The notes beneath the pieces were generated by a model. The model ran no database searches and was not told where the DNA came from. It saw only the letters and a program-made list of their open reading frames with translations. This document shows, one piece after another, positions 1 to 64,000 of a stretch of DNA of 64,000 nucleotides. The first letter of the stretch is position 1. Each line of letters begins with the position of its first letter. The position numbers were made by a program, and so were the translations under genes. The DNA comes from an uncultured Neglectibacter sp. GTDB lineage: Bacteria > Bacillota > Clostridia > Oscillospirales > Acutalibacteraceae. The stretch covers positions 186,001-250,000 of the forward strand of contig CAMNSA010000003.1 in the NCBI GenBank assembly GCA_946554335.1, given 5' to 3'.

Positions 1-1019
1 GCCTTGGCGCTCAGGTGAGAGCCCAGATACTTGCCCAGAGAACGGCTGATGATATAGCAGATCCCGATCCCGATGATCACCGCATCGCCGATGACGCCGA
101 AATCCAGCTCGGCGCCGCTGAGCACAAAGAAGAGAACATTGAGAGGGCCGGTCCAGCGCTCGGCACGGTCCATCAGCTCTTCGGACACATCGCAGATATT
201 GCAGAAGATGGTGCCCAGCATCATGCAGGCCAGCAGGGAAGAGAAGCCGCAGTGGATGGAGCCGATCTTGAACTCCATCTGAGAGATGGCTACGGTCAGC
301 AGCACAAAGGCCACGGCGATAGACATTCTCTTGCTTCTGGAATGGAAGAACTTCTCCGCGTAGTTGAAGGCAAAGCCGCTGAGAGCGCCCAGAGCAAGAG
401 ACAAAACTACCTCTACAATGGGCTCGGCAACAACGGAGAGAACATCGATCATGCCGCTGTCCAAAGACTTCGCCACGCCGAAGGACACGGAGAAGATCGC
501 CAGACCCACAGCGTCGTCCAGCGCCACAATAGGCAGCAGGATATCTGTGAGGGGACCCTTGGCCTTATACTGCCGCACCACCATCAAGGTGGCGGCGGGA
601 GCCGTGGCGGAGGCGATGGCGCCCAGGGTGATGGCGGCTGGAATGGTGAGAATATCCGGAATGGCAAAATGGAGGGCCACCAGGGTAAGATCCACCAAAA
701 TCGTGGCGGCGACCGCCTGGATGATGCCGATGACGGTGGCCTGTTTCCCGTTCTCTTTCAGCTGAGAAAGGCGGAACTCATTGCCGATGGAAAAGGCGAT
801 AAAGCCCATGGCGGCGTCAGAGATGATCCCCAGGTTTTTCACCTGGTCCAGTGTCTGGAAACCCAGCCCCGGTACGCCCAGGCGGCCCAGAACAAAGGGC
901 CCGATCAGGATACCGGCAACCAGATAGGCGGTAACGGCCGGAAGCTTGAAGAGATTTGCCACACGGGACATCAAAAGACCGGCCAACAAACAAACAGAAA
1001 GAAGAAGCAGAATTTCCAT
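1..1019 (-). CDS. Cation:proton antiporter, CPA2/KefB type (partial, C-terminus off the left edge)
   Basis: The reading frame is open from ATG at 1019 to the window edge, giving the first 339 residues. It begins MEILLLLSVCLLAG and continues as alternating hydrophobic segments, about ten membrane spans in all. The motif ALDDAVGLA resembles the paired aspartates of the CPA2 exchanger core, and a small-residue run (GAIASATAPAAT) precedes it. The family exchanges Na+ or K+ for protons across the cytoplasmic membrane. The start is supported by AAGGGG just upstream. Any regulatory RCK/TrkA-N domain would lie outside the window, so ion specificity cannot be judged. No partner gene is visible on this side. 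Confidence 0.8.
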   Translation of the reverse strand, partial: MEILLLLSVCLLAGLLMSRVANLFKLPAVTAYLVAGILIGPFVLGRLGVPGLGFQTLDQVKNLGIISDAAMGFIAFSIGNEFRLSQLKENGKQATVIGIIQAVAATILVDLTLVALHFAIPDILTIPAAITLGAIASATAPAATLMVVRQYKAKGPLTDILLPIVALDDAVGLAIFSVSFGVAKSLDSGMIDVLSVVAEPIVEVVLSLALGALSGFAFNYAEKFFHSRSKRMSIAVAFVLLTVAISQMEFKIGSIHCGFSSLLACMMLGTIFCNICDVSEELMDRAERWTGPLNVLFFVLSGAELDFGVIGDAVIIGIGICYIISRSLGKYLGSHLSAK

Positions 1020-1239
1020 ATCAAAACCCCTTTCGGGTGAAAGCACCCAAAAAATCCCAGACTTCTATTATAGCCTTACACGCGGGAAAAGCAAGAGGTT
1101 TTTCACGGAAATCACCTTTTCCGTCAAGACGCTCAAAAGTTTTTCACTCCCATATGGATTCGTCTATTTCTATGAGTTGGTTGGAGGAAGGGAGATTGAC
1201 TTTCCTTGCGCAGGGAGATGGCGAAGGGAAAGGCGAGAA

Positions 1240-1560
1240 GAAAAGGTACCCCTTGGCTCCCTTGCGTAAAGGGCGATGTGTCCCGGTGGGACACGCCCAT
1301 CGCTGACCGAGTTGGCAAACGAGAAAGCTGGCGCGTAGCGCCTGAGGGATCGTTTTGGCGGCCTAAATTATTATCCCTTCCACCATGTTTCGCATGGCCC
1401 CTCTCCCCTTATTCCAAGGGGAGGCAGGAAGGAAAACAAAGAGAGGCAAGCCCATTCTAAACAACTAACGACCAAAAACTAACAACTAAAAGCCGCGCTC
1501 TCCGTCGCGGCAAGGCCGCGCCACCTCCCCTTGCAAGCAAGGGGAGGCAAGGAGGAAAAC
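1240..1560. repeat. Intergenic hairpin-repeat cluster
   Basis: The 650-base gap between the antiporter and the SLH gene has no plausible gene. It is built from short palindromes: GTGTCCC/GGGACAC near 1280, GGCGC/GCGCC near 1335, CTCCCCTT/AAGGGGAG near 1405, CGCGGC/GCCGCG near 1510, and an 11-bp CCTCCCCTTGC/GCAAGGGGAGG stem near 1530, with CTAAC-type spacers between. Similar pieces (the phrase GCGCCTGAGGGA, CTCCC stems, CTAA spacers) recur at about 5400-5640, so this looks like a dispersed non-coding repeat family. Confidence 0.55.
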
Positions 1561-1600
1561 AAGAGGAATAGGAATTAAGAACAAAGGCAAAAAGACAGAA

Positions 1601-1630
1601 CAAGGGGGGCGGATGATTCCGCCCCCCTTG
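1601..1630 (-). terminator. Intrinsic terminator of the SLH surface protein gene
   Basis: A perfect 13-bp GC-rich stem (1601-1613 with 1618-1630) and a four-base loop lie about 40 bases past the stop codon at 1669. On the minus strand the stem is followed by a moderately T-rich stretch (TTCTGTCTTTTTG). Confidence 0.75.
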
Positions 1631-1668
1631 CCCTAAGGGATAATTTAAAATTAAGTAGAGTTGAAACC

Positions 1669-4600
1669 TTATTTGTTATTCATGGCCAAAACCATAACTT
1701 TGGCAGCTTCGCTTCTCTTAATATAGTTCTTCGGATTGAAGTTACCCTTATTGTCGCCCTCAAAGATGCCCTCGGCCTTGCAAGCGTACACAAAGCCCTT
1801 GGCCCAGTTGGCGATCTTGGCATCGTCGGCAAACTTGTCAGCAGAGGTGCCCTTCAGATCCAGAGCCTTCGCGATGATCTTAGCAGCAGCCTCACGGGTG
1901 ATGGGGCTGGAAGGAGCAAACTTGCCATTTCCAACGCCATCGATGATGCCCTTGTCAGCGCAGTAGGCAATGGCCTTGGCAGCGCCGCTGGTGCTCTTCA
2001 CATCGGAGAAGGGAGAGTCGGTATAAGCGCTTACATCCACATCCAGCATCCGAACAACCATCACAGCAAAATCGCCGCGCTTGATGTTGTTGTTGGGAGA
2101 GTAGGTGGTGGGAGTAGTACCCAATACGATTCCGGCGCCGGCAGCGGCATACACATACTCAGCATACCACTTGTTGGGATCAACATCCACAAACTCCACA
2201 TTGGCATTGGCAGTGAGGGTGTAAACCCAAACCGTCTCAGTGTCTTCGGAAGTTACGGTAATCGTAATAGGCTCGCTTACATCATAAAGATCATTGCCAT
2301 CCTCGTCGTCATCGCCTGTGTCGCCGGAGACAACTACAGCGGCCATCTTGGACTGAGCAGTGGCCTCCACGGTAACCGCGGTCAGGTCAGTGCCTACAGG
2401 CAACTGAACTGTCACATTGCGGCCGGAAATGGTGGCCTTGGCGCCATTCACCTTTACAGAGGCAAGGGCTGCGCTGGTCTCCAGAGCACGAACATTCACG
2501 CCGCTTACCGCATAGGGATTGGTCTCGCCGTACTCGCTCTTAACACTGATAGAGGTAACAGCAGCGCCCTTATACTTCAGAACGGGCTTCTCGGGATCGG
2601 TCTTGTCAACCGTAAATTCAACGCCCTTCAAAGCGTCGCCGGTAAGCTGATCGCCGCCGATGAGAACGGTAGCATAATCGGAAGCAACGATATCTACGGT
2701 AACAGTAGAGGCAGAACCGGGTACGCTGAAGGTTACCACGCCGTTGGAAATAGTGGCGGTAACTGTGCCGTCCTCATTCTTGATGGACTTCAGAACATAC
2801 TCCTTGCTGGCAGGAGCAGAGGTAACGGTAGCGGAAAGCACCGTTGCATGGCCCTTATAAGGAGCCTTCTCCAGATCGGCAACCGCAACAGGAGCGCCTG
2901 CCTTTGCCATTTCAACTACTGCATACTCGTCCAGCACAACATACTTGTTGGCAGGGTCTGCCTTCAGGTAGCTGACCGCAACGGTAGCACCGGTCTTGGG
3001 AGCATTGTCGGTGAAGAGATCTTCATCGTCTTCCGGATAGAAGCCGGAGGCAACCTCAGTACCTACATTGGTGCCAGTCACATTATAGAGCTTGGCGCCC
3101 TCAGACAGGGTGTACTGGTAAACCAGAGTAGCAGAGCCATTGTTATACACGCTATAGGGCAGGGTTCCGGTGATCTTGCCGCCGGAAACAGCCAGCTTAT
3201 AGGTGTTCTTGGCGTCAGCCTTGTCGCCGGTGGCGGCAGTAGTGACCGTCAGATTAGAAAGCTCTTTACCGGTCTTGGCAGCAGCCTTCTTGAACACGAA
3301 GGTGTAAGTAGTCTTGGTTCCGCTGTCAGCGGTAGCAGACACCTTGTTGGGGCCGGCAAAAGTAAAGGCGGCCTTCGCAGTGTCAAGGTCTGTATTGGTG
3401 TAAGAGGTCTTTGCGATGGTATAGGTAGCACCCTGAATCAGAGTGTCCGCAGCGGAATAAGGCAGATTGGAGAAGGTGATCGTCTTGTCAGCGTCAGAAA
3501 CAGCGCCGGTCACCTTCACATCCTTGCCGTCATCTCCAACATAGGTCAGAGAAGCAGCGGTGATCTTGGGATCGTCTACCGTATCCTTGGCCTTGGTGGC
3601 GGTCAGCTGATAGTAGCTGACAGAATCGCCGTCCGCAGCGGTCACCTTTACGGTAACGGTGTTGGTCAGGTCAGCCGTATCAATGCCATCGTTGTCGAAA
3701 GGAGTGTCATCGATTGCAACAGTGGCGCCTGCGGCAACGGTGAACTTCGGCTTCGCAGCCTGCAGATCAGTATCGGTGGTCTTGCTGGAAAGGACAACGG
3801 AGAGCTGGTCGCCCTTGATGGTGCCCTTCTCGTCGTAAGCACCGGCCTTTACGGTAAAGTCCTTAATGGAAGAATCCTTGTTGGCAGCCGTGCTGACAGT
3901 CACCTCATAGGTCTTGGTGCCCAGAGTCTCAGAGGTAAAGGTCAGGTCATACTTGCCGTTGTTGATGGATACCTTACCACCGGTCTTAACAGCGGCGCCA
4001 TCGCCGGCCGCGCCGTTCGCCTTGATCTTAGCAGTGGCTTTTCCGGCGACCTGGAAGGAAACTGCCAGATCAGCGGGAAGCTCAGTTCCCTCAGGAAGAG
4101 TCACGGTAAGCTTCGTAGCGTCATCCTTATTGGCAACCGCCTTTACACCGCCGATGGACAGAGAGGACAGACAGGCAGCCTCTTCCGCCACGATGGTATA
4201 ATAAGCAGTTCTGCCGTCCTGTGCCGTAACCAGAATCTGGTCGTTGGAAACAGTGCAGGCCACAGCCTCAGTGCCGGGAAGCACGGGATTTGCCATTTTC
4301 ACATCAACGGAGGCGGCAGCAGTGTAGCCCCAGGGAAGCTGGAAGGAGATGGTCCTGGAGGTGTTGTTCACAGAGCCCTTTACCGTCAAGCCGCCCAGTG
4401 TAACGGAAGCTTCCTTCACCTCAGTGCTGCTGGAAACAGCGGCAACAGCCACGGTGACAGTGTAGTCCTTGCTCTTTGTGTTCTTCTCAGCGTTCTCAGC
4501 GTCGTAATCCGAAGCGGCTACAAAGAAGACAGCCTTGCTGGAAGCTCCGGCGGTGAGGCTGGAGAAGGGAATGGTACCGTCTGCGGACATGGCGACATCG

Positions 4601-4869
4601 CCGTCATCCACCTTGTACCAAACTTTCTGAGAAGCCTTGGCTGTCGCGACCGTAATGGTCTCAGCCGTCTTCTCATAGGTAAGGGCATCCGTAAAGGAGG
4701 CGCCCGAACCAGTGAGCGTTCCGTTGGCAGCCGCAATGCTGACGACGTTACCGTCGTTGACGAACAGCGGCTTTTCAGCAGCAGAAGCGCCCATCGGAAT
4801 CATTGCGACGACCAGCATGACTGCCAGAAGCATCGCAAGTGATTTCTTCAGAAACTTGCTTGTGTTCAT
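1669..4869 (-). CDS. Large secreted SLH-domain surface (S-layer-like) protein
   Basis: A 1066-residue exported protein. The N-terminus (MNTSKFLKKSLAMLLAVMLV, then a GASAAE cleavage region) is a clear signal peptide. The start at 4869 is preferred over an upstream ATG because AGAGGG lies at a good distance. The body of about 860 residues is rich in Ala, Thr, Val and Asp and looks like serial Ig/cadherin-like beta modules. Roughly the last 176 residues hold three SLH repeats (FVDVDPNKWYAEYV; FSDVKSTSGAAKAIAYC; FADDAKIANWAKGFV), which normally bind secondary wall polymers. The gene is monocistronic with its own promoter and terminator. It could be the S-layer protein or an abundant adhesin; the body gives no enzymatic motif. 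Confidence 0.85.
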   Translation of the reverse strand: MNTSKFLKKSLAMLLAVMLVVAMIPMGASAAEKPLFVNDGNVVSIAAANGTLTGSGASFTDALTYEKTAETITVATAKASQKVWYKVDDGDVAMSADGTIPFSSLTAGASSKAVFFVAASDYDAENAEKNTKSKDYTVTVAVAAVSSSTEVKEASVTLGGLTVKGSVNNTSRTISFQLPWGYTAAASVDVKMANPVLPGTEAVACTVSNDQILVTAQDGRTAYYTIVAEEAACLSSLSIGGVKAVANKDDATKLTVTLPEGTELPADLAVSFQVAGKATAKIKANGAAGDGAAVKTGGKVSINNGKYDLTFTSETLGTKTYEVTVSTAANKDSSIKDFTVKAGAYDEKGTIKGDQLSVVLSSKTTDTDLQAAKPKFTVAAGATVAIDDTPFDNDGIDTADLTNTVTVKVTAADGDSVSYYQLTATKAKDTVDDPKITAASLTYVGDDGKDVKVTGAVSDADKTITFSNLPYSAADTLIQGATYTIAKTSYTNTDLDTAKAAFTFAGPNKVSATADSGTKTTYTFVFKKAAAKTGKELSNLTVTTAATGDKADAKNTYKLAVSGGKITGTLPYSVYNNGSATLVYQYTLSEGAKLYNVTGTNVGTEVASGFYPEDDEDLFTDNAPKTGATVAVSYLKADPANKYVVLDEYAVVEMAKAGAPVAVADLEKAPYKGHATVLSATVTSAPASKEYVLKSIKNEDGTVTATISNGVVTFSVPGSASTVTVDIVASDYATVLIGGDQLTGDALKGVEFTVDKTDPEKPVLKYKGAAVTSISVKSEYGETNPYAVSGVNVRALETSAALASVKVNGAKATISGRNVTVQLPVGTDLTAVTVEATAQSKMAAVVVSGDTGDDDEDGNDLYDVSEPITITVTSEDTETVWVYTLTANANVEFVDVDPNKWYAEYVYAAAGAGIVLGTTPTTYSPNNNIKRGDFAVMVVRMLDVDVSAYTDSPFSDVKSTSGAAKAIAYCADKGIIDGVGNGKFAPSSPITREAAAKIIAKALDLKGTSADKFADDAKIANWAKGFVYACKAEGIFEGDNKGNFNPKNYIKRSEAAKVMVLAMNNK

Positions 4870-4936
4870 AGTTTCAACCCTCTTAAATTTTAGATTCTCG
4901 CAGGGCAAAATATCCCCACGAGTTGAAGTTACCTAT

Positions 4937-4965
4937 ATATTACCCTCTCCGCTCAGAAAAAGCAA
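4937..4965 (-). promoter_or_regulatory. Likely sigma-A promoter of the SLH gene
   Basis: On the minus strand TTGCTT (4960-4965) is followed after exactly 17 bases by TAATAT (4937-4942), about 70 bases before the start codon. The -35 is imperfect. Confidence 0.5.
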
Positions 4966-5224
4966 GAGTTTTTTTCAACTTTTTTATGTCACCTTCCTAA
5001 AAGGAAAAAAGCTGGCTTTGTTGTCAAAAACCTCGGTTTCATGCGGTTTTTCGGACCTTCCTGCGGGATTTCAGCGGATTTGGCGGCGAGTTTTTCCATA
5101 TTTTCGCTTTACAGAGGTTCTCTTTTTTGGGAGATTTGACCATTCTTTTTTTCGTGTTTTTTTACTTTTCCTTTTTTTCTCTTGGGAATCCTCTTATTTT
5201 TGCCTCAAAAAAGGCAAAAAGATT

Positions 5225-5645
5225 GAGCCGAGACCGAGCGTTGCTCAGTCTTCGGCTCAAAAAATCCCGATCTACGATCGAGCTTCCTCGGATTTCACTT
5301 CACGGCTTGAAACGCCAAGTGAAATTTCGGAAACAAATCTGGGATTTGAAAAATCTCAATTTGCTTGCGCAAACCGCAAAATTTCGGGCGAGTACTCCTG
5401 CCGGGGAGAGGGTGCGCGCGTCCCTGCGCAAGAAAAACTCGCAGCGCCTGAGGGAGAGAGGACTTAATGCCCGGCTGCAAGGCCCTCTCCGTCACGGCCT
5501 TGCCGTGCCGCCTCTCCCATAGGGAGAGGCAAGTCTCGCCTCCGGTGGCAACCGTTCAGCGCTGACCTCAACCGGCAGAGCCGTGACAGCTCCTCTCACA
5601 TAGGGGAGCTAAGAGCTAAAACTAAAATCTAACAGCTAATGACTA
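5225..5645. repeat. Second intergenic palindrome/repeat cluster
   Basis: The gap from 4870 to 5668 has no convincing gene. Near the SLH gene it holds the promoter, then T-rich DNA. From 5225 it is a string of inverted repeats: GAGCCGA/TCGGCTC at about 5225-5260, ATTTCACTT/AAGTGAAAT at about 5293-5327, CAAGGCC/GGCCTTG near 5490, and GCCTCTCCC/GGGAGAGGC near 5520. It ends in AGCTCC/GGGAGCT and CTAA-rich spacers. Shared pieces with 1240-1560 suggest the same repeat family. Confidence 0.5.
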
Positions 5646-5668
5646 ACTCCCCGCCAGGCCGCAGGGAG

Positions 5669-6055
5669 TTAGTCTGGATTTTGGGTTCCATGCAGGGCAG
5701 CGCCCAGTTTTTCCACGGCATTTTTGCTGATCGGCCTACCGTGTTCTTCCAGAAAAGCGTACAGCACTCTTCCGGGCCCGAGGTACAGGCCGTATTCCCC
5801 GGCGACGCGGAACACCGTCGATCTCAAAGTGAGGCTGGATCGGACTGCCAGAAAATACTGCCCCCGGTAAAGGCACAGAGACGCGCCCACCCGGGGATAG
5901 ACCTCGTAAAGCTTCTCCACCGCCTCGCAGAGCGCCGTGGCGTCCGGAAAGCAAAAAACAAGAGGCTGCGCAGGATACTTGAGTCTCGTAAGGGCAGCAC
6001 CTCTTTTGTTTTTTACTTTATGGTATGTAGAAAAGAGGGCAAAGGTGCCAAAAAA
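5669..6055 (-). pseudogene. MecA-like adaptor fragment (C-terminal domain only, no start codon)
   Basis: Directly after the TAG stop of rpe, the same frame stays open for 128 codons and reads as the C-terminal half of a MecA-type ClpC adaptor: a PLVFCFPDATALCEAVEKLY strand-helix unit, then GASLCLYRGQYFLAV, AGEYG, and FLEEHGRPISKNAVEKL. MecA's N-terminal substrate-binding domain is absent. No ATG exists in the open stretch; the only usual start is a GTG at 5918-5920 that would cut the domain and has no good ribosome site. I infer a decayed remnant left by a deletion, or a product expressed only by readthrough from rpe. The MecA assignment is by remembered pattern. Confidence 0.5.
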
Positions 6056-6679
6056 CTATCCCCGGAGAAGGGCGATCTCCCGGGCGGGATCCTGGGCGCG
6101 GAACACAGCCGTACCCGCCACCAGAACATCTGCCCCCGCATCCCGGCAGAGGGAGAGGGTTTCCCGGCAGACCCCTCCGTCCACCTCTAAGTCCAGGTGG
6201 GGGAAGGCCTCCTTTAAGATCCGGATCTTTTCCAGGGGCTTTTCCATCAGCTTCTGTCCGCCGAAGCCCGGCTCCACCGTCATGATGGTCACCTGGGAGA
6301 GGCGCTTGCCATAGGGGAAGAGCTTCTCGGCGGGGGTGGCCGGTTTCAGGGCCATTCCGGCCTTGGCCTTGCAGGCTTCGATCTCGTCCAGCATCCGGTC
6401 AGGGTCGGCTGCGCACTCCACATGGAAGGTGATCTGATCCGCGCCCGACTCCCGGAATACCTTTACATAGGGAAGCGGATCCTCCAGCATCAGGTGGACA
6501 TCGAAAAGCAGGTCTGTCTTCCCACGCAGGGCGGACACCACGCAGGGACCCATGCTCAGGTTGGGCACAAACCGGCCGTCCATAATGTCGATGTGAAGCA
6601 GATCTGCCGAAGAGACCTTTTTTACCTCTTCCTCCAGGCGGGCAAAGTCCGCCGCCAACAGCGAAGGCGCAATCTTCAT
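6056..6679 (-). CDS. rpe: Ribulose-phosphate 3-epimerase
   Basis: A 207-residue TIM-barrel enzyme interconverting ribulose 5-phosphate and xylulose 5-phosphate in the pentose phosphate pathway. The start MKIAPSLLAADFARL is typical. Visible active-site and metal ligands are His29 and Asp31 in HIDIMDG, His62 in DVHLM, and the Asp of LEVDGG; the phosphate site includes TVEPGFGGQ and VAGTAVF. Length is slightly short of the usual 215-220. AAGGGG precedes the ATG. The gene lies 47 bases after the AEC transporter and probably belongs to the same transcript. In many Firmicutes rpe sits with rsgA and prkC-type genes, which are not here. Confidence 0.92.
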   Translation of the reverse strand: MKIAPSLLAADFARLEEEVKKVSSADLLHIDIMDGRFVPNLSMGPCVVSALRGKTDLLFDVHLMLEDPLPYVKVFRESGADQITFHVECAADPDRMLDEIEACKAKAGMALKPATPAEKLFPYGKRLSQVTIMTVEPGFGGQKLMEKPLEKIRILKEAFPHLDLEVDGGVCRETLSLCRDAGADVLVAGTAVFRAQDPAREIALLRG

Positions 6680-6726
6680 AAGCCAAAACCCCTTCCTAAT
6701 ACTAATATATATAGGTATTTATAAAG

Positions 6727-7653
6727 CTACAGCAGCCCGCAGAGCAGCTGGGCGAGCACCGTAAAAACGGGGATCGTCACAATAGAAAGCACGGTGGAGA
6801 CCGCCACCGACTTGGAGGCTAATTGGGAATCTCCTCCATACTGCACAGCAAACAGCACCGTATTGGCCGCCACGGGACAGCTGGCCTGAATGGCGCAGCT
6901 GATGAAAAGCTCTCGCTCCGGGCGAAACAGAAAGAGCAGCAGGAGGAAAAGGGCAGGGGAGACAATCAGGCGCAGGGCAGCCATGCGATACACTGCCAGA
7001 TCAGACACAAAGGAGCGCAGGTCCACTCTGGCTACATAACTGCCGATCACCAGCATGGCCAGCGGCGTGTTGAGGCCTGAAAAGAAGTTGATGGGATCTC
7101 CCAGCACCGCGGGCACGGGGATCTTCAGAAAGTAGATGGGGAGGCCCACTGCAAGGCCGATGATGCCGGGATTCAGGAGGATGGTTTTCAAATTGAGCTT
7201 TCCGCTTTCGTTCATCAGGCGGTAGCCATAGGTCCAGCAAAAGACATTGAACATCACCACAAAAAAAGAGCCGTAGATAACGCCCTTTTCCCCCACGATC
7301 CCCTGGATCAGCGGGATCCCCATAAAGCCCGCGTTGCTGAAAATAAGCGCGAAGCGCAAGACCTTTTTCCGGTCCCCGGGTTCCCTGCGGAAAAAGAGAT
7401 AGGACAGTCCGATGGAAAGAAGCAGGGACAGGGAGGAGAGCACAACGGCAAGGACCATCTCCCTGGGGGCCAGGTCATCCGAGGTCAAAAAGGCGGAGAT
7501 GATCAGGCAGGGAGTGACCAGCTTCAAAAGCAGCGCTGTGATCTCAGCAGCGCCCTGCTCTGTGAGGACTGCCTTTTTGGTGGCGATATATCCCACCGAG
7601 ATCATCAGGAGCATCACCGCGACCTTTTCTATAATGGTGAAAAACGCTTCCAT
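6727..7653 (-). CDS. AEC-family (auxin efflux carrier-like) transporter
   Basis: A 308-residue integral membrane protein with about ten spans in two halves, typical of the AEC family whose bacterial members move malate, malonate or other small carboxylates. Supporting signs are GYIATKKAVLTEQGAAEITALLLKL near the N-terminus, the conserved TPCLI, GFMGIPLIQGIVG, and the C-terminal ASCPVAANTVLFAVQYGGD with its unwound-helix Pro/Asn. I chose the ATG at 7653 (MEAFFTII) over the one at 7662 because the GGGGG ribosome site would touch the latter. The substrate cannot be read from the sequence. It lies between a small membrane protein and rpe. Confidence 0.85.
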   Translation of the reverse strand: MEAFFTIIEKVAVMLLMISVGYIATKKAVLTEQGAAEITALLLKLVTPCLIISAFLTSDDLAPREMVLAVVLSSLSLLLSIGLSYLFFRREPGDRKKVLRFALIFSNAGFMGIPLIQGIVGEKGVIYGSFFVVMFNVFCWTYGYRLMNESGKLNLKTILLNPGIIGLAVGLPIYFLKIPVPAVLGDPINFFSGLNTPLAMLVIGSYVARVDLRSFVSDLAVYRMAALRLIVSPALFLLLLFLFRPERELFISCAIQASCPVAANTVLFAVQYGGDSQLASKSVAVSTVLSIVTIPVFTVLAQLLCGLL

Positions 7654-7686
7654 CTGTATCATCCCCCTTTCCCCGCTTCGCCTTCT

Positions 7687-7974
7687 CTAGTCTTTCTTCT
7701 CGTCTGTATGCTCTGAATCAAGCTTCCCCCTGCGGTAGGTTTTTACGAAGCTGACGGCTAAAATCACCAAGGCCACGCCGCCCACACAGCGAAAAACGAT
7801 CCCGTAGGTCCCTGCGAAGAGATTCACTCCGGGAATACAGGCGTCCAGCAGCCACCAGACCCCTAAAAACAGGAAAAAGCCGCCGGCGAAATAAAAAATC
7901 TTATTCTCCCTGGAAACGGAGAAGATCAGGATCAGCCCGATCGTAAACCACAGGATCGCGTAAAAGTATTGCAT
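7687..7974 (-). CDS. Small four-helix membrane protein, unknown function
   Basis: A 95-residue protein starting MQYFYAILWFTIGLILIF, with about three or four hydrophobic helices and a charged C-terminal tail (YRRGKLDSEHTDEKKD). The ATG at 7974 has AAGGA eight bases upstream; an in-frame TTG further out lacks this. I do not recognise a named family. It is the first gene of an apparent operon with the AEC transporter (33-base gap) and rpe. The size and topology suggest an accessory integral membrane protein; nothing more can be supported. Confidence 0.65.
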   Translation of the reverse strand: MQYFYAILWFTIGLILIFSVSRENKIFYFAGGFFLFLGVWWLLDACIPGVNLFAGTYGIVFRCVGGVALVILAVSFVKTYRRGKLDSEHTDEKKD

Positions 7975-8006
7975 AGACAGGTTCCTTTTCAAAAAGTTTC
8001 TCTTCT

Positions 8007-8036
8007 ATAATATATAGATAAAAGCCGCTGTTCCAA
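8007..8036 (-). promoter_or_regulatory. Probable promoter of the small-membrane-protein/AEC/rpe operon
   Basis: On the minus strand TTGGAA (8031-8036) and TATTAT (8007-8012) are 18 bases apart, with a start codon about 30 bases downstream. Confidence 0.45.
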
Positions 8037-8133
8037 ATATTTCCTTTTTCTCTCTTTTTCGAGGAATTGCCACCAGGAGATATTATAGCCTGAGGGGCAG
8101 AAAATTACAAGCCGAAGCGAAACCCCACCCGAC

Positions 8134-8160
8134 AAAAAAAGCCGGGGCGATCGCTCCGAC
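8134..8160 (-). terminator. Terminator of the G5/3D-domain protein gene
   Basis: A GC-rich hairpin at 8141-8160 (GTCGG-AGCG with CGCC-CCGGC on the minus strand, one mismatch) is followed by seven T residues. It begins 26 bases beyond the stop codon at 8187. A T run on the plus side as well makes it possibly bidirectional. Confidence 0.8.
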
Positions 8161-8186
8161 TTTTTTTGAAAATTCAAGAGAGGTTA

Positions 8187-9602
8187 TCAAGAGAGAATGT
8201 ATACATTCATCGTGCGTCTGCCGATGATGCTACATTCTTCGATGGTGTTGTAGCAAAGATCCGCAATGATCGTGCCGGCCATACAGGCTCCGCCGGTATC
8301 TCCCGCGATCCCGTAGCCGTAAACCACGCTGCCGTCAGGAGAGGTGACATACATCCTGGTGCCGTAGGGGATCACATTGGGATTCACTGCAATAATACCG
8401 TATTCTGCCTTCCAGCCCAAAGAGGTGGTGCCGCCGGGGACGGAATAGGCTGTGCAGTCGCCCGTGAGCAAACGGGAATAGGAAACCACATTCCCCTCAT
8501 GGTCTACAAAGGTCCCGGCAGAGGAGGAATCCACTGAATCGCCCGGCTCGTAACCCTCGTCTTCCTGAAGCTCCTGCGTACCCCGCAGAATCACTTCATC
8601 CACCGGCTCTGTGAGGATGGTCTCCTCCACAGCTACCTTGCCCTCTTCCTTGCCGTCTACAAAGATCACCTCGTAGAGAACTTCCTTCTCTCCGGGGACG
8701 CCGACGACCTTTACCTCGGTCTCGCCCGCTTCCAGCTCGTCGGTATCTTCATAGATAGTCTCAAAGGGCGCTTCCTCTTTCACGAGAAGCTCTTTCTTTG
8801 TCACTCGGAAAACGGTGATGTGCATCCCGTCCGTCAAGCGGTCAGTCTCCCGGCAGCTGATGCGGTCGTCCTCTCCCAGGACCACTCCGCAGCGCTCCAG
8901 CGCTTCTTTGACGGACTGAGCGGCAATCTCGTACTCTTTGGTTTTTCCATCCACGGTCACCTTGATCTTTACGACCCTGGCCACCCGGATATTCATCTTT
9001 TCAAACAGCGGCTCGGACAGGGGGAAATTCAGGGAATCCTCCTTCTGAAGGGTCACACCGGCAGCCGCCAGAGCGTCCTTGACGGTAGCCCCGCTGAGGG
9101 ACACCTGATGGACCTCGCCGTCGGCAATCACGGAAACCGTGCAGGCACGCCTGACCGTGACCTTCAAATCCCTCGTGATCTTCTCTGTGCGGGCAGGGGA
9201 AACCTCGTCCATGTCCCTTAAGAGAATGTTGTTTTCTCTCAGCGCTTCTTCAACCGTTTCGCCCGCATAGGCAACCAGATCCGTTCTCTGGCCTGCCTCG
9301 TCCAGCGTCAGGATGACGCCCCGGCGAACATATACCGTGGTGGTGCTCTGCACTCGCTCCGCCCGGTCCAGCTTTCCCAAGGGAGCAAGACCCAGCTTCT
9401 CGGCTTCGCTGAGAAGATCTTCCAGCTTCGAACTGCTCATGCGGAACGAATATGTATGGTCTCCGTCGATCACATTGGCGGAAACCGTATTGGCGGTAAC
9501 GGTAACGATTGAGGACGCACAGAGCGCAAAAACCAGGACAAGCGCCAGCAAGCCGCGCAGAATCACGCGCCCGGACACTTTCATTTGACTTTTCTCGCGC
9601 AT
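8187..9602 (-). CDS. YabE-like secreted wall protein: three DUF348 domains, G5 and 3D domain
   Basis: A 471-residue exported protein with a signal-anchor at residues 12-38. Three tandem ubiquitin-like DUF348 modules follow (VYVRRGVILTLDEAGQRT; TVRRACTVSVIADGEVHQ; VARVVKIKVTVDGKTKEY), each with a helical insertion phrase such as VEEALRENNILL. Next is a G5 domain around residues 280-345 and a C-terminal 3D barrel (381-471), the fold of MltA-like lytic transglycosylases. Of the three signature aspartates, D435 (AGDTGG) and D448 (ADLCY) are present, but the first is Asn407 (IAVNPNVIP). Related proteins (YabE, Rpf-like) cleave peptidoglycan. The start has AAGGAGC upstream and a near-perfect promoter. 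YabE is often near dnaA; this copy lies 24 kb away. Confidence 0.85.
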   Translation of the reverse strand: MREKSQMKVSGRVILRGLLALVLVFALCASSIVTVTANTVSANVIDGDHTYSFRMSSSKLEDLLSEAEKLGLAPLGKLDRAERVQSTTTVYVRRGVILTLDEAGQRTDLVAYAGETVEEALRENNILLRDMDEVSPARTEKITRDLKVTVRRACTVSVIADGEVHQVSLSGATVKDALAAAGVTLQKEDSLNFPLSEPLFEKMNIRVARVVKIKVTVDGKTKEYEIAAQSVKEALERCGVVLGEDDRISCRETDRLTDGMHITVFRVTKKELLVKEEAPFETIYEDTDELEAGETEVKVVGVPGEKEVLYEVIFVDGKEEGKVAVEETILTEPVDEVILRGTQELQEDEGYEPGDSVDSSSAGTFVDHEGNVVSYSRLLTGDCTAYSVPGGTTSLGWKAEYGIIAVNPNVIPYGTRMYVTSPDGSVVYGYGIAGDTGGACMAGTIIADLCYNTIEECSIIGRRTMNVYILS

Positions 9603-9647
9603 AACAATGCTCCTTCCATCATCCCCATCGAGATGATTCCAAGGGTT

Positions 9648-9676
9648 AGTATAGTCAATTCTTCACGAGGTGTCAA
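9648..9676 (-). promoter_or_regulatory. Strong sigma-A promoter of the G5/3D-domain gene
   Basis: On the minus strand a perfect TTGACA (9671-9676), a 17-base spacer and TATACT (9648-9653) lie about 50 bases before the start codon. Confidence 0.85.
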
Positions 9677-10012
9677 AATTTTTTGCCGGTCAGTTTTGTG
9701 CATTGTGCATAAATATGAATGGTCCATTCCTTAACATAACTTCAGGAAACCCCTTTTTTCCCCGGTTTTTGCTTTTCCTATTTTGAGTTATGGAAACCGG
9801 CCACTGTGCAAATTGTATCAAAATGGCAAAGTTTTCGCTTCTCAGAAGTGGAAACTGGACCTCATTTTTTGCATGATTATTCAGTTTCTACGGGATTTCC
9901 GCATACTTTTTAAGGATTTAACAGGGATTCCTGTATATTATTAAATTCCTTATACAGATTTCCCTGCCCTGTTTCACGGAATTTTTTCGTCTGTTTCACA
10001 GTTTTTCAGAAT
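9677..10012. other. A+T-rich intergenic stretch without a gene
   Basis: About 335 bases between the promoter above and the end of the GH5 gene. I see no open frame with a ribosome site, no strong terminator for the GH5 gene and no tRNA. Only a weak ACAGG/CCTGT hairpin near 9925 stands out. Confidence 0.5.
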
Positions 10013-11599
10013 TTATCCTTGGAATTTCGAAAAGACAAAGGCGCCGCTTTTGCTCAGATCCTGTTCCTGAAGATGGGAGGGGGAGGCTCCCGGAAGCAGC
10101 GCCGCGGAGGATTCACCCTTATCGCAGTAGGACCAGTTGATCCAGCCGATCCGGCGCTTCTCCAAAAAGGCAAGCCAGGCCTCGCTTTCCTTTGTATAGG
10201 TTCCGCCGCCGCCGGAGGCGTCGCTTGTGCCCCATTCCGTAACAAACAGGGGAAGACCTTTTTTCAGGGCGGCCTCTGCCTTATCCCGCAGGCCTTGCCC
10301 ATGGGTCCCGGCGTAAAAATGGAGGCTGTAGAGGATATTTTCATAAGGAAGGGGGTTCTTCGCCGCCTCATCCACATCCTGGCTCCAGGTGGGGGTTCCG
10401 CAGAAGATCACGGCGTTGGGGCTGTTTTTCCGGATCACGGGGATCACCTGGGAGGCATAACGGGAAATATCGCTCCAGGAAACGCCGCCGTTGGGCTCGT
10501 TACAGATCTCGTAGAGCACGCCGGGGTTATTTTGATAGCGAAGGGAAAGCTGGCTGAAAAATTCCTTCGCCTCCCTGGTGTGGGCGTTGGGGTCGCCGTC
10601 GCTCAGGATATGCCAGTCGATCACCACATAGAGGTCCAGGGAAAGGGCGTTGTCCACGGCCTGGATCAATTTCGTCTTGATACTATCTTTATTAGAAAGG
10701 TAACCGCCCTCCTGAGTGTACATGGCCACACGGAATACATTGGCTCCGTATTTCGAGGAAAAGGCCAGCGCTTCCTTGGAGGTAAACTGGGAGTACCACT
10801 GCAAACCGTGAGAGCTCATTCCCCGAAGCATGACAGATTCTCCCGCCTGGTTACACAGCTTTGTCCCCACCACCTGAAGCTGTCCGTTTTGGGAAACACC
10901 GCCGTCCACCGGCGCAGGGGCCGGATCCGGGTCCGGGAGAGGTTCGATCTCCTCCTGGGGGAATTGCCGCAAAGCACGGCAGAACACCGCGCAGCCCTCC
11001 GCCCGGGTGATCCCCTTTCGGGGATAAAATTTCCCCGTTTCATAGCCCTTGATAACGCCGCTTTCATAGGCGGCCAGGACACCATCGTAATATCTGCCGT
11101 CGATCTCGCCGAAATCTTTGATCTCGGCAGACCAGCGGCTGTAATCTCCCCGAAGCTCGGGCGCGAAGGCCTTCATCAGCACCTTTGCAGCCACCTGCCG
11201 GGAAATGGGCTGATTCCACCGGGCAGTGTTATCCGGCGGACACTCGTCCCAGTCGTACCATCCGGCCCGCAGAGCCGCCTCCATCACATCGCTTGCCCAG
11301 TGCCGCTTTCCGGTGGGCTCGGTCTGCAAAGAGACGCACCGGGCGGCTACGGCCACGAATTCCGCGAAGGAAATGGCCCGTTTGGGCTTGAAGGTTCCAT
11401 CCTCATAGCCGCGGAAGATCTCTCGCTTTGCCATCTCGCTCACTTCCTGATAATACCACGCGCCGGGCTTCACATCCCGGAAGGAAGCGGATCCCTCCGC
11501 CCGGCGGGCGGAAGCCGCCTGGCAGGAAGAAGAGCTCACCGGCAGCAGACAGGCGAACAGCAAGAGTATACTGAGAAAGGCCGAGATCCATCGTCTCAT
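10013..11599 (-). CDS. SLH-anchored GH5 endoglucanase (cellulase-like)
   Basis: A 528-residue secreted enzyme. A signal peptide (residues 1-29) leads into two SLH repeats (FRDVKPGAWYYQEVSEMAK; IKDFGEIDGRYYDGVLAAY, followed by GYETGKFYPRKGITRAEG), then a Pro/Asp linker near residue 225 and a GH5 barrel to the end. Glu368 in CNEPNG is the expected acid/base and Glu455 in FVTEWGTS the nucleophile; VIDWHILSDGDPN and SLHFYAG are further GH5 landmarks. Family knowledge suggests beta-1,4-glucan hydrolysis at the cell surface. Subfamily 2 is my best guess. A strong AGGAGG precedes ATG 11599. The gene follows rpsI's terminator with no clear promoter of its own, so readthrough is possible. Confidence 0.9.
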   Translation of the reverse strand: MRRWISAFLSILLLFACLLPVSSSSCQAASARRAEGSASFRDVKPGAWYYQEVSEMAKREIFRGYEDGTFKPKRAISFAEFVAVAARCVSLQTEPTGKRHWASDVMEAALRAGWYDWDECPPDNTARWNQPISRQVAAKVLMKAFAPELRGDYSRWSAEIKDFGEIDGRYYDGVLAAYESGVIKGYETGKFYPRKGITRAEGCAVFCRALRQFPQEEIEPLPDPDPAPAPVDGGVSQNGQLQVVGTKLCNQAGESVMLRGMSSHGLQWYSQFTSKEALAFSSKYGANVFRVAMYTQEGGYLSNKDSIKTKLIQAVDNALSLDLYVVIDWHILSDGDPNAHTREAKEFFSQLSLRYQNNPGVLYEICNEPNGGVSWSDISRYASQVIPVIRKNSPNAVIFCGTPTWSQDVDEAAKNPLPYENILYSLHFYAGTHGQGLRDKAEAALKKGLPLFVTEWGTSDASGGGGTYTKESEAWLAFLEKRRIGWINWSYCDKGESSAALLPGASPSHLQEQDLSKSGAFVFSKFQG

Positions 11600-11640
11600 A
11601 AAAAATCCTCCTAAAGCAGCTTTTTGCTCTCACTCCGGTT

Positions 11641-11679
11641 AAAAAAAGCAAAAGCCCCGCAGGATGTCTCCGCGGAGCT
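11641..11679 (-). terminator. Terminator of the rplM-rpsI operon
   Basis: A hairpin of about ten pairs (11653-11679) followed on the minus strand by TTTGCTTTTTTT. It lies 38 bases after the rpsI stop. Confidence 0.8.
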
Positions 11680-11716
11680 CTTGAACCTCATTTTCCGATG
11701 AGGAAACAGGCCATAA

Positions 11717-12118
11717 TCAGCGCTTCGAGAACTGAGGCGCGCGACGGGCGGCCTTGAGGCCGTACTTCTTTCTTTCCTTCATTCTGGGGTCACGGGTCAG
11801 GAACCCGGCCTTCTTCAGGGTGGCGCGAAGGTTCTCAGAGTCATACTGAAGCAGAGCTCTGGCAACGCCGTGACGGATGGCGCCGGCCTGGCCGGTCACT
11901 CCGCCGCCGGCTACGCGGCACACCACATCGAACTTCTGGTCGGTATCAGTCAGGGTCAGAGGCTGACGGACAATGTACTTCAAAGTGTCCAGGCCAAAAT
12001 AATCGTCGATATCCCGGTCATTGATGGTGATCTTACCGGTGCCCTGATAAATTCTCACTCTGGCGACAGAGCTCTTTCTTCTGCCGGTTCCGTAGAAATA
12101 AGGTGCAGTCTCGTACAT
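11717..12118 (-). CDS. rpsI: 30S ribosomal protein S9
   Basis: A 133-residue protein of the small subunit, positioned at the decoding site with its basic tail near the P-site tRNA. Diagnostic segments are [55 protein letters not shown], and the invariant tail [15 protein letters not shown] chose ATG 12118 ([15 protein letters not shown]) because AGGAGG lies nine bases upstream; the frame extends 17 codons further but without support. It follows rplM by 16 bases in the universal rplM-rpsI order. Confidence 0.97.
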
Positions 12119-12134
12119 TCTTAACATCCTCCTC

Positions 12135-12563
12135 TCACAGTTCCCACTGGGCGGGTTTCTGGGCAGCATGCTTGTGCTCGCTGCCGGCGTAGGCGCGCAG
12201 ACGCCCCAAAGCGTCGCGGCCGATGGAGTTCGAAGGGATCATTCCCTTGACAGCCAGCTGCATGGCAAGCTCGGGCTTCGTCTTCATCAGGGTGTCATAG
12301 CGGACCGCCTTCAGGTGGCCGATGTACCCGGTGTGACGGTAATAATACTTCTTCTGCTCTTTGCCTCCAGTGAGCACAGCGTCCTTGCAGTTGATGATGA
12401 TCACATGGTCTCCGCAGTCAACATGAGGGGCAAAGGTGGGCTTATGCTTGCCGCGAAGCAGAACGGCAGCCTGAGCCGCTACACGGCCCAAGGGCTTTCC
12501 GGCGGCGTCGATTACATACCATTTGCGGTCCACTTGACCGGCTTTGGGCATATAAGTAGACAT
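12135..12563 (-). CDS. rplM: 50S ribosomal protein L13
   Basis: A 142-residue large-subunit assembly protein. The N-terminus [20 protein letters not shown], the block [21 protein letters not shown], the loop [28 protein letters not shown], and [19 protein letters not shown] are all characteristic. AGGAGG lies ten bases before the ATG. It is the first gene of a two-gene operon with rpsI. Its leader of about 80 bases runs from a near-consensus promoter and could carry an L13-type autoregulatory structure, but I cannot confirm the fold. Confidence 0.97.
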
Positions 12564-12644
12564 AGCTTTTTACCTCCTGGTTTCTACTTTTCTTGATTTC
12601 CCGTTTTATGATAAAAGAGAAGCACTCTTTTTGGGCGCCTTAAC

Positions 12645-12673
12645 AGCATATCACAGGCATTTTCGCCTGTCAA
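12645..12673 (-). promoter_or_regulatory. Promoter of the rplM-rpsI operon
   Basis: On the minus strand TTGACA (12668-12673), 17 bases, TATGCT (12645-12650). The spacer contains an ACAGGC/GCCTGT palindrome that overlaps the -35 end. Confidence 0.8.
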
Positions 12674-12783
12674 TACTTTTTTCTCTATTTTTTAATCTGC
12701 CGAAACATCTCTCTTTCTTTCTCCCGTTTTCATCTTAAAATCTCTCGTTTTCTCTTTTGCTATTTTTGTTTTTTACAGCGAGG

Positions 12784-12826
12784 AAAACCGCCTGTCCCCC
12801 CAAAAACCCGGAAAACAGGCGGTTTT
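12784..12826 (-). terminator. Terminator at the end of the ABC operon
   Basis: A perfect 12-bp stem (12784-12795 with 12815-12826) whose minus-strand 3' arm ends in four T residues. It starts only four bases past the stop codon of the substrate-binding lipoprotein. Confidence 0.8.
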
Positions 12827-12830
12827 ATCT

Positions 12831-13856
12831 TCATTCTTCCTGTTCAAAAATCACGGCTTTTTTCGCCGTGTCCGCGGGAATGGAAAGTCCCAGCGTCTTC
12901 TGTACGCTCTGGTTCAGGTAGATCCCAGTGGCGTCCAGAGTTTTCACCGGTACTTCTTTCACCTGTTTCCCCGCCATCAGCTCCACCGCCATATCCGCGG
13001 CGAAGCGTCCTATCTCTTCATAGTCGGCGCTGACCGAGGCGAACGCCCCCTCCCGTACCAGGGGAGATACCCCGGTGTACCAGGGGATCCCGGCCTCCTG
13101 AACCATTGGCAGAAGCGCCGCGGTATCCAGACCCTCATCAGCTCCTGTGAAAATCGCGCCGCAGGACTTACACAGCTCCCGGGCCTCCTTTTCCAGATCC
13201 TCTTTGGAGGGCACTGCCTTCTCCACCACTTCGATCTCTTTTCCCTTACAAAAGGCTTTTACCTGCTCCACGACCCCCAGGCTGTCCTGCTCTCCGCTGT
13301 AGAGCAGCCCCAGCTTCTTCAGATCCGGGTCGCTCTGCAAAGCAATTTCCAGCAGCTTTTCCGCCGGGAAAGGGGATGCGACGCCCGTCATATTTCCCTC
13401 CGGCTCCTTTAGGTTCTTGAGCCCCAGGCTCCCGGCAGGATCGCTTACCGCGGCAAAAACCACCTTGATCTGGGTCCCCTGCGCGGCGGAATAGGCCGCT
13501 TTGGCTGCCGGAGCCGAGGACGCGACGATCAGATCCACCTCATCGGTGACGAACTTTTCACAGATCTGCTCCGCTTCCTCTTCGTCACCCCGGGCGTTCT
13601 GGTAGTCGATCTCAAGCCTTTCCTCGCCGTATCCCCACTCGTCCAGGCGGCTTAAAAACGCCTCTCTCACACAGTTGAGGGAAGGGCTTTCCCCAAACTG
13701 GCAGAGCCCGATGCGATAGGGAGACAGCTTTTTCACCTCTCCTGAGCTTTCCGGGGAAGAGCTTTCTGAAGACACGGAGGAGGGGGACAGGGTACAGCCT
13801 GCCATCATTAAAATACACAGGGTCAGGCAGAGCAACACATTCCACCTTTTTTTCAT
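12831..13856 (-). CDS. ABC substrate-binding lipoprotein, TrpX/DUF534-like
   Basis: A 341-residue lipoprotein: a signal peptide ending LMMAGC (lipidated Cys21), a Ser/Glu spacer of about 30 residues, then a two-lobed periplasmic-binding fold. Family landmarks include YRIGLCQFGESPSLNCVREAF, DLIVASSAPAAKAA, VVFAAVSDPAG, NMTGVASPFP, and FTGADEGLDTAALLPMV. ATG 13856 (MKKRW) has AAAGGA at good spacing; an earlier ATG at 13886 does not. TrpX-type proteins normally work with their own permease and ATPase; here the gene is last in a Gld-type operon, 39 bases after the DUF4340 gene, and no cognate permease is nearby. Confidence 0.8.
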   Translation of the reverse strand: MKKRWNVLLCLTLCILMMAGCTLSPSSVSSESSSPESSGEVKKLSPYRIGLCQFGESPSLNCVREAFLSRLDEWGYGEERLEIDYQNARGDEEEAEQICEKFVTDEVDLIVASSAPAAKAAYSAAQGTQIKVVFAAVSDPAGSLGLKNLKEPEGNMTGVASPFPAEKLLEIALQSDPDLKKLGLLYSGEQDSLGVVEQVKAFCKGKEIEVVEKAVPSKEDLEKEARELCKSCGAIFTGADEGLDTAALLPMVQEAGIPWYTGVSPLVREGAFASVSADYEEIGRFAADMAVELMAGKQVKEVPVKTLDATGIYLNQSVQKTLGLSIPADTAKKAVIFEQEE

Positions 13857-13895
13857 AAGCCGTTTCCTTTCCCGAAAGATTCTCATGAAGCTTCT

Positions 13896-15386
13896 TTATT
13901 CCTTTACTTCCTTCAGCGCCTCATTGGCACAGAGCTTTTCGATCAACGCGGTCACATTGTCCACCGAGCTCCTTCGCGTCTGGCCGGAATATCCGCCGTT
14001 GAGATAGGCCGCGTACCGATCCTGCCCCTCAATGGGATAGTATTCCATGAGCGTTTCCTCGCGGCCGTCAAAATACTCAAATTTCGCGGTGAACGCCGGG
14101 GTTTTTCCGCTTTCCGCCGATTCCGTACTGAGCACGGAAATGCTGATCAGCTTCTGATAGAACGGCTGGTAAGTGGCGCTGTAGCTGATTTCTTTTCCAT
14201 CCGGGCCTTTGATTGAAAGATTATAGACCTTATTGGCTTCTGTGGAGCGCTCTTCGTCCTCCGTGCGGGTGATGGAAAACACATTGGTCTTTCCCCCAAA
14301 GGTGAGAGTGAGCTTTTCCACTTCGTTGATATTGGGAAGCCAGACATAGCTGGTGCGCAGATCCATCAAGGTCGCCTCCGCCCAGTTGGCCACCGTATCG
14401 GAGGTCACCTGATAAACCACATCGGCGTCGTCTGCCATGAGAAAACGGTTGTTGCCCCCATCTTCCTCGCTGACCTTCAGGGTATGCTTTTCCCCGTTGA
14501 GATCAAACTCGATCTGGGCAAAGGGGGTATCCAGGCCATATTGGGAAAGCTGGTCTCCCGTGACCTCCACCGCTACCGCCTGGGTCACGGAAAGGCTCTT
14601 CAGATCGGTGATCAAATTGCTGAACCATTCTGTGCCCGCCTCCGCCGTGATGGGAGTGGTCACCCGATAGCCGCCGATCAGCTTCTTGTCCTGCACGATC
14701 TCAATGGGTTCCGGGAAATTGGTTCCGGTAAACAGGATCCGGTAAAGCACATCGGCGTCCTTTACCTCTACTGCGGAACCCTCGCTGTTGGTGGACTCCT
14801 TGGTCAGATCCGCTATCTCGTAGATATCGGTGCTGAGAAACTCCGCCTTGCCGCTTAAAAAGGCACTGCCCATACTGGTGACCACATAGCAGACTCCGTC
14901 CTTCATCAGGTACTTTCCGGAGCCGCCCGCGGCGTCGTCACCCAGGATCAGCTCGTTTGATTCTCCGTTTTTCAGCTCCACCGTAATCTTCGCCTTTCCG
15001 TTTCCGGAAAGTCCGAACTCCTGAAGATCCGTAAGCTCGCCCAGATCCCGCTTCGCGGTGATGTCCAGAGAAGCCCTGGAGACGCTGGAGATCAGAGAGG
15101 TGTTCAGCTTGTATTTTTGCAGGCCCTCAATGGTAAAGGAAACCTCGTCGTCCTCAGAGGCGGCGGGATCGGGGATCAGCTTAAAGGAGCCCTTTTCGTT
15201 CTCTATCAGAATCCCGGAGACCTCTGACGCTTCCACGCTCAATACCTTTTCCGAAACGGTGGAGGCAGCGGAAGAGGAGGAGATCTCCTCCGCCTGCGGC
15301 TTTGTCAGCCAAAGGGTCAAACAGGCCAGGCCCATAACCACCAGAACTCCCGCCATAATCAAAATATTGCGAACGGTCTTTTTCAT
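13896..15386 (-). CDS. DUF4340-domain membrane-anchored protein of a Gld-type ABC operon
   Basis: A 496-residue protein with one N-terminal membrane segment (residues 6-28), a short Ser linker, and a large extracytoplasmic beta-rich domain. Features matching DUF4340 include SGILIENEKGSFKLI near the start, the repeated YGL-type unit LSQYGLDTPFAQIEFDLNG, and VTSDTVANWAEATLMDLRTSYVW. Such proteins are coupled to GldG-like and ABC-2 components; biochemical role unknown. The start follows the GldG-like stop by four bases, so translation is probably coupled. Confidence 0.8.
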   Translation of the reverse strand: MKKTVRNILIMAGVLVVMGLACLTLWLTKPQAEEISSSSAASTVSEKVLSVEASEVSGILIENEKGSFKLIPDPAASEDDEVSFTIEGLQKYKLNTSLISSVSRASLDITAKRDLGELTDLQEFGLSGNGKAKITVELKNGESNELILGDDAAGGSGKYLMKDGVCYVVTSMGSAFLSGKAEFLSTDIYEIADLTKESTNSEGSAVEVKDADVLYRILFTGTNFPEPIEIVQDKKLIGGYRVTTPITAEAGTEWFSNLITDLKSLSVTQAVAVEVTGDQLSQYGLDTPFAQIEFDLNGEKHTLKVSEEDGGNNRFLMADDADVVYQVTSDTVANWAEATLMDLRTSYVWLPNINEVEKLTLTFGGKTNVFSITRTEDEERSTEANKVYNLSIKGPDGKEISYSATYQPFYQKLISISVLSTESAESGKTPAFTAKFEYFDGREETLMEYYPIEGQDRYAAYLNGGYSGQTRRSSVDNVTALIEKLCANEALKEVKE

Positions 15387-15390
15387 AGGC

Positions 15391-16893
15391 TTACAGGTGC
15401 CTCCTCTTCAGGAATACCACGATACCCGCGATCAGCAGCGCGAGGGGGATCCCCACGGTGAACACACCCAGCCCCAGCATATTCAGAGTGGCGGCGGAGG
15501 CGGTGATATCCACGGCAGTGGTGGTGACCTCTTCGGTGAGGACCGTGGTCACAGAGCTGTCGTCTGTAGCTGTTACATAATGGAACAGGTCCATCAGATA
15601 CTGACGGTTGCTGAAGGTATTGCTCAAATAGGAGCTGACAAACATCTGCGTGGAACCGAACATCACCACATTCTTGGAATAGATGTCATTGCCGTCCTGT
15701 ACGATCTTGCTGGAAAGGGTAGCCAAAAGCTGTTCCCCCGTCTTGGGAGTGTCCCCTTCTTTCATATCGTCTGTGAACACATAGGCGCTGTCGGAAGAGA
15801 CCCACAGCTTCTGCACGCCGATCTCATCGTTGGCAGAGAACACCATGCTCAGAGGAGTGGTCCTGGGAGAGACCAGCACCCGATAGGCGTTGTCCTCCAG
15901 CACCTCCTCCGCGGAGCTTGCGAAAATGGAGGTGGCGTCCATCAGCACCTGGCTGCTGTCTGTCTCGGCGACGAGCCCCTGCTCTGCCTTAACGCCCCAT
16001 TCCTCCAGGAACTCAGCAAGCTTCGGCAGCTCGCCCTGGGCGTAGTCGCAGGTTACCATCACGGTGCGGTCGGACAGGGGGCCGTCGGAAGCCAAGAAGG
16101 TCCTCAGCTTTTCAATCTCCCCGTCGGTATAGTCGGTAGAGGGCGCCGTGATCAGCACCACCTGGGCTTCCTCCGGGATCTCCCCGGTGAGGAGCTCTAT
16201 CTCCTGCACATCAAAGTTCTCCCGTTCCAGAAGTCCGTCAAAGGAGGAGCGCATATCGCTGCCCAAAAGCTCACCGTGTCCGGTGACCACTGCCACCACC
16301 GGGACCTTGTCCAGGTTCACGGCCTCCAGGGCTGCCGCCAAAGCACTGTCCACCTTGGAATAGATCTCATAGGTCTGCTGATCCTGGCCAAAGAAATCGT
16401 TGGTGGTCAAAACCCGGTACCGCTTATCCGTTTCCACCAGCACCTTGCCGGTAGTCAGCGATTCCGAAGCATATTGGCTGATAAACTGCGGGTTTTTGTC
16501 CGGATCGATATACTGTGTCTTGATCTTGCCGTTGGCTTCCTTCAGACGGTCGGCGAGATTCGCCACTTGGCTGTACTTGACCTGGCTGGAAATCTGATCC
16601 TTCCGGTAGGCGTCCTCGCTGCCGATGAGATAGATCCTCGTCTCTTCTTCGATCCCCTTGGCAATCTCCAAGGCCTGATCGGAAAGGGTGTTGATCTTCT
16701 GCGCCGTCAGGTCGATATTCATGGAGGGGAACCGCTGAGAAAGGGTGGAAACCACCAGGTTCAACACGATCACGATGGCGATAAACACCACGCACATCAG
16801 GGTGGAAAGACCGCCCCGCTTGAATTTATTGCTTCTAAGCGCCTTGCGGACGGATCCCGCAGACTGATTCTGCTGTTTGTTTTTCATTTTCAC
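15391..16893 (-). CDS. GldG-like ABC transporter auxiliary protein
   Basis: A 500-residue membrane protein with an N-terminal span (about residues 30-52), an extracytoplasmic region of some 420 residues, and a C-terminal span ending VFLKRRHL. The first external part (MNIDLTAQKINTLSDQALEI, EETRIYLIG, YIDPDKNPQF) and the VVAVVTGHGE block match the GldG/IFT-like family linked to ABC-2 exporters. The frame opens with GTG 16893, with an in-frame ATG two codons later; both can use GGGAG, so the exact start is open. It lies between the permease and the DUF4340 gene. Confidence 0.82.
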   Translation of the reverse strand: MKMKNKQQNQSAGSVRKALRSNKFKRGGLSTLMCVVFIAIVIVLNLVVSTLSQRFPSMNIDLTAQKINTLSDQALEIAKGIEEETRIYLIGSEDAYRKDQISSQVKYSQVANLADRLKEANGKIKTQYIDPDKNPQFISQYASESLTTGKVLVETDKRYRVLTTNDFFGQDQQTYEIYSKVDSALAAALEAVNLDKVPVVAVVTGHGELLGSDMRSSFDGLLERENFDVQEIELLTGEIPEEAQVVLITAPSTDYTDGEIEKLRTFLASDGPLSDRTVMVTCDYAQGELPKLAEFLEEWGVKAEQGLVAETDSSQVLMDATSIFASSAEEVLEDNAYRVLVSPRTTPLSMVFSANDEIGVQKLWVSSDSAYVFTDDMKEGDTPKTGEQLLATLSSKIVQDGNDIYSKNVVMFGSTQMFVSSYLSNTFSNRQYLMDLFHYVTATDDSSVTTVLTEEVTTTAVDITASAATLNMLGLGVFTVGIPLALLIAGIVVFLKRRHL

Positions 16894-16905
16894 CGCTCTC
16901 CCTTC

Positions 16906-17613
16906 TCAGTTCCAGCGGCGGCTTTCCAGCTTGCGCGCCGTCAAAAAGACAAATATGGCCATTACGCTCAGGAAAAATACTACGCTGGACAAGTCAAAGA
17001 GTCCCTGAGCAAACGGGGTATATCTGGAGTTAAAGGAGATCCAGTTCACAATGGCGGTAAGCCACTGAGAGGAGAGGCCGGAGGCCAGGTTGTCCATGAG
17101 CATCAGAAACACCGCCACCGCAAAGGTCCCGATGGCCGCGATGACCTGGCTTACGGTAAGGCTGGAGATGAATACGCCGATGGACACCATTGCGCCGCCG
17201 TAAAGCAGGGTCCCGATATAGTTCCCTAAAATGACGCCCCAGGACGGACTTCCCAAAAAGGTGACCGCCACCGCGGGCAGAAGCCCCAGAGTAGAGGCAA
17301 TGAAATAGACAAAGAAGGAGGAGAAAAATTTCCCCAGCACAATGGACACCGTGCCTACCGGCGCGGTCAAGAGCGCCTGATCCGTCTTATTTTTCTGGTC
17401 GTCGCTCATGCTGCGCATGGTGATGATGGGAATCACGATCATACAGAAGGAAAACATGGAACTGTATACATAGGAAATATAGCTGGTGCTGTGGGTATAC
17501 ATCACGACGCCGTAATATTCGAAACCGTAAATGGCCGCCAGCGCGGCAACGCACACATAACCAATGGGAGAGGCAAAATAGGCCCGGAGCTCCCGCTTAA
17601 ATATCGCTCTCAT
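16906..17613 (-). CDS. ABC-2 type permease, GldF-like
   Basis: A 235-residue polytopic protein with six hydrophobic helices. MRAIFKRELRAYFASPIGYV is the usual amphipathic entry of GldF-like permeases; TMRSMSDDQKNKTDQALLTAPV between spans 2 and 3 is the cytoplasmic coupling stretch of ABC-2 systems; the tail FVFLTARKLESRRWN is basic. It overlaps the ATPase gene by 17 bases, so it is almost certainly translationally coupled to it. With the ATPase and the GldG-like protein it should form one membrane complex. The substrate is unknown. Confidence 0.85.
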   Translation of the reverse strand: MRAIFKRELRAYFASPIGYVCVAALAAIYGFEYYGVVMYTHSTSYISYVYSSMFSFCMIVIPIITMRSMSDDQKNKTDQALLTAPVGTVSIVLGKFFSSFFVYFIASTLGLLPAVAVTFLGSPSWGVILGNYIGTLLYGGAMVSIGVFISSLTVSQVIAAIGTFAVAVFLMLMDNLASGLSSQWLTAIVNWISFNSRYTPFAQGLFDLSSVVFFLSVMAIFVFLTARKLESRRWN

Positions 17614-18697
17614 GATCTTCCTCTCCTTTCTCTTCTGTCTGTGTCTCCTGCTCCTCTTCTTCCTGAGAGGACTGGATCAGTTCTTCAATATCAATGTTGA
17701 GGCGTCCGCGGTGAATGGCCTTGATCTCCTCAGGCTCCTCGGACCTCACAGGCTCCTGTGTGAAGGAATCGGAGCTGGTCAGCCGCAGGAACAGGTCCTC
17801 CAGCGTGAGGTCTGTATTCTTTAACGCCATCATAGGCCAGCCTCTTCTTGCAAGGAGGGCAAACAGGGGCTTTCTCACATCGGCGTCCGGCGTGGACTCC
17901 ACGCTGAGCTCAAACACACCGGGCTCCTTTTCTCCCAGGGAGTATACATCCACCACATGCTCCAGCTCCCGGATCGCGTGGACAGCCTCCCGCTCGGGAG
18001 CCTCCAGACGGAGGATCAGCCTGTGGTCCTGGGAAAGGTCGTGGGCCAGGGTATCGGTCCCACCGTCCGCCACGACCTTGCCGTTATTGATAACGATGAT
18101 CCGCTGGCAGACAGCCTGGACCTCGGAGAGGATGTGAGAGCTCAGGATCACCGTGTGGTTGCGCCCCAGGCTGGTGATCAGGCTGCGGATCTCAATGATC
18201 TGCTTGGGGTCAAGACCTACAGTGGGCTCGTCCAGGATCAGCACCGGAGGATTCCCCAAAAGGGCCTGAGCGATCCCCACGCGCTGACGGTAGCCCTTGG
18301 AGAGGTTGCCGATGAGCCGGTTGTACACATTCTCGATCTTGGTCAGAGAGCAGATCTCCTTCAGATGCTTTTCCCTGGGGAGGCTGACCTTCTTCAGCTC
18401 ATACATAAAATTGAGATATTCCTTTACGGTCATATCCTGATAAAGGGGAGGAAGCTCCGGCAGATAACCGATCAGCTTCTTGACCTCATTGGGCTCATCC
18501 AAAATATTTTTTCCGAAAACCGTCACGCTTCCGGAAGTTGCCGAAAGGTACCCTGTCACAATATTCATCGTGGTGGATTTTCCCGCGCCATTCGGCCCGA
18601 GAAAGCCCACAATGGTGCCTTCCTCCACTGTAAAACTCACGCCATCCAGCGCCAGATTGGAGCCATAGCGCTTTGTGAGGTTTTTGACCTCTACCAT
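17597..18697 (-). CDS. ABC transporter ATP-binding protein, GldA-like
   Basis: A 366-residue ATPase. Walker A is GPNGAGKST (about residues 34-42), the signature is LSKGYRQRVGIAQAL, Walker B is VLILDEPTVGLDP, and the H-loop is SSHILSE, all intact. After the nucleotide-binding domain and an 85-residue ACT-like regulatory region, there is an unusual acidic tail (SSQEEEEQETQTEEKGEEDHESD). The gene heads the operon ATPase-permease-GldG-DUF4340-lipoprotein. AGGAGG lies upstream of ATG 18697, and a promoter at 18745-18773 fits. The complex likely remodels or exports something at the envelope rather than gliding; that part is inference. Confidence 0.9.
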   Translation of the reverse strand: MVEVKNLTKRYGSNLALDGVSFTVEEGTIVGFLGPNGAGKSTTMNIVTGYLSATSGSVTVFGKNILDEPNEVKKLIGYLPELPPLYQDMTVKEYLNFMYELKKVSLPREKHLKEICSLTKIENVYNRLIGNLSKGYRQRVGIAQALLGNPPVLILDEPTVGLDPKQIIEIRSLITSLGRNHTVILSSHILSEVQAVCQRIIVINNGKVVADGGTDTLAHDLSQDHRLILRLEAPEREAVHAIRELEHVVDVYSLGEKEPGVFELSVESTPDADVRKPLFALLARRGWPMMALKNTDLTLEDLFLRLTSSDSFTQEPVRSEEPEEIKAIHRGRLNIDIEELIQSSQEEEEQETQTEEKGEEDHESDI

Positions 18698-18744
18698 CTC
18701 CGTGATTCCTCCTGTTTCTGTTTCTCATTGCTTCTAACTGATTA

Positions 18745-18773
18745 ATAGTACCGCAAAGATGAGTTTTTTGCAA
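18745..18773 (-). promoter_or_regulatory. Promoter of the Gld-type ABC operon
   Basis: On the minus strand TTGCAA (18768-18773), a 17-base spacer and TACTAT (18745-18750), about 48 bases before the ATPase start. Confidence 0.6.
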
Positions 18774-18884
18774 CACTTTTCCCTCTTTGCCGGGGGATTT
18801 CCTTTATTTTAGCTTTTGAGTGTGAATTTTTTGTGAAATCGAGGTGATTCTTCTCCTGCCAATTACCGGACTCTTTTTCTTTTC

Positions 18885-18913
18885 TTGACGGAATCGCTTC
18901 AACTGGTTACAAT
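18885..18913 (+). promoter_or_regulatory. Promoter of the DUF1015-Nudix operon
   Basis: TTGACG (18885-18890), 17 bases, TACAAT (18908-18913), about 43 bases before the TTG start at 18957. It diverges from the ABC operon promoter. Confidence 0.75.
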
Positions 18914-18956
18914 GAAAAGGCAAAAAACAATCGCTCTCAGAAAGAGGTGTTGAAGC

Positions 18957-20261
18957 TTGGCAGAAATAAAGCCTTTCCACGCGCTGCGCTACGACCTTTC
19001 CAAGGCGGGAGCCATCGAGGAGTTGACCTGTCCGCCCTATGATATTATCAGTGAGGAGGAGCGCAAAGCGTTCCTTGAGAGAAACCCCTATAATGTTATC
19101 CGACTGGAGCTGCCCCGGGGAGAGGATCCCTATCGGGAAGCGGGAAACACTTTGGCGCAATGGCTCTCTCAGGGAATCCTGAAACGAGATCTGGACGAAG
19201 GCATCTATCTCTATGAGGAGGAATTTCTTTCCGGCGTTGACAAGGGAGAGAAAAAAAGCCTGTTAGGACTCATTTGCCTGGTTCGGGTGGAAGACTTCTC
19301 CACCGGCGTGGTGCTGCCCCATGAGGAGACCCTCAGCAAGGCGAAGCAGGACCGATTCGAGTTGATGAAGGCCACCTCCTGCAATTTCAGCCAGATCTAC
19401 TCGCTCTATCAGGATGAAGAGCATGTGACGAAACAGCGGCTTCAAAACCTTTCCCGCACCTGCGCCCCCCGCTATGAATTTTCCGACGGCCTGGTGACTC
19501 ACCGGCTGTGGGTGGTAAACGACCCTGTGGCCATAGAAGCCCTGCGAAAGGACTTTGCCGGGCGCCGCCTCTATATCGCGGACGGCCACCATCGGTACGA
19601 GACCGCCATTCGCTATCGGGATTGGGACCGGGAGGAGGGGCGCTGCCTTTCCGGCGCAGGTTATGTGATGATGATGCTCTGCGACATGGCGGACGAGGGC
19701 CTCACGGTGTTCCCCACCCACCGGCTGATCCGGGATTTCCCCTCCTTCGAGCCGGAAAAGCTTCTTTCCGCCTGCCGGGAGCATTTTGACCTCTCTCCCT
19801 GCGCAAATATGGAAGAGGCCCAGGAAAAGCTAACTGAGCTTTACGGGGAAGAGAAGCATGCCTTTGCCTTCTACGACGGCAAGGGCTTCACGGTGCTCAC
19901 CTTGAGGGATATTTCGGTGATGGATCAGCTGCTGCCGGAAAAGAGCGTGGATTCCCGGCGACTGGATGTAGCCATCCTGCACAGCCTGGTGCTGGAACGG
20001 CTCTTGGGCATCGACAAGGAGAACATGGCAAACCAGAAAAATCTCACCTACACCCGTAGCAGTGAGGAGGCCAAGGGCTCTGTAGACAGCGGAGAAAGCC
20101 AGTGCTGCTTCCTTTTGAACCCCACCCGGGTGGAGGAGATCGGCCGGGTAGCCGCCAACGGAGAAAAAATGCCTCAGAAATCCACCTATTTTTATCCCAA
20201 GCTCATCACAGGTCTGGTGATGAACCAGATGGAGGACCGAAGAGAGGGGAGTCATCTATGA
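18957..20261 (+). CDS. DUF1015 family protein
   Basis: A 434-residue cytoplasmic protein of the DUF1015 family, found widely in anaerobes and of uncertain biochemical function. Landmarks are IKPFHALRYD, TCPPYDIISEEER near residue 25, NVIRLELPRGE, VLPHEETLSKAKQDR, and YIADGHHRYETAIRYR near residue 205, which resembles a nucleotide or metal site. Translation starts at TTG 18957, supported by AGAGGTG and the family's usual N-terminus. It heads a two-gene operon; its stop overlaps the Nudix start (ATGA). It reads against the leftward replication fork, unlike most genes here. Confidence 0.85.
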   Translation: MAEIKPFHALRYDLSKAGAIEELTCPPYDIISEEERKAFLERNPYNVIRLELPRGEDPYREAGNTLAQWLSQGILKRDLDEGIYLYEEEFLSGVDKGEKKSLLGLICLVRVEDFSTGVVLPHEETLSKAKQDRFELMKATSCNFSQIYSLYQDEEHVTKQRLQNLSRTCAPRYEFSDGLVTHRLWVVNDPVAIEALRKDFAGRRLYIADGHHRYETAIRYRDWDREEGRCLSGAGYVMMMLCDMADEGLTVFPTHRLIRDFPSFEPEKLLSACREHFDLSPCANMEEAQEKLTELYGEEKHAFAFYDGKGFTVLTLRDISVMDQLLPEKSVDSRRLDVAILHSLVLERLLGIDKENMANQKNLTYTRSSEEAKGSVDSGESQCCFLLNPTRVEEIGRVAANGEKMPQKSTYFYPKLITGLVMNQMEDRREGSHL

Positions 20262-20806
20262 AGCTTTTTGAAAAGACCCTCTCTGAGCAGCCCATTTTTA
20301 AAGGGCGCATCATCCGGGTGCATGTGGATGAGGTCGAGCTGGAAAACGGCAGCACCTCCAAGCGGGAGGTGGTAGAGCACCCGGGCGGCGTGTGCGCGGC
20401 GGTCCTGACGGAGAAAAACGAGCTGCTTTTTGTCCGGCAGTTTCGCTACCCCTATCAAAAGGTGCTTTTAGAGCTTCCCGCCGGAAAGCTGGAGCCCGGA
20501 GAGGATCCTCTGGAGGCCATGAAACGGGAGCAGAGAGAGGAAACCGGGACCAGAAGCGATCAATACCATTTCCTGGGGAATATTTATCCCACTCCCGGCT
20601 ACTGCGGAGAGATTATCCGCCTGTGGGCCTGCCGGGCCTGTGGACAGCGGGGATCCCTTTCGCTGGACGAGGACGAATTTATCGAGGTACAGCCGATCCC
20701 CATAGAACAGGCTGTGGAAATGGTGATGGCAAACGAGATCCCGGACGCCAAAACGCAGATCGGCGTGCTGAAAACCGCCAGACTTTTACAGGAAGGAAAG
20801 CTGTAA
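20258..20806 (+). CDS. Nudix hydrolase, ADP-ribose pyrophosphatase type
   Basis: A 182-residue enzyme that should hydrolyse ADP-ribose or related NDP-sugars to AMP and sugar phosphate. The Nudix box reads GKLEPGEDPLEAMKREQREE then TG, with the metal-binding REQREE core intact. FVRQFRYPYQK and LLELPAGKL before it are typical of NudF-like enzymes, and PTPGYCGEIIRLW afterwards fits the L9-loop region. Start ATG 20258 overlaps the DUF1015 stop by four bases, showing coupling. Length is normal for the family. Confidence 0.9.
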   Translation: MKLFEKTLSEQPIFKGRIIRVHVDEVELENGSTSKREVVEHPGGVCAAVLTEKNELLFVRQFRYPYQKVLLELPAGKLEPGEDPLEAMKREQREETGTRSDQYHFLGNIYPTPGYCGEIIRLWACRACGQRGSLSLDEDEFIEVQPIPIEQAVEMVMANEIPDAKTQIGVLKTARLLQEGKL

Positions 20807-20807
20807 C

Positions 20808-20834
20808 GCGGGCTTAACCCGCATTTGGCTTTTT
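20808..20834 (+). terminator. Weak terminator after the Nudix gene
   Basis: A five-pair GCGGG/CCCGC stem (20808-20822) followed by ATTTGGCTTTTT. Short, so termination may be partial and the next lipoprotein could be co-transcribed. Confidence 0.4.
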
Positions 20835-20861
20835 ATCCTCTATTGAAAGGAAGCATTTTTC

Positions 20862-21539
20862 ATGAAATTCTATCGTATTCTTGCCCTTTGCCTGCTGTGC
20901 GCAATGCTGCTCTGCGCCGGCGGATGCTCTAAAAAACCGGGGGCTGACGAGTCCTCTATGTCTTCCAAGGCTCCCTCCTCCGCCCCGGAGAGCGTTTCCT
21001 CCCAAGAGGGAAAAAAACCTGTCTCCTCCAAGGCGCCTGCTTCTTCTGCAGATGAGTCCTCCGTCAGCAGTGAAAACCCGGGAGAGGAGGAAGAGAAGAA
21101 AAACGAGTATCTTCCTGAAACGGACACCGGCGACGAGCAGTTCAAAAAGGCTTTTGCCGGCAACGCCATCGATTTACAATTTGAACAGGAATACTCCTCC
21201 GCTACCTCCGGCACCCTGCTGATCGCCGCCTGCAGCGACGCCACCGAGCGGTGGAAGTCCTTTGTGGATTCCGCCTATGAAGAAGTCCTTGCCCTCGCCT
21301 CGGAAGCGGATGCTCAGTCTATCAGGGCCTCTCAGGAGGAGTGGAACCAGAGCGGGGATCAGCGCCTCGCCGAGATCCGGGAGCAGGCCATCGCGGAGGG
21401 CGGCGCGTTGAAAGCCGCCCGGGCCGTCATGCTGTTTTACAGGGAACGGGCGGCCGAGCTTTGTTATCTCCACTACACCCTCGCGGGAGACCTGCCCGAC
21501 TTCCCGGAGATCACTCCGGAAGGCGGAGCTATGGGATAA
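20862..21539 (+). CDS. Lipoprotein with LprI/DUF1311-like helical domain
   Basis: A 225-residue predicted lipoprotein. The signal peptide ends CAGGC (Cys22), followed by about 60 residues of Ser/Pro/Glu linker. The C-terminal half (from about residue 115) is helical and resembles the DUF1311/LprI lysozyme-inhibitor-like fold: CSDATERWKSFVDSAYEEVLALAS, QSIRASQEEWNQSGDQRLAEIRE, ARAVMLFYRERAAELCYLHY. This resemblance is by pattern only. It follows the Nudix gene by 55 bases and has a good terminator after it. Role unknown, probably at the envelope. Confidence 0.65.
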   Translation: MKFYRILALCLLCAMLLCAGGCSKKPGADESSMSSKAPSSAPESVSSQEGKKPVSSKAPASSADESSVSSENPGEEEEKKNEYLPETDTGDEQFKKAFAGNAIDLQFEQEYSSATSGTLLIAACSDATERWKSFVDSAYEEVLALASEADAQSIRASQEEWNQSGDQRLAEIREQAIAEGGALKAARAVMLFYRERAAELCYLHYTLAGDLPDFPEITPEGGAMG

Positions 21540-21594
21540 GGTTCGGACCCGTAGGGATCCTTCGGGAAACAGCACTTCAAAAATAAGGCTCGTT

Positions 21595-21632
21595 CTGCCG
21601 TGAAAAAATTTTCGCGGCAGATTTTTCTTTTT
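21595..21632 (+). terminator. Terminator of the lipoprotein gene
   Basis: Stem CTGCCG-TGAAAA with TTTTCG-CGGCAG (21595-21620), followed by ATTTTTCTTTTT. Confidence 0.75.
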
Positions 21633-21895
21633 CAGCTTGGGCTCTTCTCATGAATTTCCTTTTCTTTTCCCAAAAAATATGGTACAATGATTGTAGAATT
21701 CTTCTGCGATCATATGGGAGAAGCCCTAAATCGCGAAGCGGTTTTCTTTTCTCGCAAGCTCGAAAAGTACCGGACTTCTCCAAACAGATGGCGCTTTCAG
21801 CGCTTATGGTATGATTATGGAAATCATTATAGAAAAGGAGGAGGCCTGCGCACTCTCTTTCCGTCAGAGAGGCAAAAGCCGCAGGAAAAGAGATC
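21633..21895 (+). promoter_or_regulatory. Leader region of the esterase gene
   Basis: No gene seen. A good -10 box TACAAT lies at 21683-21688, but only a weak -35 precedes it, so a transcript leader of about 200 bases is likely. The leader holds several short inverted repeats (GCGCTTTCAGCGC near 21795, CTCTCTTTCCGTCAGAGAG near 21855) of unknown meaning. Confidence 0.35.
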
Positions 21896-22717
21896 ATGTC
21901 ATATCTTCAATTCAATTTTGAAAGCGAGTATCTGGAGGGGAACACCGCTATCTCCGTGATCCTTCCGGACAAGAAGAGGGGCATCACCCCTCAGGAGTTT
22001 TACCGGGGCGACAAAAAGTATAAGGTCCTCTGGCTGCTCCACGGCACCTACGGCGATCACTCTGACTGGATTCGGAAAAGCAATATTGAGCTTTACGCCT
22101 GCGAGCGGGACCTGATCGTGGTCATGCCCAGCGCCCTGAACTCCAACTACGCCAACTGGCCCAATTTCTCCATCGGCTACAATATGTACGACTTCTTCTT
22201 TGACGAGCTGATGCCCCTGATCTACGGCTGGTTCCCGGCCTCCGACAAGCGGGAGGACAACTACATCGCCGGGCTTTCTATGGGCGGAAGGGGAACCTGC
22301 GTATACGCATTCAGCCACCCGGAGAAATTCGCCGCGGCCGCCGTGCTCTCCGCCTGCCCCAGAAATGTGGAGTTGCTTCCCACCCAGGAGCCTCATATGT
22401 GGAAGCGCACTCAGGGCAGTATCGATAACGCAGGCGGGCTGGAGGCCTATCTCAACTCTCCGGAAAACACCTGGCGTACCGTGAAAGAAAAAGCCAAAAC
22501 AGGGGAGCTGCCCAGGCTGTATTTTGCCATCGGCAAAAAGGATGGCTTCTATAACGCCTTTGTCTCCTTCAAGGAGTACGCGAAGGAGATCGGCTTAGAG
22601 GCTGAATTTGAGGAGATCGACGGCTTTGCCCATGAATGGCGGTTCTGGGATCTCACCATCCAGCACGCCCTTTCCTTCTTCGGCCTGGACGACGACAGCG
22701 CGGGGAATCCGTTCTAA
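21896..22717 (+). CDS. Alpha/beta-hydrolase esterase, FrmB/feruloyl-esterase-like
   Basis: A 273-residue cytoplasmic esterase of the group that includes S-formylglutathione hydrolase, acetyl-xylan and feruloyl esterases. KVLWLLHGTYGDHSDW is the oxyanion segment; the nucleophile elbow is GLSMGG with Ser128; the His is likely in GFAHEWRFWD near residue 243. No signal peptide is visible, so it acts inside the cell. Start ATG 21896 has AGGAAAAGAG upstream. It is a single gene closed by a strong shared terminator. Substrate cannot be named; the surface GH5 enzyme elsewhere hints at polysaccharide use but is not linked. Confidence 0.8.
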   Translation: MSYLQFNFESEYLEGNTAISVILPDKKRGITPQEFYRGDKKYKVLWLLHGTYGDHSDWIRKSNIELYACERDLIVVMPSALNSNYANWPNFSIGYNMYDFFFDELMPLIYGWFPASDKREDNYIAGLSMGGRGTCVYAFSHPEKFAAAAVLSACPRNVELLPTQEPHMWKRTQGSIDNAGGLEAYLNSPENTWRTVKEKAKTGELPRLYFAIGKKDGFYNAFVSFKEYAKEIGLEAEFEEIDGFAHEWRFWDLTIQHALSFFGLDDDSAGNPF

Positions 22718-22765
22718 TTGTTTCCGGACAGATCGGAGCTCCCTTCTCTTGCCAATAAAACAGCG

Positions 22766-22805
22766 AAAAACGAGCCCTGGCTTAAAAAAGCCAGGGCTCG
22801 TTTTT
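22766..22805. terminator. Bidirectional terminator between the esterase and gyrA
   Basis: A perfect 13-bp stem (22771-22783 with 22788-22800), loop AAAA, flanked by five A on the left and five T on the right, so it serves both convergent genes. Confidence 0.95.
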
Positions 22806-22809
22806 CGTT

Positions 22810-25392
22810 TTATTCTTCTGTCTCATCGATCTCTTCTCCGGTGAGGTCTTCCTCTGGGACAGCGCCCTCCGGCTCTGCGCCTTCCTCCGCCGTGCCGTCG
22901 TCCTCGATCTCCACCAGATCCACCTCGTCCTCCTCGTGGGGCGCTCTGGCCAAGGTGACTACCCTGCTGCCCTCGGAAAGCTTCATGACCCGCACGCCCT
23001 TGCTGGGACGGGCGCACAGACGGATGGATGAAGCCGCGATGCGGATGATCACACCGTCCTCGGAAATGAGAATGATGTCGTCGTCCAGGCTCACCGCCTG
23101 GATAGCCGCCACATCTCCGAACTTCTCCGTGTGGTAATTGGTAAGGCCCTTACCGCCCCGGTGCTGGAGCCGGTAATTGTCCGGCAGGGAGAGACGGCCA
23201 TAGCCCGTTTCCGTCACGGTGAGCACCAGCTCGTTTTCTTTCAGAACCGCCAGCCCCACAATGCAGTCGTCCTCCGAAAGCCGCATGACCCGCACGCCTC
23301 GGGCGGTCCGGCTCAATTCTCTTGCCTGGGTCTCTTCAAAACGAATGGCCATACCCTTTTTGGTAGCTGCCAGCAGCTGATCGCTTCCATCTGTGACCCG
23401 CACCCAGGAAAGCACATCTCCCTCGTCAAGGTCGATGGCGATCAAGCCGCCCTTTCTGGCCGTGTCGTAGGCGGAAAGGCGAGTACGCTTGATAATGCCG
23501 TTTTTCGTTACCATCACCAGGTATTTCTCCGAATCGAATTCCGTGACCCGGATCATGGAGGTGATACTTTCCTCCGGCCCGAGGGGAAGCAGATTCTTGA
23601 TATTCATGCCCCGGCTGGTGCGTGACCCCTCCGGAATCTCATAGCATTTCAGCTTATAGACTCTTCCCAAATTGGAGAAGAACATCACATAGTCATGGCT
23701 TCCGGTGACAAACAGCTCGGTGGCCACATCCTCTTCCCGCCTGGTCATGCCCGTAACGCCCCGGCCACCTCGCCTTTGCAGGCGGTAGGTATCCACCTTC
23801 TGGCGCTTAACATAGCCGAAGTTCGTCATGGTGAGCACACATTCCTCCACGGGGATCAGGTCCTCGATATCCACCTCTCCGCTGACGGCGGCGATCTCCG
23901 TGCGGCGCTCGTCTCCAAACTTTCTCTTCATTTCCTGGGCTTCGTCCTTGAGGATGGCAAGCCTTCTTGCTTCGCTTCCCAGAATGTCGTTCAAATCATC
24001 AATGAGCGTGTGCAGCTCGTTTAACTCATTTTCGATTTTCAAAATCTCCAGCCCTGCCAGCTGTCCCAGTTGGAAGCGGCAAATGGCGTCCGCCTGCACC
24101 TCGTCAAAGTCAAAACGCTCCATCAGCGCCGCCCTGGCTTCCGGCCGCCCGCCTTTACAGGCACGGATCGTCTCGATAATTTCGTCCACAATGTCAATGG
24201 CGCGCTTCAAGCCCTCCAGAATATGGGCCCGATCCTGGGCCTTCTTCAGGTCAAACTGAGTGCGTCTGGTGATGACCTGCGTCTGAAACTTAACATATTC
24301 CTGCAGAATCTCCCGCAGATTGAGCATTTTCGGCTCGCCGTCCACAATGGCCAGCATGATCACGCCGAAGGTGGTTTGCAGCTGAGTAAAGGAGAACAGG
24401 TGATTCAGAACAATCTGAGCAGAGGCGTCCCGCTTGATATCGATGACAATATGCATTCCGTTCCTGTCAGAATGATCGTCGATATTGGAGATTCCCTCGA
24501 TCCGCTTCTCCTTCACCAGATCGGCGATGCTCTCAATGAGCCTTGCCTTGTTCACCTGATAGGGAAGCTCGGTGACGATGATCTTGGAGCGCCCTGTCTT
24601 CTCGTTTTCCTCGATCTCCGCCCTGGCCCGCACCGTGATCTTGCCCCGGCCTGTGGCATAGGCCGCCCGAATACCGCTGCGGCCCATGATAATGCCTCCC
24701 GTGGGGAAATCGGGCCCCTTGATGTGCTCCATCAATTCTTCCAGAGTGGCGTCCGGATGGTCGATCAGACAGCACATGCCGTCGATGACCTCTCCCATAT
24801 TGTGCGGGGGGATATTGGTGGCCATTCCCACGGCGATACCGGTGGAACCGTTTACCAGCAGATTCGGGAAATGGCTGGGCAGCACAGTGGGCTCCTTCAA
24901 ACGGTCGTCGTAATTGGGGGTGAAGTCCACCGTGTCCTTGTCGATATCCTGTAGCATCTCTACCGACAGCTTATTCATTTTAGCCTCGGTATATCGATAG
25001 GCGGCAGGAGGATCTCCGTCAATAGAACCAAAGTTTCCGTGGCCGTCCACCAGCATATAGCGCATGGAGAAATCCTGGGCCAGACGCACCAGGGCGTCAT
25101 AGACAGAGGCGTCTCCGTGGGGGTGATAGCGGCCCAGCACGGTACCTACCGTATCCGCGCATTTCCGATAGGGCTTCTCCGGCCACAGGGTATTTTCATA
25201 CATGGTGTAGAGAATTCTTCTGTGTACCGGCTTCAAGCCGTCCCGCACATCGGGAAGGGCTCTCTGCACAATTACGGACATGGAGTAATCCAGGAAGGAC
25301 TTACGCATCTCCTTCGTGACATCCACATTGATAACTTTTCCGCTGGATCCTTCCAGAAGGTTCCCTTGGTTACCGGTGTTTTCAAAATCCAT
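22810..25392 (-). CDS. gyrA: DNA gyrase subunit A
   Basis: An 860-residue subunit that cuts and religates DNA. The catalytic tyrosine is Tyr134 in AAYRYTE; the DNA-wrapping GyrA box is QRRGGRG; the C-terminal beta-pinwheel blades are seen as repeated [12 protein letters not shown]-like units, and the tail is very acidic ([14 protein letters not shown] and onward). In the quinolone-determining region the sequence is HGDASVYDA: Ala95 is at the position of E. coli Ser83, Asp99 matches Asp87. It follows gyrB and a small membrane gene. Length matches the family. Confidence 0.97.
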
Positions 25393-25434
25393 AGGTGATT
25401 CGCCTTTCTTCTAGGTTTACCTGAGCTGTAACGC

Positions 25435-28054
<2,620 letters not shown>

Positions 28055-28100
28055 CTATTTTCCCTTGAAGTAAAAATTTCTGAAAAGACGGGGAAAATAG

Positions 28101-28139
28101 AAAAAAGCCTTCTGGCGCAAAATAGAGCGCACAGAAGGT
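28101..28139 (-). terminator. Terminator of the dnaA-side operon
   Basis: Stem CCTTCTG-(bulge)-GCGC with GCGC-CAGAAGG on the minus strand, followed by C and six T. It lies 68 bases past the zinc-ribbon gene and separates it from gyrB. Confidence 0.75.
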
Positions 28140-28206
28140 CTTCTGCTTAAAATTTGTTCTTTTCCCGAAAAGATTTACGGTCCGCCCGAAACCGAAAATT
28201 CCGGTT

Positions 28207-29073
28207 TTATTTTTCGATTTCTTTCAGCCTTTTTTCAATATAGGCCGGGTCGTTGTATTTGGCAAAGAAATCTCCATCTGTTTCCGGAATTTCCACGCTG
28301 CTGACCACTCGGGAAGATCTTCTTGGCTCTTCCGCCGGATAAAAGGTGACCGCGTCCTGCATACTCGCTTCCAGCTTTTCCTCACGCTGCACAGGGCCGT
28401 TCACCGCAGTCCTGTTTCTGGGCAGAGGGGTTCTTTCAGCCTGAGGCTTTCTTTGGACCTCATGGGCAGGAGAGGAAGCAGGAGCAGGTTTCGAGTCCCT
28501 TGGGGTCGATTTCGCCGGAGGAAGCTTTTCCAGGACGGAGGTTTTTTCCTCCGCTCTTTGAAGAGCCGGACTTTCCTGCCGCCTGGGAGCAGGTCTTTTT
28601 GGGGCTTCCAGCCGCTCAATCGTGCCCGTCTCATATTCCATTTTCGGCAGGTAGTCCCCCTCGTCGGCAAAGGCTCTGTTTCTTCTCACAGCATTACTGC
28701 CTTCCGGAGCGGCCGGACGCTGCGCCCTGCTTTTTCCCCGTTCCACCTGAGACTTTGGCACTTTTTTGATAACCGGCTTTTTCAGATAGACTAAAAAAAG
28801 GCTCAACAGGAAAAAGACCGCAAAGGGCAAAAAGACCTGAAGGATCGTGGAAAGAGAAATATCGTCCAGAATGAATTTGTGGAAAAAGTAGGTGATCCCC
28901 CCGAAAAGTGCGGCAATCACCGCAAATACATAAACCAGAGGAGAAAGAAAAATATTGGAAATCCCGCCGCAGCGCGGGCATTTATATTCTCCCTGCCGTT
29001 TTAAAGACCAGGTTCGGATCAAATTTACCCGTTTTTTGCAGTAGGGGCAGGTGGGAACTCCAAAATACTGCAT
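28207..29073 (-). CDS. Zinc-ribbon membrane protein, unknown function
   Basis: A 288-residue protein. The N-terminus carries a four-Cys zinc ribbon (Cys9, Cys12, Cys32, Cys35: CPYC and CPRC), then two membrane helices (about residues 41-61 and 75-97). The remaining 190 residues form a long basic, Pro/Arg/Ser-rich, probably disordered cytoplasmic tail ending DFFAKYNDPAYIEKRLKEIEK. The start is uncertain: ATG 29073 (MQYFGVPTC) is favoured because an ATG four codons earlier touches the AAAGGA site. It follows remB in the recF operon. I do not recognise a named family. Confidence 0.6.
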   Translation of the reverse strand: MQYFGVPTCPYCKKRVNLIRTWSLKRQGEYKCPRCGGISNIFLSPLVYVFAVIAALFGGITYFFHKFILDDISLSTILQVFLPFAVFFLLSLFLVYLKKPVIKKVPKSQVERGKSRAQRPAAPEGSNAVRRNRAFADEGDYLPKMEYETGTIERLEAPKRPAPRRQESPALQRAEEKTSVLEKLPPAKSTPRDSKPAPASSPAHEVQRKPQAERTPLPRNRTAVNGPVQREEKLEASMQDAVTFYPAEEPRRSSRVVSSVEIPETDGDFFAKYNDPAYIEKRLKEIEK

Positions 29074-29113
29074 TTCAACTACCATTCCTTTCCGATGATC
29101 CGGCTTTTTATGA

Positions 29114-29398
29114 TCATCCGTTTGATTCATTCTCCGCTGAAAAGATCCGGCTTTCCGAAGCTCTTCTGAAAAGAGTGGAGGCAGAGATCTGAGAGAGATA
29201 GACAATTTCTGCGCCCTTTTCCAAACACACCAAAAAGGACTTGGGAAGCTCCATGGACACATTGATCACCCGGTTTTCCTTTTGCGCTTTTGTCAAATAG
29301 TTTCTGGTGTGCTTTGACACCGTGGTGTGATCTAAATCAAAAATTCCGAGAATGTTTTTTTCCGGGATAACAGTATTCTGTCCAAGGTGAAGGTACAT
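29114..29398 (-). CDS. remB: RemB-like extracellular matrix regulator (DUF370)
   Basis: A 94-residue DUF370 protein. MYLHLGQNTVIPEKNILGIFDL is the hallmark start, and VINVSMELPKSFLV and VYLSQISASTLFRR close the domain. In B. subtilis RemB (YaaB) lies between recF and gyrB, the same place as here, and its paralogue RemA is a DNA-binding activator of biofilm matrix genes. Whether this copy regulates matrix genes is inference. It begins three bases after recF ends, so it is in the same operon. Confidence 0.9.
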   Translation of the reverse strand: MYLHLGQNTVIPEKNILGIFDLDHTTVSKHTRNYLTKAQKENRVINVSMELPKSFLVCLEKGAEIVYLSQISASTLFRRASESRIFSAENESNG

Positions 29399-29401
29399 GT
29401 T

Positions 29402-30556
29402 TCACACCGTCGTTTCTTTTTCTGAAATTTGTTCCACCGGCTCCGGAAAAACGCTTCCGTTTTCCACCCGAAAACGAAGGCCGGTTTTCATCAGATCTAC
29501 CGTTTCCGGGCTGCAGCAGGTCAGAAATACCTGGCGGCCGTGAAGATGGTTTAACAGATAATCCTGGCGGCTTTGATCCAACTCGCTCATCACATCGTCC
29601 AGCAGGATGACCGGCGCCTCTCCGGTCAGCTCGGAAAGCAGCTGGGCTTCCGAAAGCTTCAGGGCCAATACCGCGCTTCTCTGCTGTCCCTGGGATCCGT
29701 AAATTCTGGCGGAAATGCCGTTTAAAACGATCTCCATATCATCCCGGTGGGGTCCCATAGAGGTAAAGCCCGAACGAATATCAGAACGCCTGGTCCTGAA
29801 AAGCTCTTCCAAAAACTGAGCTTCTGCCTGGGAGGCAGTAAAGTTTTCCACAAGATTTTTGACGGATGGGGAATATTGCAGATCAATGGTTTCCTTATTC
29901 TGAGAGATCCCCTTATAAACACTTCTTACTTTTGGCGTCAGCTTTGAAAGGTAGTTCTGCCGCTCCTCCATCACCTCGCCTCCAAGTTTTGCCAGGCGGG
30001 CGTCCCAAACATCCAGGGTATCCTCCAGCTCCGGATATCTTAAAATATCCTTTAAAAGGGCGTTCCTCTGAAGCAGAGAACGGTTATAAACGCTGAGAAG
30101 CTTTGGAAAGGATGGCTTTAACTGGCACAAAGCGCCGTCAATAAAGCTCCTTCTCCGGGAAGGACCCTCTTTCACCAGCAGCAGGTGCTCAGGAGAGAAA
30201 ATCACAGCGCAGACCTTTCCAATCAAAGCGGAGCCTGTCTTTTTCACAACCCCGTTAATGACGGAGTTTCTTCTCCCATTTTCGATATTCAAACGCAGAG
30301 ACTGCTCTCTGCCCTCACTGTAAAGATCCATGGAAAGGGCGCAGAAGGAAGCGTTTTCTCCATTTTGAAGCTTTGGAAGTTCCCCGTCCTTGGCTCCACG
30401 AAAGGAATGACCGCCGGTAAAAAGCCAAAGAGCTTCCAACAGATTTGTCTTTCCTTGGGCGTTTTCCCCGTAGATCACATTGACTCCTTCACAGGGAAAC
30501 AGCTCTTCTTCCGCTAAATTTCTGAAATTTCTCGCAGCCAGCCTGAGCACGCGCAT
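29402..30556 (-). CDS. recF: DNA replication and repair protein RecF
   Basis: A 384-residue SMC-like ATPase that helps load RecA at gaps and aids fork restart. Walker A is GENAQGKTNLLEA (near residue 30); the signature-like segment is SQGQQRSAVLALKLSEA; Walker B is PVILLDDVMSELD; HGRQVFLTC lies near the end. Start ATG 30556 gives MRVLRLAARNFRN, the usual entry. It sits between yaaA and remB in the conserved dnaA-dnaN-yaaA-recF order. Length is slightly above the 365-370 norm. Confidence 0.96.
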   Translation of the reverse strand: MRVLRLAARNFRNLAEEELFPCEGVNVIYGENAQGKTNLLEALWLFTGGHSFRGAKDGELPKLQNGENASFCALSMDLYSEGREQSLRLNIENGRRNSVINGVVKKTGSALIGKVCAVIFSPEHLLLVKEGPSRRRSFIDGALCQLKPSFPKLLSVYNRSLLQRNALLKDILRYPELEDTLDVWDARLAKLGGEVMEERQNYLSKLTPKVRSVYKGISQNKETIDLQYSPSVKNLVENFTASQAEAQFLEELFRTRRSDIRSGFTSMGPHRDDMEIVLNGISARIYGSQGQQRSAVLALKLSEAQLLSELTGEAPVILLDDVMSELDQSRQDYLLNHLHGRQVFLTCCSPETVDLMKTGLRFRVENGSVFPEPVEQISEKETTV

Positions 30557-30588
30557 GCCTTTTAAAAATCCTTTCTTAAAGCAGGAAG

Positions 30589-30795
30589 CTACTGCACGCG
30601 GAAGGACCGCTCCAAATAGGTGACCTCATCGCCGGAAAAAAGCTTTTTTCCCCGCATCGTACACACCTGGCCATTTACCGAAACCTTTCCCATTTGAATC
30701 AGGACCTTTGCCTGCCCGCCGGTATCTACCATTCCCGTCAGCTTTAGAAACGCGTCCAGACGGATAAAGGAAGTTGTGATCTTGATCTCTTCCAT
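30589..30795 (-). CDS. yaaA: S4-domain RNA-binding protein YaaA
   Basis: A 68-residue S4 domain: [32 protein letters not shown] is the fold's core and [11 protein letters not shown] the end. YaaA proteins are encoded between dnaN and recF across Firmicutes, as here, and are linked to ribosome assembly. The start has an upstream AAAGAG-type site and lies 27 bases after dnaN. Confidence 0.92.
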
Positions 30796-30822
30796 GCTCT
30801 CTCACTTTCCGAAACAGAATCC

Positions 30823-31926
30823 TCAATCGTTTTTCAAACGCACCGGAAGCACCAGGAACAAGAAGTTTTCTCCTTCTTTCGGCAGGATCTTCATGGGGCT
30901 CAAGGGGCCGCCCAACTGAATTTTTACCTCGTCACATTCCGTATTGCGCAGAGCTTCCAAAAGATAGCGGTTATTAAAGCCGATCTCCACAGGGTCCCCC
31001 TTGCTTTCCACATGGATCTGGTCGCTGGCTCTTCCCATGGAGGTCGTACAGCTGAACTTTACCTCACTCTCCTGGAACTGGCAGCGCACAGGGCTCTTCA
31101 GCCGGTCGGTGATCAAAAGGGAGACGCGCTCCACACTTTCGATGGCTTCTCTGGTACGCAGGATCACCTCTGTCTTGCTGTCCGGCGGGATGGCCGCCTT
31201 ATAGTTGAGGAATTCTCCCTCCAGTAAGCTGGAGATAACGGTATAATGATCAATCTTAAAGAGAATATGCCGTTTTCCTGCGGCGATCTCAACAGGCTCG
31301 TCGCTGTCCTTCAAAAGTTTCAGAATTTCGCCCAAAGCCTTTCCGGGCACCACGAAGGAAAGCTCCTCCTGGAGACCAACGGGCTCCGTACGCTTGGCAA
31401 GCCGGTAGCCGTCCACCGACACCACATCCAACATTCCACCCTCCAGATGGAACATACTGCCCTGATGGATGGGCTTTGCATCACTTTCCGCCACGGCAAA
31501 AAGAGTTTGACGAATCATGCTTTTCAACAGGGAAGATGGCAGCAGCACAGAAGAAAAGTCTGTGAGCTTCGGGAGCTCCGGAAATTCTTCTGCCGGAATT
31601 CCGATGATTGTGAATTTACTGTATCCGCTTTCAATAGAAGTCATGTTTTTTTCATCTACAGCAATAGAGACGGTTTCATCCGGAATTTTTCTTACAATGT
31701 CTGAAAAAAGTCTGGCGCTGAGCACAGCTTTTCCGGTTTCTGAAACCTTCGCAGGAATTACGGTGGTAATGCCAAGTTCCAGATCGTATGCGCATAGCTC
31801 CAGGCCCTCTTGACCTGCGGTCAGCAGGATCCCTTCCAAGGCGGGAATGGAAGTTTTGGTAGACACCGCTCTTTGGATATTGGTGACGGCCTCTGTAATG
31901 TCGCTTTTATTCACTGTAAATTTCAT
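30823..31926 (-). CDS. dnaN: DNA polymerase III beta sliding clamp
   Basis: A 367-residue clamp protein of three similar domains that forms the dimeric ring around DNA. Signs are MKFTVNKSDITEAVTNIQRAVS, LELCAYDLELGITTVIPA, EEFPELPKLTDFSSVLLPSSLLKSMIRQTLFAVAESD, VSVDGYRLAKRTEPV, and the terminal VLPVRLKND in place of the usual MPMRL. It follows dnaA by 234 bases; that gap carries the origin signals. Confidence 0.97.
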   Translation of the reverse strand: MKFTVNKSDITEAVTNIQRAVSTKTSIPALEGILLTAGQEGLELCAYDLELGITTVIPAKVSETGKAVLSARLFSDIVRKIPDETVSIAVDEKNMTSIESGYSKFTIIGIPAEEFPELPKLTDFSSVLLPSSLLKSMIRQTLFAVAESDAKPIHQGSMFHLEGGMLDVVSVDGYRLAKRTEPVGLQEELSFVVPGKALGEILKLLKDSDEPVEIAAGKRHILFKIDHYTVISSLLEGEFLNYKAAIPPDSKTEVILRTREAIESVERVSLLITDRLKSPVRCQFQESEVKFSCTTSMGRASDQIHVESKGDPVEIGFNNRYLLEALRNTECDEVKIQLGGPLSPMKILPKEGENFLFLVLPVRLKND

Positions 31927-31935
31927 AGAGATGGT

Positions 31936-32012
31936 CCTCGCTTTTTCTTTTTTTATTTCTCAAGATATGATTGATTTAGAAGTAATATTAGTGACGGTGG
32001 ATTTGTGGAAAG
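31936..32012 (-). other. Candidate origin unwinding region (oriC, dnaA-dnaN gap)
   Basis: Read on the minus strand from dnaA to dnaN: a DnaA-box-like CTTTCCACA (32004-32012), a GC cluster CCACCGTCAC (31991-32000), triplet-like ACTAATATTACTTCTAAATC (about 31974-31993), then an A-rich tract (31937-31959). This order matches the B. subtilis basal unwinding system of DnaA boxes, GC cluster, DnaA-trios and AT tract. Further box-like words (TTTTCCACT at 32150-32158) lie nearer dnaA. No perfect TTATCCACA is present, so spacing and function need testing. Confidence 0.65.
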
Positions 32013-32160
32013 CTTTTGGATCCATAGAAAAACCGGGAGATAGGAGAAAATAAGTTTTTCAACAGGAGTGTGAAAAGAAAGGGAAAAGAGTGGAGAAAAA
32101 ATCTTCTTTACACCTCGCGTGGAATCCTGTTGGTGGAATGTGAAAAAAAAGTGGAAAAGC

Positions 32161-33471
32161 TTATCTGTCCCGAATGTTTTTGATGATGTCCTCAACGGTG
32201 GCTCTCAGCTGAGAATCTTTTTTCATATTTTTCTCCATCTGGTGCATGGAGTATACCACCGTAGAATGGTCTCTTCCGCCGAAGGTCTCACCGATTTCCA
32301 TCATGGACATCTGGGTGATCTCTCTTACAATGTACATGGATACCTGACGGGCGGCGGAGATTTTCGCGCTTCTTTTCTGAGAGCGGATATCTTCCGGAGA
32401 GATCCCTCCGTAGGTGCGGGAAACCTCTTCAATGATCTTGTCCACCGTAATGGGCGTAGGCTGATCATTATTGATAATATCGCTGATCGCGGCCTGGGCG
32501 GTAGCCACATTGATGGGTTTCTCTTCCAAAAGATAGAAGGCACGAAGCTTTTTGACCGCTCCTTCCAGCTGACGAATATTATTTTTCACCTTATTTGCCA
32601 TGTATTCGCACACATTGTCCGGGATCTCAAAGCCCAAAGAGTCCGCTTTTCTGGTGATGATAGCGATGCGGGTCTCGAAATCAGGGGGCTGGATATCCGC
32701 GGTAAGGCCCCACTCAAAACGGGTCTTTAAACGGTCATCCAGCGTGGCGATATCCTTGGGAGGCCGGTCAGAGGTGAGTACGATCTGTTTTTTTGCCTCA
32801 TAAAGAGTGTTGAAGGTGTGGAAGAACTCTTCCTGTGTAGATTCCTTGCCGGCGATAAACTGGATATCGTCCACCAAAAGCAGATCCGTGTGCCGGTATT
32901 TCTCGCGGAAAGCGGCGGTAGTTCCGCTTTTGATGGATTCGATCATCTGATTGGTAAAATCGTCACCCTTAATATATAGGATAGAGATCTGGGGAAACTT
33001 TTTCTGGACCTCATTGAAAATGGCGTAGAGCAGATGGGTTTTTCCCAGCCCGGAATTTCCGTAAATAAAGAGGGGATTATAAAGCATTGCGGGCTTTGTG
33101 GCCACAGCCAAACACGCCGCATGGGCGAATCGATTGGAGGAGCCTACGACGAAAGACTGGAAGGTGAGATCAAAATTTCCGGGAGCGTTCTCCGTTTTCT
33201 CCGTTTCCTTTTTCAGCTCTTCCCGAACGCAGATGGAAAACTCGATTTTTGAGCCAAATACGCTTTCAAAGGCCTCCTGTAACAGATCGCTGTAGCAGCG
33301 AAGAAGCGTTTGCTTATGAAATTCATTGGGCGCCTCTACAACGGCGACCCCGTCGGTAAAATCAAGAGAGACGGGCTTCAGCCTGTTAAACCAGGTTTTG
33401 TACGCAACCTCTGTGATTTTCCCTTTGCAGTAATCGCAGATTAATTCCCAGGCCTGTTCAAATGAATCCAA
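32161..33471 (-). CDS. dnaA: Chromosomal replication initiator DnaA
   Basis: A 436-residue AAA+ initiator that binds DnaA boxes and melts the origin. Domain I is the first 80 residues (FEQAWELICDYCKGKITEVAYKTWF); Walker A is GNSGLGKTHLL; Walker B is LLLVDDIQF; sensor and arginine-finger segments follow (TSDRPPKDIATLDDRLKTRFEWGL), and domain IV ends with the helix-turn-helix GETFGGRDHSTVVYS. The start is TTG 33471 (MDSFEQAWE), placed by GGAGGG seven bases upstream. Genes diverge from here: dnaN side leftward, rpmH side rightward. Confidence 0.97.
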   Translation of the reverse strand: MDSFEQAWELICDYCKGKITEVAYKTWFNRLKPVSLDFTDGVAVVEAPNEFHKQTLLRCYSDLLQEAFESVFGSKIEFSICVREELKKETEKTENAPGNFDLTFQSFVVGSSNRFAHAACLAVATKPAMLYNPLFIYGNSGLGKTHLLYAIFNEVQKKFPQISILYIKGDDFTNQMIESIKSGTTAAFREKYRHTDLLLVDDIQFIAGKESTQEEFFHTFNTLYEAKKQIVLTSDRPPKDIATLDDRLKTRFEWGLTADIQPPDFETRIAIITRKADSLGFEIPDNVCEYMANKVKNNIRQLEGAVKKLRAFYLLEEKPINVATAQAAISDIINNDQPTPITVDKIIEEVSRTYGGISPEDIRSQKRSAKISAARQVSMYIVREITQMSMMEIGETFGGRDHSTVVYSMHQMEKNMKKDSQLRATVEDIIKNIRDR

Positions 33472-33879
33472 GATGTACCCTCCAAGCAAGAAATAATGAA
33501 GAACTCTAACCCCAGTAAACAAAAAAACTAAAATAAAAGCATTTTTGCGGCAGCGATTGCAGGGATCCGGTAAGCTCGATAAAAATGCCGTTTTCCGTAA
33601 TTTCAGAAAAAGAAGCCTTTTTGCGGTTCAAATTTTTTACGGCTTCTGAGACGTTTAAAAAAGTGGATATGATCAGACCCATTATAGCATACGGAGGGGG
33701 TTATTTCAAATTTTTTTCTGGAAAAGGTCAAAGAGAAAAAACAGGATAAAACTACTATAGGTAGTATAGAAACAATGATTTTACCCAAAAGATAGAAAAT
33801 TTTTAAAAAGGCGGGGGAGGACAGAGCGAAAAAAAAAGAAAAAACAGGAGAAAATGGCTCTGGGCCGAAAAAAATTATG
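33472..33879. other. dnaA-rpmH divergent intergenic region (second part of oriC, likely)
   Basis: About 480 bases separate dnaA from rpmH; this is the part before the rpmH promoter. It is very A/T-rich and has no gene. Seen features: GCATTTTT/AAAAATGC (about 33539-33590), an AGAAGCC/GGCTTCT hairpin (33611-33647), and a box-like AGTGGATAT (33662-33670). DnaA boxes are poor compared with B. subtilis incA/incB, so a bipartite origin is plausible but not shown. Confidence 0.4.
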
Positions 33880-33909
33880 TTGACAGAGAGATAAGCTTTA
33901 CGCTATAAT
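33880..33909 (+). promoter_or_regulatory. Promoter of rpmH
   Basis: TTGACA (33880-33885), 18-base spacer, perfect TATAAT (33904-33909), 45 bases before the rpmH start. Confidence 0.85.
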
Positions 33910-33953
33910 ATCAAATTGCAAGGTAAGTTACTCCCGAAAGGAGGGTTTTTAGG

Positions 33954-34088
33954 ATGCTGAGAACATATCAGCCGAAGAAGCTCCACAGAAAGAAGGAGCA
34001 CGGATTCAGAAAGAGAATGTCTGACAGGAATGGACGCAAGGTACTTGCACGCCGCAGAGCAAAGGGCAGAGCACGTCTTTCTTATTGA
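33954..34088 (+). CDS. rpmH: 50S ribosomal protein L34
   Basis: A 44-residue protein that reads [20 protein letters not shown] in its first half and ends [12 protein letters not shown]; both are diagnostic for L34. The ATG follows AAAGGAGGG at good spacing and a consensus promoter. It is the first gene of the rightward dnaA-flanking block and precedes rnpA as in nearly all bacteria. Confidence 0.98.
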
Positions 34089-34098
34089 CGACGGTTTT

Positions 34099-34127
34099 AA
34101 AGGTCACCTGAGCGTGGCCTTTCTTTG
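34099..34127 (+). terminator. Terminator-like hairpin between rpmH and rnpA
   Basis: Nine-pair stem AAAGGTCAC/GTGGCCTTT (34099-34107, 34114-34122) followed by CTTTGTT. Probably partial termination that makes rpmH mRNA more abundant than rnpA. Confidence 0.5.
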
Positions 34128-34150
34128 TTATGTAGGTATCAGACAAAAAC

Positions 34151-34510
34151 ATGGAAAAAATTACTTCAATCTGCAGAAACAATGATTTCAGAAGGATCTA
34201 TCAAAGGGGAAAGAGCGTCGTCAGTCCCCTTTTAGTAGTGTATGTTTGGAAAAACAGGACGGACGCTGTCCGAGTGGGGATCACCACCAGCAAGAAGATC
34301 GGAAACGCGGTGCGGCGCAATCGGGCGCGCAGAGTAATTCGGGAAGCGTTTTACTCGCTGCCCGCTGGAATCAAGGGCGGAGTGGATCTGGTGTTTGTAG
34401 CCAGAGGCCGCACCCCTTATGTGAAGAGCTATGAAGTGGGGCGGCAGATGGAAAAGGCCCTTGCTTGTGCCGGAGTACTGGAAAAGCCTGTAAGCAGGGA
34501 GAAACTGTGA
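34151..34510 (+). CDS. rnpA: Ribonuclease P protein component
   Basis: A 119-residue basic protein that assists the RNase P RNA in maturing tRNA 5' ends. The motif [13 protein letters not shown] is the family's RNR signature, with [13 protein letters not shown] before it and [11 protein letters not shown] after. [22 protein letters not shown] is the typical entry. The stop overlaps the yidD start. RNase P RNA is not in this window. Confidence 0.96.
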
Positions 34511-34743
34511 TGAAAGGGCTGCTCATCAGGTTGATCCGTTTTTACCGATCGGCTATCTCTCCCAAAAAGCCGGCGATGTGCAGATATATTCCCACCTGTT
34601 CAGAATATGGGCTCACGGCCATTGAACGATTCGGCGCCTTCAAGGGAGGCGCTTTGACGCTCTGGAGGATCCTCAGGTGTAATCCGCTGAGCAAGGGAGG
34701 ATACGATCCCGTTCCGGAGAAAAAAGAAAAAAAGGGCCGGTAG
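34510..34743 (+). CDS. yidD: Membrane protein insertion efficiency factor YidD
   Basis: A 77-residue membrane-associated protein. The conserved core [32 protein letters not shown] and [17 protein letters not shown] is intact, including the CSEY cysteine. It overlaps the rnpA stop by one base and precedes yidC, the order seen in most bacteria; it is thought to help YidC insert proteins. Confidence 0.95.
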
Positions 34744-34771
34744 GGCCTAAGGATAGAGGAGCAAAACACGA

Positions 34772-35854
34772 ATGGGAATCTTTAATATCTTTGGCAGTAT
34801 TCTGGGCTATCTGCTTTGGTTTCTATATACGATTTTCCGCAACTACGGCGTAGCCATCATTCTGTTTACTATCATTTTGAAGCTCTTGCTGTTCCCCATG
34901 TCCATCAAGCAGCAGAAAAGCATGGCTTCTCAGGCAAAGATGGCGGAAAAACAGAAGGAGCTGCAGAAAAAGTACGCAAACAACAAGCAGAAGTACAATG
35001 AAGAGCTGGCAAAGCTCTATGAGAAAGAGGGCGTCAATCCCGGTTCCGGATGTCTGACCTCTCTGCTTCCCTTCCCCATTATGCTGGGAATCTATTATTC
35101 TGTCATTATGCCCCTTTCCAACACCCTGCATATTGCGAAAGAGGCCATTAACCAGGCCACCGAGTATATTTCCAAGATTCCGGGCATGGTATCCAACACC
35201 TCGGGGCTCTATTCCGAGCTGCAGATCATTCGGAATTTCGACGCCCTGAAGGAAAGTCTCATCACCTATTGTCCCAATTTCACGCCGGGGGATATTGAGA
35301 AGATGGAATCCTTCTCCAAGGGATTTAAATTCCTGGGGCTGGATCTTTTGGCCACTCCCCAGCAGGAAAGCTTTCTCTCATTTCTATGGATCATCCCTGT
35401 GCTCTCTTTAGTGACCAGCTTTGCCTATCAGTTCTATATGACCAGGACCTCTATGAACGGCGCCAGTCCTTCCGGCTGTATGAAGGTCATGACTTATGTA
35501 TTCCCGCTGTTAAGCGTGTACTGGGCGTACACTATGCCCGCCGCAGTAGGCTTTTACTGGGTCATTTCCTCTTTGACCAGCTGGGGGCAGAGCATTATCA
35601 CCAACCGCTATTTCAGCGTTCATCAAATGACGGCGCTAGCAGAAGCCAGACGGGCCTTATCGCTGGCGGAAAGCGAGGCGGCACTGCGGCCCCTTCCTGC
35701 CGCGCAGCAAAAGGAGATCGCGGATCGGATCGCCTCTTCCGTTCAGTCGAATACGGCGAAGGAAGCAAAACAGAAGCAGGTTCAGAAGAAATCCGGCAAA
35801 AAGCCGGGAAGCTCTTCTAAAAATACAACGAATTACCTGGGAAACAAAAAATGA
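34772..35854 (+). CDS. yidC: Membrane protein insertase YidC/Oxa1
   Basis: A 360-residue insertase. The first span (LLWFLYTIFRNYGVAIILFT) is followed by LLLFPMSIKQQKSMASQAKMAEKQKELQKKY, the cytoplasmic coiled-coil hairpin of Oxa1-type proteins, then four further spans, including PFPIMLGIYYSVIMPL and AAVGFYWVISSLTSW. No lipobox is present, unlike B. subtilis SpoIIIJ, and an internal segment of about 80 residues between the first and later spans is long. A basic tail (KQKQVQKKSGKKPGSSSKN) may contact ribosomes. Confidence 0.93.
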   Translation: MGIFNIFGSILGYLLWFLYTIFRNYGVAIILFTIILKLLLFPMSIKQQKSMASQAKMAEKQKELQKKYANNKQKYNEELAKLYEKEGVNPGSGCLTSLLPFPIMLGIYYSVIMPLSNTLHIAKEAINQATEYISKIPGMVSNTSGLYSELQIIRNFDALKESLITYCPNFTPGDIEKMESFSKGFKFLGLDLLATPQQESFLSFLWIIPVLSLVTSFAYQFYMTRTSMNGASPSGCMKVMTYVFPLLSVYWAYTMPAAVGFYWVISSLTSWGQSIITNRYFSVHQMTALAEARRALSLAESEAALRPLPAAQQKEIADRIASSVQSNTAKEAKQKQVQKKSGKKPGSSSKNTTNYLGNKK

Positions 35855-35907
35855 GGAAAGGGCATGTGAGTTTCCTGCCTTGTGACAGAAAGGAAAAGTG
35901 AATCGTT

Positions 35908-36744
35908 ATGACAAGAGAAGTAATTGCCACCGGTGAAACTGTTGAACTCGCCTTTGCTAATGCCTGCAAGGAGCTGGGCGTAGAAACCACTGACGCGGAG
36001 TTTGAAATTTTGGAAATGCCCACCAAAAAGACCTTCGGACTTTTTGGCGGGAGCCCTGCGAAGGTAAGAGCCTATTTGGAAGAGAATAATCCGGCCCAGG
36101 AAGCGGCGGAATACCTGAAAAAGATCCTCACGCAGATGGGCGTTCCCGATGTGGAGATCGAAATCAAAGAGGAGGAGGCCGGGGCGGCTCTCACCCTGAG
36201 CGGCGAGGATATTGGGTTTATCATCGGCCATCGGGGCGAAACTCTGGACGCGCTGCAGTACCTTTCCTCTCTGGTGGCGAACCATGTGGAGGAGTCTTAT
36301 TACCGGATCACTCTGGATGTGGGGAATTACCGGGAAAAGAGAAAAGAGACTTTGGAATCCCTGGGTAAGAAAATGGCCATGAGAGCGGTAAAAACCGGCA
36401 GAAATTCTTCCCTGGAGCCCATGAATCCCTATGAGAGAAGGATCATCCACACGGCGGTTCAGGCCGTGGAGGGCGCGAAATCCTGGAGCGAGGGAGAAGA
36501 CCTTGCCCGGCATGTTGTGATCGGCCCCGAGGGCGGGGAGCGCAATCCTCGCCGGGACAACCGCAGGCCGGGAGGAAGAGACTCCCGCCGGGGTTACGAC
36601 AGGGGAGGTTACGACAGAGACCGCAGGGGTTCCCGCCCTTCCCACAGCAGCAATTTCCGGACGGAAACAGCCCCTCGTCCGGAAGGCCCTAAATCTGACG
36701 ACCCCACAGCGCCGATCTATGGGAAGATCGAAGTAAAAAAATAA
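35908..36744 (+). CDS. jag: Jag/KhpB-type RNA-binding protein
   Basis: A 278-residue protein: an N-terminal Jag domain (residues 1-52; TGETVELAFANACKELGV, KKTFGLFGGSPAKV), a KH domain (about 85-145, IGFIIGHRGETLDALQYLSSLVAN), an R3H domain (about 150-205, MNPYERRIIHTAVQ), and a C-terminal RG/RGG-rich tail of some 65 residues (PGGRDSRRGYDRGGYDRDRR). The tail is absent from classical Jag and suggests extra RNA contacts. It follows yidC by 53 bases and ends in a terminator. Confidence 0.93.
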   Translation: MTREVIATGETVELAFANACKELGVETTDAEFEILEMPTKKTFGLFGGSPAKVRAYLEENNPAQEAAEYLKKILTQMGVPDVEIEIKEEEAGAALTLSGEDIGFIIGHRGETLDALQYLSSLVANHVEESYYRITLDVGNYREKRKETLESLGKKMAMRAVKTGRNSSLEPMNPYERRIIHTAVQAVEGAKSWSEGEDLARHVVIGPEGGERNPRRDNRRPGGRDSRRGYDRGGYDRDRRGSRPSHSSNFRTETAPRPEGPKSDDPTAPIYGKIEVKK

Positions 36745-36753
36745 GCTTTGCTT

Positions 36754-36785
36754 TTGGGCGGTCAAATGGGGCCGCCCAATTTTTC
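36754..36785 (+). terminator. Terminator of the rpmH-jag block
   Basis: Eight-pair TTGGGCGG/CCGCCCAA stem (36754-36761, 36772-36779), then TTTTTC. Confidence 0.75.
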
Positions 36786-36922
36786 TGCTGCTTTCTCCCA
36801 TCTTGGGGAAAACGGCGGAAAGAATACCTGAAAATCCGGCGTTGTCCGGCGGCTGAGAGCGGTCGGTTCTCTCTGTTTTGAGAGAAAGACAATGCGCTGC
36901 TTGAGAAGGAGAGGGGAATGTC

Positions 36923-38293
36923 ATGCAGGAAAAAACCATCGCGGCCATTTCTACTGCCCAGGCTCCGGGGGGGATCGGGATCGTGCGCCTCTCCGGCAAG
37001 GATTCCAGAGAGATCGCGGACCGGATCTTCCATTCCAAAAGCGGGAAAAGGGCGGCGCAAATGAAGGGCTATACCGCCAGCTTCGGCGCTGTTTACTCCC
37101 AAGACGGAGAAAAGCTGGACGACGCGGTCCTTTTGCTGTTTGCCGCTCCCAAAAGCTACACCGGAGAAGATGTGGTGGAGATCTCCTGCCATGGCGGGCT
37201 TTATATCACCCAGCGGGTTTTAAGAGAGGCGCTGCTTGCCGGTGCAAAACCTGCGGGGCCGGGAGAATTTACCCGGCGTGCCTTCCTTAACGGAAAGATC
37301 GATCTGACTCAGGCGGAGGCAGTGATGCAGATCATCAGCGCCGGAGGCGAAGAGGCGGCCAGAGCCGCTCAGGCTGTGGGAAGCGGCGCTCTTTCCAAAA
37401 GGATCGAAAAGATTAAGGAGGGGCTTTTTACGCTGGCCTCTCATCTCTCCGCCTGGGCGGATTTTCCGGAGGAGGAGGTTCCGGAGGTGGAGGAGGAAGA
37501 GCTGAGAGAGGGTCTGCATACGGCTAAAACCAACCTTTCAAAGCTGCTTCAAAGCTTTGATACCGGCAGGATTTTTCGGGAGGGCCTTGTCACGGTGATT
37601 GCCGGAAAACCCAACGGAGGAAAGTCCACTCTCATGAATTTGCTCACGGGCTTTGAACGCTCCATCGTGACTGAGTTTGCGGGAACCACCCGGGATGTGG
37701 TGGAGGAAACTGTGCTGCTGGGGGGAATTCCGCTGCGCCTGGCAGACACGGCGGGGATTCGGAAAACGGAGGATCCCGTGGAGACTATCGGAGTGGACTC
37801 CGCAAAAAAACGGATCGAGACCGCTCAGCTGGTTTTAGCGGTTTTTGACGGCTCCAAAGCGCTTTCCGAAGAAGACCTTGAACTGATGGAGAGTCTCAGG
37901 AGGACGCCTGCCATTGCGGTGGTAAACAAGGCGGATCTGCCTCTTCAGGCGGACCTGCCTCTCTTAAAGGAGAAATTTCCTTATCTTGTTTCTCTTTCCG
38001 CTTTGACCGGGGAAGGGATAGAGGAATTGGAAAAACAGCTGAAACACCTGCTGCAAACGGAAAATTTCCAGCCCTCCCAAGGGATCTTGTGTACAGAACG
38101 GCAGCGAAAGGACGCCCAAAAGGCGCTGGAGGCTCTGGAAGAGGGAGAAAAAGCTCTCAGCTTAGGTCTCACCTTTGACGCGGTGACAGTCTGTGTGGAG
38201 GACGCGCTTTCCGCTCTGTCTGCTTTGACCGGGGAGCATGTTTCTGAGGAGATCGTCGACCGGGTGTTTGAAGAATTCTGTGTGGGAAAATAG
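36923..38293 (+). CDS. mnmE: tRNA-modification GTPase MnmE
   Basis: A 456-residue GTPase that, with MnmG, installs cmnm5U at the wobble position of certain tRNAs. The folate-binding N-terminal domain (TIAAISTAQAPGGIGIVRLSG, PGEFTRRAFLNGKIDLTQAEA) is followed by a G domain with GKPNGGKST (usually GKPNVGKSS), DTAG, and NKAD. The C-terminal Cys motif is FCVGK at the end. ATG 36923 has GGAGAGGGG upstream. It starts a second block with the HAD gene and mnmG. Confidence 0.96.
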   Translation: MQEKTIAAISTAQAPGGIGIVRLSGKDSREIADRIFHSKSGKRAAQMKGYTASFGAVYSQDGEKLDDAVLLLFAAPKSYTGEDVVEISCHGGLYITQRVLREALLAGAKPAGPGEFTRRAFLNGKIDLTQAEAVMQIISAGGEEAARAAQAVGSGALSKRIEKIKEGLFTLASHLSAWADFPEEEVPEVEEEELREGLHTAKTNLSKLLQSFDTGRIFREGLVTVIAGKPNGGKSTLMNLLTGFERSIVTEFAGTTRDVVEETVLLGGIPLRLADTAGIRKTEDPVETIGVDSAKKRIETAQLVLAVFDGSKALSEEDLELMESLRRTPAIAVVNKADLPLQADLPLLKEKFPYLVSLSALTGEGIEELEKQLKHLLQTENFQPSQGILCTERQRKDAQKALEALEEGEKALSLGLTFDAVTVCVEDALSALSALTGEHVSEEIVDRVFEEFCVGK

Positions 38294-38356
38294 GCGCTAA
38301 GCGCGGAGCTGGAGATCCGGAGTATCAGCGCTTTTGCTTCATGGGAAGGAGAAGGC

Positions 38357-39220
38357 ATGAAAACTTTATTTCTTTCTGACTTGGACGGAACTTTATTGCG
38401 CAGTGATGCAAAGACCTCGCCCTTTACCAATCAGGTCATCAATGAGCTGACAGAACAGGGGCTGCTGTTCTCCTATGCCACTGCCCGTTCCTATCTGACT
38501 GCCTGTAAGGCGACAGCCGGACTGACCGCGCGGATCCCGCTGATCACCTACAACGGAACGCTGGTGCGGGATAATGTCTCCGGGAAGCTGCTGTTTTCCC
38601 AGTTCTTTTCCTTCAAGGAAGCAAAGGAGCTGCTGGCAGTGCTGCTTGAGAATGAGATTTTTCCCATTGTGTACGCCTATGACGGGCAGGAGCACTTTTC
38701 CTATTTGCCGGAAGAGATCAATAAAAGGACAGAAGCATTTTTGAGCAAAAGAAGGCCCGATGTGCGGGATCGCCCCGTTTTAAAGAAAGAACAGCTTTTG
38801 GAGGGAGAGGTCTTCTACTTTACCTGTATCGATGAAAAGGAGAAGCTTGAGCCTCTTTTTGAACGATACCGAAAGCAATTTCACTGCTTTTTGCAGCCTG
38901 AGATCTACAGCGGAGATTTCCTGTTTGAGGTCATTCCGCAGGAAGCTTCAAAGGCCCAGGCCGCTTTACAGCTGAAAGAGCGGCTGGGCGCTCAACGGCT
39001 GGTGGCCTTCGGTGACGGAGAAAACGACTTGGATCTCTTTCAGGCGGCGGACGAAGCCTATGCGGTGTCCAATGCCTCGGAGAAGCTGAAGACCGCCGCC
39101 ACGGCGGTGATCGGCAGTAACAACGAGGACGCGGTGGCCCATTGGCTGTTGGAGCATTTTACAACTGACCTTGAAACCACAGAGAGTGAGGTGCGCTTAT
39201 GTATGACGCCGGAAAAATAG
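38357..39220 (+). CDS. HAD-superfamily phosphatase, Cof-like
   Basis: A 287-residue cytoplasmic hydrolase. Motif I is FLSDLDGTLL with Asp8 nucleophile and Asp10; motif II is TYNG; motif IV is FGDGENDLDLF, the usual metal-binding end. The Cof-type C2B cap lies between. The family dephosphorylates sugar phosphates, FMN or similar; no substrate can be named. Its last 22 bases overlap mnmG, so it was inserted between mnmE and mnmG yet remains co-transcribed. Confidence 0.88.
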   Translation: MKTLFLSDLDGTLLRSDAKTSPFTNQVINELTEQGLLFSYATARSYLTACKATAGLTARIPLITYNGTLVRDNVSGKLLFSQFFSFKEAKELLAVLLENEIFPIVYAYDGQEHFSYLPEEINKRTEAFLSKRRPDVRDRPVLKKEQLLEGEVFYFTCIDEKEKLEPLFERYRKQFHCFLQPEIYSGDFLFEVIPQEASKAQAALQLKERLGAQRLVAFGDGENDLDLFQAADEAYAVSNASEKLKTAATAVIGSNNEDAVAHWLLEHFTTDLETTESEVRLCMTPEK

Positions 39221-41070
39221 ATGTGGCAGTGATCGGAGCCGGTCACGCGGGAATTGAAGCCGGCCTGGCGGCAGCCAGGCTGGGTTGTTCTGTCTGTGTG
39301 TTTACCATCAATCTGGACGCGGTGGGAAACTGCCCCTGCAACCCCAGCATTGGGGGAACGGCCAAGGGACACTTGGTCCGGGAAATTGACGCGCTGGGCG
39401 GCGAAATGGGAAAAACGGCGGACGCCTGTATGCTGCAAAGCCGGATGCTCAATCTGGGAAAGGGCCCGGCAGTCCATTCCCTGCGGGCACAGATCGACCG
39501 GAACGCCTATTCCCGGATCATGAAGCATAAGCTGGAGCAGTGCGAAAACCTTGCTTTGCGTCAGGGCGAGGTGGTAGACCTCACACGGCACGGGGAAAAA
39601 TGGCATGTGATCACCCGGCTGGGGGCGGAATTTGAGGCGGGGGCCGTTATTCTGGCCACCGGGACCTTTTTAGGTGGAAAGGTGTATGTAGGGGAGGCGT
39701 CCTATGAAAGCGGGCCTGACGGCATGTTTCCTTCCGCCTTCCTGCCGCAGGCGCTGGAGTGCTTAGGCATTTCTCTGAGAAGATTTAAGACCGGAACGCC
39801 TGCCAGAGTACTGCGTTCCTCCATCGATTTTTCCCAGCTGGAGGAACAAAAAGGCGACGAGCCTGTAGTCCCCTTTTCCTATGATACTCTTACAAAGCTG
39901 GAAAATAAAGCGGTGTGCCATGTGAGCTGGACCAACGATCGCACCAAGGAGGTCATCCTCCGGAATATTCACCGCTCTCCCCTTTACAGCGGAATGATCG
40001 AGGGGATCGGGCCGCGATACTGCCCCAGCATAGAGGATAAGATCATGCGATTCCCCGATAAGCCCAGGCACCAGCTGTTTATTGAGCCCTGCGGCGCTCA
40101 GACAGAGGAAATGTATTTGCAGGGAATGAGCTCTTCCCTTCCGGAGGAGGTACAGATCCAGTTTTACCACACCATCAAGGGCCTGGAGCATGCCCAGATC
40201 ATGCGCAGCGCCTATGCGATCGAGTACGACTGCTGCGATCCGCTGGAGCTTACCTCCACCCTGGAATTTCGGGATCTTCCCGGGCTGTACGGCGCGGGAC
40301 AGTTCAATGGCAGCTCCGGTTATGAGGAGGCCGCGGCCCAGGGCCTGGTGGCCGGGATCAACGCGGCCAGAAAGCTGCAGGGCAAGGAGCCCATGGTGCT
40401 TGACAGAGCCAGTTCTTATATCGGCACCCTGATCGACGATCTGGTGACAAAAGGAGTTTCTGACCCTTATCGTATGATGACCTCCCGTTCAGAGTACCGG
40501 CTGGTGCTGCGGCAGGACAATGCGGACGAGCGCCTGACTCCATTGGGCTGGGAGATCGGCCTGATCTCTCAGGAGCGCTGGGAACGCTTTTGTGAAAAGC
40601 AGAGACAGAAGGAGGAAGAGCTGAAACGGGTTCAGAACACGGTTTTCCCTCCTTCCGAGAAGCTTAATTCCATTCTTGTTTCACATGAAACATCTCCGGT
40701 TTCCACCGGTGTGCGTCTTTCCGAGCTGTTGAAGCGGCCGCAGCTGAGCTACTGTGCTCTTCAGGAGGTGGACACCGGAAGGCCGAACTATCCCGAGGCG
40801 ATCTTTGAGAATGTGGAGATCGAGTTAAAATATGAGGGATATATTGCCCGGCAGAGGGCGGATATCGAAGAGATGCGCAGGGTAGAGCGGAAGAGCCTGC
40901 CCCGGGAGATCGATTACAGCACAATTAAGGGACTGCGGCTGGAAGCCGCAGAAAAGCTGCAGCGGGTCAGGCCGGAAAATATCGGCCAGGCGGGAAGAAT
41001 CTCCGGGGTGAGCCCGGCAGACATCTCCGTGCTGCTCATTTGGCTGATGGGAAAAGGAGAAACGGCATGA
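39199..41070 (+). CDS. mnmG: tRNA uridine 5-carboxymethylaminomethyl modification enzyme MnmG
   Basis: A 623-residue FAD protein, partner of MnmE. The dinucleotide fold is VIGAGHAGIEAGLAAARLG; conserved parts include NCPCNPSIGGTAKGHLVREIDALGGEM, MLNLGKGPAVHSLRAQ, GTFLGGKVYVGE, and GLYGAGQFNGSSGYEEAAAQG. The C-terminal helical domain (YSTIKGLRLEAAEKLQRVRPENIGQAGRISGVSPADISVL) binds tRNA and MnmE. A parS-like palindrome lies within its coding sequence (HETSPVS). It overlaps rsmG by four bases. Confidence 0.97.
   Translation: MYDAGKIDVAVIGAGHAGIEAGLAAARLGCSVCVFTINLDAVGNCPCNPSIGGTAKGHLVREIDALGGEMGKTADACMLQSRMLNLGKGPAVHSLRAQIDRNAYSRIMKHKLEQCENLALRQGEVVDLTRHGEKWHVITRLGAEFEAGAVILATGTFLGGKVYVGEASYESGPDGMFPSAFLPQALECLGISLRRFKTGTPARVLRSSIDFSQLEEQKGDEPVVPFSYDTLTKLENKAVCHVSWTNDRTKEVILRNIHRSPLYSGMIEGIGPRYCPSIEDKIMRFPDKPRHQLFIEPCGAQTEEMYLQGMSSSLPEEVQIQFYHTIKGLEHAQIMRSAYAIEYDCCDPLELTSTLEFRDLPGLYGAGQFNGSSGYEEAAAQGLVAGINAARKLQGKEPMVLDRASSYIGTLIDDLVTKGVSDPYRMMTSRSEYRLVLRQDNADERLTPLGWEIGLISQERWERFCEKQRQKEEELKRVQNTVFPPSEKLNSILVSHETSPVSTGVRLSELLKRPQLSYCALQEVDTGRPNYPEAIFENVEIELKYEGYIARQRADIEEMRRVERKSLPREIDYSTIKGLRLEAAEKLQRVRPENIGQAGRISGVSPADISVLLIWLMGKGETA
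40677..40692 (+). promoter_or_regulatory. parS-like partition site inside mnmG
   Basis: TGTTTCACATGAAACA differs from the consensus TGTTTCACGTGAAACA at one base. It is the exact reverse complement of the site at 43437-43452. In frame it encodes part of the VSHETS stretch of MnmG, so the site is fixed within codons. Confidence 0.8.
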
Positions 41071-41876
41071 TTGATTTCAGAGAAGAGCTGATACAAAAGG
41101 GCAAGGAGCTGGGGATCAAGCTTACGGGCAGTCAGGCAGACGCCTTTCAAATCTACTTTGAGCTGTTGGTCAGCTGGAACGAGAAGATGAATCTCACCGC
41201 TATCACGGAGCCCGGGGAGGTCCTGGAAAAGCATTTTCTCGACTCCCTCACCCCTCTTTTGGCGCTGCCCATCAAGCAGGGAGGGAAGCTCATCGATGTT
41301 GGCACCGGAGCAGGGTTTCCCGGAATTCCCTTGAAGCTCCTGCGGCCGGATCTGGAGCTTACCCTGTTGGATGGGTTAAATAAACGCCTTGTCTTTTTGG
41401 GTGAGGTATGCGAGCGCCTGGGAATTGGGGCGAACCGGATCCATAAGCGGGCAGAGGAAGCGGGACTGGATAAAAAGATGCGGGAAGCTTACGATGTGGC
41501 CATTGCCCGGGCAGTAGCCCCCCTTAACATTCTTTGCGAATACTGTATTCCTCTGGTGAAAATGAAAGGCCATTTCATCGCGATGAAGGGCCCCGGAGCC
41601 CAAAAGGAGCTGGAAGAAGCGGAGCACGCCATAGAGCTGCTGGGAGGAGAGCGGACGAAAATCCACTCTCTCACGCTGCCCGGAGGGGAAGAACGGAACC
41701 TTGTGATTGTACAGAAAAGAAGGTTTACGCCCAAGGGATATCCCCGCCACGGCGGAACCATCACAAAGCATCCCTTATCATTGAAAAAAGGAGAAGATAG
41801 AGATGGACTTGCTCTTGAGAAAAGCCACGGGAGAGGATACGCAGCAGATGGATCAGGTCATGCTGGTGATCAGTGA
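41067..41876 (+). CDS. rsmG: 16S rRNA (guanine-N7) methyltransferase RsmG, with C-terminal extension
   Basis: A 269-residue methyltransferase that modifies G527 of 16S rRNA. FELLVSWNEKMNLTAITEPGEVLEKHFLDSL, LIDVGTGAGFPGIPL (SAM site), and AIARAVAPL are diagnostic. The family usually ends near GYPRxxGTPxKxPL, here GYPRHGGTITKHPL; this protein runs about 32 residues further, and that extension overlaps the start of the GNAT gene by 74 bases. Start ATG 41067 overlaps the mnmG stop (ATGA). Confidence 0.93.
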   Translation: MIDFREELIQKGKELGIKLTGSQADAFQIYFELLVSWNEKMNLTAITEPGEVLEKHFLDSLTPLLALPIKQGGKLIDVGTGAGFPGIPLKLLRPDLELTLLDGLNKRLVFLGEVCERLGIGANRIHKRAEEAGLDKKMREAYDVAIARAVAPLNILCEYCIPLVKMKGHFIAMKGPGAQKELEEAEHAIELLGGERTKIHSLTLPGGEERNLVIVQKRRFTPKGYPRHGGTITKHPLSLKKGEDRDGLALEKSHGRGYAADGSGHAGDQ

Positions 41877-42240
41877 CCGCAGCGCAGACCCTCAGAAAAT
41901 GCGGGAGCTTATTGAGAAGCTGGAAAAGGACCCGCAGAAGTATCTTCTGGCTGCCTTTGACCGGGAGACCGGGACTTTGGCCGGAAGTCTTTTGGGCGTG
42001 GTGTTTGAAGATATCTGTGACAGCTGTCGGCCTATTTTGTTGGTTGAAAATGTGGCGGTGCTGCCGAAATACCAGGGTAAGGGGATCGGAAGAGCCATGT
42101 TTCAGGAGATCGAGCGTTGGGGAAGAGAAATGGACTGCCACTATGAAATTTTAGTTTCCGGCAATCAGCGCACGGGAGCGCATCAGTTTTATAAGGCTCT
42201 GGATTTTGAGGAGGTCAAGGGGTTTAAAAAGTACCTTTAG
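41803..42240 (+). CDS. GNAT-family N-acetyltransferase
   Basis: A 145-residue acetyltransferase: LLLRKATGEDTQQMDQV at the start, LLVENVAVLPKYQGKGIGRAMFQEIERW as the acetyl-CoA motif (Q/R-x-x-G-x-G/A), and VSGNQRTGAHQFYKALDFEEVKGFKKYL at the end. AAAGGAGAAG precedes the ATG. The start lies well inside rsmG's extended 3' end. Acceptor substrate unknown. Confidence 0.88.
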   Translation: MDLLLRKATGEDTQQMDQVMLVISDRSADPQKMRELIEKLEKDPQKYLLAAFDRETGTLAGSLLGVVFEDICDSCRPILLVENVAVLPKYQGKGIGRAMFQEIERWGREMDCHYEILVSGNQRTGAHQFYKALDFEEVKGFKKYL

Positions 42241-42389
42241 ACTATCCATGTAAGAATCGGGAGACGACCTTTCCGTTATCCCAGCGCGGCGGAGAAAATA
42301 AAATGAAAAGAATTTTGAGAAGCCGACCGCTTTCTACAAAACCCGCGCTTTTCAGGTGGTAAACTTGTCCTTGCAAGGGGGCAAAAGGG

Positions 42390-43184
42390 ATGTTTTTTAA
42401 GGACAAGATCAAGCTGGTCCGCTTACGCACGGAAAAGATCCTGCCCAACCCGGCCCAGCCCAGGAAGGTTTTTTCAGAAGAAGAACTGGCGGGACTTGCG
42501 CAAAGCATCCGGGAAAATGGGCTTTTACAGCCTGTGACGGTGCGAAAGGAAAACGGCGCTTACTACCTGATCGCAGGAGAGCGGAGACTCAGGGCCTGCA
42601 AAATGGCAGGGCTTTCCGAGGTCCCGGCCATTCTGGCAGACTGTGAGGCCTGCGACAGCGCGGTGCTTGCCTTGCTTGAGAATTTGCAGAGGAAGGACCT
42701 GCAGATGTTTGAGCAGGCCAACGCCATTGTCAATCTCCTCAGAGAGTGGGAGATCACGCAGGAGGAGGCTGCCAAGCGATTGGGGATCAGCCAGTCGTAT
42801 CTTGCCAACAAGCTCCGCCTGCTAAAGCTCAGCCCCGAGGAGCAGGAAGAGATTCTGGAGCATCATCTCAGCGAACGCCACGCCAGAGCGCTGCTTCGCA
42901 TTGGGGATATCAGCTTACGGCAGCGGGTGCTGGAGACCGTGATTCAACGGGGTTTAAATGTTTCCCAGACCGAGGAGCTGGCTAAGGCTTCTCTGCAGCC
43001 TGTGAAAAAAGATAAAAAAGCAAAGAGAACCTTTGTGGCAAAGGATATCCGGCTTTTCATCAATACCATCGACCATGCGGTGGACGCCATGAAAACAGCC
43101 GGGATCGAAGCGCAGGCGGAAAGGAGAGAAACGGACGAGTATATCGAGTGTACCGTCCGGATCCCGAAGCTGATGCGGACCTGA
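42390..43184 (+). CDS. noc: ParB-family nucleoid occlusion protein, Noc-like
   Basis: A 264-residue ParB/Srx-fold CTP-switch protein: EKILPNPAQPRKVFSEEELAGLAQSIRENGLLQPVTVR, GERRLRACKMAGLSEVPAIL, ENLQRKDLQMFEQANAI, and a helix-turn-helix EEAAKRLGISQSYLANKLRLLKL. The N-terminus MFFKDKIKLVR is short and amphipathic-like, as expected of Noc membrane targeting. It precedes parA-parB separated by a hairpin and a parS-like site. Noc normally prevents division over the nucleoid; the Noc versus second ParB call rests on position and N-terminus. Confidence 0.82.
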   Translation: MFFKDKIKLVRLRTEKILPNPAQPRKVFSEEELAGLAQSIRENGLLQPVTVRKENGAYYLIAGERRLRACKMAGLSEVPAILADCEACDSAVLALLENLQRKDLQMFEQANAIVNLLREWEITQEEAAKRLGISQSYLANKLRLLKLSPEEQEEILEHHLSERHARALLRIGDISLRQRVLETVIQRGLNVSQTEELAKASLQPVKKDKKAKRTFVAKDIRLFINTIDHAVDAMKTAGIEAQAERRETDEYIECTVRIPKLMRT

Positions 43185-43232
43185 ATTTAAACAGCGTACA
43201 AGTTTAACCCATTCCCTTATTCATTTCCCACA

Positions 43233-43269
43233 GAAGAGCGGCTGCCGTTTTTTACGGCGGCCGCTCTTC
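43233..43269 (+). terminator. Strong hairpin after noc
   Basis: A perfect 15-pair stem (one G-T) at 43233-43247/43255-43269 with a T-rich loop. The T tract after it is weak (CCTTTG), so termination may need help. Confidence 0.6.
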
Positions 43270-43436
43270 CCTTTGCGCCCCCCAAAAAGCGTTTAGACGC
43301 AGGCCCTTTGCCTCTTTTCCCTTTGGGTCTTCTTCGTCAAAACACAGGAAAGAGAAGCGGATCGCCTTTTGATAGAATGGGCGGACAGATTAGAAAAAAT
43401 TGCGAGAGGGTCATTTTTTGACAGAATTATAAGGAA

Positions 43437-43452
43437 TGTTTCATGTGAAACA
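43437..43452 (+). promoter_or_regulatory. parS-like partition site upstream of parA
   Basis: TGTTTCATGTGAAACA, one change from the parS consensus. Identical to the mnmG site in the opposite orientation. It lies in the noc-parA gap, about 180 bases before the parA start. The rest of this 430-base gap holds the noc hairpin and a weak TAGAAT box near 43505 that could drive parA. Confidence 0.85.
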
Positions 43453-43618
43453 TAGAAATCGCTCCAAAAACCGGAGAGGGACTTTTCACAGGGTCCTTTT
43501 TGTGCTAGAATAACAGACAGTGATTCTCGTTCATGATGGCAAAAGGGCCCGTCCTAAAAGCAGACGGGGGCAGCCGGAAGGAAAGCGGGAACATCTTACT
43601 GGATAAATGGGGGAGCTT

Positions 43619-44383
43619 ATGGGAAAGATCATTGCGGTAGCCAATCAAAAGGGCGGAGTGGGGAAAACCACAACGGCAGTGAATCTGGCGGCCGCCCTGG
43701 GAGATCGCGGGAAAAAGGTCCTGCTTGCCGACATGGATCCTCAGGGAAACAGCACCAGCGGCGTGGGGATCGATCGCAGGCAGACCAAGGCTACAGTCTA
43801 CGATATTGTGATCAATGGAGTGAAGGCTCAGGAAGCTGTGGTGGAAACCGCTTTTCAGAACCTTTCTCTTCTCCCCTCTCACATCAATCTGGCCGCGGCG
43901 GAGATCGAGCTTGCCGGGCTGGACAACCGAGAGGCGAGGATCAAGGATTCTCTGGGCGCGATCCGGGCGGAATATGACTTTGTCATTGTGGATTGCCCGC
44001 CCTCTTTGGGGTTGATCACGACCAATGCCCTGACGGCGGCGGACACGATCCTGATCCCCATCCAATGTGAGTACTACGCGCTGGAAGGACTCTCCCAGCT
44101 GATGAATACAGTGAGAAGGATCAAGCGGCAGTATAACGACAGGCTGGAATTGGAGGGCGTATTGCTCACCATGTACGACGGCCGTCTGAACCTGACTCAG
44201 CAGGTGGTGGAAGAGGTGAAGAAATACTTCCCTCAAAAGGTTTTTAAAACTGTGATCCCCAGAACCGTCAGGCTCTCCGAGGCCCCGGGCTTCGGCCAGC
44301 CGGTACTGTATTATGACAGGGCTTCCCGGGGAGCGGAGGCCTATGGACAGTTAGCAAAGGAAATCATTAAGCATAACCGATAA
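43619..44383 (+). CDS. parA: Chromosome partitioning ATPase ParA/Soj
   Basis: A 254-residue Walker-type ATPase. The deviant Walker A is NQKGGVGKTTTAVNLAAAL; the switch motif is DMDPQGNSTSG; Walker B VIVDCPPSLG; the C-terminus AYGQLAKEIIKHNR is typical of Soj. I favour ATG 43619 (MGKIIAVANQKGG) over ATG 43607 since GGGGGAG lies just before it; both are possible. It works with ParB at parS sites to segregate origins and, in B. subtilis, controls DnaA. Confidence 0.96.
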   Translation: MGKIIAVANQKGGVGKTTTAVNLAAALGDRGKKVLLADMDPQGNSTSGVGIDRRQTKATVYDIVINGVKAQEAVVETAFQNLSLLPSHINLAAAEIELAGLDNREARIKDSLGAIRAEYDFVIVDCPPSLGLITTNALTAADTILIPIQCEYYALEGLSQLMNTVRRIKRQYNDRLELEGVLLTMYDGRLNLTQQVVEEVKKYFPQKVFKTVIPRTVRLSEAPGFGQPVLYYDRASRGAEAYGQLAKEIIKHNR

Positions 44384-44421
44384 GGAACAGGATAAAAAAT
44401 CCCGAAAACGGGAGGAAGGGG

Positions 44422-44445
44422 GATGCCCAGAGGGCTCTGGGCATC
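44422..44445 (+). other. Hairpin between parA and parB
   Basis: Perfect ten-pair stem GATGCCCAGA/TCTGGGCATC with a GGGC loop and no T tract. It lies 15 bases before the parB start and could modulate translation or mRNA stability of parB. Confidence 0.5.
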
Positions 44446-44460
44446 ACGAGAGTGGAAAAG

Positions 44461-45300
44461 ATGAAAAAGAGGGGACTAGGGAAGGGCCTGGACGCCATAT
44501 TTGCGGAGAATATTTCAGAAAGCACAGAGGGCGCGGTGACTGTAAAGATCAGCGAGATCGAGCCTAACCGGGAGCAGCCCAGAAAGGAATTTGACAGCGA
44601 GGCGCTTTCCGAGCTGGCGGATTCCATTTCACAGCACGGTGTGCTGCAGCCGCTGCTGCTAAGACCCATGCTGACAGGAGAATATCGGATCGTCGCCGGT
44701 GAAAGGCGGTGGAGAGCGGCCCGAATGGCCGGGCTCTCCGAGGTGCCGGCAGTGATTCGGGAAATGACGGACGCCGAGGAAATGCTGTTCGCCTTGATCG
44801 AGAATCTGCAAAGAGAGGATCTGACCGCGCTGGAGGAGGCCAAGGGCTATCGCACCTTGATCGAGACCCAGAATTTCACCCAGGAAGAGGTATCCAGAGC
44901 GGTAGGAAAGTCCCGCCCCGCGGTGACCAACGCCCTGCGGCTTTTGAACCTGCCGGAAGAGATCCAGAAAATGCTGGAGCAGGGGGAGATCACTGCCGGA
45001 CATGCCAGGACCCTTTTGAGCTTCCAAAGCACGGATGATATGCTCAAGGGAGCGCAGAAGGCCAAGCAGGGAGCCTCTGTGCGGGAGCTGGAAAATATGG
45101 CCAAGCGCCAGGGAGAGAAGAAGTCCTCCCCCCAGAGGGGGAAAAATCACTATTATGAAGAGGCACAGCTTGCGGTGGGCGAGTATTTGGGCCGGAAGGT
45201 CAAGGTGGCCGGCACCAGGAAAAAGGGCACGCTGCAAATTGAGTTTTACGGAGAAGAGGACTTGCAGAATCTTCTGGACGAATTAAAGCTGAAGAGATAA
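44461..45300 (+). CDS. parB: Chromosome partitioning protein ParB/Spo0J
   Basis: A 279-residue CTP-dependent clamp that loads on parS. MKKRGLGKGLDAIF is the diagnostic start (ATG 44461, after GGAAAAG; a GTG three codons earlier is less likely). EIEPNREQPRKEFDSEALSELADSISQHGVLQPLL, GERRWRAARMAGLSEVPAV, ENLQREDLTALEEA and HTH segment FTQEEVSRAVGKSRPAVTNALRLL follow; the C-terminal dimer domain ends LQNLLDELKLKR. It is co-transcribed with parA. Confidence 0.96.
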   Translation: MKKRGLGKGLDAIFAENISESTEGAVTVKISEIEPNREQPRKEFDSEALSELADSISQHGVLQPLLLRPMLTGEYRIVAGERRWRAARMAGLSEVPAVIREMTDAEEMLFALIENLQREDLTALEEAKGYRTLIETQNFTQEEVSRAVGKSRPAVTNALRLLNLPEEIQKMLEQGEITAGHARTLLSFQSTDDMLKGAQKAKQGASVRELENMAKRQGEKKSSPQRGKNHYYEEAQLAVGEYLGRKVKVAGTRKKGTLQIEFYGEEDLQNLLDELKLKR

Positions 45301-45322
45301 AAGCCGGAAAGGATGAAAAACC

Positions 45323-46603
45323 ATGTTGGATATTAAGCTGCTGCGCACAGACCCTGAGCGGGTCAAGGAAAATATCAAGAAAAAATTCCAAGAGGAAAAG
45401 CTTCCTTTAGTGGATGAAGTGATCGCGCTGGACGAGCAGTTCCGGGCTTCAAAAGCCAGAGGGGACGAGCTTCGGCAGCAGAGAAACAACATCAGCAAGG
45501 AGATCGGCAAGCTAATGAGCAGTGGAAAAAAGGAGGAGGCCGAAGAGGTAAAAAAGCAGGTGGCCGCCATTGCCGGTGAGCTGGAGGAGATGGAGCAGAA
45601 GGAGAACGAGATGACCGCAGAGATCCGCAAGCGGATGCTGGTGATTCCCAACCTCATCGACGACTCTGTGCCCATTGGAAAAGACGACAGCGAGAATGTG
45701 GAGGTAGAGAGATTCGGCGAGCCCAAAGTGCCGGAGTATGAAGTACCCTACCACACGGATATCATGGAAAGCTTTCAGGGCATTGATTTGGACAGTGCCA
45801 GAAAGACCAGCGGAAACGGGTTTTATTACCTGATGGGAGATATTGCCCGGCTTCATTCCGGAATTCTCTCCTATGCAAGAGACTTTATGATCGATAAGGG
45901 CTTCACCTACTGTGTTCCTCCCTTTATGATCCGCAGCGATGTAGTCACCGGCGTGATGAGCTTCGCGGAGATGGAAAACATGATGTATAAGATCGAAGGG
46001 GAGGATCTGTACCTCATCGGCACCAGCGAACATTCCATGATTGGAAAATTCATTGATACCATCGTCAAGGAGGAGGAGCTTCCCAAGACTCTTACCAGCT
46101 ACTCCCCTTGTTTCCGCAAGGAGGTGGGCGCCCACGGGATCGAGGAGAGAGGCGTTTACAGAATCCATCAGTTTGAAAAGCAGGAAATGATCGTGGTGTG
46201 CAAGCCGGAGGACAGCATGGACTGGTTCCATAAGCTTTACGGCTACACAGTGGAGCTGTTCCGCTCTATGGACATCCCGGTACGCACGCTGGAATGTTGT
46301 TCCGGAGATCTGGCTGATCTGAAGGTGAAAAGCATCGATGTAGAGGCCTGGTCTCCCCGGCAGAAGAAATATTTCGAGGTGGGAAGCTGCTCCAATCTGG
46401 GAGACGCTCAGGCCAGAAGGCTTGGTATCCGCATCAAGGGCAAGGACGGAAATTACTTTGCCCATACCCTCAACAACACGGTGGTGGCGCCTCCCAGGAT
46501 GCTCATCGCTTTCCTGGAAAACAATTTGCAGGCGGACGGCAGCATCCGGATCCCGGAGCCTCTGAGAATGTATGTGGGCGGGAAGGACGCCATCAGGAAA
46601 TAA
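45323..46603 (+). CDS. serS: Seryl-tRNA synthetase
   Basis: A 426-residue class II synthetase charging tRNA-Ser. MLDIKLLRTDPERVKENIKKK leads into the long antiparallel coiled coil (about residues 30-105) that reaches the tRNA variable arm; the catalytic domain shows GTSEHSMIG, PCFRKEVGAHGIEERGVYRIHQFEKQEM, and motif 3 NNTVVAPPRMLIAFLEN. AAAGGATGAAAAACC precedes the ATG. It follows parB by 22 bases; there is no T-box leader here, since the gap is too short. Confidence 0.97.
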   Translation: MLDIKLLRTDPERVKENIKKKFQEEKLPLVDEVIALDEQFRASKARGDELRQQRNNISKEIGKLMSSGKKEEAEEVKKQVAAIAGELEEMEQKENEMTAEIRKRMLVIPNLIDDSVPIGKDDSENVEVERFGEPKVPEYEVPYHTDIMESFQGIDLDSARKTSGNGFYYLMGDIARLHSGILSYARDFMIDKGFTYCVPPFMIRSDVVTGVMSFAEMENMMYKIEGEDLYLIGTSEHSMIGKFIDTIVKEEELPKTLTSYSPCFRKEVGAHGIEERGVYRIHQFEKQEMIVVCKPEDSMDWFHKLYGYTVELFRSMDIPVRTLECCSGDLADLKVKSIDVEAWSPRQKKYFEVGSCSNLGDAQARRLGIRIKGKDGNYFAHTLNNTVVAPPRMLIAFLENNLQADGSIRIPEPLRMYVGGKDAIRK

Positions 46604-46613
46604 CAACTACAAC

Positions 46614-46651
46614 AAAAAGAACGGCTTTCCTTCGGGGAAACCGTTCTTTTT
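46614..46651. terminator. Bidirectional terminator between serS and the MFS gene
   Basis: Stem of 15 pairs with one bulge and a TTCGG loop; AAAAA on the left arm and TTTTT on the right serve both convergent genes. Confidence 0.9.
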
Positions 46652-46713
46652 ATATCACTTACAGCGAAGCGCTGCTGAGGTCCCGCCGGGGGCACCAATT
46701 TCTGATGGAGATC

Positions 46714-49651
<2,938 letters not shown>

Positions 49652-49657
49652 GTATGG

Positions 49658-49693
49658 AAAAACCTCTCATGGCACTGCCGTGAGAGGTTTTTT
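49658..49693 (+). terminator. Terminator of guaB
   Basis: Twelve-pair stem AAAAACCTCTCA/TGAGAGGTTTTT with an 11-base loop and six T residues. Confidence 0.9.
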
Positions 49694-49724
49694 GCGCCTC
49701 TTTTCGGGAAACAGGGGGGCCATA

Positions 49725-49753
49725 TTGCAATTCCCTTTTAAACTCACTATAAT
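49725..49753 (+). promoter_or_regulatory. Promoter of the WG-repeat gene
   Basis: TTGCAA (49725-49730), 17 bases, perfect TATAAT (49748-49753), with the start codon 34 bases on. Confidence 0.8.
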
Positions 49754-49787
49754 AGAAAAAGGAAAAAACCGGAAGGGAGTTTTCAAT

Positions 49788-51200
49788 ATGTATTGCCCGA
49801 ACTGTGGAAAAGAACTGAGTGAGGACGCCAGATTCTGCCCGGACTGCGGGACGCAGATCCCGATCCCAGCCGCGCAGACGCAGCAGACAGCCGTTTCCCA
49901 GCCTACTGTTTCGCAGCCGGACGCTTCTGTACAGCCCTCTCCTCTTCCCCAGCAGAGAGAGGATGTGCTTACGGGCTGCTCCACTTTCCGTGAGGGATAT
50001 TCTGAGCAGGAGGCTGTGGCAGAAAAAAGGCCTGCCGGGAAAAAGGCTTTGACCGCGGCCATTGTGGGCGCTGTGGTGGTGATCATCGCGGTGATCGCTT
50101 TGGTGTTCGCCTTTAAAGGAAGCTCTGAGAAGGCGGGAGAAAACAACCTCTTCTCCAAGGACGGCCTGCTGGTGGCGGGGCAGGAGGGAAAGAAGGGCTA
50201 TCTTGACAAAAACGGCGAGTTTGTGATCTCCCCCCTCTATGACGAGGCCCATCCCTTCACTGAAAACGGGCTGGCCAGAGTACGGGAGGGAATGAACTAC
50301 GGCTATATCAACAAAGAGGGAAAGTATGTGATCCAGCCGCAGTTTTCCAGAGCCGCCGATTTTGATGTAAACGGCCTGGCGGCAGTTTGTGTCAACGAAA
50401 AGTGGGGCTATATCAACGAAAATGGCGACACCGTGATCCAGCCGCAGTTCGATGACGCCGGTGAAACCTGGAGCAAGGGTCTGACGCCTGTAGGCGTGGG
50501 AGAAGAGGACGACCGCACCTATGGCTATATCAATGAAAAGGGACAGTATGTGATTGGGGCTCAGTTTTCCAATGCCGCCGGTTTTTCCGAAAACGGGTTG
50601 GCCTGTGTCCAGGACGACCTAAACGGGAGATACGGCTATATCATGCAGACCGGGGAATACGCCATTGAGCCTCTGTTCGACTATGCAGTTTCTTTCTTTT
50701 CAGATAATAAGCAGGCTCCGGTGCGGATGGGTAATTCTGAAACAGGCAAGTGGGGCCTGATCGATGAAACGGGAAATATAGTGGTTGAGCCTCAGTTTTC
50801 CTCCGCCTTTGTTTTTGGAAAAAATGGTTTGGCCCGGGTGAAGGATGCCCAGACCGGAAAATATGGCTTTATCAATGAAAAGGGAGAGTATGTCATAGAG
50901 CCTCAGTACGACCTGGCCTACTCCTTTGATGACGATACGGTAGTGCCGGTACGTGAGGGCGACTACAAAACCGGGAAGTGGGGCTATATCGGCAAGGACG
51001 GCGTTTACACGATCCCTCCCCGGTTTGAAGAGGCGGGACAGTTCAACAACGGCCTTGCCCCGGTCATGTATGATGGAAAGATGGGGTATATCGACGCCTC
51101 CGGAAACTATGTAATAGAGCCTAAATTCGATGAATTGCTCCTGGTCTTATATGGTAATTTCTTTGATGACGGCTACGCGGTGGTACGACAGGGTGGATAA
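49788..51200 (+). CDS. Zinc-ribbon, membrane-anchored WG-repeat protein, truncated by a stop codon
   Basis: A 470-residue protein. Residues 1-22 are a zinc ribbon (Cys3, 6, 17, 20), followed by a Gln/Pro linker, one membrane span (about residues 85-110) and nine WG (KWG) repeats of about 30-50 residues, each like WGYINENGDTVIQPQF. GGAAGGGAG precedes ATG 49788. The frame stops at TAA 51198-51200 directly after RQGG, yet the next codons in the same frame spell a tenth repeat unit (YGVIDQTGKFVIGPRF) to a TGA at 51270. A single AAA-to-TAA change would explain this. Function of WG-repeat proteins is poorly known; they often act in surface or stress contexts. Confidence 0.8.
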   Translation: MYCPNCGKELSEDARFCPDCGTQIPIPAAQTQQTAVSQPTVSQPDASVQPSPLPQQREDVLTGCSTFREGYSEQEAVAEKRPAGKKALTAAIVGAVVVIIAVIALVFAFKGSSEKAGENNLFSKDGLLVAGQEGKKGYLDKNGEFVISPLYDEAHPFTENGLARVREGMNYGYINKEGKYVIQPQFSRAADFDVNGLAAVCVNEKWGYINENGDTVIQPQFDDAGETWSKGLTPVGVGEEDDRTYGYINEKGQYVIGAQFSNAAGFSENGLACVQDDLNGRYGYIMQTGEYAIEPLFDYAVSFFSDNKQAPVRMGNSETGKWGLIDETGNIVVEPQFSSAFVFGKNGLARVKDAQTGKYGFINEKGEYVIEPQYDLAYSFDDDTVVPVREGDYKTGKWGYIGKDGVYTIPPRFEEAGQFNNGLAPVMYDGKMGYIDASGNYVIEPKFDELLLVLYGNFFDDGYAVVRQGG

Positions 51201-51272
51201 TACGGCGTTATCGACCAGACAGGAAAATTTGTGATCGGCCCGCGGTTTGAATCTCTGGGAGATACTTACTGA
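51201..51272 (+). pseudogene. Orphaned last WG repeat beyond the nonsense codon
   Basis: In frame with the WG-repeat gene after its TAA: YGVIDQTGKFVIGPRFESLGDTY then TGA. It keeps the repeat consensus with no further disruption, so the stop looks recent, or the TAA is read through, or it is a base error. Confidence 0.7.
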
Positions 51273-51322
51273 GCAAACCGGAAAAAAGAAAATTTCATCT
51301 CAGAGAAATATTTTGAAACTGC

Positions 51323-51351
51323 TTGACAAACAATAAGGCATACCGTATAAT
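51323..51351 (+). promoter_or_regulatory. Promoter of the tRNA pair
   Basis: Perfect TTGACA (51323-51328), 17 bases, perfect TATAAT (51346-51351), ending 37 bases before tRNA-Met. The best promoter in the window, as expected for stable RNA. Confidence 0.92.
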
Positions 51352-51388
51352 AAATACCGCTTCACTGCTTTGCTTTGGAGCGATATAT

Positions 51389-51465
51389 GGCGGCATAGCT
51401 CAGTTGGCTAGAGCATTCGGTTCATACCCGAAGTGTCGATGGTTCAAATCCATTTGCCGCTACCA
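51389..51465 (+). tRNA. tRNA-Met (anticodon CAT)
   Basis: 77 bases including an encoded CCA. The acceptor GGCGGCA pairs with TGCCGCT (one G-T), the D-arm has AGCTCAGTTGGCTAGAGC, the anticodon loop is TTCATAC, and the T-loop GGTTCAAATCC is intact. The paired 1-72 ends and D-arm fit elongator tRNA-Met (or an Ile CAU species needing lysidine); the initiator form is less likely since its unpaired 1-72 is absent. Confidence 0.93.
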
Positions 51466-51468
51466 TAT

Positions 51469-51543
51469 GGCCCGGTGGTCAAGCGGCTAAGACACCGCCC
51501 TTTCACGGCGGTAACACGAGTTCGATTCTCGTCCGGGTCACCA
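51469..51543 (+). tRNA. tRNA-Glu (anticodon TTC)
   Basis: 75 bases including CCA. GGCCCGG pairs with CCGGGTC; anticodon loop CTTTCAC; T-loop GTTCGATTC. It follows tRNA-Met by three bases in one transcript. Charged tRNA-Glu also feeds haem synthesis in species with that route. Confidence 0.95.
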
Positions 51544-51547
51544 GAAA

Positions 51548-51587
51548 AACGCCGGAATCCCGCGGGAGTCCGGTGTTCTTTTCATTT
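51548..51587 (+). terminator. Terminator of the tRNA operon
   Basis: AACGCCGGA/TCCGGTGTT stem with an inner TCCC/GGGA extension, followed by CTTTTCATTTTG. Confidence 0.75.
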
Positions 51588-51608
51588 TGTCTGACAGGAG
51601 GCTTTTCT

Positions 51609-52190
51609 ATGCTCAAAAAAACAGTCCTTTGCGCACTTTCCGCCCTGCTGCTGCTTTCCCTGTGCGCCTGCGGCGGGACCGGACAGACCATGGCAAATCT
51701 CACGGTGCCCGGAAACGGTCAGGGAGTTGTGAGCGCCGCGTCTCAGACCTCTCAGCCCGAAGGGTCACAGCCCGCAAGCTCCGAAGCGAAAACAGAGGGC
51801 GTGAAGATGGAGGACTGCGAGGACAACCTGGAGGGCCTTTGCAAATATTTAGAAGGCAATTACGCTGTGGCGGGAGACAAAGAAGAGATGTCCTTTCAGG
51901 AGATCGGCGCAAAAGGCGGCTATCGCTACCGGTTTACCTACAGCGGCAGAGTGGTACAGGTAGAGGTTTATGAGTACGACCTCCAGAACCTGGACGAAAA
52001 GGGAAAGGAATTCTTGGACAGCGGCAAGACCAAAGGCAGGATCACGGTGCTGGGGAACGAGGTCCCCGTCACCCTGTCCGCCAACGGAAAATATATGATG
52101 ATCTATACCAATGATAAGCCCAAGGAAGAGCAGAAAGCGCAGCAGGAGCGGGTGGAAGAGCTTTTCTCCGGGTTCAAGGCTGATTCGTAA
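51609..52190 (+). CDS. Small lipoprotein, unknown function
   Basis: A 193-residue lipoprotein: signal peptide LSALLLLSLCACGG (lipidated Cys near residue 21), a Ser/Gln/Pro spacer of about 40 residues, and a globular C-terminal domain of about 125 residues (KMEDCEDNLEGLCKYLEGNYAVAG, FQEIGAKGGYRYRFTYSGRVVQVEVYEYD). GGAGG lies before ATG 51609. Comparable lipoproteins occur widely in clostridia; I recognise no named family. Single gene with its own terminator. Confidence 0.7.
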   Translation: MLKKTVLCALSALLLLSLCACGGTGQTMANLTVPGNGQGVVSAASQTSQPEGSQPASSEAKTEGVKMEDCEDNLEGLCKYLEGNYAVAGDKEEMSFQEIGAKGGYRYRFTYSGRVVQVEVYEYDLQNLDEKGKEFLDSGKTKGRITVLGNEVPVTLSANGKYMMIYTNDKPKEEQKAQQERVEELFSGFKADS

Positions 52191-52199
52191 GATCGTTTT

Positions 52200-52234
52200 C
52201 CCCGCCCCAGGCATTTGTGGGCGGGGCTTCTTTT
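52200..52234 (+). terminator. Terminator of the small lipoprotein gene
   Basis: CCCCGCCC (52200-52207) and GGGCGGGG (52219-52226) with an 11-base loop, followed by CTTCTTTT. Confidence 0.85.
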
Positions 52235-52274
52235 GATAGAGAGTGAACCCAGGCCAGGGCAAGGAGGAAACGGC

Positions 52275-52907
52275 ATGAAAACAGAAGAGATGATCGAAAA
52301 AGCCATGAAAAGCTTGAAGGAGAACGGGATGGATCCCATTCTCGCAAAGACGAAGGAAGAGGCCGTCCGGGAAGTGGAAAAACTGCTGTGGAAGGGCGCT
52401 GTCATCTCCTGCGGCGGTTCTGTCACTCTGGCGGAAAGCGGGATCCTGGATCTGATGAGAAACGGGGACTATCTCTTTTTGGACCGGGAGAAGATGCCCA
52501 GAGAAGAGGTCTACGCAAAGACCTTTTCGGCGGACGTGTTTCTCACCAGCGCAAACGCCGTTACCCTGTCCGGAGAGCTTTACAATGTGGACGGCAACGG
52601 GAATCGAGTGGCGGCCATAGTTTACGGGCCGAAAAAGGTGATCGTGGTGGTAGGCGTCAACAAGCTGACGGAAGATATTCCTTCCGCTGTGGAGCGGGTG
52701 AGAAGGATCGCCGCGCCGAAAAACGCCGTTCGTCTTCACACGGGCACCCCCTGCGAGAAGACGGGGCACTGCTGCGCGTTGGGAGAGAAGGACATGACCG
52801 CCGGGTGCGCTTCTGAAAGCCGGATCTGCCGCCATTATCTGGTGACAGGCAAGCAGAAGGAGGGCAGGGTCCGGGTGATCCTGGTGGAAGAAGAGTTGGG
52901 ATACTAG
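52275..52907 (+). CDS. LUD-domain protein (LutC/YkgG-like)
   Basis: A 210-residue cytoplasmic protein of the LUD family. ISCGGSVTLAESGILDLM and DVFLTSANAVTLSGELYNVDGNGNRVAAIVYGPKKVIVVVG are its core, resembling a sugar-isomerase-like fold. The C-terminus carries five or six cysteines (TPCEKTGHCCALGEKD, AGCASESRICRHY), which may bind metal or an Fe-S cluster. AGGAGG precedes ATG 52275. LutC relatives aid lactate oxidation, but no lutA/lutB-like genes are next to it, so the role is open. Confidence 0.8.
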   Translation: MKTEEMIEKAMKSLKENGMDPILAKTKEEAVREVEKLLWKGAVISCGGSVTLAESGILDLMRNGDYLFLDREKMPREEVYAKTFSADVFLTSANAVTLSGELYNVDGNGNRVAAIVYGPKKVIVVVGVNKLTEDIPSAVERVRRIAAPKNAVRLHTGTPCEKTGHCCALGEKDMTAGCASESRICRHYLVTGKQKEGRVRVILVEEELGY

Positions 52908-52964
52908 TATATAAGGCCCTTGTTTTGGCAGATGGAAAGGGATCCTGAGAAAGGGGACGACTTT

Positions 52965-54359
52965 ATGCTGAAATTACCGCTTCGGAAAAGAAGCTCCTAT
53001 GAGATCGATATGGTAAACGGTCCTCTTTTGGGGAAGATCTTTCGGTTTGCCCTTCCGCTGGCGCTTTCGGGCATTTTGCAGCTGCTCTTTAATGCCGCGG
53101 ACATTGTGGTGGTGGGGCAGTTTGCCGGAAGCACCGCTTTGGCGGCGGTGGGCGCAACGGGAGCCATCACCAACCTGATCGTCACACTGTTCATGGGGAT
53201 CTCGGTGGGGGCCAATGTGCTGATCGCCCAGTATTACGGGGCGGGAAACCGAAGGGACTTAAACGAGACCGTACATACCGCCATTACGGCCAGCCTGGTG
53301 TTCGGCGTCGCTCTGGTGGGGGTGGGGATCGCCCTGTCCCGACCGATGCTCACCATGATGGATACGCCGGAAAAGGTGATTGAGCAGGCCACCCTCTATA
53401 TGCGCATCTATTTTGTGGGGATGCCGGTGCTGATGCTCTATAACTTCGGCGCGGCGGTGCTGCGGGCGGTGGGAGATACCCAGCGCCCTCTGTACTTCCT
53501 GCTGATCGCCGGAGTGATCAATGTGATCCTCAACTTGTTCTTCGTCATCGTGTGCCATCTGGGCGTGGCGGGAGTTGCCATTGCCACAGTGGCTTCTCAG
53601 GCGGTTTCCGCCGTGCTGGTCACCCTGTGCCTGATGAAAAGCGACGGGCCTTACCGGCTGGAGCTCAAACGTCTTCGCATCAAAAAGGATAAGCTCTGGA
53701 AAATGGCGAAGATCGGTCTGCCCGCTGGGATTCAGGGCGCCTCCTTCTCCATTTCCAATGTGCTGATCCAGTCCTCCATCAACTCCTTCGGAGATCTGGC
53801 CGTGGCGGGAAATACCGCGGGCGCCAATATCGAAAGCTTCGTTTCCGCCGCCATGGATTCCTTTTCTCAGGCGGCCTTGAGCTTCACCGGCCAGAATCTG
53901 GGAGCCGGGAAGCTCAAGCGGATCAGCCGGATCATGCTGCTCTGTCTGCTGCTGGGCTCCGGCATGGGGCTTCTGATGGGCGTGGGCGGGTACTTCGCCG
54001 CACCCCATCTTTTGGGGATCTATTCCAGCGACCCGGAGGTGATCCGGTTCGGCGTGCAGAGAATGAGCACGGTATGCGTGTTCCAGCTGCTGGGGGGTAT
54101 GATGGGAGTGATGGTGGGCGTGCTGAGAGGCATGGGCGCTTCCTTTGTGCCCATGGCCATCACCATCTCCTTTGTGTGCGGCTTCCGGGTGATCTGGATC
54201 TTTACCGTGTTTTCCGCCTTTCCCACCCTGACCGTATTGTACGCCTCCTACCCCATCACCTGGGGGCTGGCGGCGGTGTGCGACTTTATCTGCTATCTGC
54301 TGGTCAAGCGCCATATTGTAAAGAAGAGAAGCAAAGCTTTGGAAGAAAGCGCCGTTTAA
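52965..54359 (+). CDS. MATE-family efflux transporter (first copy)
   Basis: A 464-residue protein with twelve membrane spans. SYEIDMVNGPLLGKIFRFALPLALSGILQLLFNAADIVVVGQF is the clostridial MATE entry; GVAGVAIATVASQAVSAVLV and LPAGIQGASFSISNVLIQSSINSFG mark the second half. MATE pumps expel cationic drugs or metabolites using H+ or Na+. Start ATG 52965 follows GAAAGGGGA. The next gene is a close paralogue 37 bases on, so this is a tandem duplication. Confidence 0.9.
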   Translation: MLKLPLRKRSSYEIDMVNGPLLGKIFRFALPLALSGILQLLFNAADIVVVGQFAGSTALAAVGATGAITNLIVTLFMGISVGANVLIAQYYGAGNRRDLNETVHTAITASLVFGVALVGVGIALSRPMLTMMDTPEKVIEQATLYMRIYFVGMPVLMLYNFGAAVLRAVGDTQRPLYFLLIAGVINVILNLFFVIVCHLGVAGVAIATVASQAVSAVLVTLCLMKSDGPYRLELKRLRIKKDKLWKMAKIGLPAGIQGASFSISNVLIQSSINSFGDLAVAGNTAGANIESFVSAAMDSFSQAALSFTGQNLGAGKLKRISRIMLLCLLLGSGMGLLMGVGGYFAAPHLLGIYSSDPEVIRFGVQRMSTVCVFQLLGGMMGVMVGVLRGMGASFVPMAITISFVCGFRVIWIFTVFSAFPTLTVLYASYPITWGLAAVCDFICYLLVKRHIVKKRSKALEESAV

Positions 54360-54396
54360 AGCGGCGCTTTCCCTGCGAAAAAAGGAAGTGGAGAAA

Positions 54397-55815
54397 ATGT
54401 CCCTGTTTCACAGATCCTCCGGAAAGAAGGGCTCCTATGAGATCGATATGGTAAACGGACCCCTTTTGGGGAAGATCGTCCGGTTTGCCGTTCCGTTGGG
54501 GCTTTCGGGCATTTTGCAGCTGCTCTTTAACGCCGCGGACATTGTGGTGGTGGGCAAATTTGCCGGAAGCACCGCTTTGGCGGCGGTGGGCTCTACCAGC
54601 TCTTTGATCAATCTGATTGTCAACCTGTTCATTGGCCTTTCCATCGGCGCCAATGTGCTGGTGGCCAGGTGTTACGGGGCGGGACAGAAGAAGGACCTGA
54701 AGGAGGCTGTGCATACGGCCATCACCGCCAGCCTGGTGTGCGGGGCGGTGCTGGTGGTGATCGGGGTCACCCTGGCCCGGTCTCTGCTGTTTTTGATGGG
54801 CAGCCCGCCGAAGGTGATCGACCAGGCGGCCCTCTACATGCGCATTTTCTTTTTGGGGATGCCGGTGAATATGCTTTACAATTTCGGAGCGGCGGTGCTG
54901 CGGGCCGTGGGAGACACCAAGCGGCCCCTCTATTTTCTGCTGATCTCCGGAGTGGTCAATGTGATCCTCAACCTGTTCTTTGTCATCGTCTGCCATCTGG
55001 GCGTGGCTGGCGTGGCCATCGCCACGGTGGTATCCCAGGTCATTTCCGCCGTGCTGGTCATCCTGTGCCTGATGAAAAGCGACGGGCCTTACCGGCTGGA
55101 GTTTAAAAGCCTTGGGGTCAAAAAGGACAAGCTGCTGCAAATGGTGAAGATCGGCCTGCCCGCCGGAATTCAGGGAGCTATCTTCTCCATTTCCAATGTG
55201 CTCATCCAGTCCTCCATCAATTCCTTCGGAGATATTGCCATGGCAGGCAGCGCGGCCGCCGCCAATATCGAGGGCTTCGTATATACGGGGATGAACGCCT
55301 TTTATCAGGCGGCCTTGAGCTTTACCGGCCAGAACCTGGGGGCGGGAAAGCCCTCCCGCGTGAAAAAGATCATGGTTTTCTGCCTGCTGCTGGTTTCCGG
55401 CTGCGGGCTCGTTCTGGGCGTGGGCGCTTATCTTTTGGGACGGCCCCTTCTGGGGATCTACTCCTCTGACGCTCAGGTGATCGAGTACGGGCTTGAGCGG
55501 CTTGCGGTCATCTGCGCCCTCTATTTCCTGTGCGGCGTCATGGATGTGATGGTGGGGATGCTGCGGGGCATGGGCTATTCCATTGTCCCCATGATCGTTT
55601 CCATTGTGGGCGTCTGCGGGTTTCGAGTGGGGTGGATCTACACGGTGTTTTCTCTCAACCGCTCCCTGTTTGTGCTGTACCTTTCCTACCCGGTGAGCTG
55701 GGTGATCACCGGGGGATTCCATCTCATCTGTTACTTTTTCCTCTGCCGCAAAGTGCTTCGCCCCAAGATCCGAATGGAAAAGCAGGCCGTTTCCCGGGAG
55801 GGAGCGGGCCTGTAG
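54397..55815 (+). CDS. MATE-family efflux transporter (second copy)
   Basis: A 472-residue paralogue of the preceding gene. Both share SYEIDMVNGPLLGKI, the phrase AGSTALAAVG, MLYNFGAAVLRAVGDT, and VICHLGVAGVAIATV-like segments, with an estimated three-quarters of residues identical. The C-terminal third and loops vary more. ATG 54397 has AAGGAAG upstream. It probably shares the first gene's transcript. No regulator of the MarR or MerR type is adjacent. Confidence 0.9.
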   Translation: MSLFHRSSGKKGSYEIDMVNGPLLGKIVRFAVPLGLSGILQLLFNAADIVVVGKFAGSTALAAVGSTSSLINLIVNLFIGLSIGANVLVARCYGAGQKKDLKEAVHTAITASLVCGAVLVVIGVTLARSLLFLMGSPPKVIDQAALYMRIFFLGMPVNMLYNFGAAVLRAVGDTKRPLYFLLISGVVNVILNLFFVIVCHLGVAGVAIATVVSQVISAVLVILCLMKSDGPYRLEFKSLGVKKDKLLQMVKIGLPAGIQGAIFSISNVLIQSSINSFGDIAMAGSAAAANIEGFVYTGMNAFYQAALSFTGQNLGAGKPSRVKKIMVFCLLLVSGCGLVLGVGAYLLGRPLLGIYSSDAQVIEYGLERLAVICALYFLCGVMDVMVGMLRGMGYSIVPMIVSIVGVCGFRVGWIYTVFSLNRSLFVLYLSYPVSWVITGGFHLICYFFLCRKVLRPKIRMEKQAVSREGAGL

Positions 55816-55820
55816 CTCGG

Positions 55821-56513
55821 TCAAACAGCGAACCGGTGATTTCCGATGACGGCAATGACCTCTCTGGAAAAGATCCATTTGCTGGTAGCCTTTTTCGGAT
55901 TATAATAGTAGATCGCGCCGCCGGAAGGGTCTGAACCGTTGATAGCCTCCCGGGCGGCCTCATAAGCGGAGTCTGCCACGGCGGCATTGACTCCGCCGTC
56001 GTTTAAGCAGGAGAAAGCGCCGGGCTGATAGATGACCCCGGAAAGGGTGTTGGGGAAAGAGGGATGAGCGATCCGGTTCATGATGACGGCCCCCACGGCA
56101 ACTTGTCCCTCATAGGGCTCTCCTCTGGCTTCCGCGGAGATGATGCGGGCCAATAGCTGGAAATCGCTTTCGCTGTAGCCTCCCCAGCCCCCTTCCTGAG
56201 AGGGGCCGGAAAGCCCCAGGGCCTTCAGAGTGTCCTTTCCCACAATGCCGTCGGCCGAAAGGCCCTGATCCTTCTGAAAGGCAATGACCGCCTTCTGCGT
56301 CTGAGAGCCGAAAATGCCGTCAGCCTTGCCCGGGTCATATCCCAGCTCGATGAGGCGGGTCTGGATCTGAGTTACCTCTTCGCCGGAGGATCCGTATTTG
56401 GAAAGCGCCCTGGCACTGCCGGAAAGCATGAGCAGGACCATGATATTCAAAAGAAGAATGAGCAGAAGCTTCCAGAGAAACAGGGCGGCTTCTTTTTGCT
56501 TTTCGCGTTTCAT
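55821..56513 (-). CDS. sleB: Spore cortex-lytic enzyme/cell wall hydrolase, SleB-like
   Basis: A 230-residue secreted hydrolase. A membrane signal (about residues 11-33) is followed by a peptidoglycan-binding domain (GSSGEEVTQIQTRLIELGYDPGKADGIFGSQTQKAVIAFQKDQGL) and a Hydrolase_2 catalytic domain beginning LLARIISAEARGEPYEGQVAVGAVIMNR, with catalytic Glu in SAEARGE. SleB cleaves cortex peptidoglycan during germination, so its presence suggests spore formation. ATG 56513 has AAGGAAGGA upstream. The stop lies only five bases from the convergent MATE stop, with no terminator between. Confidence 0.88.
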   Translation of the reverse strand: MKREKQKEAALFLWKLLLILLLNIMVLLMLSGSARALSKYGSSGEEVTQIQTRLIELGYDPGKADGIFGSQTQKAVIAFQKDQGLSADGIVGKDTLKALGLSGPSQEGGWGGYSESDFQLLARIISAEARGEPYEGQVAVGAVIMNRIAHPSFPNTLSGVIYQPGAFSCLNDGGVNAAVADSAYEAAREAINGSDPSGGAIYYYNPKKATSKWIFSREVIAVIGNHRFAV

Positions 56514-56545
56514 AATCAGTTCCTTCCTTTTTTCGGGTTTCCCGC

Positions 56546-56586
56546 GGGCTGCTGCAAAATGAGCCATTTTGCAGCAGCCCCTTTTT
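56546..56586 (+). terminator. Strong plus-strand terminator upstream of sleB
   Basis: A perfect 16-pair stem (56546-56561 with 56565-56580), loop AGC, then CTTTTTC. On the plus strand it would stop transcripts coming from the MATE genes only after crossing the whole sleB gene in antisense. Confidence 0.8.
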
Positions 56587-56774
56587 CATATATATAGAAA
56601 AGATCGCTTTCTATTCGATACCATGCCCCGGCGAAACAGGGAAAACCAAAGAAATGATTTTCTCTGTTTCCGGATCCTGGATTTTCAGGAAATCGCAGCT
56701 TGCGGTCCTTCGATTTTCCCGGCAGATTTCGAAAATGAGGAATAAGATTGACCTATAAAGAGCAAAAAACATTC

Positions 56775-56803
56775 TTGACAGGTAAACCGAAAAGGAGTAT
56801 ATT
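56775..56803 (+). promoter_or_regulatory. Promoter of the BlaI/M56 operon
   Basis: Perfect TTGACA (56775-56780), 17 bases, TATATT (56798-56803), 40 bases before the GTG start. An AAAATATTTT palindrome just downstream (about 56815-56824) may be an operator for the repressor. Confidence 0.75.
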
Positions 56804-56842
56804 ATAAACGACACAAAATATTTTAGAAAAAGGGGAAGAAAA

Positions 56843-57280
56843 GTGTATCAGAGAAAATTGAGATTATCATTGAAAGAAGAAGAATTGATGGAGTACTATT
56901 GGACTTCGCAGGAGCCGATGACCAGTGTGGATCTGAGGAACTTCTGCACCGATCACAGCTGGCAGGAGAGCTATTTGAAAACGCTGATCCGCCACCTTTT
57001 GGAAAAGGGCCTGCTGGAGGAGTGCGGGACGAAGCTGCAGGGCGTCCATCATGTGAGGCTGTTCCGCCCTGCCAAAACCCGGGAGGAATACTACACGGAA
57101 TACGCGGCGGAGAGTCCCATTGACAGCGCGTTGTTTGCCAAGACCGCCGTGGGATTGGCAAAGGCAAAGGGCACCAGAGAGGAAAACGAAAAAATGATCT
57201 CAGAGCTGGAGAAAATGCTGGAGGAATATAAGAAGGAGGTCGGGGAGGAAAAGGCTCCTCCCGAGGAAAAGAAAAAATGA
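56843..57280 (+). CDS. BlaI/MecI-family transcriptional repressor
   Basis: A 145-residue winged-helix protein. LRLSLKEEELMEYYWTSQEPMTSVDLRNFCTDHSWQESYLKTLIRHLLEKGLLEE is the DNA-binding domain; the C-terminal helices (DSALFAKTAVGLAKAKGTREENEKMISELEKML) should dimerise. In known systems such repressors are cut by the protease of the partner sensor. The start is GTG 56843 after AAAGGGGAAG. It overlaps the M56 gene by four bases (ATGA). No beta-lactamase or PBP gene is next to it, so the regulon is likely the genes that follow. Confidence 0.85.
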   Translation: MYQRKLRLSLKEEELMEYYWTSQEPMTSVDLRNFCTDHSWQESYLKTLIRHLLEKGLLEECGTKLQGVHHVRLFRPAKTREEYYTEYAAESPIDSALFAKTAVGLAKAKGTREENEKMISELEKMLEEYKKEVGEEKAPPEEKKK

Positions 57281-58422
57281 GCTTCACGGTTTTTTCTATC
57301 GTCACCGCTTTGATGTTTTCCTCTCTGATCCTGCTGCTGGTGCATTGCTTCCGAAGGAAGCGGTCGGTCATCCTGGGGCTTGGGGCCGGCAGCGTAGCCT
57401 TTTTCCTCATACTGTTTCTTGTGCGGCAGCTCTTCACGCCGGAATTTTCCTTCACCTGGGAAATTGACACCCAGCTGGTCAATGATTTTTACGAGTGGTT
57501 TTATATCAAGCCCATCACCCTGGGTCCGTTCACCTTCTATGTATACATCGCGCTGCTGGTAGTCTGGATAACCGGAGCCCTCCTTCTTCTGGGCAGGTTT
57601 GTGGGAAAGTACCACAAGGCCGTCAAAAGTGTGCTGAATCGGGGCGTTGTTCCCTTCCCTCAGGGTCAGGCTGTTTTGCAGCGGGTGGCAAAGGGAGGCC
57701 CCGGCCCCGAAAAGGTAAAGGTGTTTTTCTGCCGGGATATCGATATCCCTATGGGCATCGGCCTGATCCGACGGAGCATCCTGCTGCCGGAGGGAAGCTA
57801 TGAGGAAGAGGAGCTGGAATATATCCTGCTGCACGAATACACCCATTTCCGAAACCATGATCTGCTGGTGAAATTCATGCTCTATACCTTCTGCTGTATT
57901 TACTGGTGGAACCCGCTGGTCTATTTGATCAAGAGAGATATCGACGGGCTGCTGGAGGTCAAATGCGACCTGGTGGTCACAAAGGAGATGACAGAGGCAA
58001 AGAAGGCGAGATATCTGGAGGTGATCCTCCAAAGCCTCAAAAAGAGCGAGGCCCCAAAATACCGGATTCAATGCGCGGCCACACTGGCCTCCGGAAAGCA
58101 TACCTGTGAAATGAAGGAGCGCTTTCAGGCCGTTATGGGAAGGCGAAAAAGAAGCAGAAAAGCAGGTATCTGCTTTGTCATAGTGGGCCTGGTGCTGTTC
58201 GCTGCCTCCTATCTCTTTGTGGTACAGCCCTCTTACGAGGCGCCTCCCCCGGAAGAGGGGGTGACGGAAGAACATACGGTCACAGAGGGATATATCGTAA
58301 AAAAGGAGGACGGAAAGTATTACTTTATCGAGCCCGGTCAGGAAGACCAATGGATACTGGAAGAGCAGGTAGAAATGTTCGTCGAGTGTGGATTTGAAGT
58401 CAAGGAAAACCAGGAGGAATAA
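57277..58422 (+). CDS. M56-family membrane sensor protease, BlaR1-like without PBP domain
   Basis: A 381-residue protein with four predicted spans and the zinc-protease motif HEYTH (His186-His190) in LLHEYTHFRNHDLL; the later conserved Glu is likely in DIDGLLEVKCD. A fourth span near residue 300 ends in a short extracellular tail (ending EEQVEMFVECGFEVKENQEE) of about 75 residues. BlaR1 and MecR1 carry a 250-residue penicillin-binding sensor at this place; here it is missing, so the signal is not a beta-lactam bound in that domain. It probably cuts the adjoining BlaI-type repressor in response to an unknown cue. Confidence 0.88.
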   Translation: MSFTVFSIVTALMFSSLILLLVHCFRRKRSVILGLGAGSVAFFLILFLVRQLFTPEFSFTWEIDTQLVNDFYEWFYIKPITLGPFTFYVYIALLVVWITGALLLLGRFVGKYHKAVKSVLNRGVVPFPQGQAVLQRVAKGGPGPEKVKVFFCRDIDIPMGIGLIRRSILLPEGSYEEEELEYILLHEYTHFRNHDLLVKFMLYTFCCIYWWNPLVYLIKRDIDGLLEVKCDLVVTKEMTEAKKARYLEVILQSLKKSEAPKYRIQCAATLASGKHTCEMKERFQAVMGRRKRSRKAGICFVIVGLVLFAASYLFVVQPSYEAPPPEEGVTEEHTVTEGYIVKKEDGKYYFIEPGQEDQWILEEQVEMFVECGFEVKENQEE

Positions 58423-58425
58423 ACC

Positions 58426-58677
58426 ATGAAAAAAATGATGAAGAGAATGACAGCCCTGTTATTTGCTCTGTTGCTTTGCGGCAGCGCGCTTCTGCCCGCC
58501 CAGGCCAAAGAGGCGGCGACCGTTTCCCAAAGCGCGGCAGGCCCTGTCAATGAGATCAACGCCGATAAAATTGTATTGCGAACCAGGGTTCACGAAGGAA
58601 AAAGGCAGTTCAGGAGATGGAATGAGACAAAACAGCGCTGGGTCGATCCGGCCTGGATCGACTATCCCGGTCAATAA
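58426..58677 (+). CDS. Small secreted protein following the M56 sensor
   Basis: An 83-residue protein with a signal peptide (residues 1-27; LLFALLLCGSALLPAQAKE) and a mature part of about 56 residues ending IVLRTRVHEGKRQFRRWN then ETKQRWVDPAWIDYPGQ. Aromatic and basic residues are frequent. It begins three bases after the M56 stop, so it is translated from the same mRNA. It may be a signal peptide precursor, an inhibitor, or a substrate of the pathway; I recognise no family. Confidence 0.7.
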   Translation: MKKMMKRMTALLFALLLCGSALLPAQAKEAATVSQSAAGPVNEINADKIVLRTRVHEGKRQFRRWNETKQRWVDPAWIDYPGQ

Positions 58678-58689
58678 AACGGGCTGAAA

Positions 58690-58780
58690 AAACCGCTTGC
58701 GGGCCGGACAACAAGGCCCTGCTTCCCGCCTTACAACAAGGAAGCAAAGGCTTTTCAGGCCCGGCCCGATCAGCGGCTTT
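58690..58780 (+). other. Large structured inverted repeat after the small secreted gene
   Basis: Nested stems: CCGCT (58693-58697) with AGCGG (58772-58776), GGGCCGG (58701-58707) with CCGGCCC (58761-58767), and GCTTCC (58721-58726) with GGAAGC (58740-58745). No T tract follows, so it is not an ordinary terminator. It could be a structured RNA or a processing site. Confidence 0.5.
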
Positions 58781-58861
58781 GTAAAAACGGGATAAAAAAG
58801 GAAAGGGGGTGGTACCGATGGGAAGGTGAAAGCAGGCAATTTATTGCCCGATTCAAAAGAA

Positions 58862-58984
58862 TATCTTCTTCAAAGTGGTTCGGGAATAAAAAAATCGTAC
58901 CAAACTGAAATGGCTGGGCGGCCCGCCGAAAAATTCGGCGCTCAGTTGATACGATGGGATTATTCTAACTGGTTTTGAAGAAAA
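58862..58984. repeat. Long imperfect palindrome (about 45-base arms)
   Basis: Left arm 58862-58908 and right arm 58941-58984 match in inverted orientation over words CTTCTTCAAA, GGTT, GAATAA, ATCGTA and AACTGA, with small mismatches; a GCCGAA/TTCGGC hairpin sits in the centre. The layout is of a MITE-like element or a big cruciform rather than a simple terminator. The rest of the 400-base gap from 58678 to 59078 has no gene. Confidence 0.55.
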
Positions 58985-59078
58985 AAGCAAGAGGAAACAG
59001 CCGGGAAAAATTTCCACGGCCGGAAAGCCTTCCCTGTTTCCTGCGGAAGGCAATGTAAAAAACCAAGGAGGAATAATT

Positions 59079-60635
59079 TTGAGAAGAAAAGCTTTACTTT
59101 CATTGCTCTGTCTGCTGATGGGAGTTTTCATGCTGGGAATTCCCGCAGCGGCGGCAGCAAACCCCGGGGGAGGAACGGCCCAGCCTTACTCGTTTACGGA
59201 CCCGGTTCCGCCGGAAATCTCCGTTACCGGCATTTCCACGAAATATGTGGGAGACACGGTGACGGTAAAGGCGACATCCACCACTCCCTGCTATCGGATG
59301 TCAGCGAAATATGTGCATAACGGCACGACCAAATGGCTGGGAGATGTAAAGGGAAGGAATTACTCAAAAACCTTTACCGTAAGCTCTGCCGGAACCTATA
59401 CGGTGACCGTGTACGCAAGGAATTATCCGGAAAGTGATTCGAGAAGCTGTTCGAGTAGTGAAAGCGTGAGTTTCACGGTGAGGGAACGGGTGGTGACGCC
59501 CACGGTGACGCTGCCCTCCATTGCGGACCAGACGGTGGAAAATACCGTGACGGTGAAGGGTTCCGCCACCACGCCCTGCTATAGAATGTCTGCGAAGGTG
59601 GTACATAACGGCGTTACCAAGTGGCTGGGAGACCAGTCCGGGGCCTCCTATTCCAAAACCTATACGGTGACGGAGGCTGGGCAATACGGCGTGACCCTGT
59701 ATGCGAGAAGCTATCCGGAAAGTGACGCACGAAGCGGGCAGGGCGTGAAAACGGTCTGGTTCAACGCCTACGATCCGGTAAGGCCCACGGTGACCTTGAA
59801 CAGCATAACAGGAACAAAGAAGGTGGGAGGCGTCATAACGGTATCGGGAACCTCTTCCACGCCCTGCTACCGGATGGCGGCGAAGGTGGAGCATGACGGA
59901 GTGAGGAACTGGCTGGGAGAGGTTTCCGGCAGTACCTACAGCAAGACCTACACCATACCGGAACCGGGAACCTACACAGTGACGCTGATCTCCAGAAGCT
60001 ACGCGGAGTCGAACCCCAGAAGCGGCACGGCGGAGGACTCCGTGACCTTCACCGTGACGGGGGATAGTAAAAATCTAAGTGTGCCGCTGTATAAACAAAG
60101 TAAGAATGATACCTGCGGCCCTGCCAGCGCTGGAATGATTTTGGGTTATTTCGGAATCGGGGGGAGCGCGCCGGAAAAAACAAAAGGGCCTATGGAAAAA
60201 TCTATTGTAGATTACATCGAAGGTAGAAATAATGAAAATAAAGACTATAAAGACCAAAACAATTTAGCTACGGCAATCAATTATTTTCATCCATCTGGTC
60301 CGTCCTATTTTGTAGAGGAGGTAGACCAATATTCCGTAACTGAATTCCTGAACCTGGTCAAACACAATATCAATAACGGCTGCCCTGTACAAGCCCTGAT
60401 AGAGCCGCAAAATGAATCGGGAGGATTTCCTTATTATTCTCCGGGGCATTATGTGGTGATCACAGGATATTCAGGGAATAACCTTTATATCAATGATCCT
60501 CACTATTACCGATCAGAATCATCAGGATATGAAGAGAGCTTTTGCAACAGGTATGTAATATCTGCTTCGAAAATATTGAGCTATATTGCGACAAAGGACG
60601 CAGACAATCCCATTGTGATCTGCGCGTATCGGTGA
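59079..60635 (+). CDS. Secreted protein with three Ig-like repeats and a C39-like cysteine peptidase domain
   Basis: A 518-residue exported protein. Signal peptide 1-26, then three repeats of about 90 residues, each holding TPCYRM(S/A)AK, a WLG(D/E) segment, YSKT, and SYPESD/N-R-S. The final 180 residues form a Peptidase_C39_2-like domain: Cys346 in NDTCGPASAG, His457 in SPGHYVVITGYSG, Asp473 in YINDPHYY. The start is TTG 59079 after AAGGAGGAA. C39-like peptidases mature bacteriocins or cleave peptides; the repeats likely bind a surface polymer. Context: after the sensor/secreted gene and before the lipoprotein array. Substrate unknown. Confidence 0.78.
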   Translation: MRRKALLSLLCLLMGVFMLGIPAAAAANPGGGTAQPYSFTDPVPPEISVTGISTKYVGDTVTVKATSTTPCYRMSAKYVHNGTTKWLGDVKGRNYSKTFTVSSAGTYTVTVYARNYPESDSRSCSSSESVSFTVRERVVTPTVTLPSIADQTVENTVTVKGSATTPCYRMSAKVVHNGVTKWLGDQSGASYSKTYTVTEAGQYGVTLYARSYPESDARSGQGVKTVWFNAYDPVRPTVTLNSITGTKKVGGVITVSGTSSTPCYRMAAKVEHDGVRNWLGEVSGSTYSKTYTIPEPGTYTVTLISRSYAESNPRSGTAEDSVTFTVTGDSKNLSVPLYKQSKNDTCGPASAGMILGYFGIGGSAPEKTKGPMEKSIVDYIEGRNNENKDYKDQNNLATAINYFHPSGPSYFVEEVDQYSVTEFLNLVKHNINNGCPVQALIEPQNESGGFPYYSPGHYVVITGYSGNNLYINDPHYYRSESSGYEESFCNRYVISASKILSYIATKDADNPIVICAYR

Positions 60636-60678
60636 GAGAGTTGTCAATGATTTTTTTGACAGAGAAAGGATGAAAAGA

Positions 60679-61803
60679 ATGAAACGAAGAATAATGAGCA
60701 TTTTGTGCGCAGCGGTATTGACGATGAGCTTGGTTGCCTGCGGTGCGGAAGAGAAGCTGGAAAGCCCTGCTCAGGCATCCAAGCAGGAAACGGCTGTCTC
60801 CTCAAACACTCCCACGCCTGAGCCGATGAAGGAGTGGAAAGCGCCGGAACCGAAGCTGCTTTCCCTGGGCGGAGAAGGCGGCGGCGGAGATATCCCGGAT
60901 GAATGGCTGGTAGACGAGAACACGCAGCTTCCCGAAACCATGATAGTATCTCGGAATGATGGATATGGGATCACCCTTGCGGATCTGGACAAGGCAAAAA
61001 TGGCCCAAACGGCACAAGGATATCTCAGGATACTGTATGGAGATGATGCGCTGGAATTGGGTGAATCTCAACTGGTCACTGAACGGAAAGATGAATATGG
61101 GGCCGAGCAGTTTCACAACCAATACTATTATGAAGATGAAGGAACAGAGCTTTATATCAGAAAGGACACGATACTTGCCCGTGTGAAACAATCTCAAGAA
61201 TTATATGACGCAGTAGCTGCAGGAAATACAGAAGCGCTCCTTGCTCTTCCGGCGGTGCAGGCGGCTATTCGGACAGCGGGGCTGAATGAGGCGGAAATCG
61301 TTGCGCGTTATTCGAATGATTGCTATCTGATATGGGAAAAAGGGAAAACCGCTGCGGAAGATGCATATAACCGAGAATTCAGAAGTGTGAAGATTCGCCT
61401 GTCGACAGAACCTAAAGTGTCGTTCTATTTTTACTATCAACCGCTTCGTGAAAAGGCAGAGCTTCCCGTTTTGCCTTATTCTGACGCCCTCAGATTTATC
61501 GAAGAGGGAAAATGGGGGAAATTGACAGGCGATGGGGTTCGATGCGAGATTGTCTATGAATCTCCCGGCGATTTTGGGCAGCTTGTTCCCTGCTACCGGT
61601 TCACCTTGAATCATCCTAAATTTTTTGGAAGCCTCTATGTTCCTATGGTGGACTATGAATCTGTCACAGAAGAGGACTATGAGACCATAGAGGAACTGCA
61701 GGAAGAATCTTCTTCTGAACCGGTATCTTCCGAGCCGGAGCCGGTATCTTCCGAACTCTCAGAGCCGGAAACCGTGACCTCATTGCCGCCGGAGGAAAAC
61801 TAA
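60679..61803 (+). CDS. Lipoprotein paralogue 1 of an unrecognised family
   Basis: A 374-residue predicted lipoprotein with lipobox LVACG (Cys at about residue 18), then a Ser/Thr/Pro spacer. A stretch shared with the other copies follows: KEWKAPEPKLLSLGG, a Gly run, and IPDEWLVDENTQLPETM. The middle (about residues 95-310) differs from paralogue 2. The end is an acidic Ser/Glu/Pro tail (SSSEPVSSEPEPVSSELSEP). ATG 60679 has AAAGGA upstream. No catalytic motif is recognised. The last 140 bases belong to a 238-base segment identical to one at 63533. Confidence 0.7.
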   Translation: MKRRIMSILCAAVLTMSLVACGAEEKLESPAQASKQETAVSSNTPTPEPMKEWKAPEPKLLSLGGEGGGGDIPDEWLVDENTQLPETMIVSRNDGYGITLADLDKAKMAQTAQGYLRILYGDDALELGESQLVTERKDEYGAEQFHNQYYYEDEGTELYIRKDTILARVKQSQELYDAVAAGNTEALLALPAVQAAIRTAGLNEAEIVARYSNDCYLIWEKGKTAAEDAYNREFRSVKIRLSTEPKVSFYFYYQPLREKAELPVLPYSDALRFIEEGKWGKLTGDGVRCEIVYESPGDFGQLVPCYRFTLNHPKFFGSLYVPMVDYESVTEEDYETIEELQEESSSEPVSSEPEPVSSELSEPETVTSLPPEEN

Positions 61804-61897
61804 TCAAGGGGGGTTCCTCCTTCGATTCATGCAAAACCGTGTTTTTTCAAAAGATAAGCCTATAAGCGGCAGAAATTAAGTAGAGTGAAGAGACCGG
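61660..61897 (+). repeat. Direct repeat, copy 1 (lipoprotein 3' end plus flank)
   Basis: 238 bases identical, by my reading, to 63533-63770. It spans the C-terminal tail codons, the stop, and about 95 non-coding bases with an AAGGGGGG/CCTCCTT hairpin. Beyond it the two copies still agree with few changes. Confidence 0.9.
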
Positions 61898-61901
61898 AAG
61901 A

Positions 61902-61929
61902 CAGGGGGCCGGAAAGGGCCGGCCCCCTG
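61902..61929 (+). other. Recurrent GC hairpin upstream of the ribosome site, copy 1
   Basis: Eleven-pair stem CAGGGGGCCGG/CCGGCCCCCTG with loop AAAGGG, then TTTT. It lies 12 bases before AAAAAGGAG of the 144-residue membrane protein. The same element occurs at 62452 and 63775. Confidence 0.8.
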
Positions 61930-61953
61930 TTTTCCCCAAAAAGGAGTGGGGAA

Positions 61954-62388
61954 ATGAACGGGAAGGTTAAAAAGGGATTCAAGCGATTTCACAAGCTGGG
62001 AGGGCTCAGCCTGATCCTTGCCCTGGCCTTCGGAGTCGGGGCCCTGAAAGGTACGATGAACGCGTCGCAGGTATATGTCTGGGTCATAGAATGGTTTTTC
62101 CCCGCCCTGCTTCTAACAGACGCTATGGAAAGATTCTGTAAAGAAAAGAGAGGGGAAGGGCGATTTGGAAAAACGCGATTCTGCCGCTTTTTTTCGGCAG
62201 GAGGGGGAGAATTCCTTTTTGCCGGGGCAATGGTGGGCTTCGCGATAGAGGCGATGGTGGAGCGGGCCGGCGCCATCATATGGGGAGTAGAGCTGCTGTT
62301 TGCCGTGGGCGTTGTGATCCTCGGCGTGGTGGCCTACCGCAGCAGAAATCAATACACAGACGACTGGCTGGATTATTGGCTTTCCTGA
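61954..62388 (+). CDS. Small polytopic membrane protein in the lipoprotein array
   Basis: A 144-residue protein with about four hydrophobic segments (LSLILALAFGVGAL; VYVWVIEWFFPALLLT; FLFAGAMVGFAIEAMVE; IIWGVELLFAVGVVILGVVAY) and basic ends; it finishes YTDDWLDYWLS. AAAAAGGAG precedes ATG 61954, in the same leader unit that precedes the lipoproteins. No family is recognised. It may anchor or assist the neighbouring lipoproteins. Confidence 0.65.
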   Translation: MNGKVKKGFKRFHKLGGLSLILALAFGVGALKGTMNASQVYVWVIEWFFPALLLTDAMERFCKEKRGEGRFGKTRFCRFFSAGGGEFLFAGAMVGFAIEAMVERAGAIIWGVELLFAVGVVILGVVAYRSRNQYTDDWLDYWLS

Positions 62389-62451
62389 CACGAAAAAACG
62401 GCTCTAAAAACAGAAGCCTGTAACAAATAGAGAAAAGAGACCGGGGGAACA

Positions 62452-62477
62452 AGGGGGCCGGAAAGGGACGGCCCCCT
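62452..62477 (+). other. Recurrent GC hairpin upstream of the ribosome site, copy 2
   Basis: AGGGGGCCG with CGGCCCCCT (one mismatch above the loop), 13 bases before AAAAAGGAG of paralogue 2. A more diverged copy; the flanking AGAGACCGGGGG is also shared. Confidence 0.75.
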
Positions 62478-62503
62478 GCCTTCCCAAAAAGGAGTGGGGG
62501 AAA

Positions 62504-63676
62504 ATGAAAAACTGGAAACGAATGGGAAGTATCTTGTGCGCGGCGGTATTGACAATGAGCTTGGTTGCCTGCGCGTCGGAAGAGAAGCCGGAAAATAAGC
62601 CGCCTGTCAGCTCTTCTCAGGTACCCAAGCAGGAAACGGCTGTTTCTTCAGAAGCTCCTACACCGGTGCCGGTGAAGGAGTGGAAGGCGCCGGAACCGGA
62701 ATTAATTTCTTTAGGCGGAGGCGGCGGTGGAGCGATTCCGGACGAGTGGCTGGTAGACGAGAACACGCAGCTGCCTGAGACTATGCCGGTATACCGAAAT
62801 TCTTACGCGCATGGATTTGTTTTCACAGAGGAACTGGATAAAAAAGAGCTTCTTCACAAGGCCGAAAACTATCTCAAACTGTTTTATCAAGACGAGGAGT
62901 TTCGCTTGGATGAAACGCTGGTACTTCCGGAAACGCGAAAAGAGGCAATGGCGCAATATGTCTATGAGGATGATTCCCTGAAAATGCGCCTTAGAGGAGA
63001 TCACTTTTTGATTGAAATAAAGCGGGACTTGGATTTATTTACAGCGGTAAAAGCAGGAGATAAAGAGAAGATCCTGTCCTCTTCTGCGATTCAGGCCGCC
63101 ATTGAAACGGCAGAGCTGAAGAATTTTAATTGCTGGGCAGTAAACGGAGGTATCCTTCATGCCGATGAGAAGCCGGAGCTTAGCTATTATCTGCTTTCTG
63201 AAGCTGGGAAAGACGCGGAAGAGGATGCTTATAACAGAAAGCTGAGAAATGTCAGGATCGAGACAAGCTTTTCCCCCAAAGTTGAAATTTGGGTCTATTA
63301 CCGCCAGCCCAGTCAAAAGGCGGAGCTTCCGGTGCTTTCTTATGGCAAGGCGTTAGAAAGTGTGAAAGAAAAGTTTCCAAACTATCTGGGAGAATACCGC
63401 TGTACCGTGTCCTTTATGTCATTTGAGGAAAGTGACAAATTGATTCCCTGCTATGAGTTCCTGATAAACGGAAAAACCCAAGATGACCGTTTCGCGTATT
63501 ATACCAGATATGTTCCCATGGTAGACTATGAGTCTGTCACAGAAGAGGACTATGAGACCATAGAGGAACTGCAGGAAGAATCTTCTTCTGAACCGGTATC
63601 TTCCGAGCCGGAGCCGGTATCTTCCGAACTCTCAGAGCCGGAAACCGTGACCTCATTGCCGCCGGAGGAAAACTAA
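62504..63676 (+). CDS. Lipoprotein paralogue 2
   Basis: A 390-residue paralogue of the gene at 60679. Lipobox LVACA (Cys at about residue 23); shared KEWKAPEPELISLGG and IPDEWLVDENTQLPET; a divergent middle of about 220 residues with a few conserved words (AEEDAYNRKLRNVRIE against AAEDAYNREFRSVKIR; QKAELPVL against EKAELPVL); and a C-terminal 55 residues that are identical from YESVTEEDYETIEE to the end. The start is ATG 62504 after AAAAAGGAG. No motif reveals a function. The mix of identical ends and a variable middle is notable. Confidence 0.7.
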   Translation: MKNWKRMGSILCAAVLTMSLVACASEEKPENKPPVSSSQVPKQETAVSSEAPTPVPVKEWKAPEPELISLGGGGGGAIPDEWLVDENTQLPETMPVYRNSYAHGFVFTEELDKKELLHKAENYLKLFYQDEEFRLDETLVLPETRKEAMAQYVYEDDSLKMRLRGDHFLIEIKRDLDLFTAVKAGDKEKILSSSAIQAAIETAELKNFNCWAVNGGILHADEKPELSYYLLSEAGKDAEEDAYNRKLRNVRIETSFSPKVEIWVYYRQPSQKAELPVLSYGKALESVKEKFPNYLGEYRCTVSFMSFEESDKLIPCYEFLINGKTQDDRFAYYTRYVPMVDYESVTEEDYETIEELQEESSSEPVSSEPEPVSSELSEPETVTSLPPEEN

Positions 63677-63770
63677 TCAAGGGGGGTTCCTCCTTCGATT
63701 CATGCAAAACCGTGTTTTTTCAAAAGATAAGCCTATAAGCGGCAGAAATTAAGTAGAGTGAAGAGACCGG
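63533..63770 (+). repeat. Direct repeat, copy 2
   Basis: Matches 61660-61897 over 238 bases without a difference, offset 1873 bases. It includes the tail codons, the stop codon and the downstream flank of paralogue 2. Confidence 0.9.
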
Positions 63771-63774
63771 GAGA

Positions 63775-63802
63775 CAGGGGGCCGGAAAGGGCCGGCCCCC
63801 TG
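63775..63802 (+). other. Recurrent GC hairpin upstream of the ribosome site, copy 3
   Basis: Same CAGGGGGCCGG/CCGGCCCCCTG stem as copy 1, before AAAAAGGAG of paralogue 3. Confidence 0.8.
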
Positions 63803-63827
63803 TCTTCCCAAAAAGGAGTGGGGGAAA

Positions 63828-64000
63828 ATGAAAAACTGGAAACGAACGGGAAGTATCTTGTGCGCGGCAGTGTTGGCAATGAATTTGTTTGCCTGCGGCT
63901 CGGACCCGGAGCCGGGAGCTTTCTCCCAACCTCCGGTAAGCTCTTCGGAGGTTTCAAAGGAGGAATCTGCTGTTTCCTCTCAGGCACCTACGCCCGTTCC
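63828..64000 (+). CDS. Lipoprotein paralogue 3 (partial, runs off the right edge)
   Basis: The first 57 codons are visible: MKNWKRTGSILCAAVLAMNL, lipobox FACG (Cys near residue 23), then a Ser/Pro/Glu spacer with SSSEVSKEESAVSSQAPTPVP. This matches the start of paralogue 2 closely (MKNWKRMGSILCAAVL). AAAAAGGAG lies upstream. The conserved KEWKAPEP region would be expected next, outside the window, so the array continues to the right. Confidence 0.7.
   Translation, partial: MKNWKRTGSILCAAVLAMNLFACGSDPEPGAFSQPPVSSSEVSKEESAVSSQAPTPV

Follow-up and report, generated by a model that had tools for sequence, protein, structure and literature searches.

A lipoprotein gene array with shared ends and divergent middles downstream of a C39-type peptidase gene in an uncultured Neglectibacter species

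Organization of the locus

The window analysed here is the whole 64,000-nucleotide stretch of contig CAMNSA010000003.1 (C3) of an uncultured Neglectibacter sp. At its right end, with all features on the plus strand, three tandem lipoprotein genes follow a gene for a secreted protein with a peptidase domain. The latter gene (59079..60635) encodes 518 amino acids, comprising a signal peptide (read by eye), three repeats of ~96 residues each, matched by Ig-like families below threshold, and, from position ~60072, a C39-type papain-fold peptidase domain (PF13529, E 2.1e-18, above the cut-off). Hence a catalytic domain forms the C-terminus of a secreted multi-domain protein, as in polymorphic toxins. 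Cys, His and Asp columns, read by eye, are common to four aligned catalytic domains, corresponding to the C39-like papain fold of Tox-PLC39. Among PDB sequences the nearest to this protein reached only E 0.064.

The first lipoprotein copy, g1 (60670..61803, 377 amino acids), is matched by the domain profile A1, of which g1 itself is a member. The second copy, g2 (62504..63676, 390 amino acids), is 57% identical to g1 over the whole match, and the third, g3, starts at 63828 and reaches the end of the window (63828..64000); lipobox cysteines were read by eye. The initial annotation had described copy 3 as partial and the array as running past the window edge. It is the window edge alone that truncates g3, as the contig continues 2.2 kb beyond it and carries the complete gene (C3:249828-251846), coding for a protein of 672 amino acids that contains the domain twice (3a and 3b) and lacks the tail shared by g1 and g2. 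The array thus does extend past the window, by g3 only, and stops short of the contig end. Searches of Pfam, NCBIfam and PADLOC gave no family above cut-off for the lipoproteins, nor did any family score above its cut-off for the membrane-protein-like gene of 144 amino acids between g1 and g2 (61954..62388; reading frame listed from 61885, ATG picked by eye).

This small gene, g2 and g3 are each preceded by an R element. R element 1 (61880..61953) combines a GC-rich hairpin (z -5.4) with the ribosome-binding site of the membrane-protein gene, R element 2 (62425..62503) is an aligned copy before g2, and R element 3, before g3 (63753..63827), again contains a hairpin (z -4.7). Four copies could be aligned; outside the two loci of this genome that carry the lipoprotein domain there are no strong matches. 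We rejected the hairpins as terminators, since no T run lies behind them and a terminator scan found none there.

Shared ends, divergent middles and mosaic ancestry

Reading frames, an exact 238-nt block and regional identities confirm the initial description of three lipoprotein genes with shared ends and divergent middles. The exact block of g1 and g2 (61660-61897 and 63533-63770) is far beyond chance and lies within a longer one of C-terminal tail and 3' flank (61636..61935 in g1, 63509..63808 in g2; 98% identity over 300 nt, 5 mismatches). The check proposed at the outset was sliding identity and dN/dS. In 40-nt steps, identity drops from 0.93 to 0.35 within 40 nt at the left edge of the middle and from 0.95 to 0.33 within 60 nt at the right edge. 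Between g1 and g2 the N-terminal part (88 codons) is 78% identical in amino acids with a pS of 0.45, the middle (226 codons) 38% identical with a pN of 0.43 and a pS of 0.77, i.e. saturated silent sites, and the tail (54 codons) 100% identical with a dS of 0.08 and zero silent changes across the last ~40 codons. The silent-site contrast between middle and tail excludes uniform divergence, which had been named as the refuting outcome, and makes plain old duplication unlikely. dN/dS did not exceed 1 in the g1/g2 middle, and positive selection is not shown because its silent sites are saturated. Homology blocks at the gene ends around a variable middle are thus found here as in tandem immunity arrays.

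The closest pair of copies shifts by region: copies 2 and 3 in the signal region, copies 1 and 2 in linker and tail, and copies 1 and 3a in the middle. Together with a run test, significant for g2-g3a (p 0.0002) and g1-g3a (p 0.0006) in a set of few sequences and not significant for g1-g2 outside the tail (p 0.10-0.13), these shifts indicate mosaic ancestry between the paralogues. The shared tail did not enter the test because g3a has none.

The variable parts also show a drop in GC3, which in the C39 gene is 0.67 before the catalytic part and 0.41 within it (p 7.5e-9). In the related genomes G199 and G013 the peptidase/lipoprotein pairs are AT-rich against six neighbour genes; in G199 this holds for the whole pair, without a significant GC3 drop inside the C39 gene (0.48 versus 0.40, p 0.11).

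A second locus with different cargo

Five copies of the lipoprotein domain were found in the genome, located at two loci, the array and a locus on contig C7, where the pattern is repeated around different cargo. Both loci begin with a common leader (58797..59078 in the window), identical over 410 nt without a mismatch (58797-59206, including the first peptidase codons) and 97% identical over 517 nt. It has only these two strong matches in the genome and folds somewhat better than shuffled sequences (z -2.2). The cargo is followed by a common 3' flank, which is conserved in three copies and 96% identical between C7 and the array; 84-86 nt of it are identical at the two loci, 84 nt in the case of g1. 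The catalytic domains share 40% identity while leader and signal codons are identical, that is, a variable C-terminal catalytic domain is attached to a conserved N-terminal part. The C7 lipoprotein is 17-22% identical to g1, g2 and 3a and 45% identical to 3b; 3a clusters with g1 and g2, and 3b with the C7 lipoprotein. The peptidase gene at C7 is broken, and the frames of all four lipoprotein genes (g1, g2, g3 and that at C7) are open. No known RNA was matched in leader and flanks (Rfam up to E 1, window positions 56500-64000) or in the C7 insert (up to E 5). One sub-threshold Rfam match lies elsewhere in L008.

Recombination or conversion at the gene ends, as initially proposed, is well supported by these sequence data, namely by the silent-site contrast, the shifting closest pair and the second locus with the same pattern around different cargo. 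As to the other half of that proposal, the diversification of the exposed middle, the GC3 drop in the variable parts points to an imported or replaced middle at least as much as to diversification in place.

Pairing of peptidase and lipoprotein in other genomes

Searching 398 genomes of the family (at most three candidates per genome scored) yielded four C39 loci at E up to 1e-10, all four directly followed by a lipoprotein of the type described here. Seen from the lipoprotein domain, 7 of 16 loci have C39 DNA immediately upstream (one judged by eye), and the other nine have no adjacent C39 gene in the surroundings examined. A tblastn search for C39 remnants covered 12 loci, i.e. all except L079-L081 and G263, three to four of the nine being outside it. 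Other genera and a second family also show this pairing, with the lipoprotein gene directly downstream of the C39 gene. At four of six assessable loci the peptidase gene is broken and the lipoprotein frame open; in draft genomes such breaks may reflect errors of sequencing, above all the frameshift in G013:C4.

Proteins encoded beside sigma-factor genes have extracytoplasmic parts related to the lipoprotein domain, a kinship that suggests sensing or regulation as a possible alternative role. In a structure search the best matches were YycI, YpeB and YycH, all of them weak. With regard to mobile carriage, relatives of the C39 protein were found neither in viral contigs (tblastn) nor in phages, relatives of g1 were not found in plasmids, and the leader and flank patterns were absent from viral contigs. 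The only hit in a scan of genome contigs was short and lay in an unrelated genome.

Possible function of the array

We consider it somewhat probable that the locus is polymorphic-toxin-like, the lipoproteins being surface immunity proteins and the cargo being reshuffled through the conserved ends. The C39 peptidase would act on other bacteria, and a lipoprotein tethered outside the cell would bind and inhibit it, while the extra copies g2 and g3 might guard the cell against variant peptidases made by its neighbours. Swaps of cargo and gains and losses of copies would come about by homologous recombination via the shared ends, which could also have made g3 by fusion of two types. We infer the immunity role of the lipoproteins: where the initial annotation had offered variable surface antigens or immunity/decoy proteins, we found no evidence for the former, and immunity fits better because of the upstream C39 gene and its repeated pairing.

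More tentatively, and with clearly less confidence, we suggest that the locus might represent a new class of secreted polymorphic toxins in this bacterial group. Between conserved DNA ends, a C39-type catalytic domain and the gene for its surface lipoprotein immunity protein would be swapped together as a single unit, while spare lipoproteins would accumulate and fuse in an array. In that case C39-type toxins would have a first immunity family of their own that consists of lipoproteins, based on the extracytoplasmic domain common to proteins beside sigma-factor genes. In a literature search of incomplete coverage we found no paper on such a peptidase/lipoprotein pair.

C39-type domains have other uses. 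No conflict need be involved if the secreted peptidase functions in nutrition or at the cell wall and the lipoproteins are its regulators, chaperones or substrates. The weak structural matches to YycI, YpeB and YycH and the kinship with proteins beside sigma-factor genes favour such a partnership, which would be comparable to that of YpeB with SleB; YpeB may hold SleB inactive (PMC13393411, cited part). We judge it unlikely, as it leaves unexplained the lipoprotein kept beside a broken peptidase, the AT-rich cargo and the several divergent copies behind one peptidase. Alternatively, recombination may have diversified lipoproteins that serve as variable surface antigens, phage receptors or decoys, the peptidase gene beside them being incidental. 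Their lipoprotein signals and the variable middles between shared ends would fit, but the recurrence of the C39 pairing in other genera and a second family makes this improbable; moreover, neither phase-variation repeats nor silent cassettes were noticed in repeat comparisons at the locus and in matches within the genome. Old tandem duplicates with constrained or converted tails and 3' flanks, lacking cargo import and conflict function, are very improbable: the flank conserved in three copies may indeed have its own function, yet the silent sites unchanged over the last ~40 tail codons beside a saturated middle, the GC3 contrast and the C7 locus all speak against them. A misjoining of repeats, conceivable in a draft genome of 37 contigs with a leader identical over 410 nt at C3 and C7, is hardly credible, as the g1/g2 block (98%) and the C7 3' flank (96%) are not fully identical and all four lipoprotein frames are open.

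If the lipoproteins do confer immunity, the known systems of interbacterial conflict would gain one in which a peptidase toxin is countered by an inhibitor tethered at the surface. Recombination of end blocks in the style of tipC and esaG would then extend to an unrelated family that relies on another route of export, and the small gene pair would be open to direct testing.

Comparison with known systems

The arrangement is of a known kind, and its protein family has no name yet. Arrays that recombine via conserved ends have been described for tipC of streptococci and esaG of staphylococci, tipC also having a probable lipoprotein signal, conserved ends and a variable middle (PMC9484751). In contrast to the locus described here, with three genes and a C39-type peptidase carrying a signal peptide, tipC arrays comprise up to 15 genes and the partner of TipC, TelC, is a lipid II phosphatase exported by type VII secretion (PMC9484751). 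Neither the family profile (up to E 10) nor g2 found a match among PDB sequences, TipC (6DHX) included, and a TipC fold, which the family may still have, was absent among the matches listed in the structure search.

The lpl lipoproteins of Staphylococcus aureus, for which we know of no peptidase partner, are tandem paralogues as well. They likewise recombine (PMC9484751; PMC4470592, cited part), but their shared stretch is central in the gene (PMC9484751) and not at the ends. YycI, YycH and YpeB, the weak structural matches, are extracytoplasmic regulators. The esaG genes of S. aureus share with our array a homology block spanning gene end and downstream intergenic region, and mosaic genes; they also change in copy number, as our array may (PMC9484751). 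EsaG, however, counters a nuclease, and strain series exist for esaG, whereas here there is one genome per species.

On the toxin side, Tox-PLC39 is a listed toxin domain, reported for Firmicutes and with T2SS among the export routes (PMC3482391, cited part). As at the locus described here, a secreted protein with repeats ends in a C39-type papain-fold domain; the likeness is one of fold, and membership of the clade is putative. In the cited part of the toxin table, Tox-PLC39 has no immunity family of its own, save one link of Imm-SuFu to a C39-like toxin (PMC3482391). Imm65, according to the same part, is an immunity protein anchored as a lipoprotein and thus similar in its anchoring, but it is tied to Tox-JAB-1 (PMC3482391). 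Finally, g3, in which two clades are fused, resembles the fused immunity proteins mentioned there (PMC3482391).

Lipoprotein genes with shared ends and divergent middles

Three tandem lipoprotein genes had been proposed in the initial annotation and were confirmed on contig C3 as g1 (60670-61803), g2 (62504-63676) and g3 (starting at 63828). The third copy is not partial, as had been assumed, since g3 encodes a full protein of 672 amino acids once the contig is read beyond the window. 3' of g3 the contig continues to a strong promoter-like site close to its end (contig position 252200, the window spanning 186001-250000), indicating that the array ends inside the contig. An ORF for a membrane-protein-like product of 144 amino acids (start picked by eye) lies between g1 and g2.

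Sequence comparison also bore out the claim that g1 and g2 share their ends, including 238 nt free of mismatches, and diverge in the middle. The exact run (61660-61897, equivalent to 63533-63770) sits inside a 300-nt block with 5 mismatches. Amino acid identity and silent-site difference are 78% and pS 0.45 in signal and linker (88 codons), 38% and pS 0.77 in the middle (226 codons), and 100% and dS 0.08 in the tail (54 codons).

The nearest pair shifts from region to region along the genes: g2 and 3a, one of the two domains of g3, are closest in the signal region (bootstrap 0.92), g1 and g2 in the first linker part (0.89), the linker adjoining the domain (1.00) and the motif before the tail (0.95), and g1 and 3a in the middle (0.92). 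In a permutation run test p values of 0.0002 and 0.0006 were obtained for g2-3a at the signal and g1-3a at the start of the middle, respectively; g1-g2 gave 0.10-0.13, the tail lying outside this test. In a maximum-likelihood tree of 15 domains 3a clusters with g1 and g2 (support 99/98) and the other g3 domain, 3b, with the paralogue of a second locus on contig C7 (100/99), so that g3 combines two types. Its stop codon precedes the shared tail, and tail-like DNA is present 3' of the stop.

Searching the own genome with the 3' block yielded 38 matches, four of them with E < 1e-10 (g1, g2, before g2, and C7); the remainder have E values of 0.0045 or worse, the best being the same palindromes matched on the reverse strand. 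An R element, in which a GC-rich hairpin leads into a ribosome-binding site, precedes each of three array genes, namely the membrane-protein gene, g2 and g3. A fourth R element lies before a distinct lipoprotein gene at the C7 locus (L008:4923-5663, minus strand); this gene comes after the C7 paralogue and gave nothing above cut-off in a family search. Two similar GC-rich imperfect palindromes (58685-58775 and L007:11972-12050) lie just beyond both locus ends.

An upstream peptidase gene and a second locus

The product of 59079-60635 comprises a signal peptide (identified by eye), three repeats with Ig-type family matches, all below cut-off, and a C39-type papain-fold peptidase domain (PF13529, E 2.1e-18). 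GC at third codon positions (GC3) is 0.67 in its first 331 codons and drops to 0.41 in the 187 catalytic codons (Fisher p 7.5e-9); it is 0.43 and 0.48 in the lipoprotein middles versus 0.60 and 0.59 in their ends (p 0.002 and 0.047). In the rest of the window the mean is 0.65 (sd 0.066; 38 ORFs with 150 codons or more, some of which are probably not genes), and only one of 50 blocks, each 230 codons long, has a value of 0.50 or less.

The locus is immediately preceded by genes for a BlaI-type repressor (56843-57280) and a BlaR1-type M56 peptidase (57277-58422); the latter protein has relatives in 21 of 29 genus genomes, with at most 41% identity outside the own genome. Further upstream, 52920-54359 and 54388-55815 are tandem, clearly related transporter-like ORFs, putatively MATE-type as judged by eye.

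The C3 and C7 loci share leader and signal-peptide codons (97% of 517 nt, 410 nt identical), tail end and 3' flank (96% over 170 nt, 84-86 nt identical), and, where the peptidase domain begins, an additional 178-nt island (86%). Between these ends lies the cargo, i.e. peptidase domain plus lipoprotein. The peptidase domains are 40% identical, as are those of C3 and G199, a genome of genus g96, so that the two cargos of the own genome are about as distant as those of separate genera. The N-terminal block common to the C3 copies is absent from the C7 lipoprotein, which is 17-22% identical to g1, g2 and 3a and 45% to 3b. Its frame is open; the C7 peptidase gene is broken, having a premature stop, the loss of most of its repeat region and a short structured insert. 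This insert (L008:7735-7885, minus strand, about 150 nt) is compact, with strong nested hairpins (z -5.4), and had no Rfam match.

Relatives and pairing across genomes

A domain profile was built from seven domains, of which the own genome supplied five. It had matches in 9 of the 398 genomes of the family, 3 of the 29 of the genus and 3 of the 394 of the order, and also in 1 of 2 genomes congeneric with G199 and 1 of 21 from the G583 family; one already known genome is part of each of these counts. With g1 as the query, 16 of 300 genomes gave a match, for the most part via the signal region. Searching with the C39 protein (E up to 1e-10, at most three candidates scored per genome) identified four loci in 3 of 398 family genomes, and a family lipoprotein gene lies directly 3' of the C39 gene at all four.

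Conversely, C39 DNA is located directly upstream at 7 of the 16 lipoprotein loci, all from domain searches (G583:C33 and C143 counted together). Six (C3, C7, G199:C18, G013:C4, G013:C94 and G583:C143) are positive by search or tblastn, which excluded G294, G297, G232 and G263; the seventh, in G412, is a visual call on a short remnant that retains the signal, the beginning of the repeat region and an end similar to the C39 C-terminus. No upstream C39 DNA was seen at G199:C39, where the upstream region is masked, G397, G194, G420 or G646. The peptidase gene is intact at two of the seven loci (C3, G199:C18), cut by the contig end at one and broken at four (C7, G412, G583 and G013:C4, where a sequencing error could account for the frameshift). 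At all seven, within contig reach, the lipoprotein frame is uninterrupted. The pairs in G199 and G013 are AT-rich, with a GC3 of 0.37-0.48 versus 0.59-0.69 in six neighbour genes.

In G420 (L075:6593-8167) the family domain is fused C-terminally to S-layer homology domains and is thus found in a further type of surface protein. Two relatives of the domain (L079:6763-7914 and L081:6149-7417) belong to proteins whose genes adjoin sigma-factor-like genes; the lipoprotein family may have arisen from such proteins.

Proposed function and comparison with known systems

Recombination via the shared ends is the best-supported part of our reading. As to function, the likeliest reading is that the secreted C39-type peptidase is a toxin and the lipoprotein its tethered inhibitor, in which case spare lipoprotein copies would protect against peptidase variants. 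This is suggested by the pairing of the two genes, by lipoprotein frames that stay open where the peptidase is broken, by the joint divergence of peptidase domain and lipoprotein within shared ends, and by precedent. Alternatively, the two proteins may form a cooperative enzyme-partner pair.

As to the precedent for a toxin and its inhibitor, neither the lipoprotein family nor its pairing with a C39-type peptidase was found in the literature searched; the kind of arrangement, by contrast, is already known. In PMC9484751, tipC has conserved ends, a variable middle and a probable lipoprotein signal, and the homology blocks of esaG extend into the downstream flank. The toxin/immunity collection of PMC3482391 includes Tox-PLC39 but assigns no dedicated immunity family to it, links one Imm-SuFu to a C39-like toxin, has Imm65 as its sole lipoprotein immunity, and describes poly-immunity loci and proteins.
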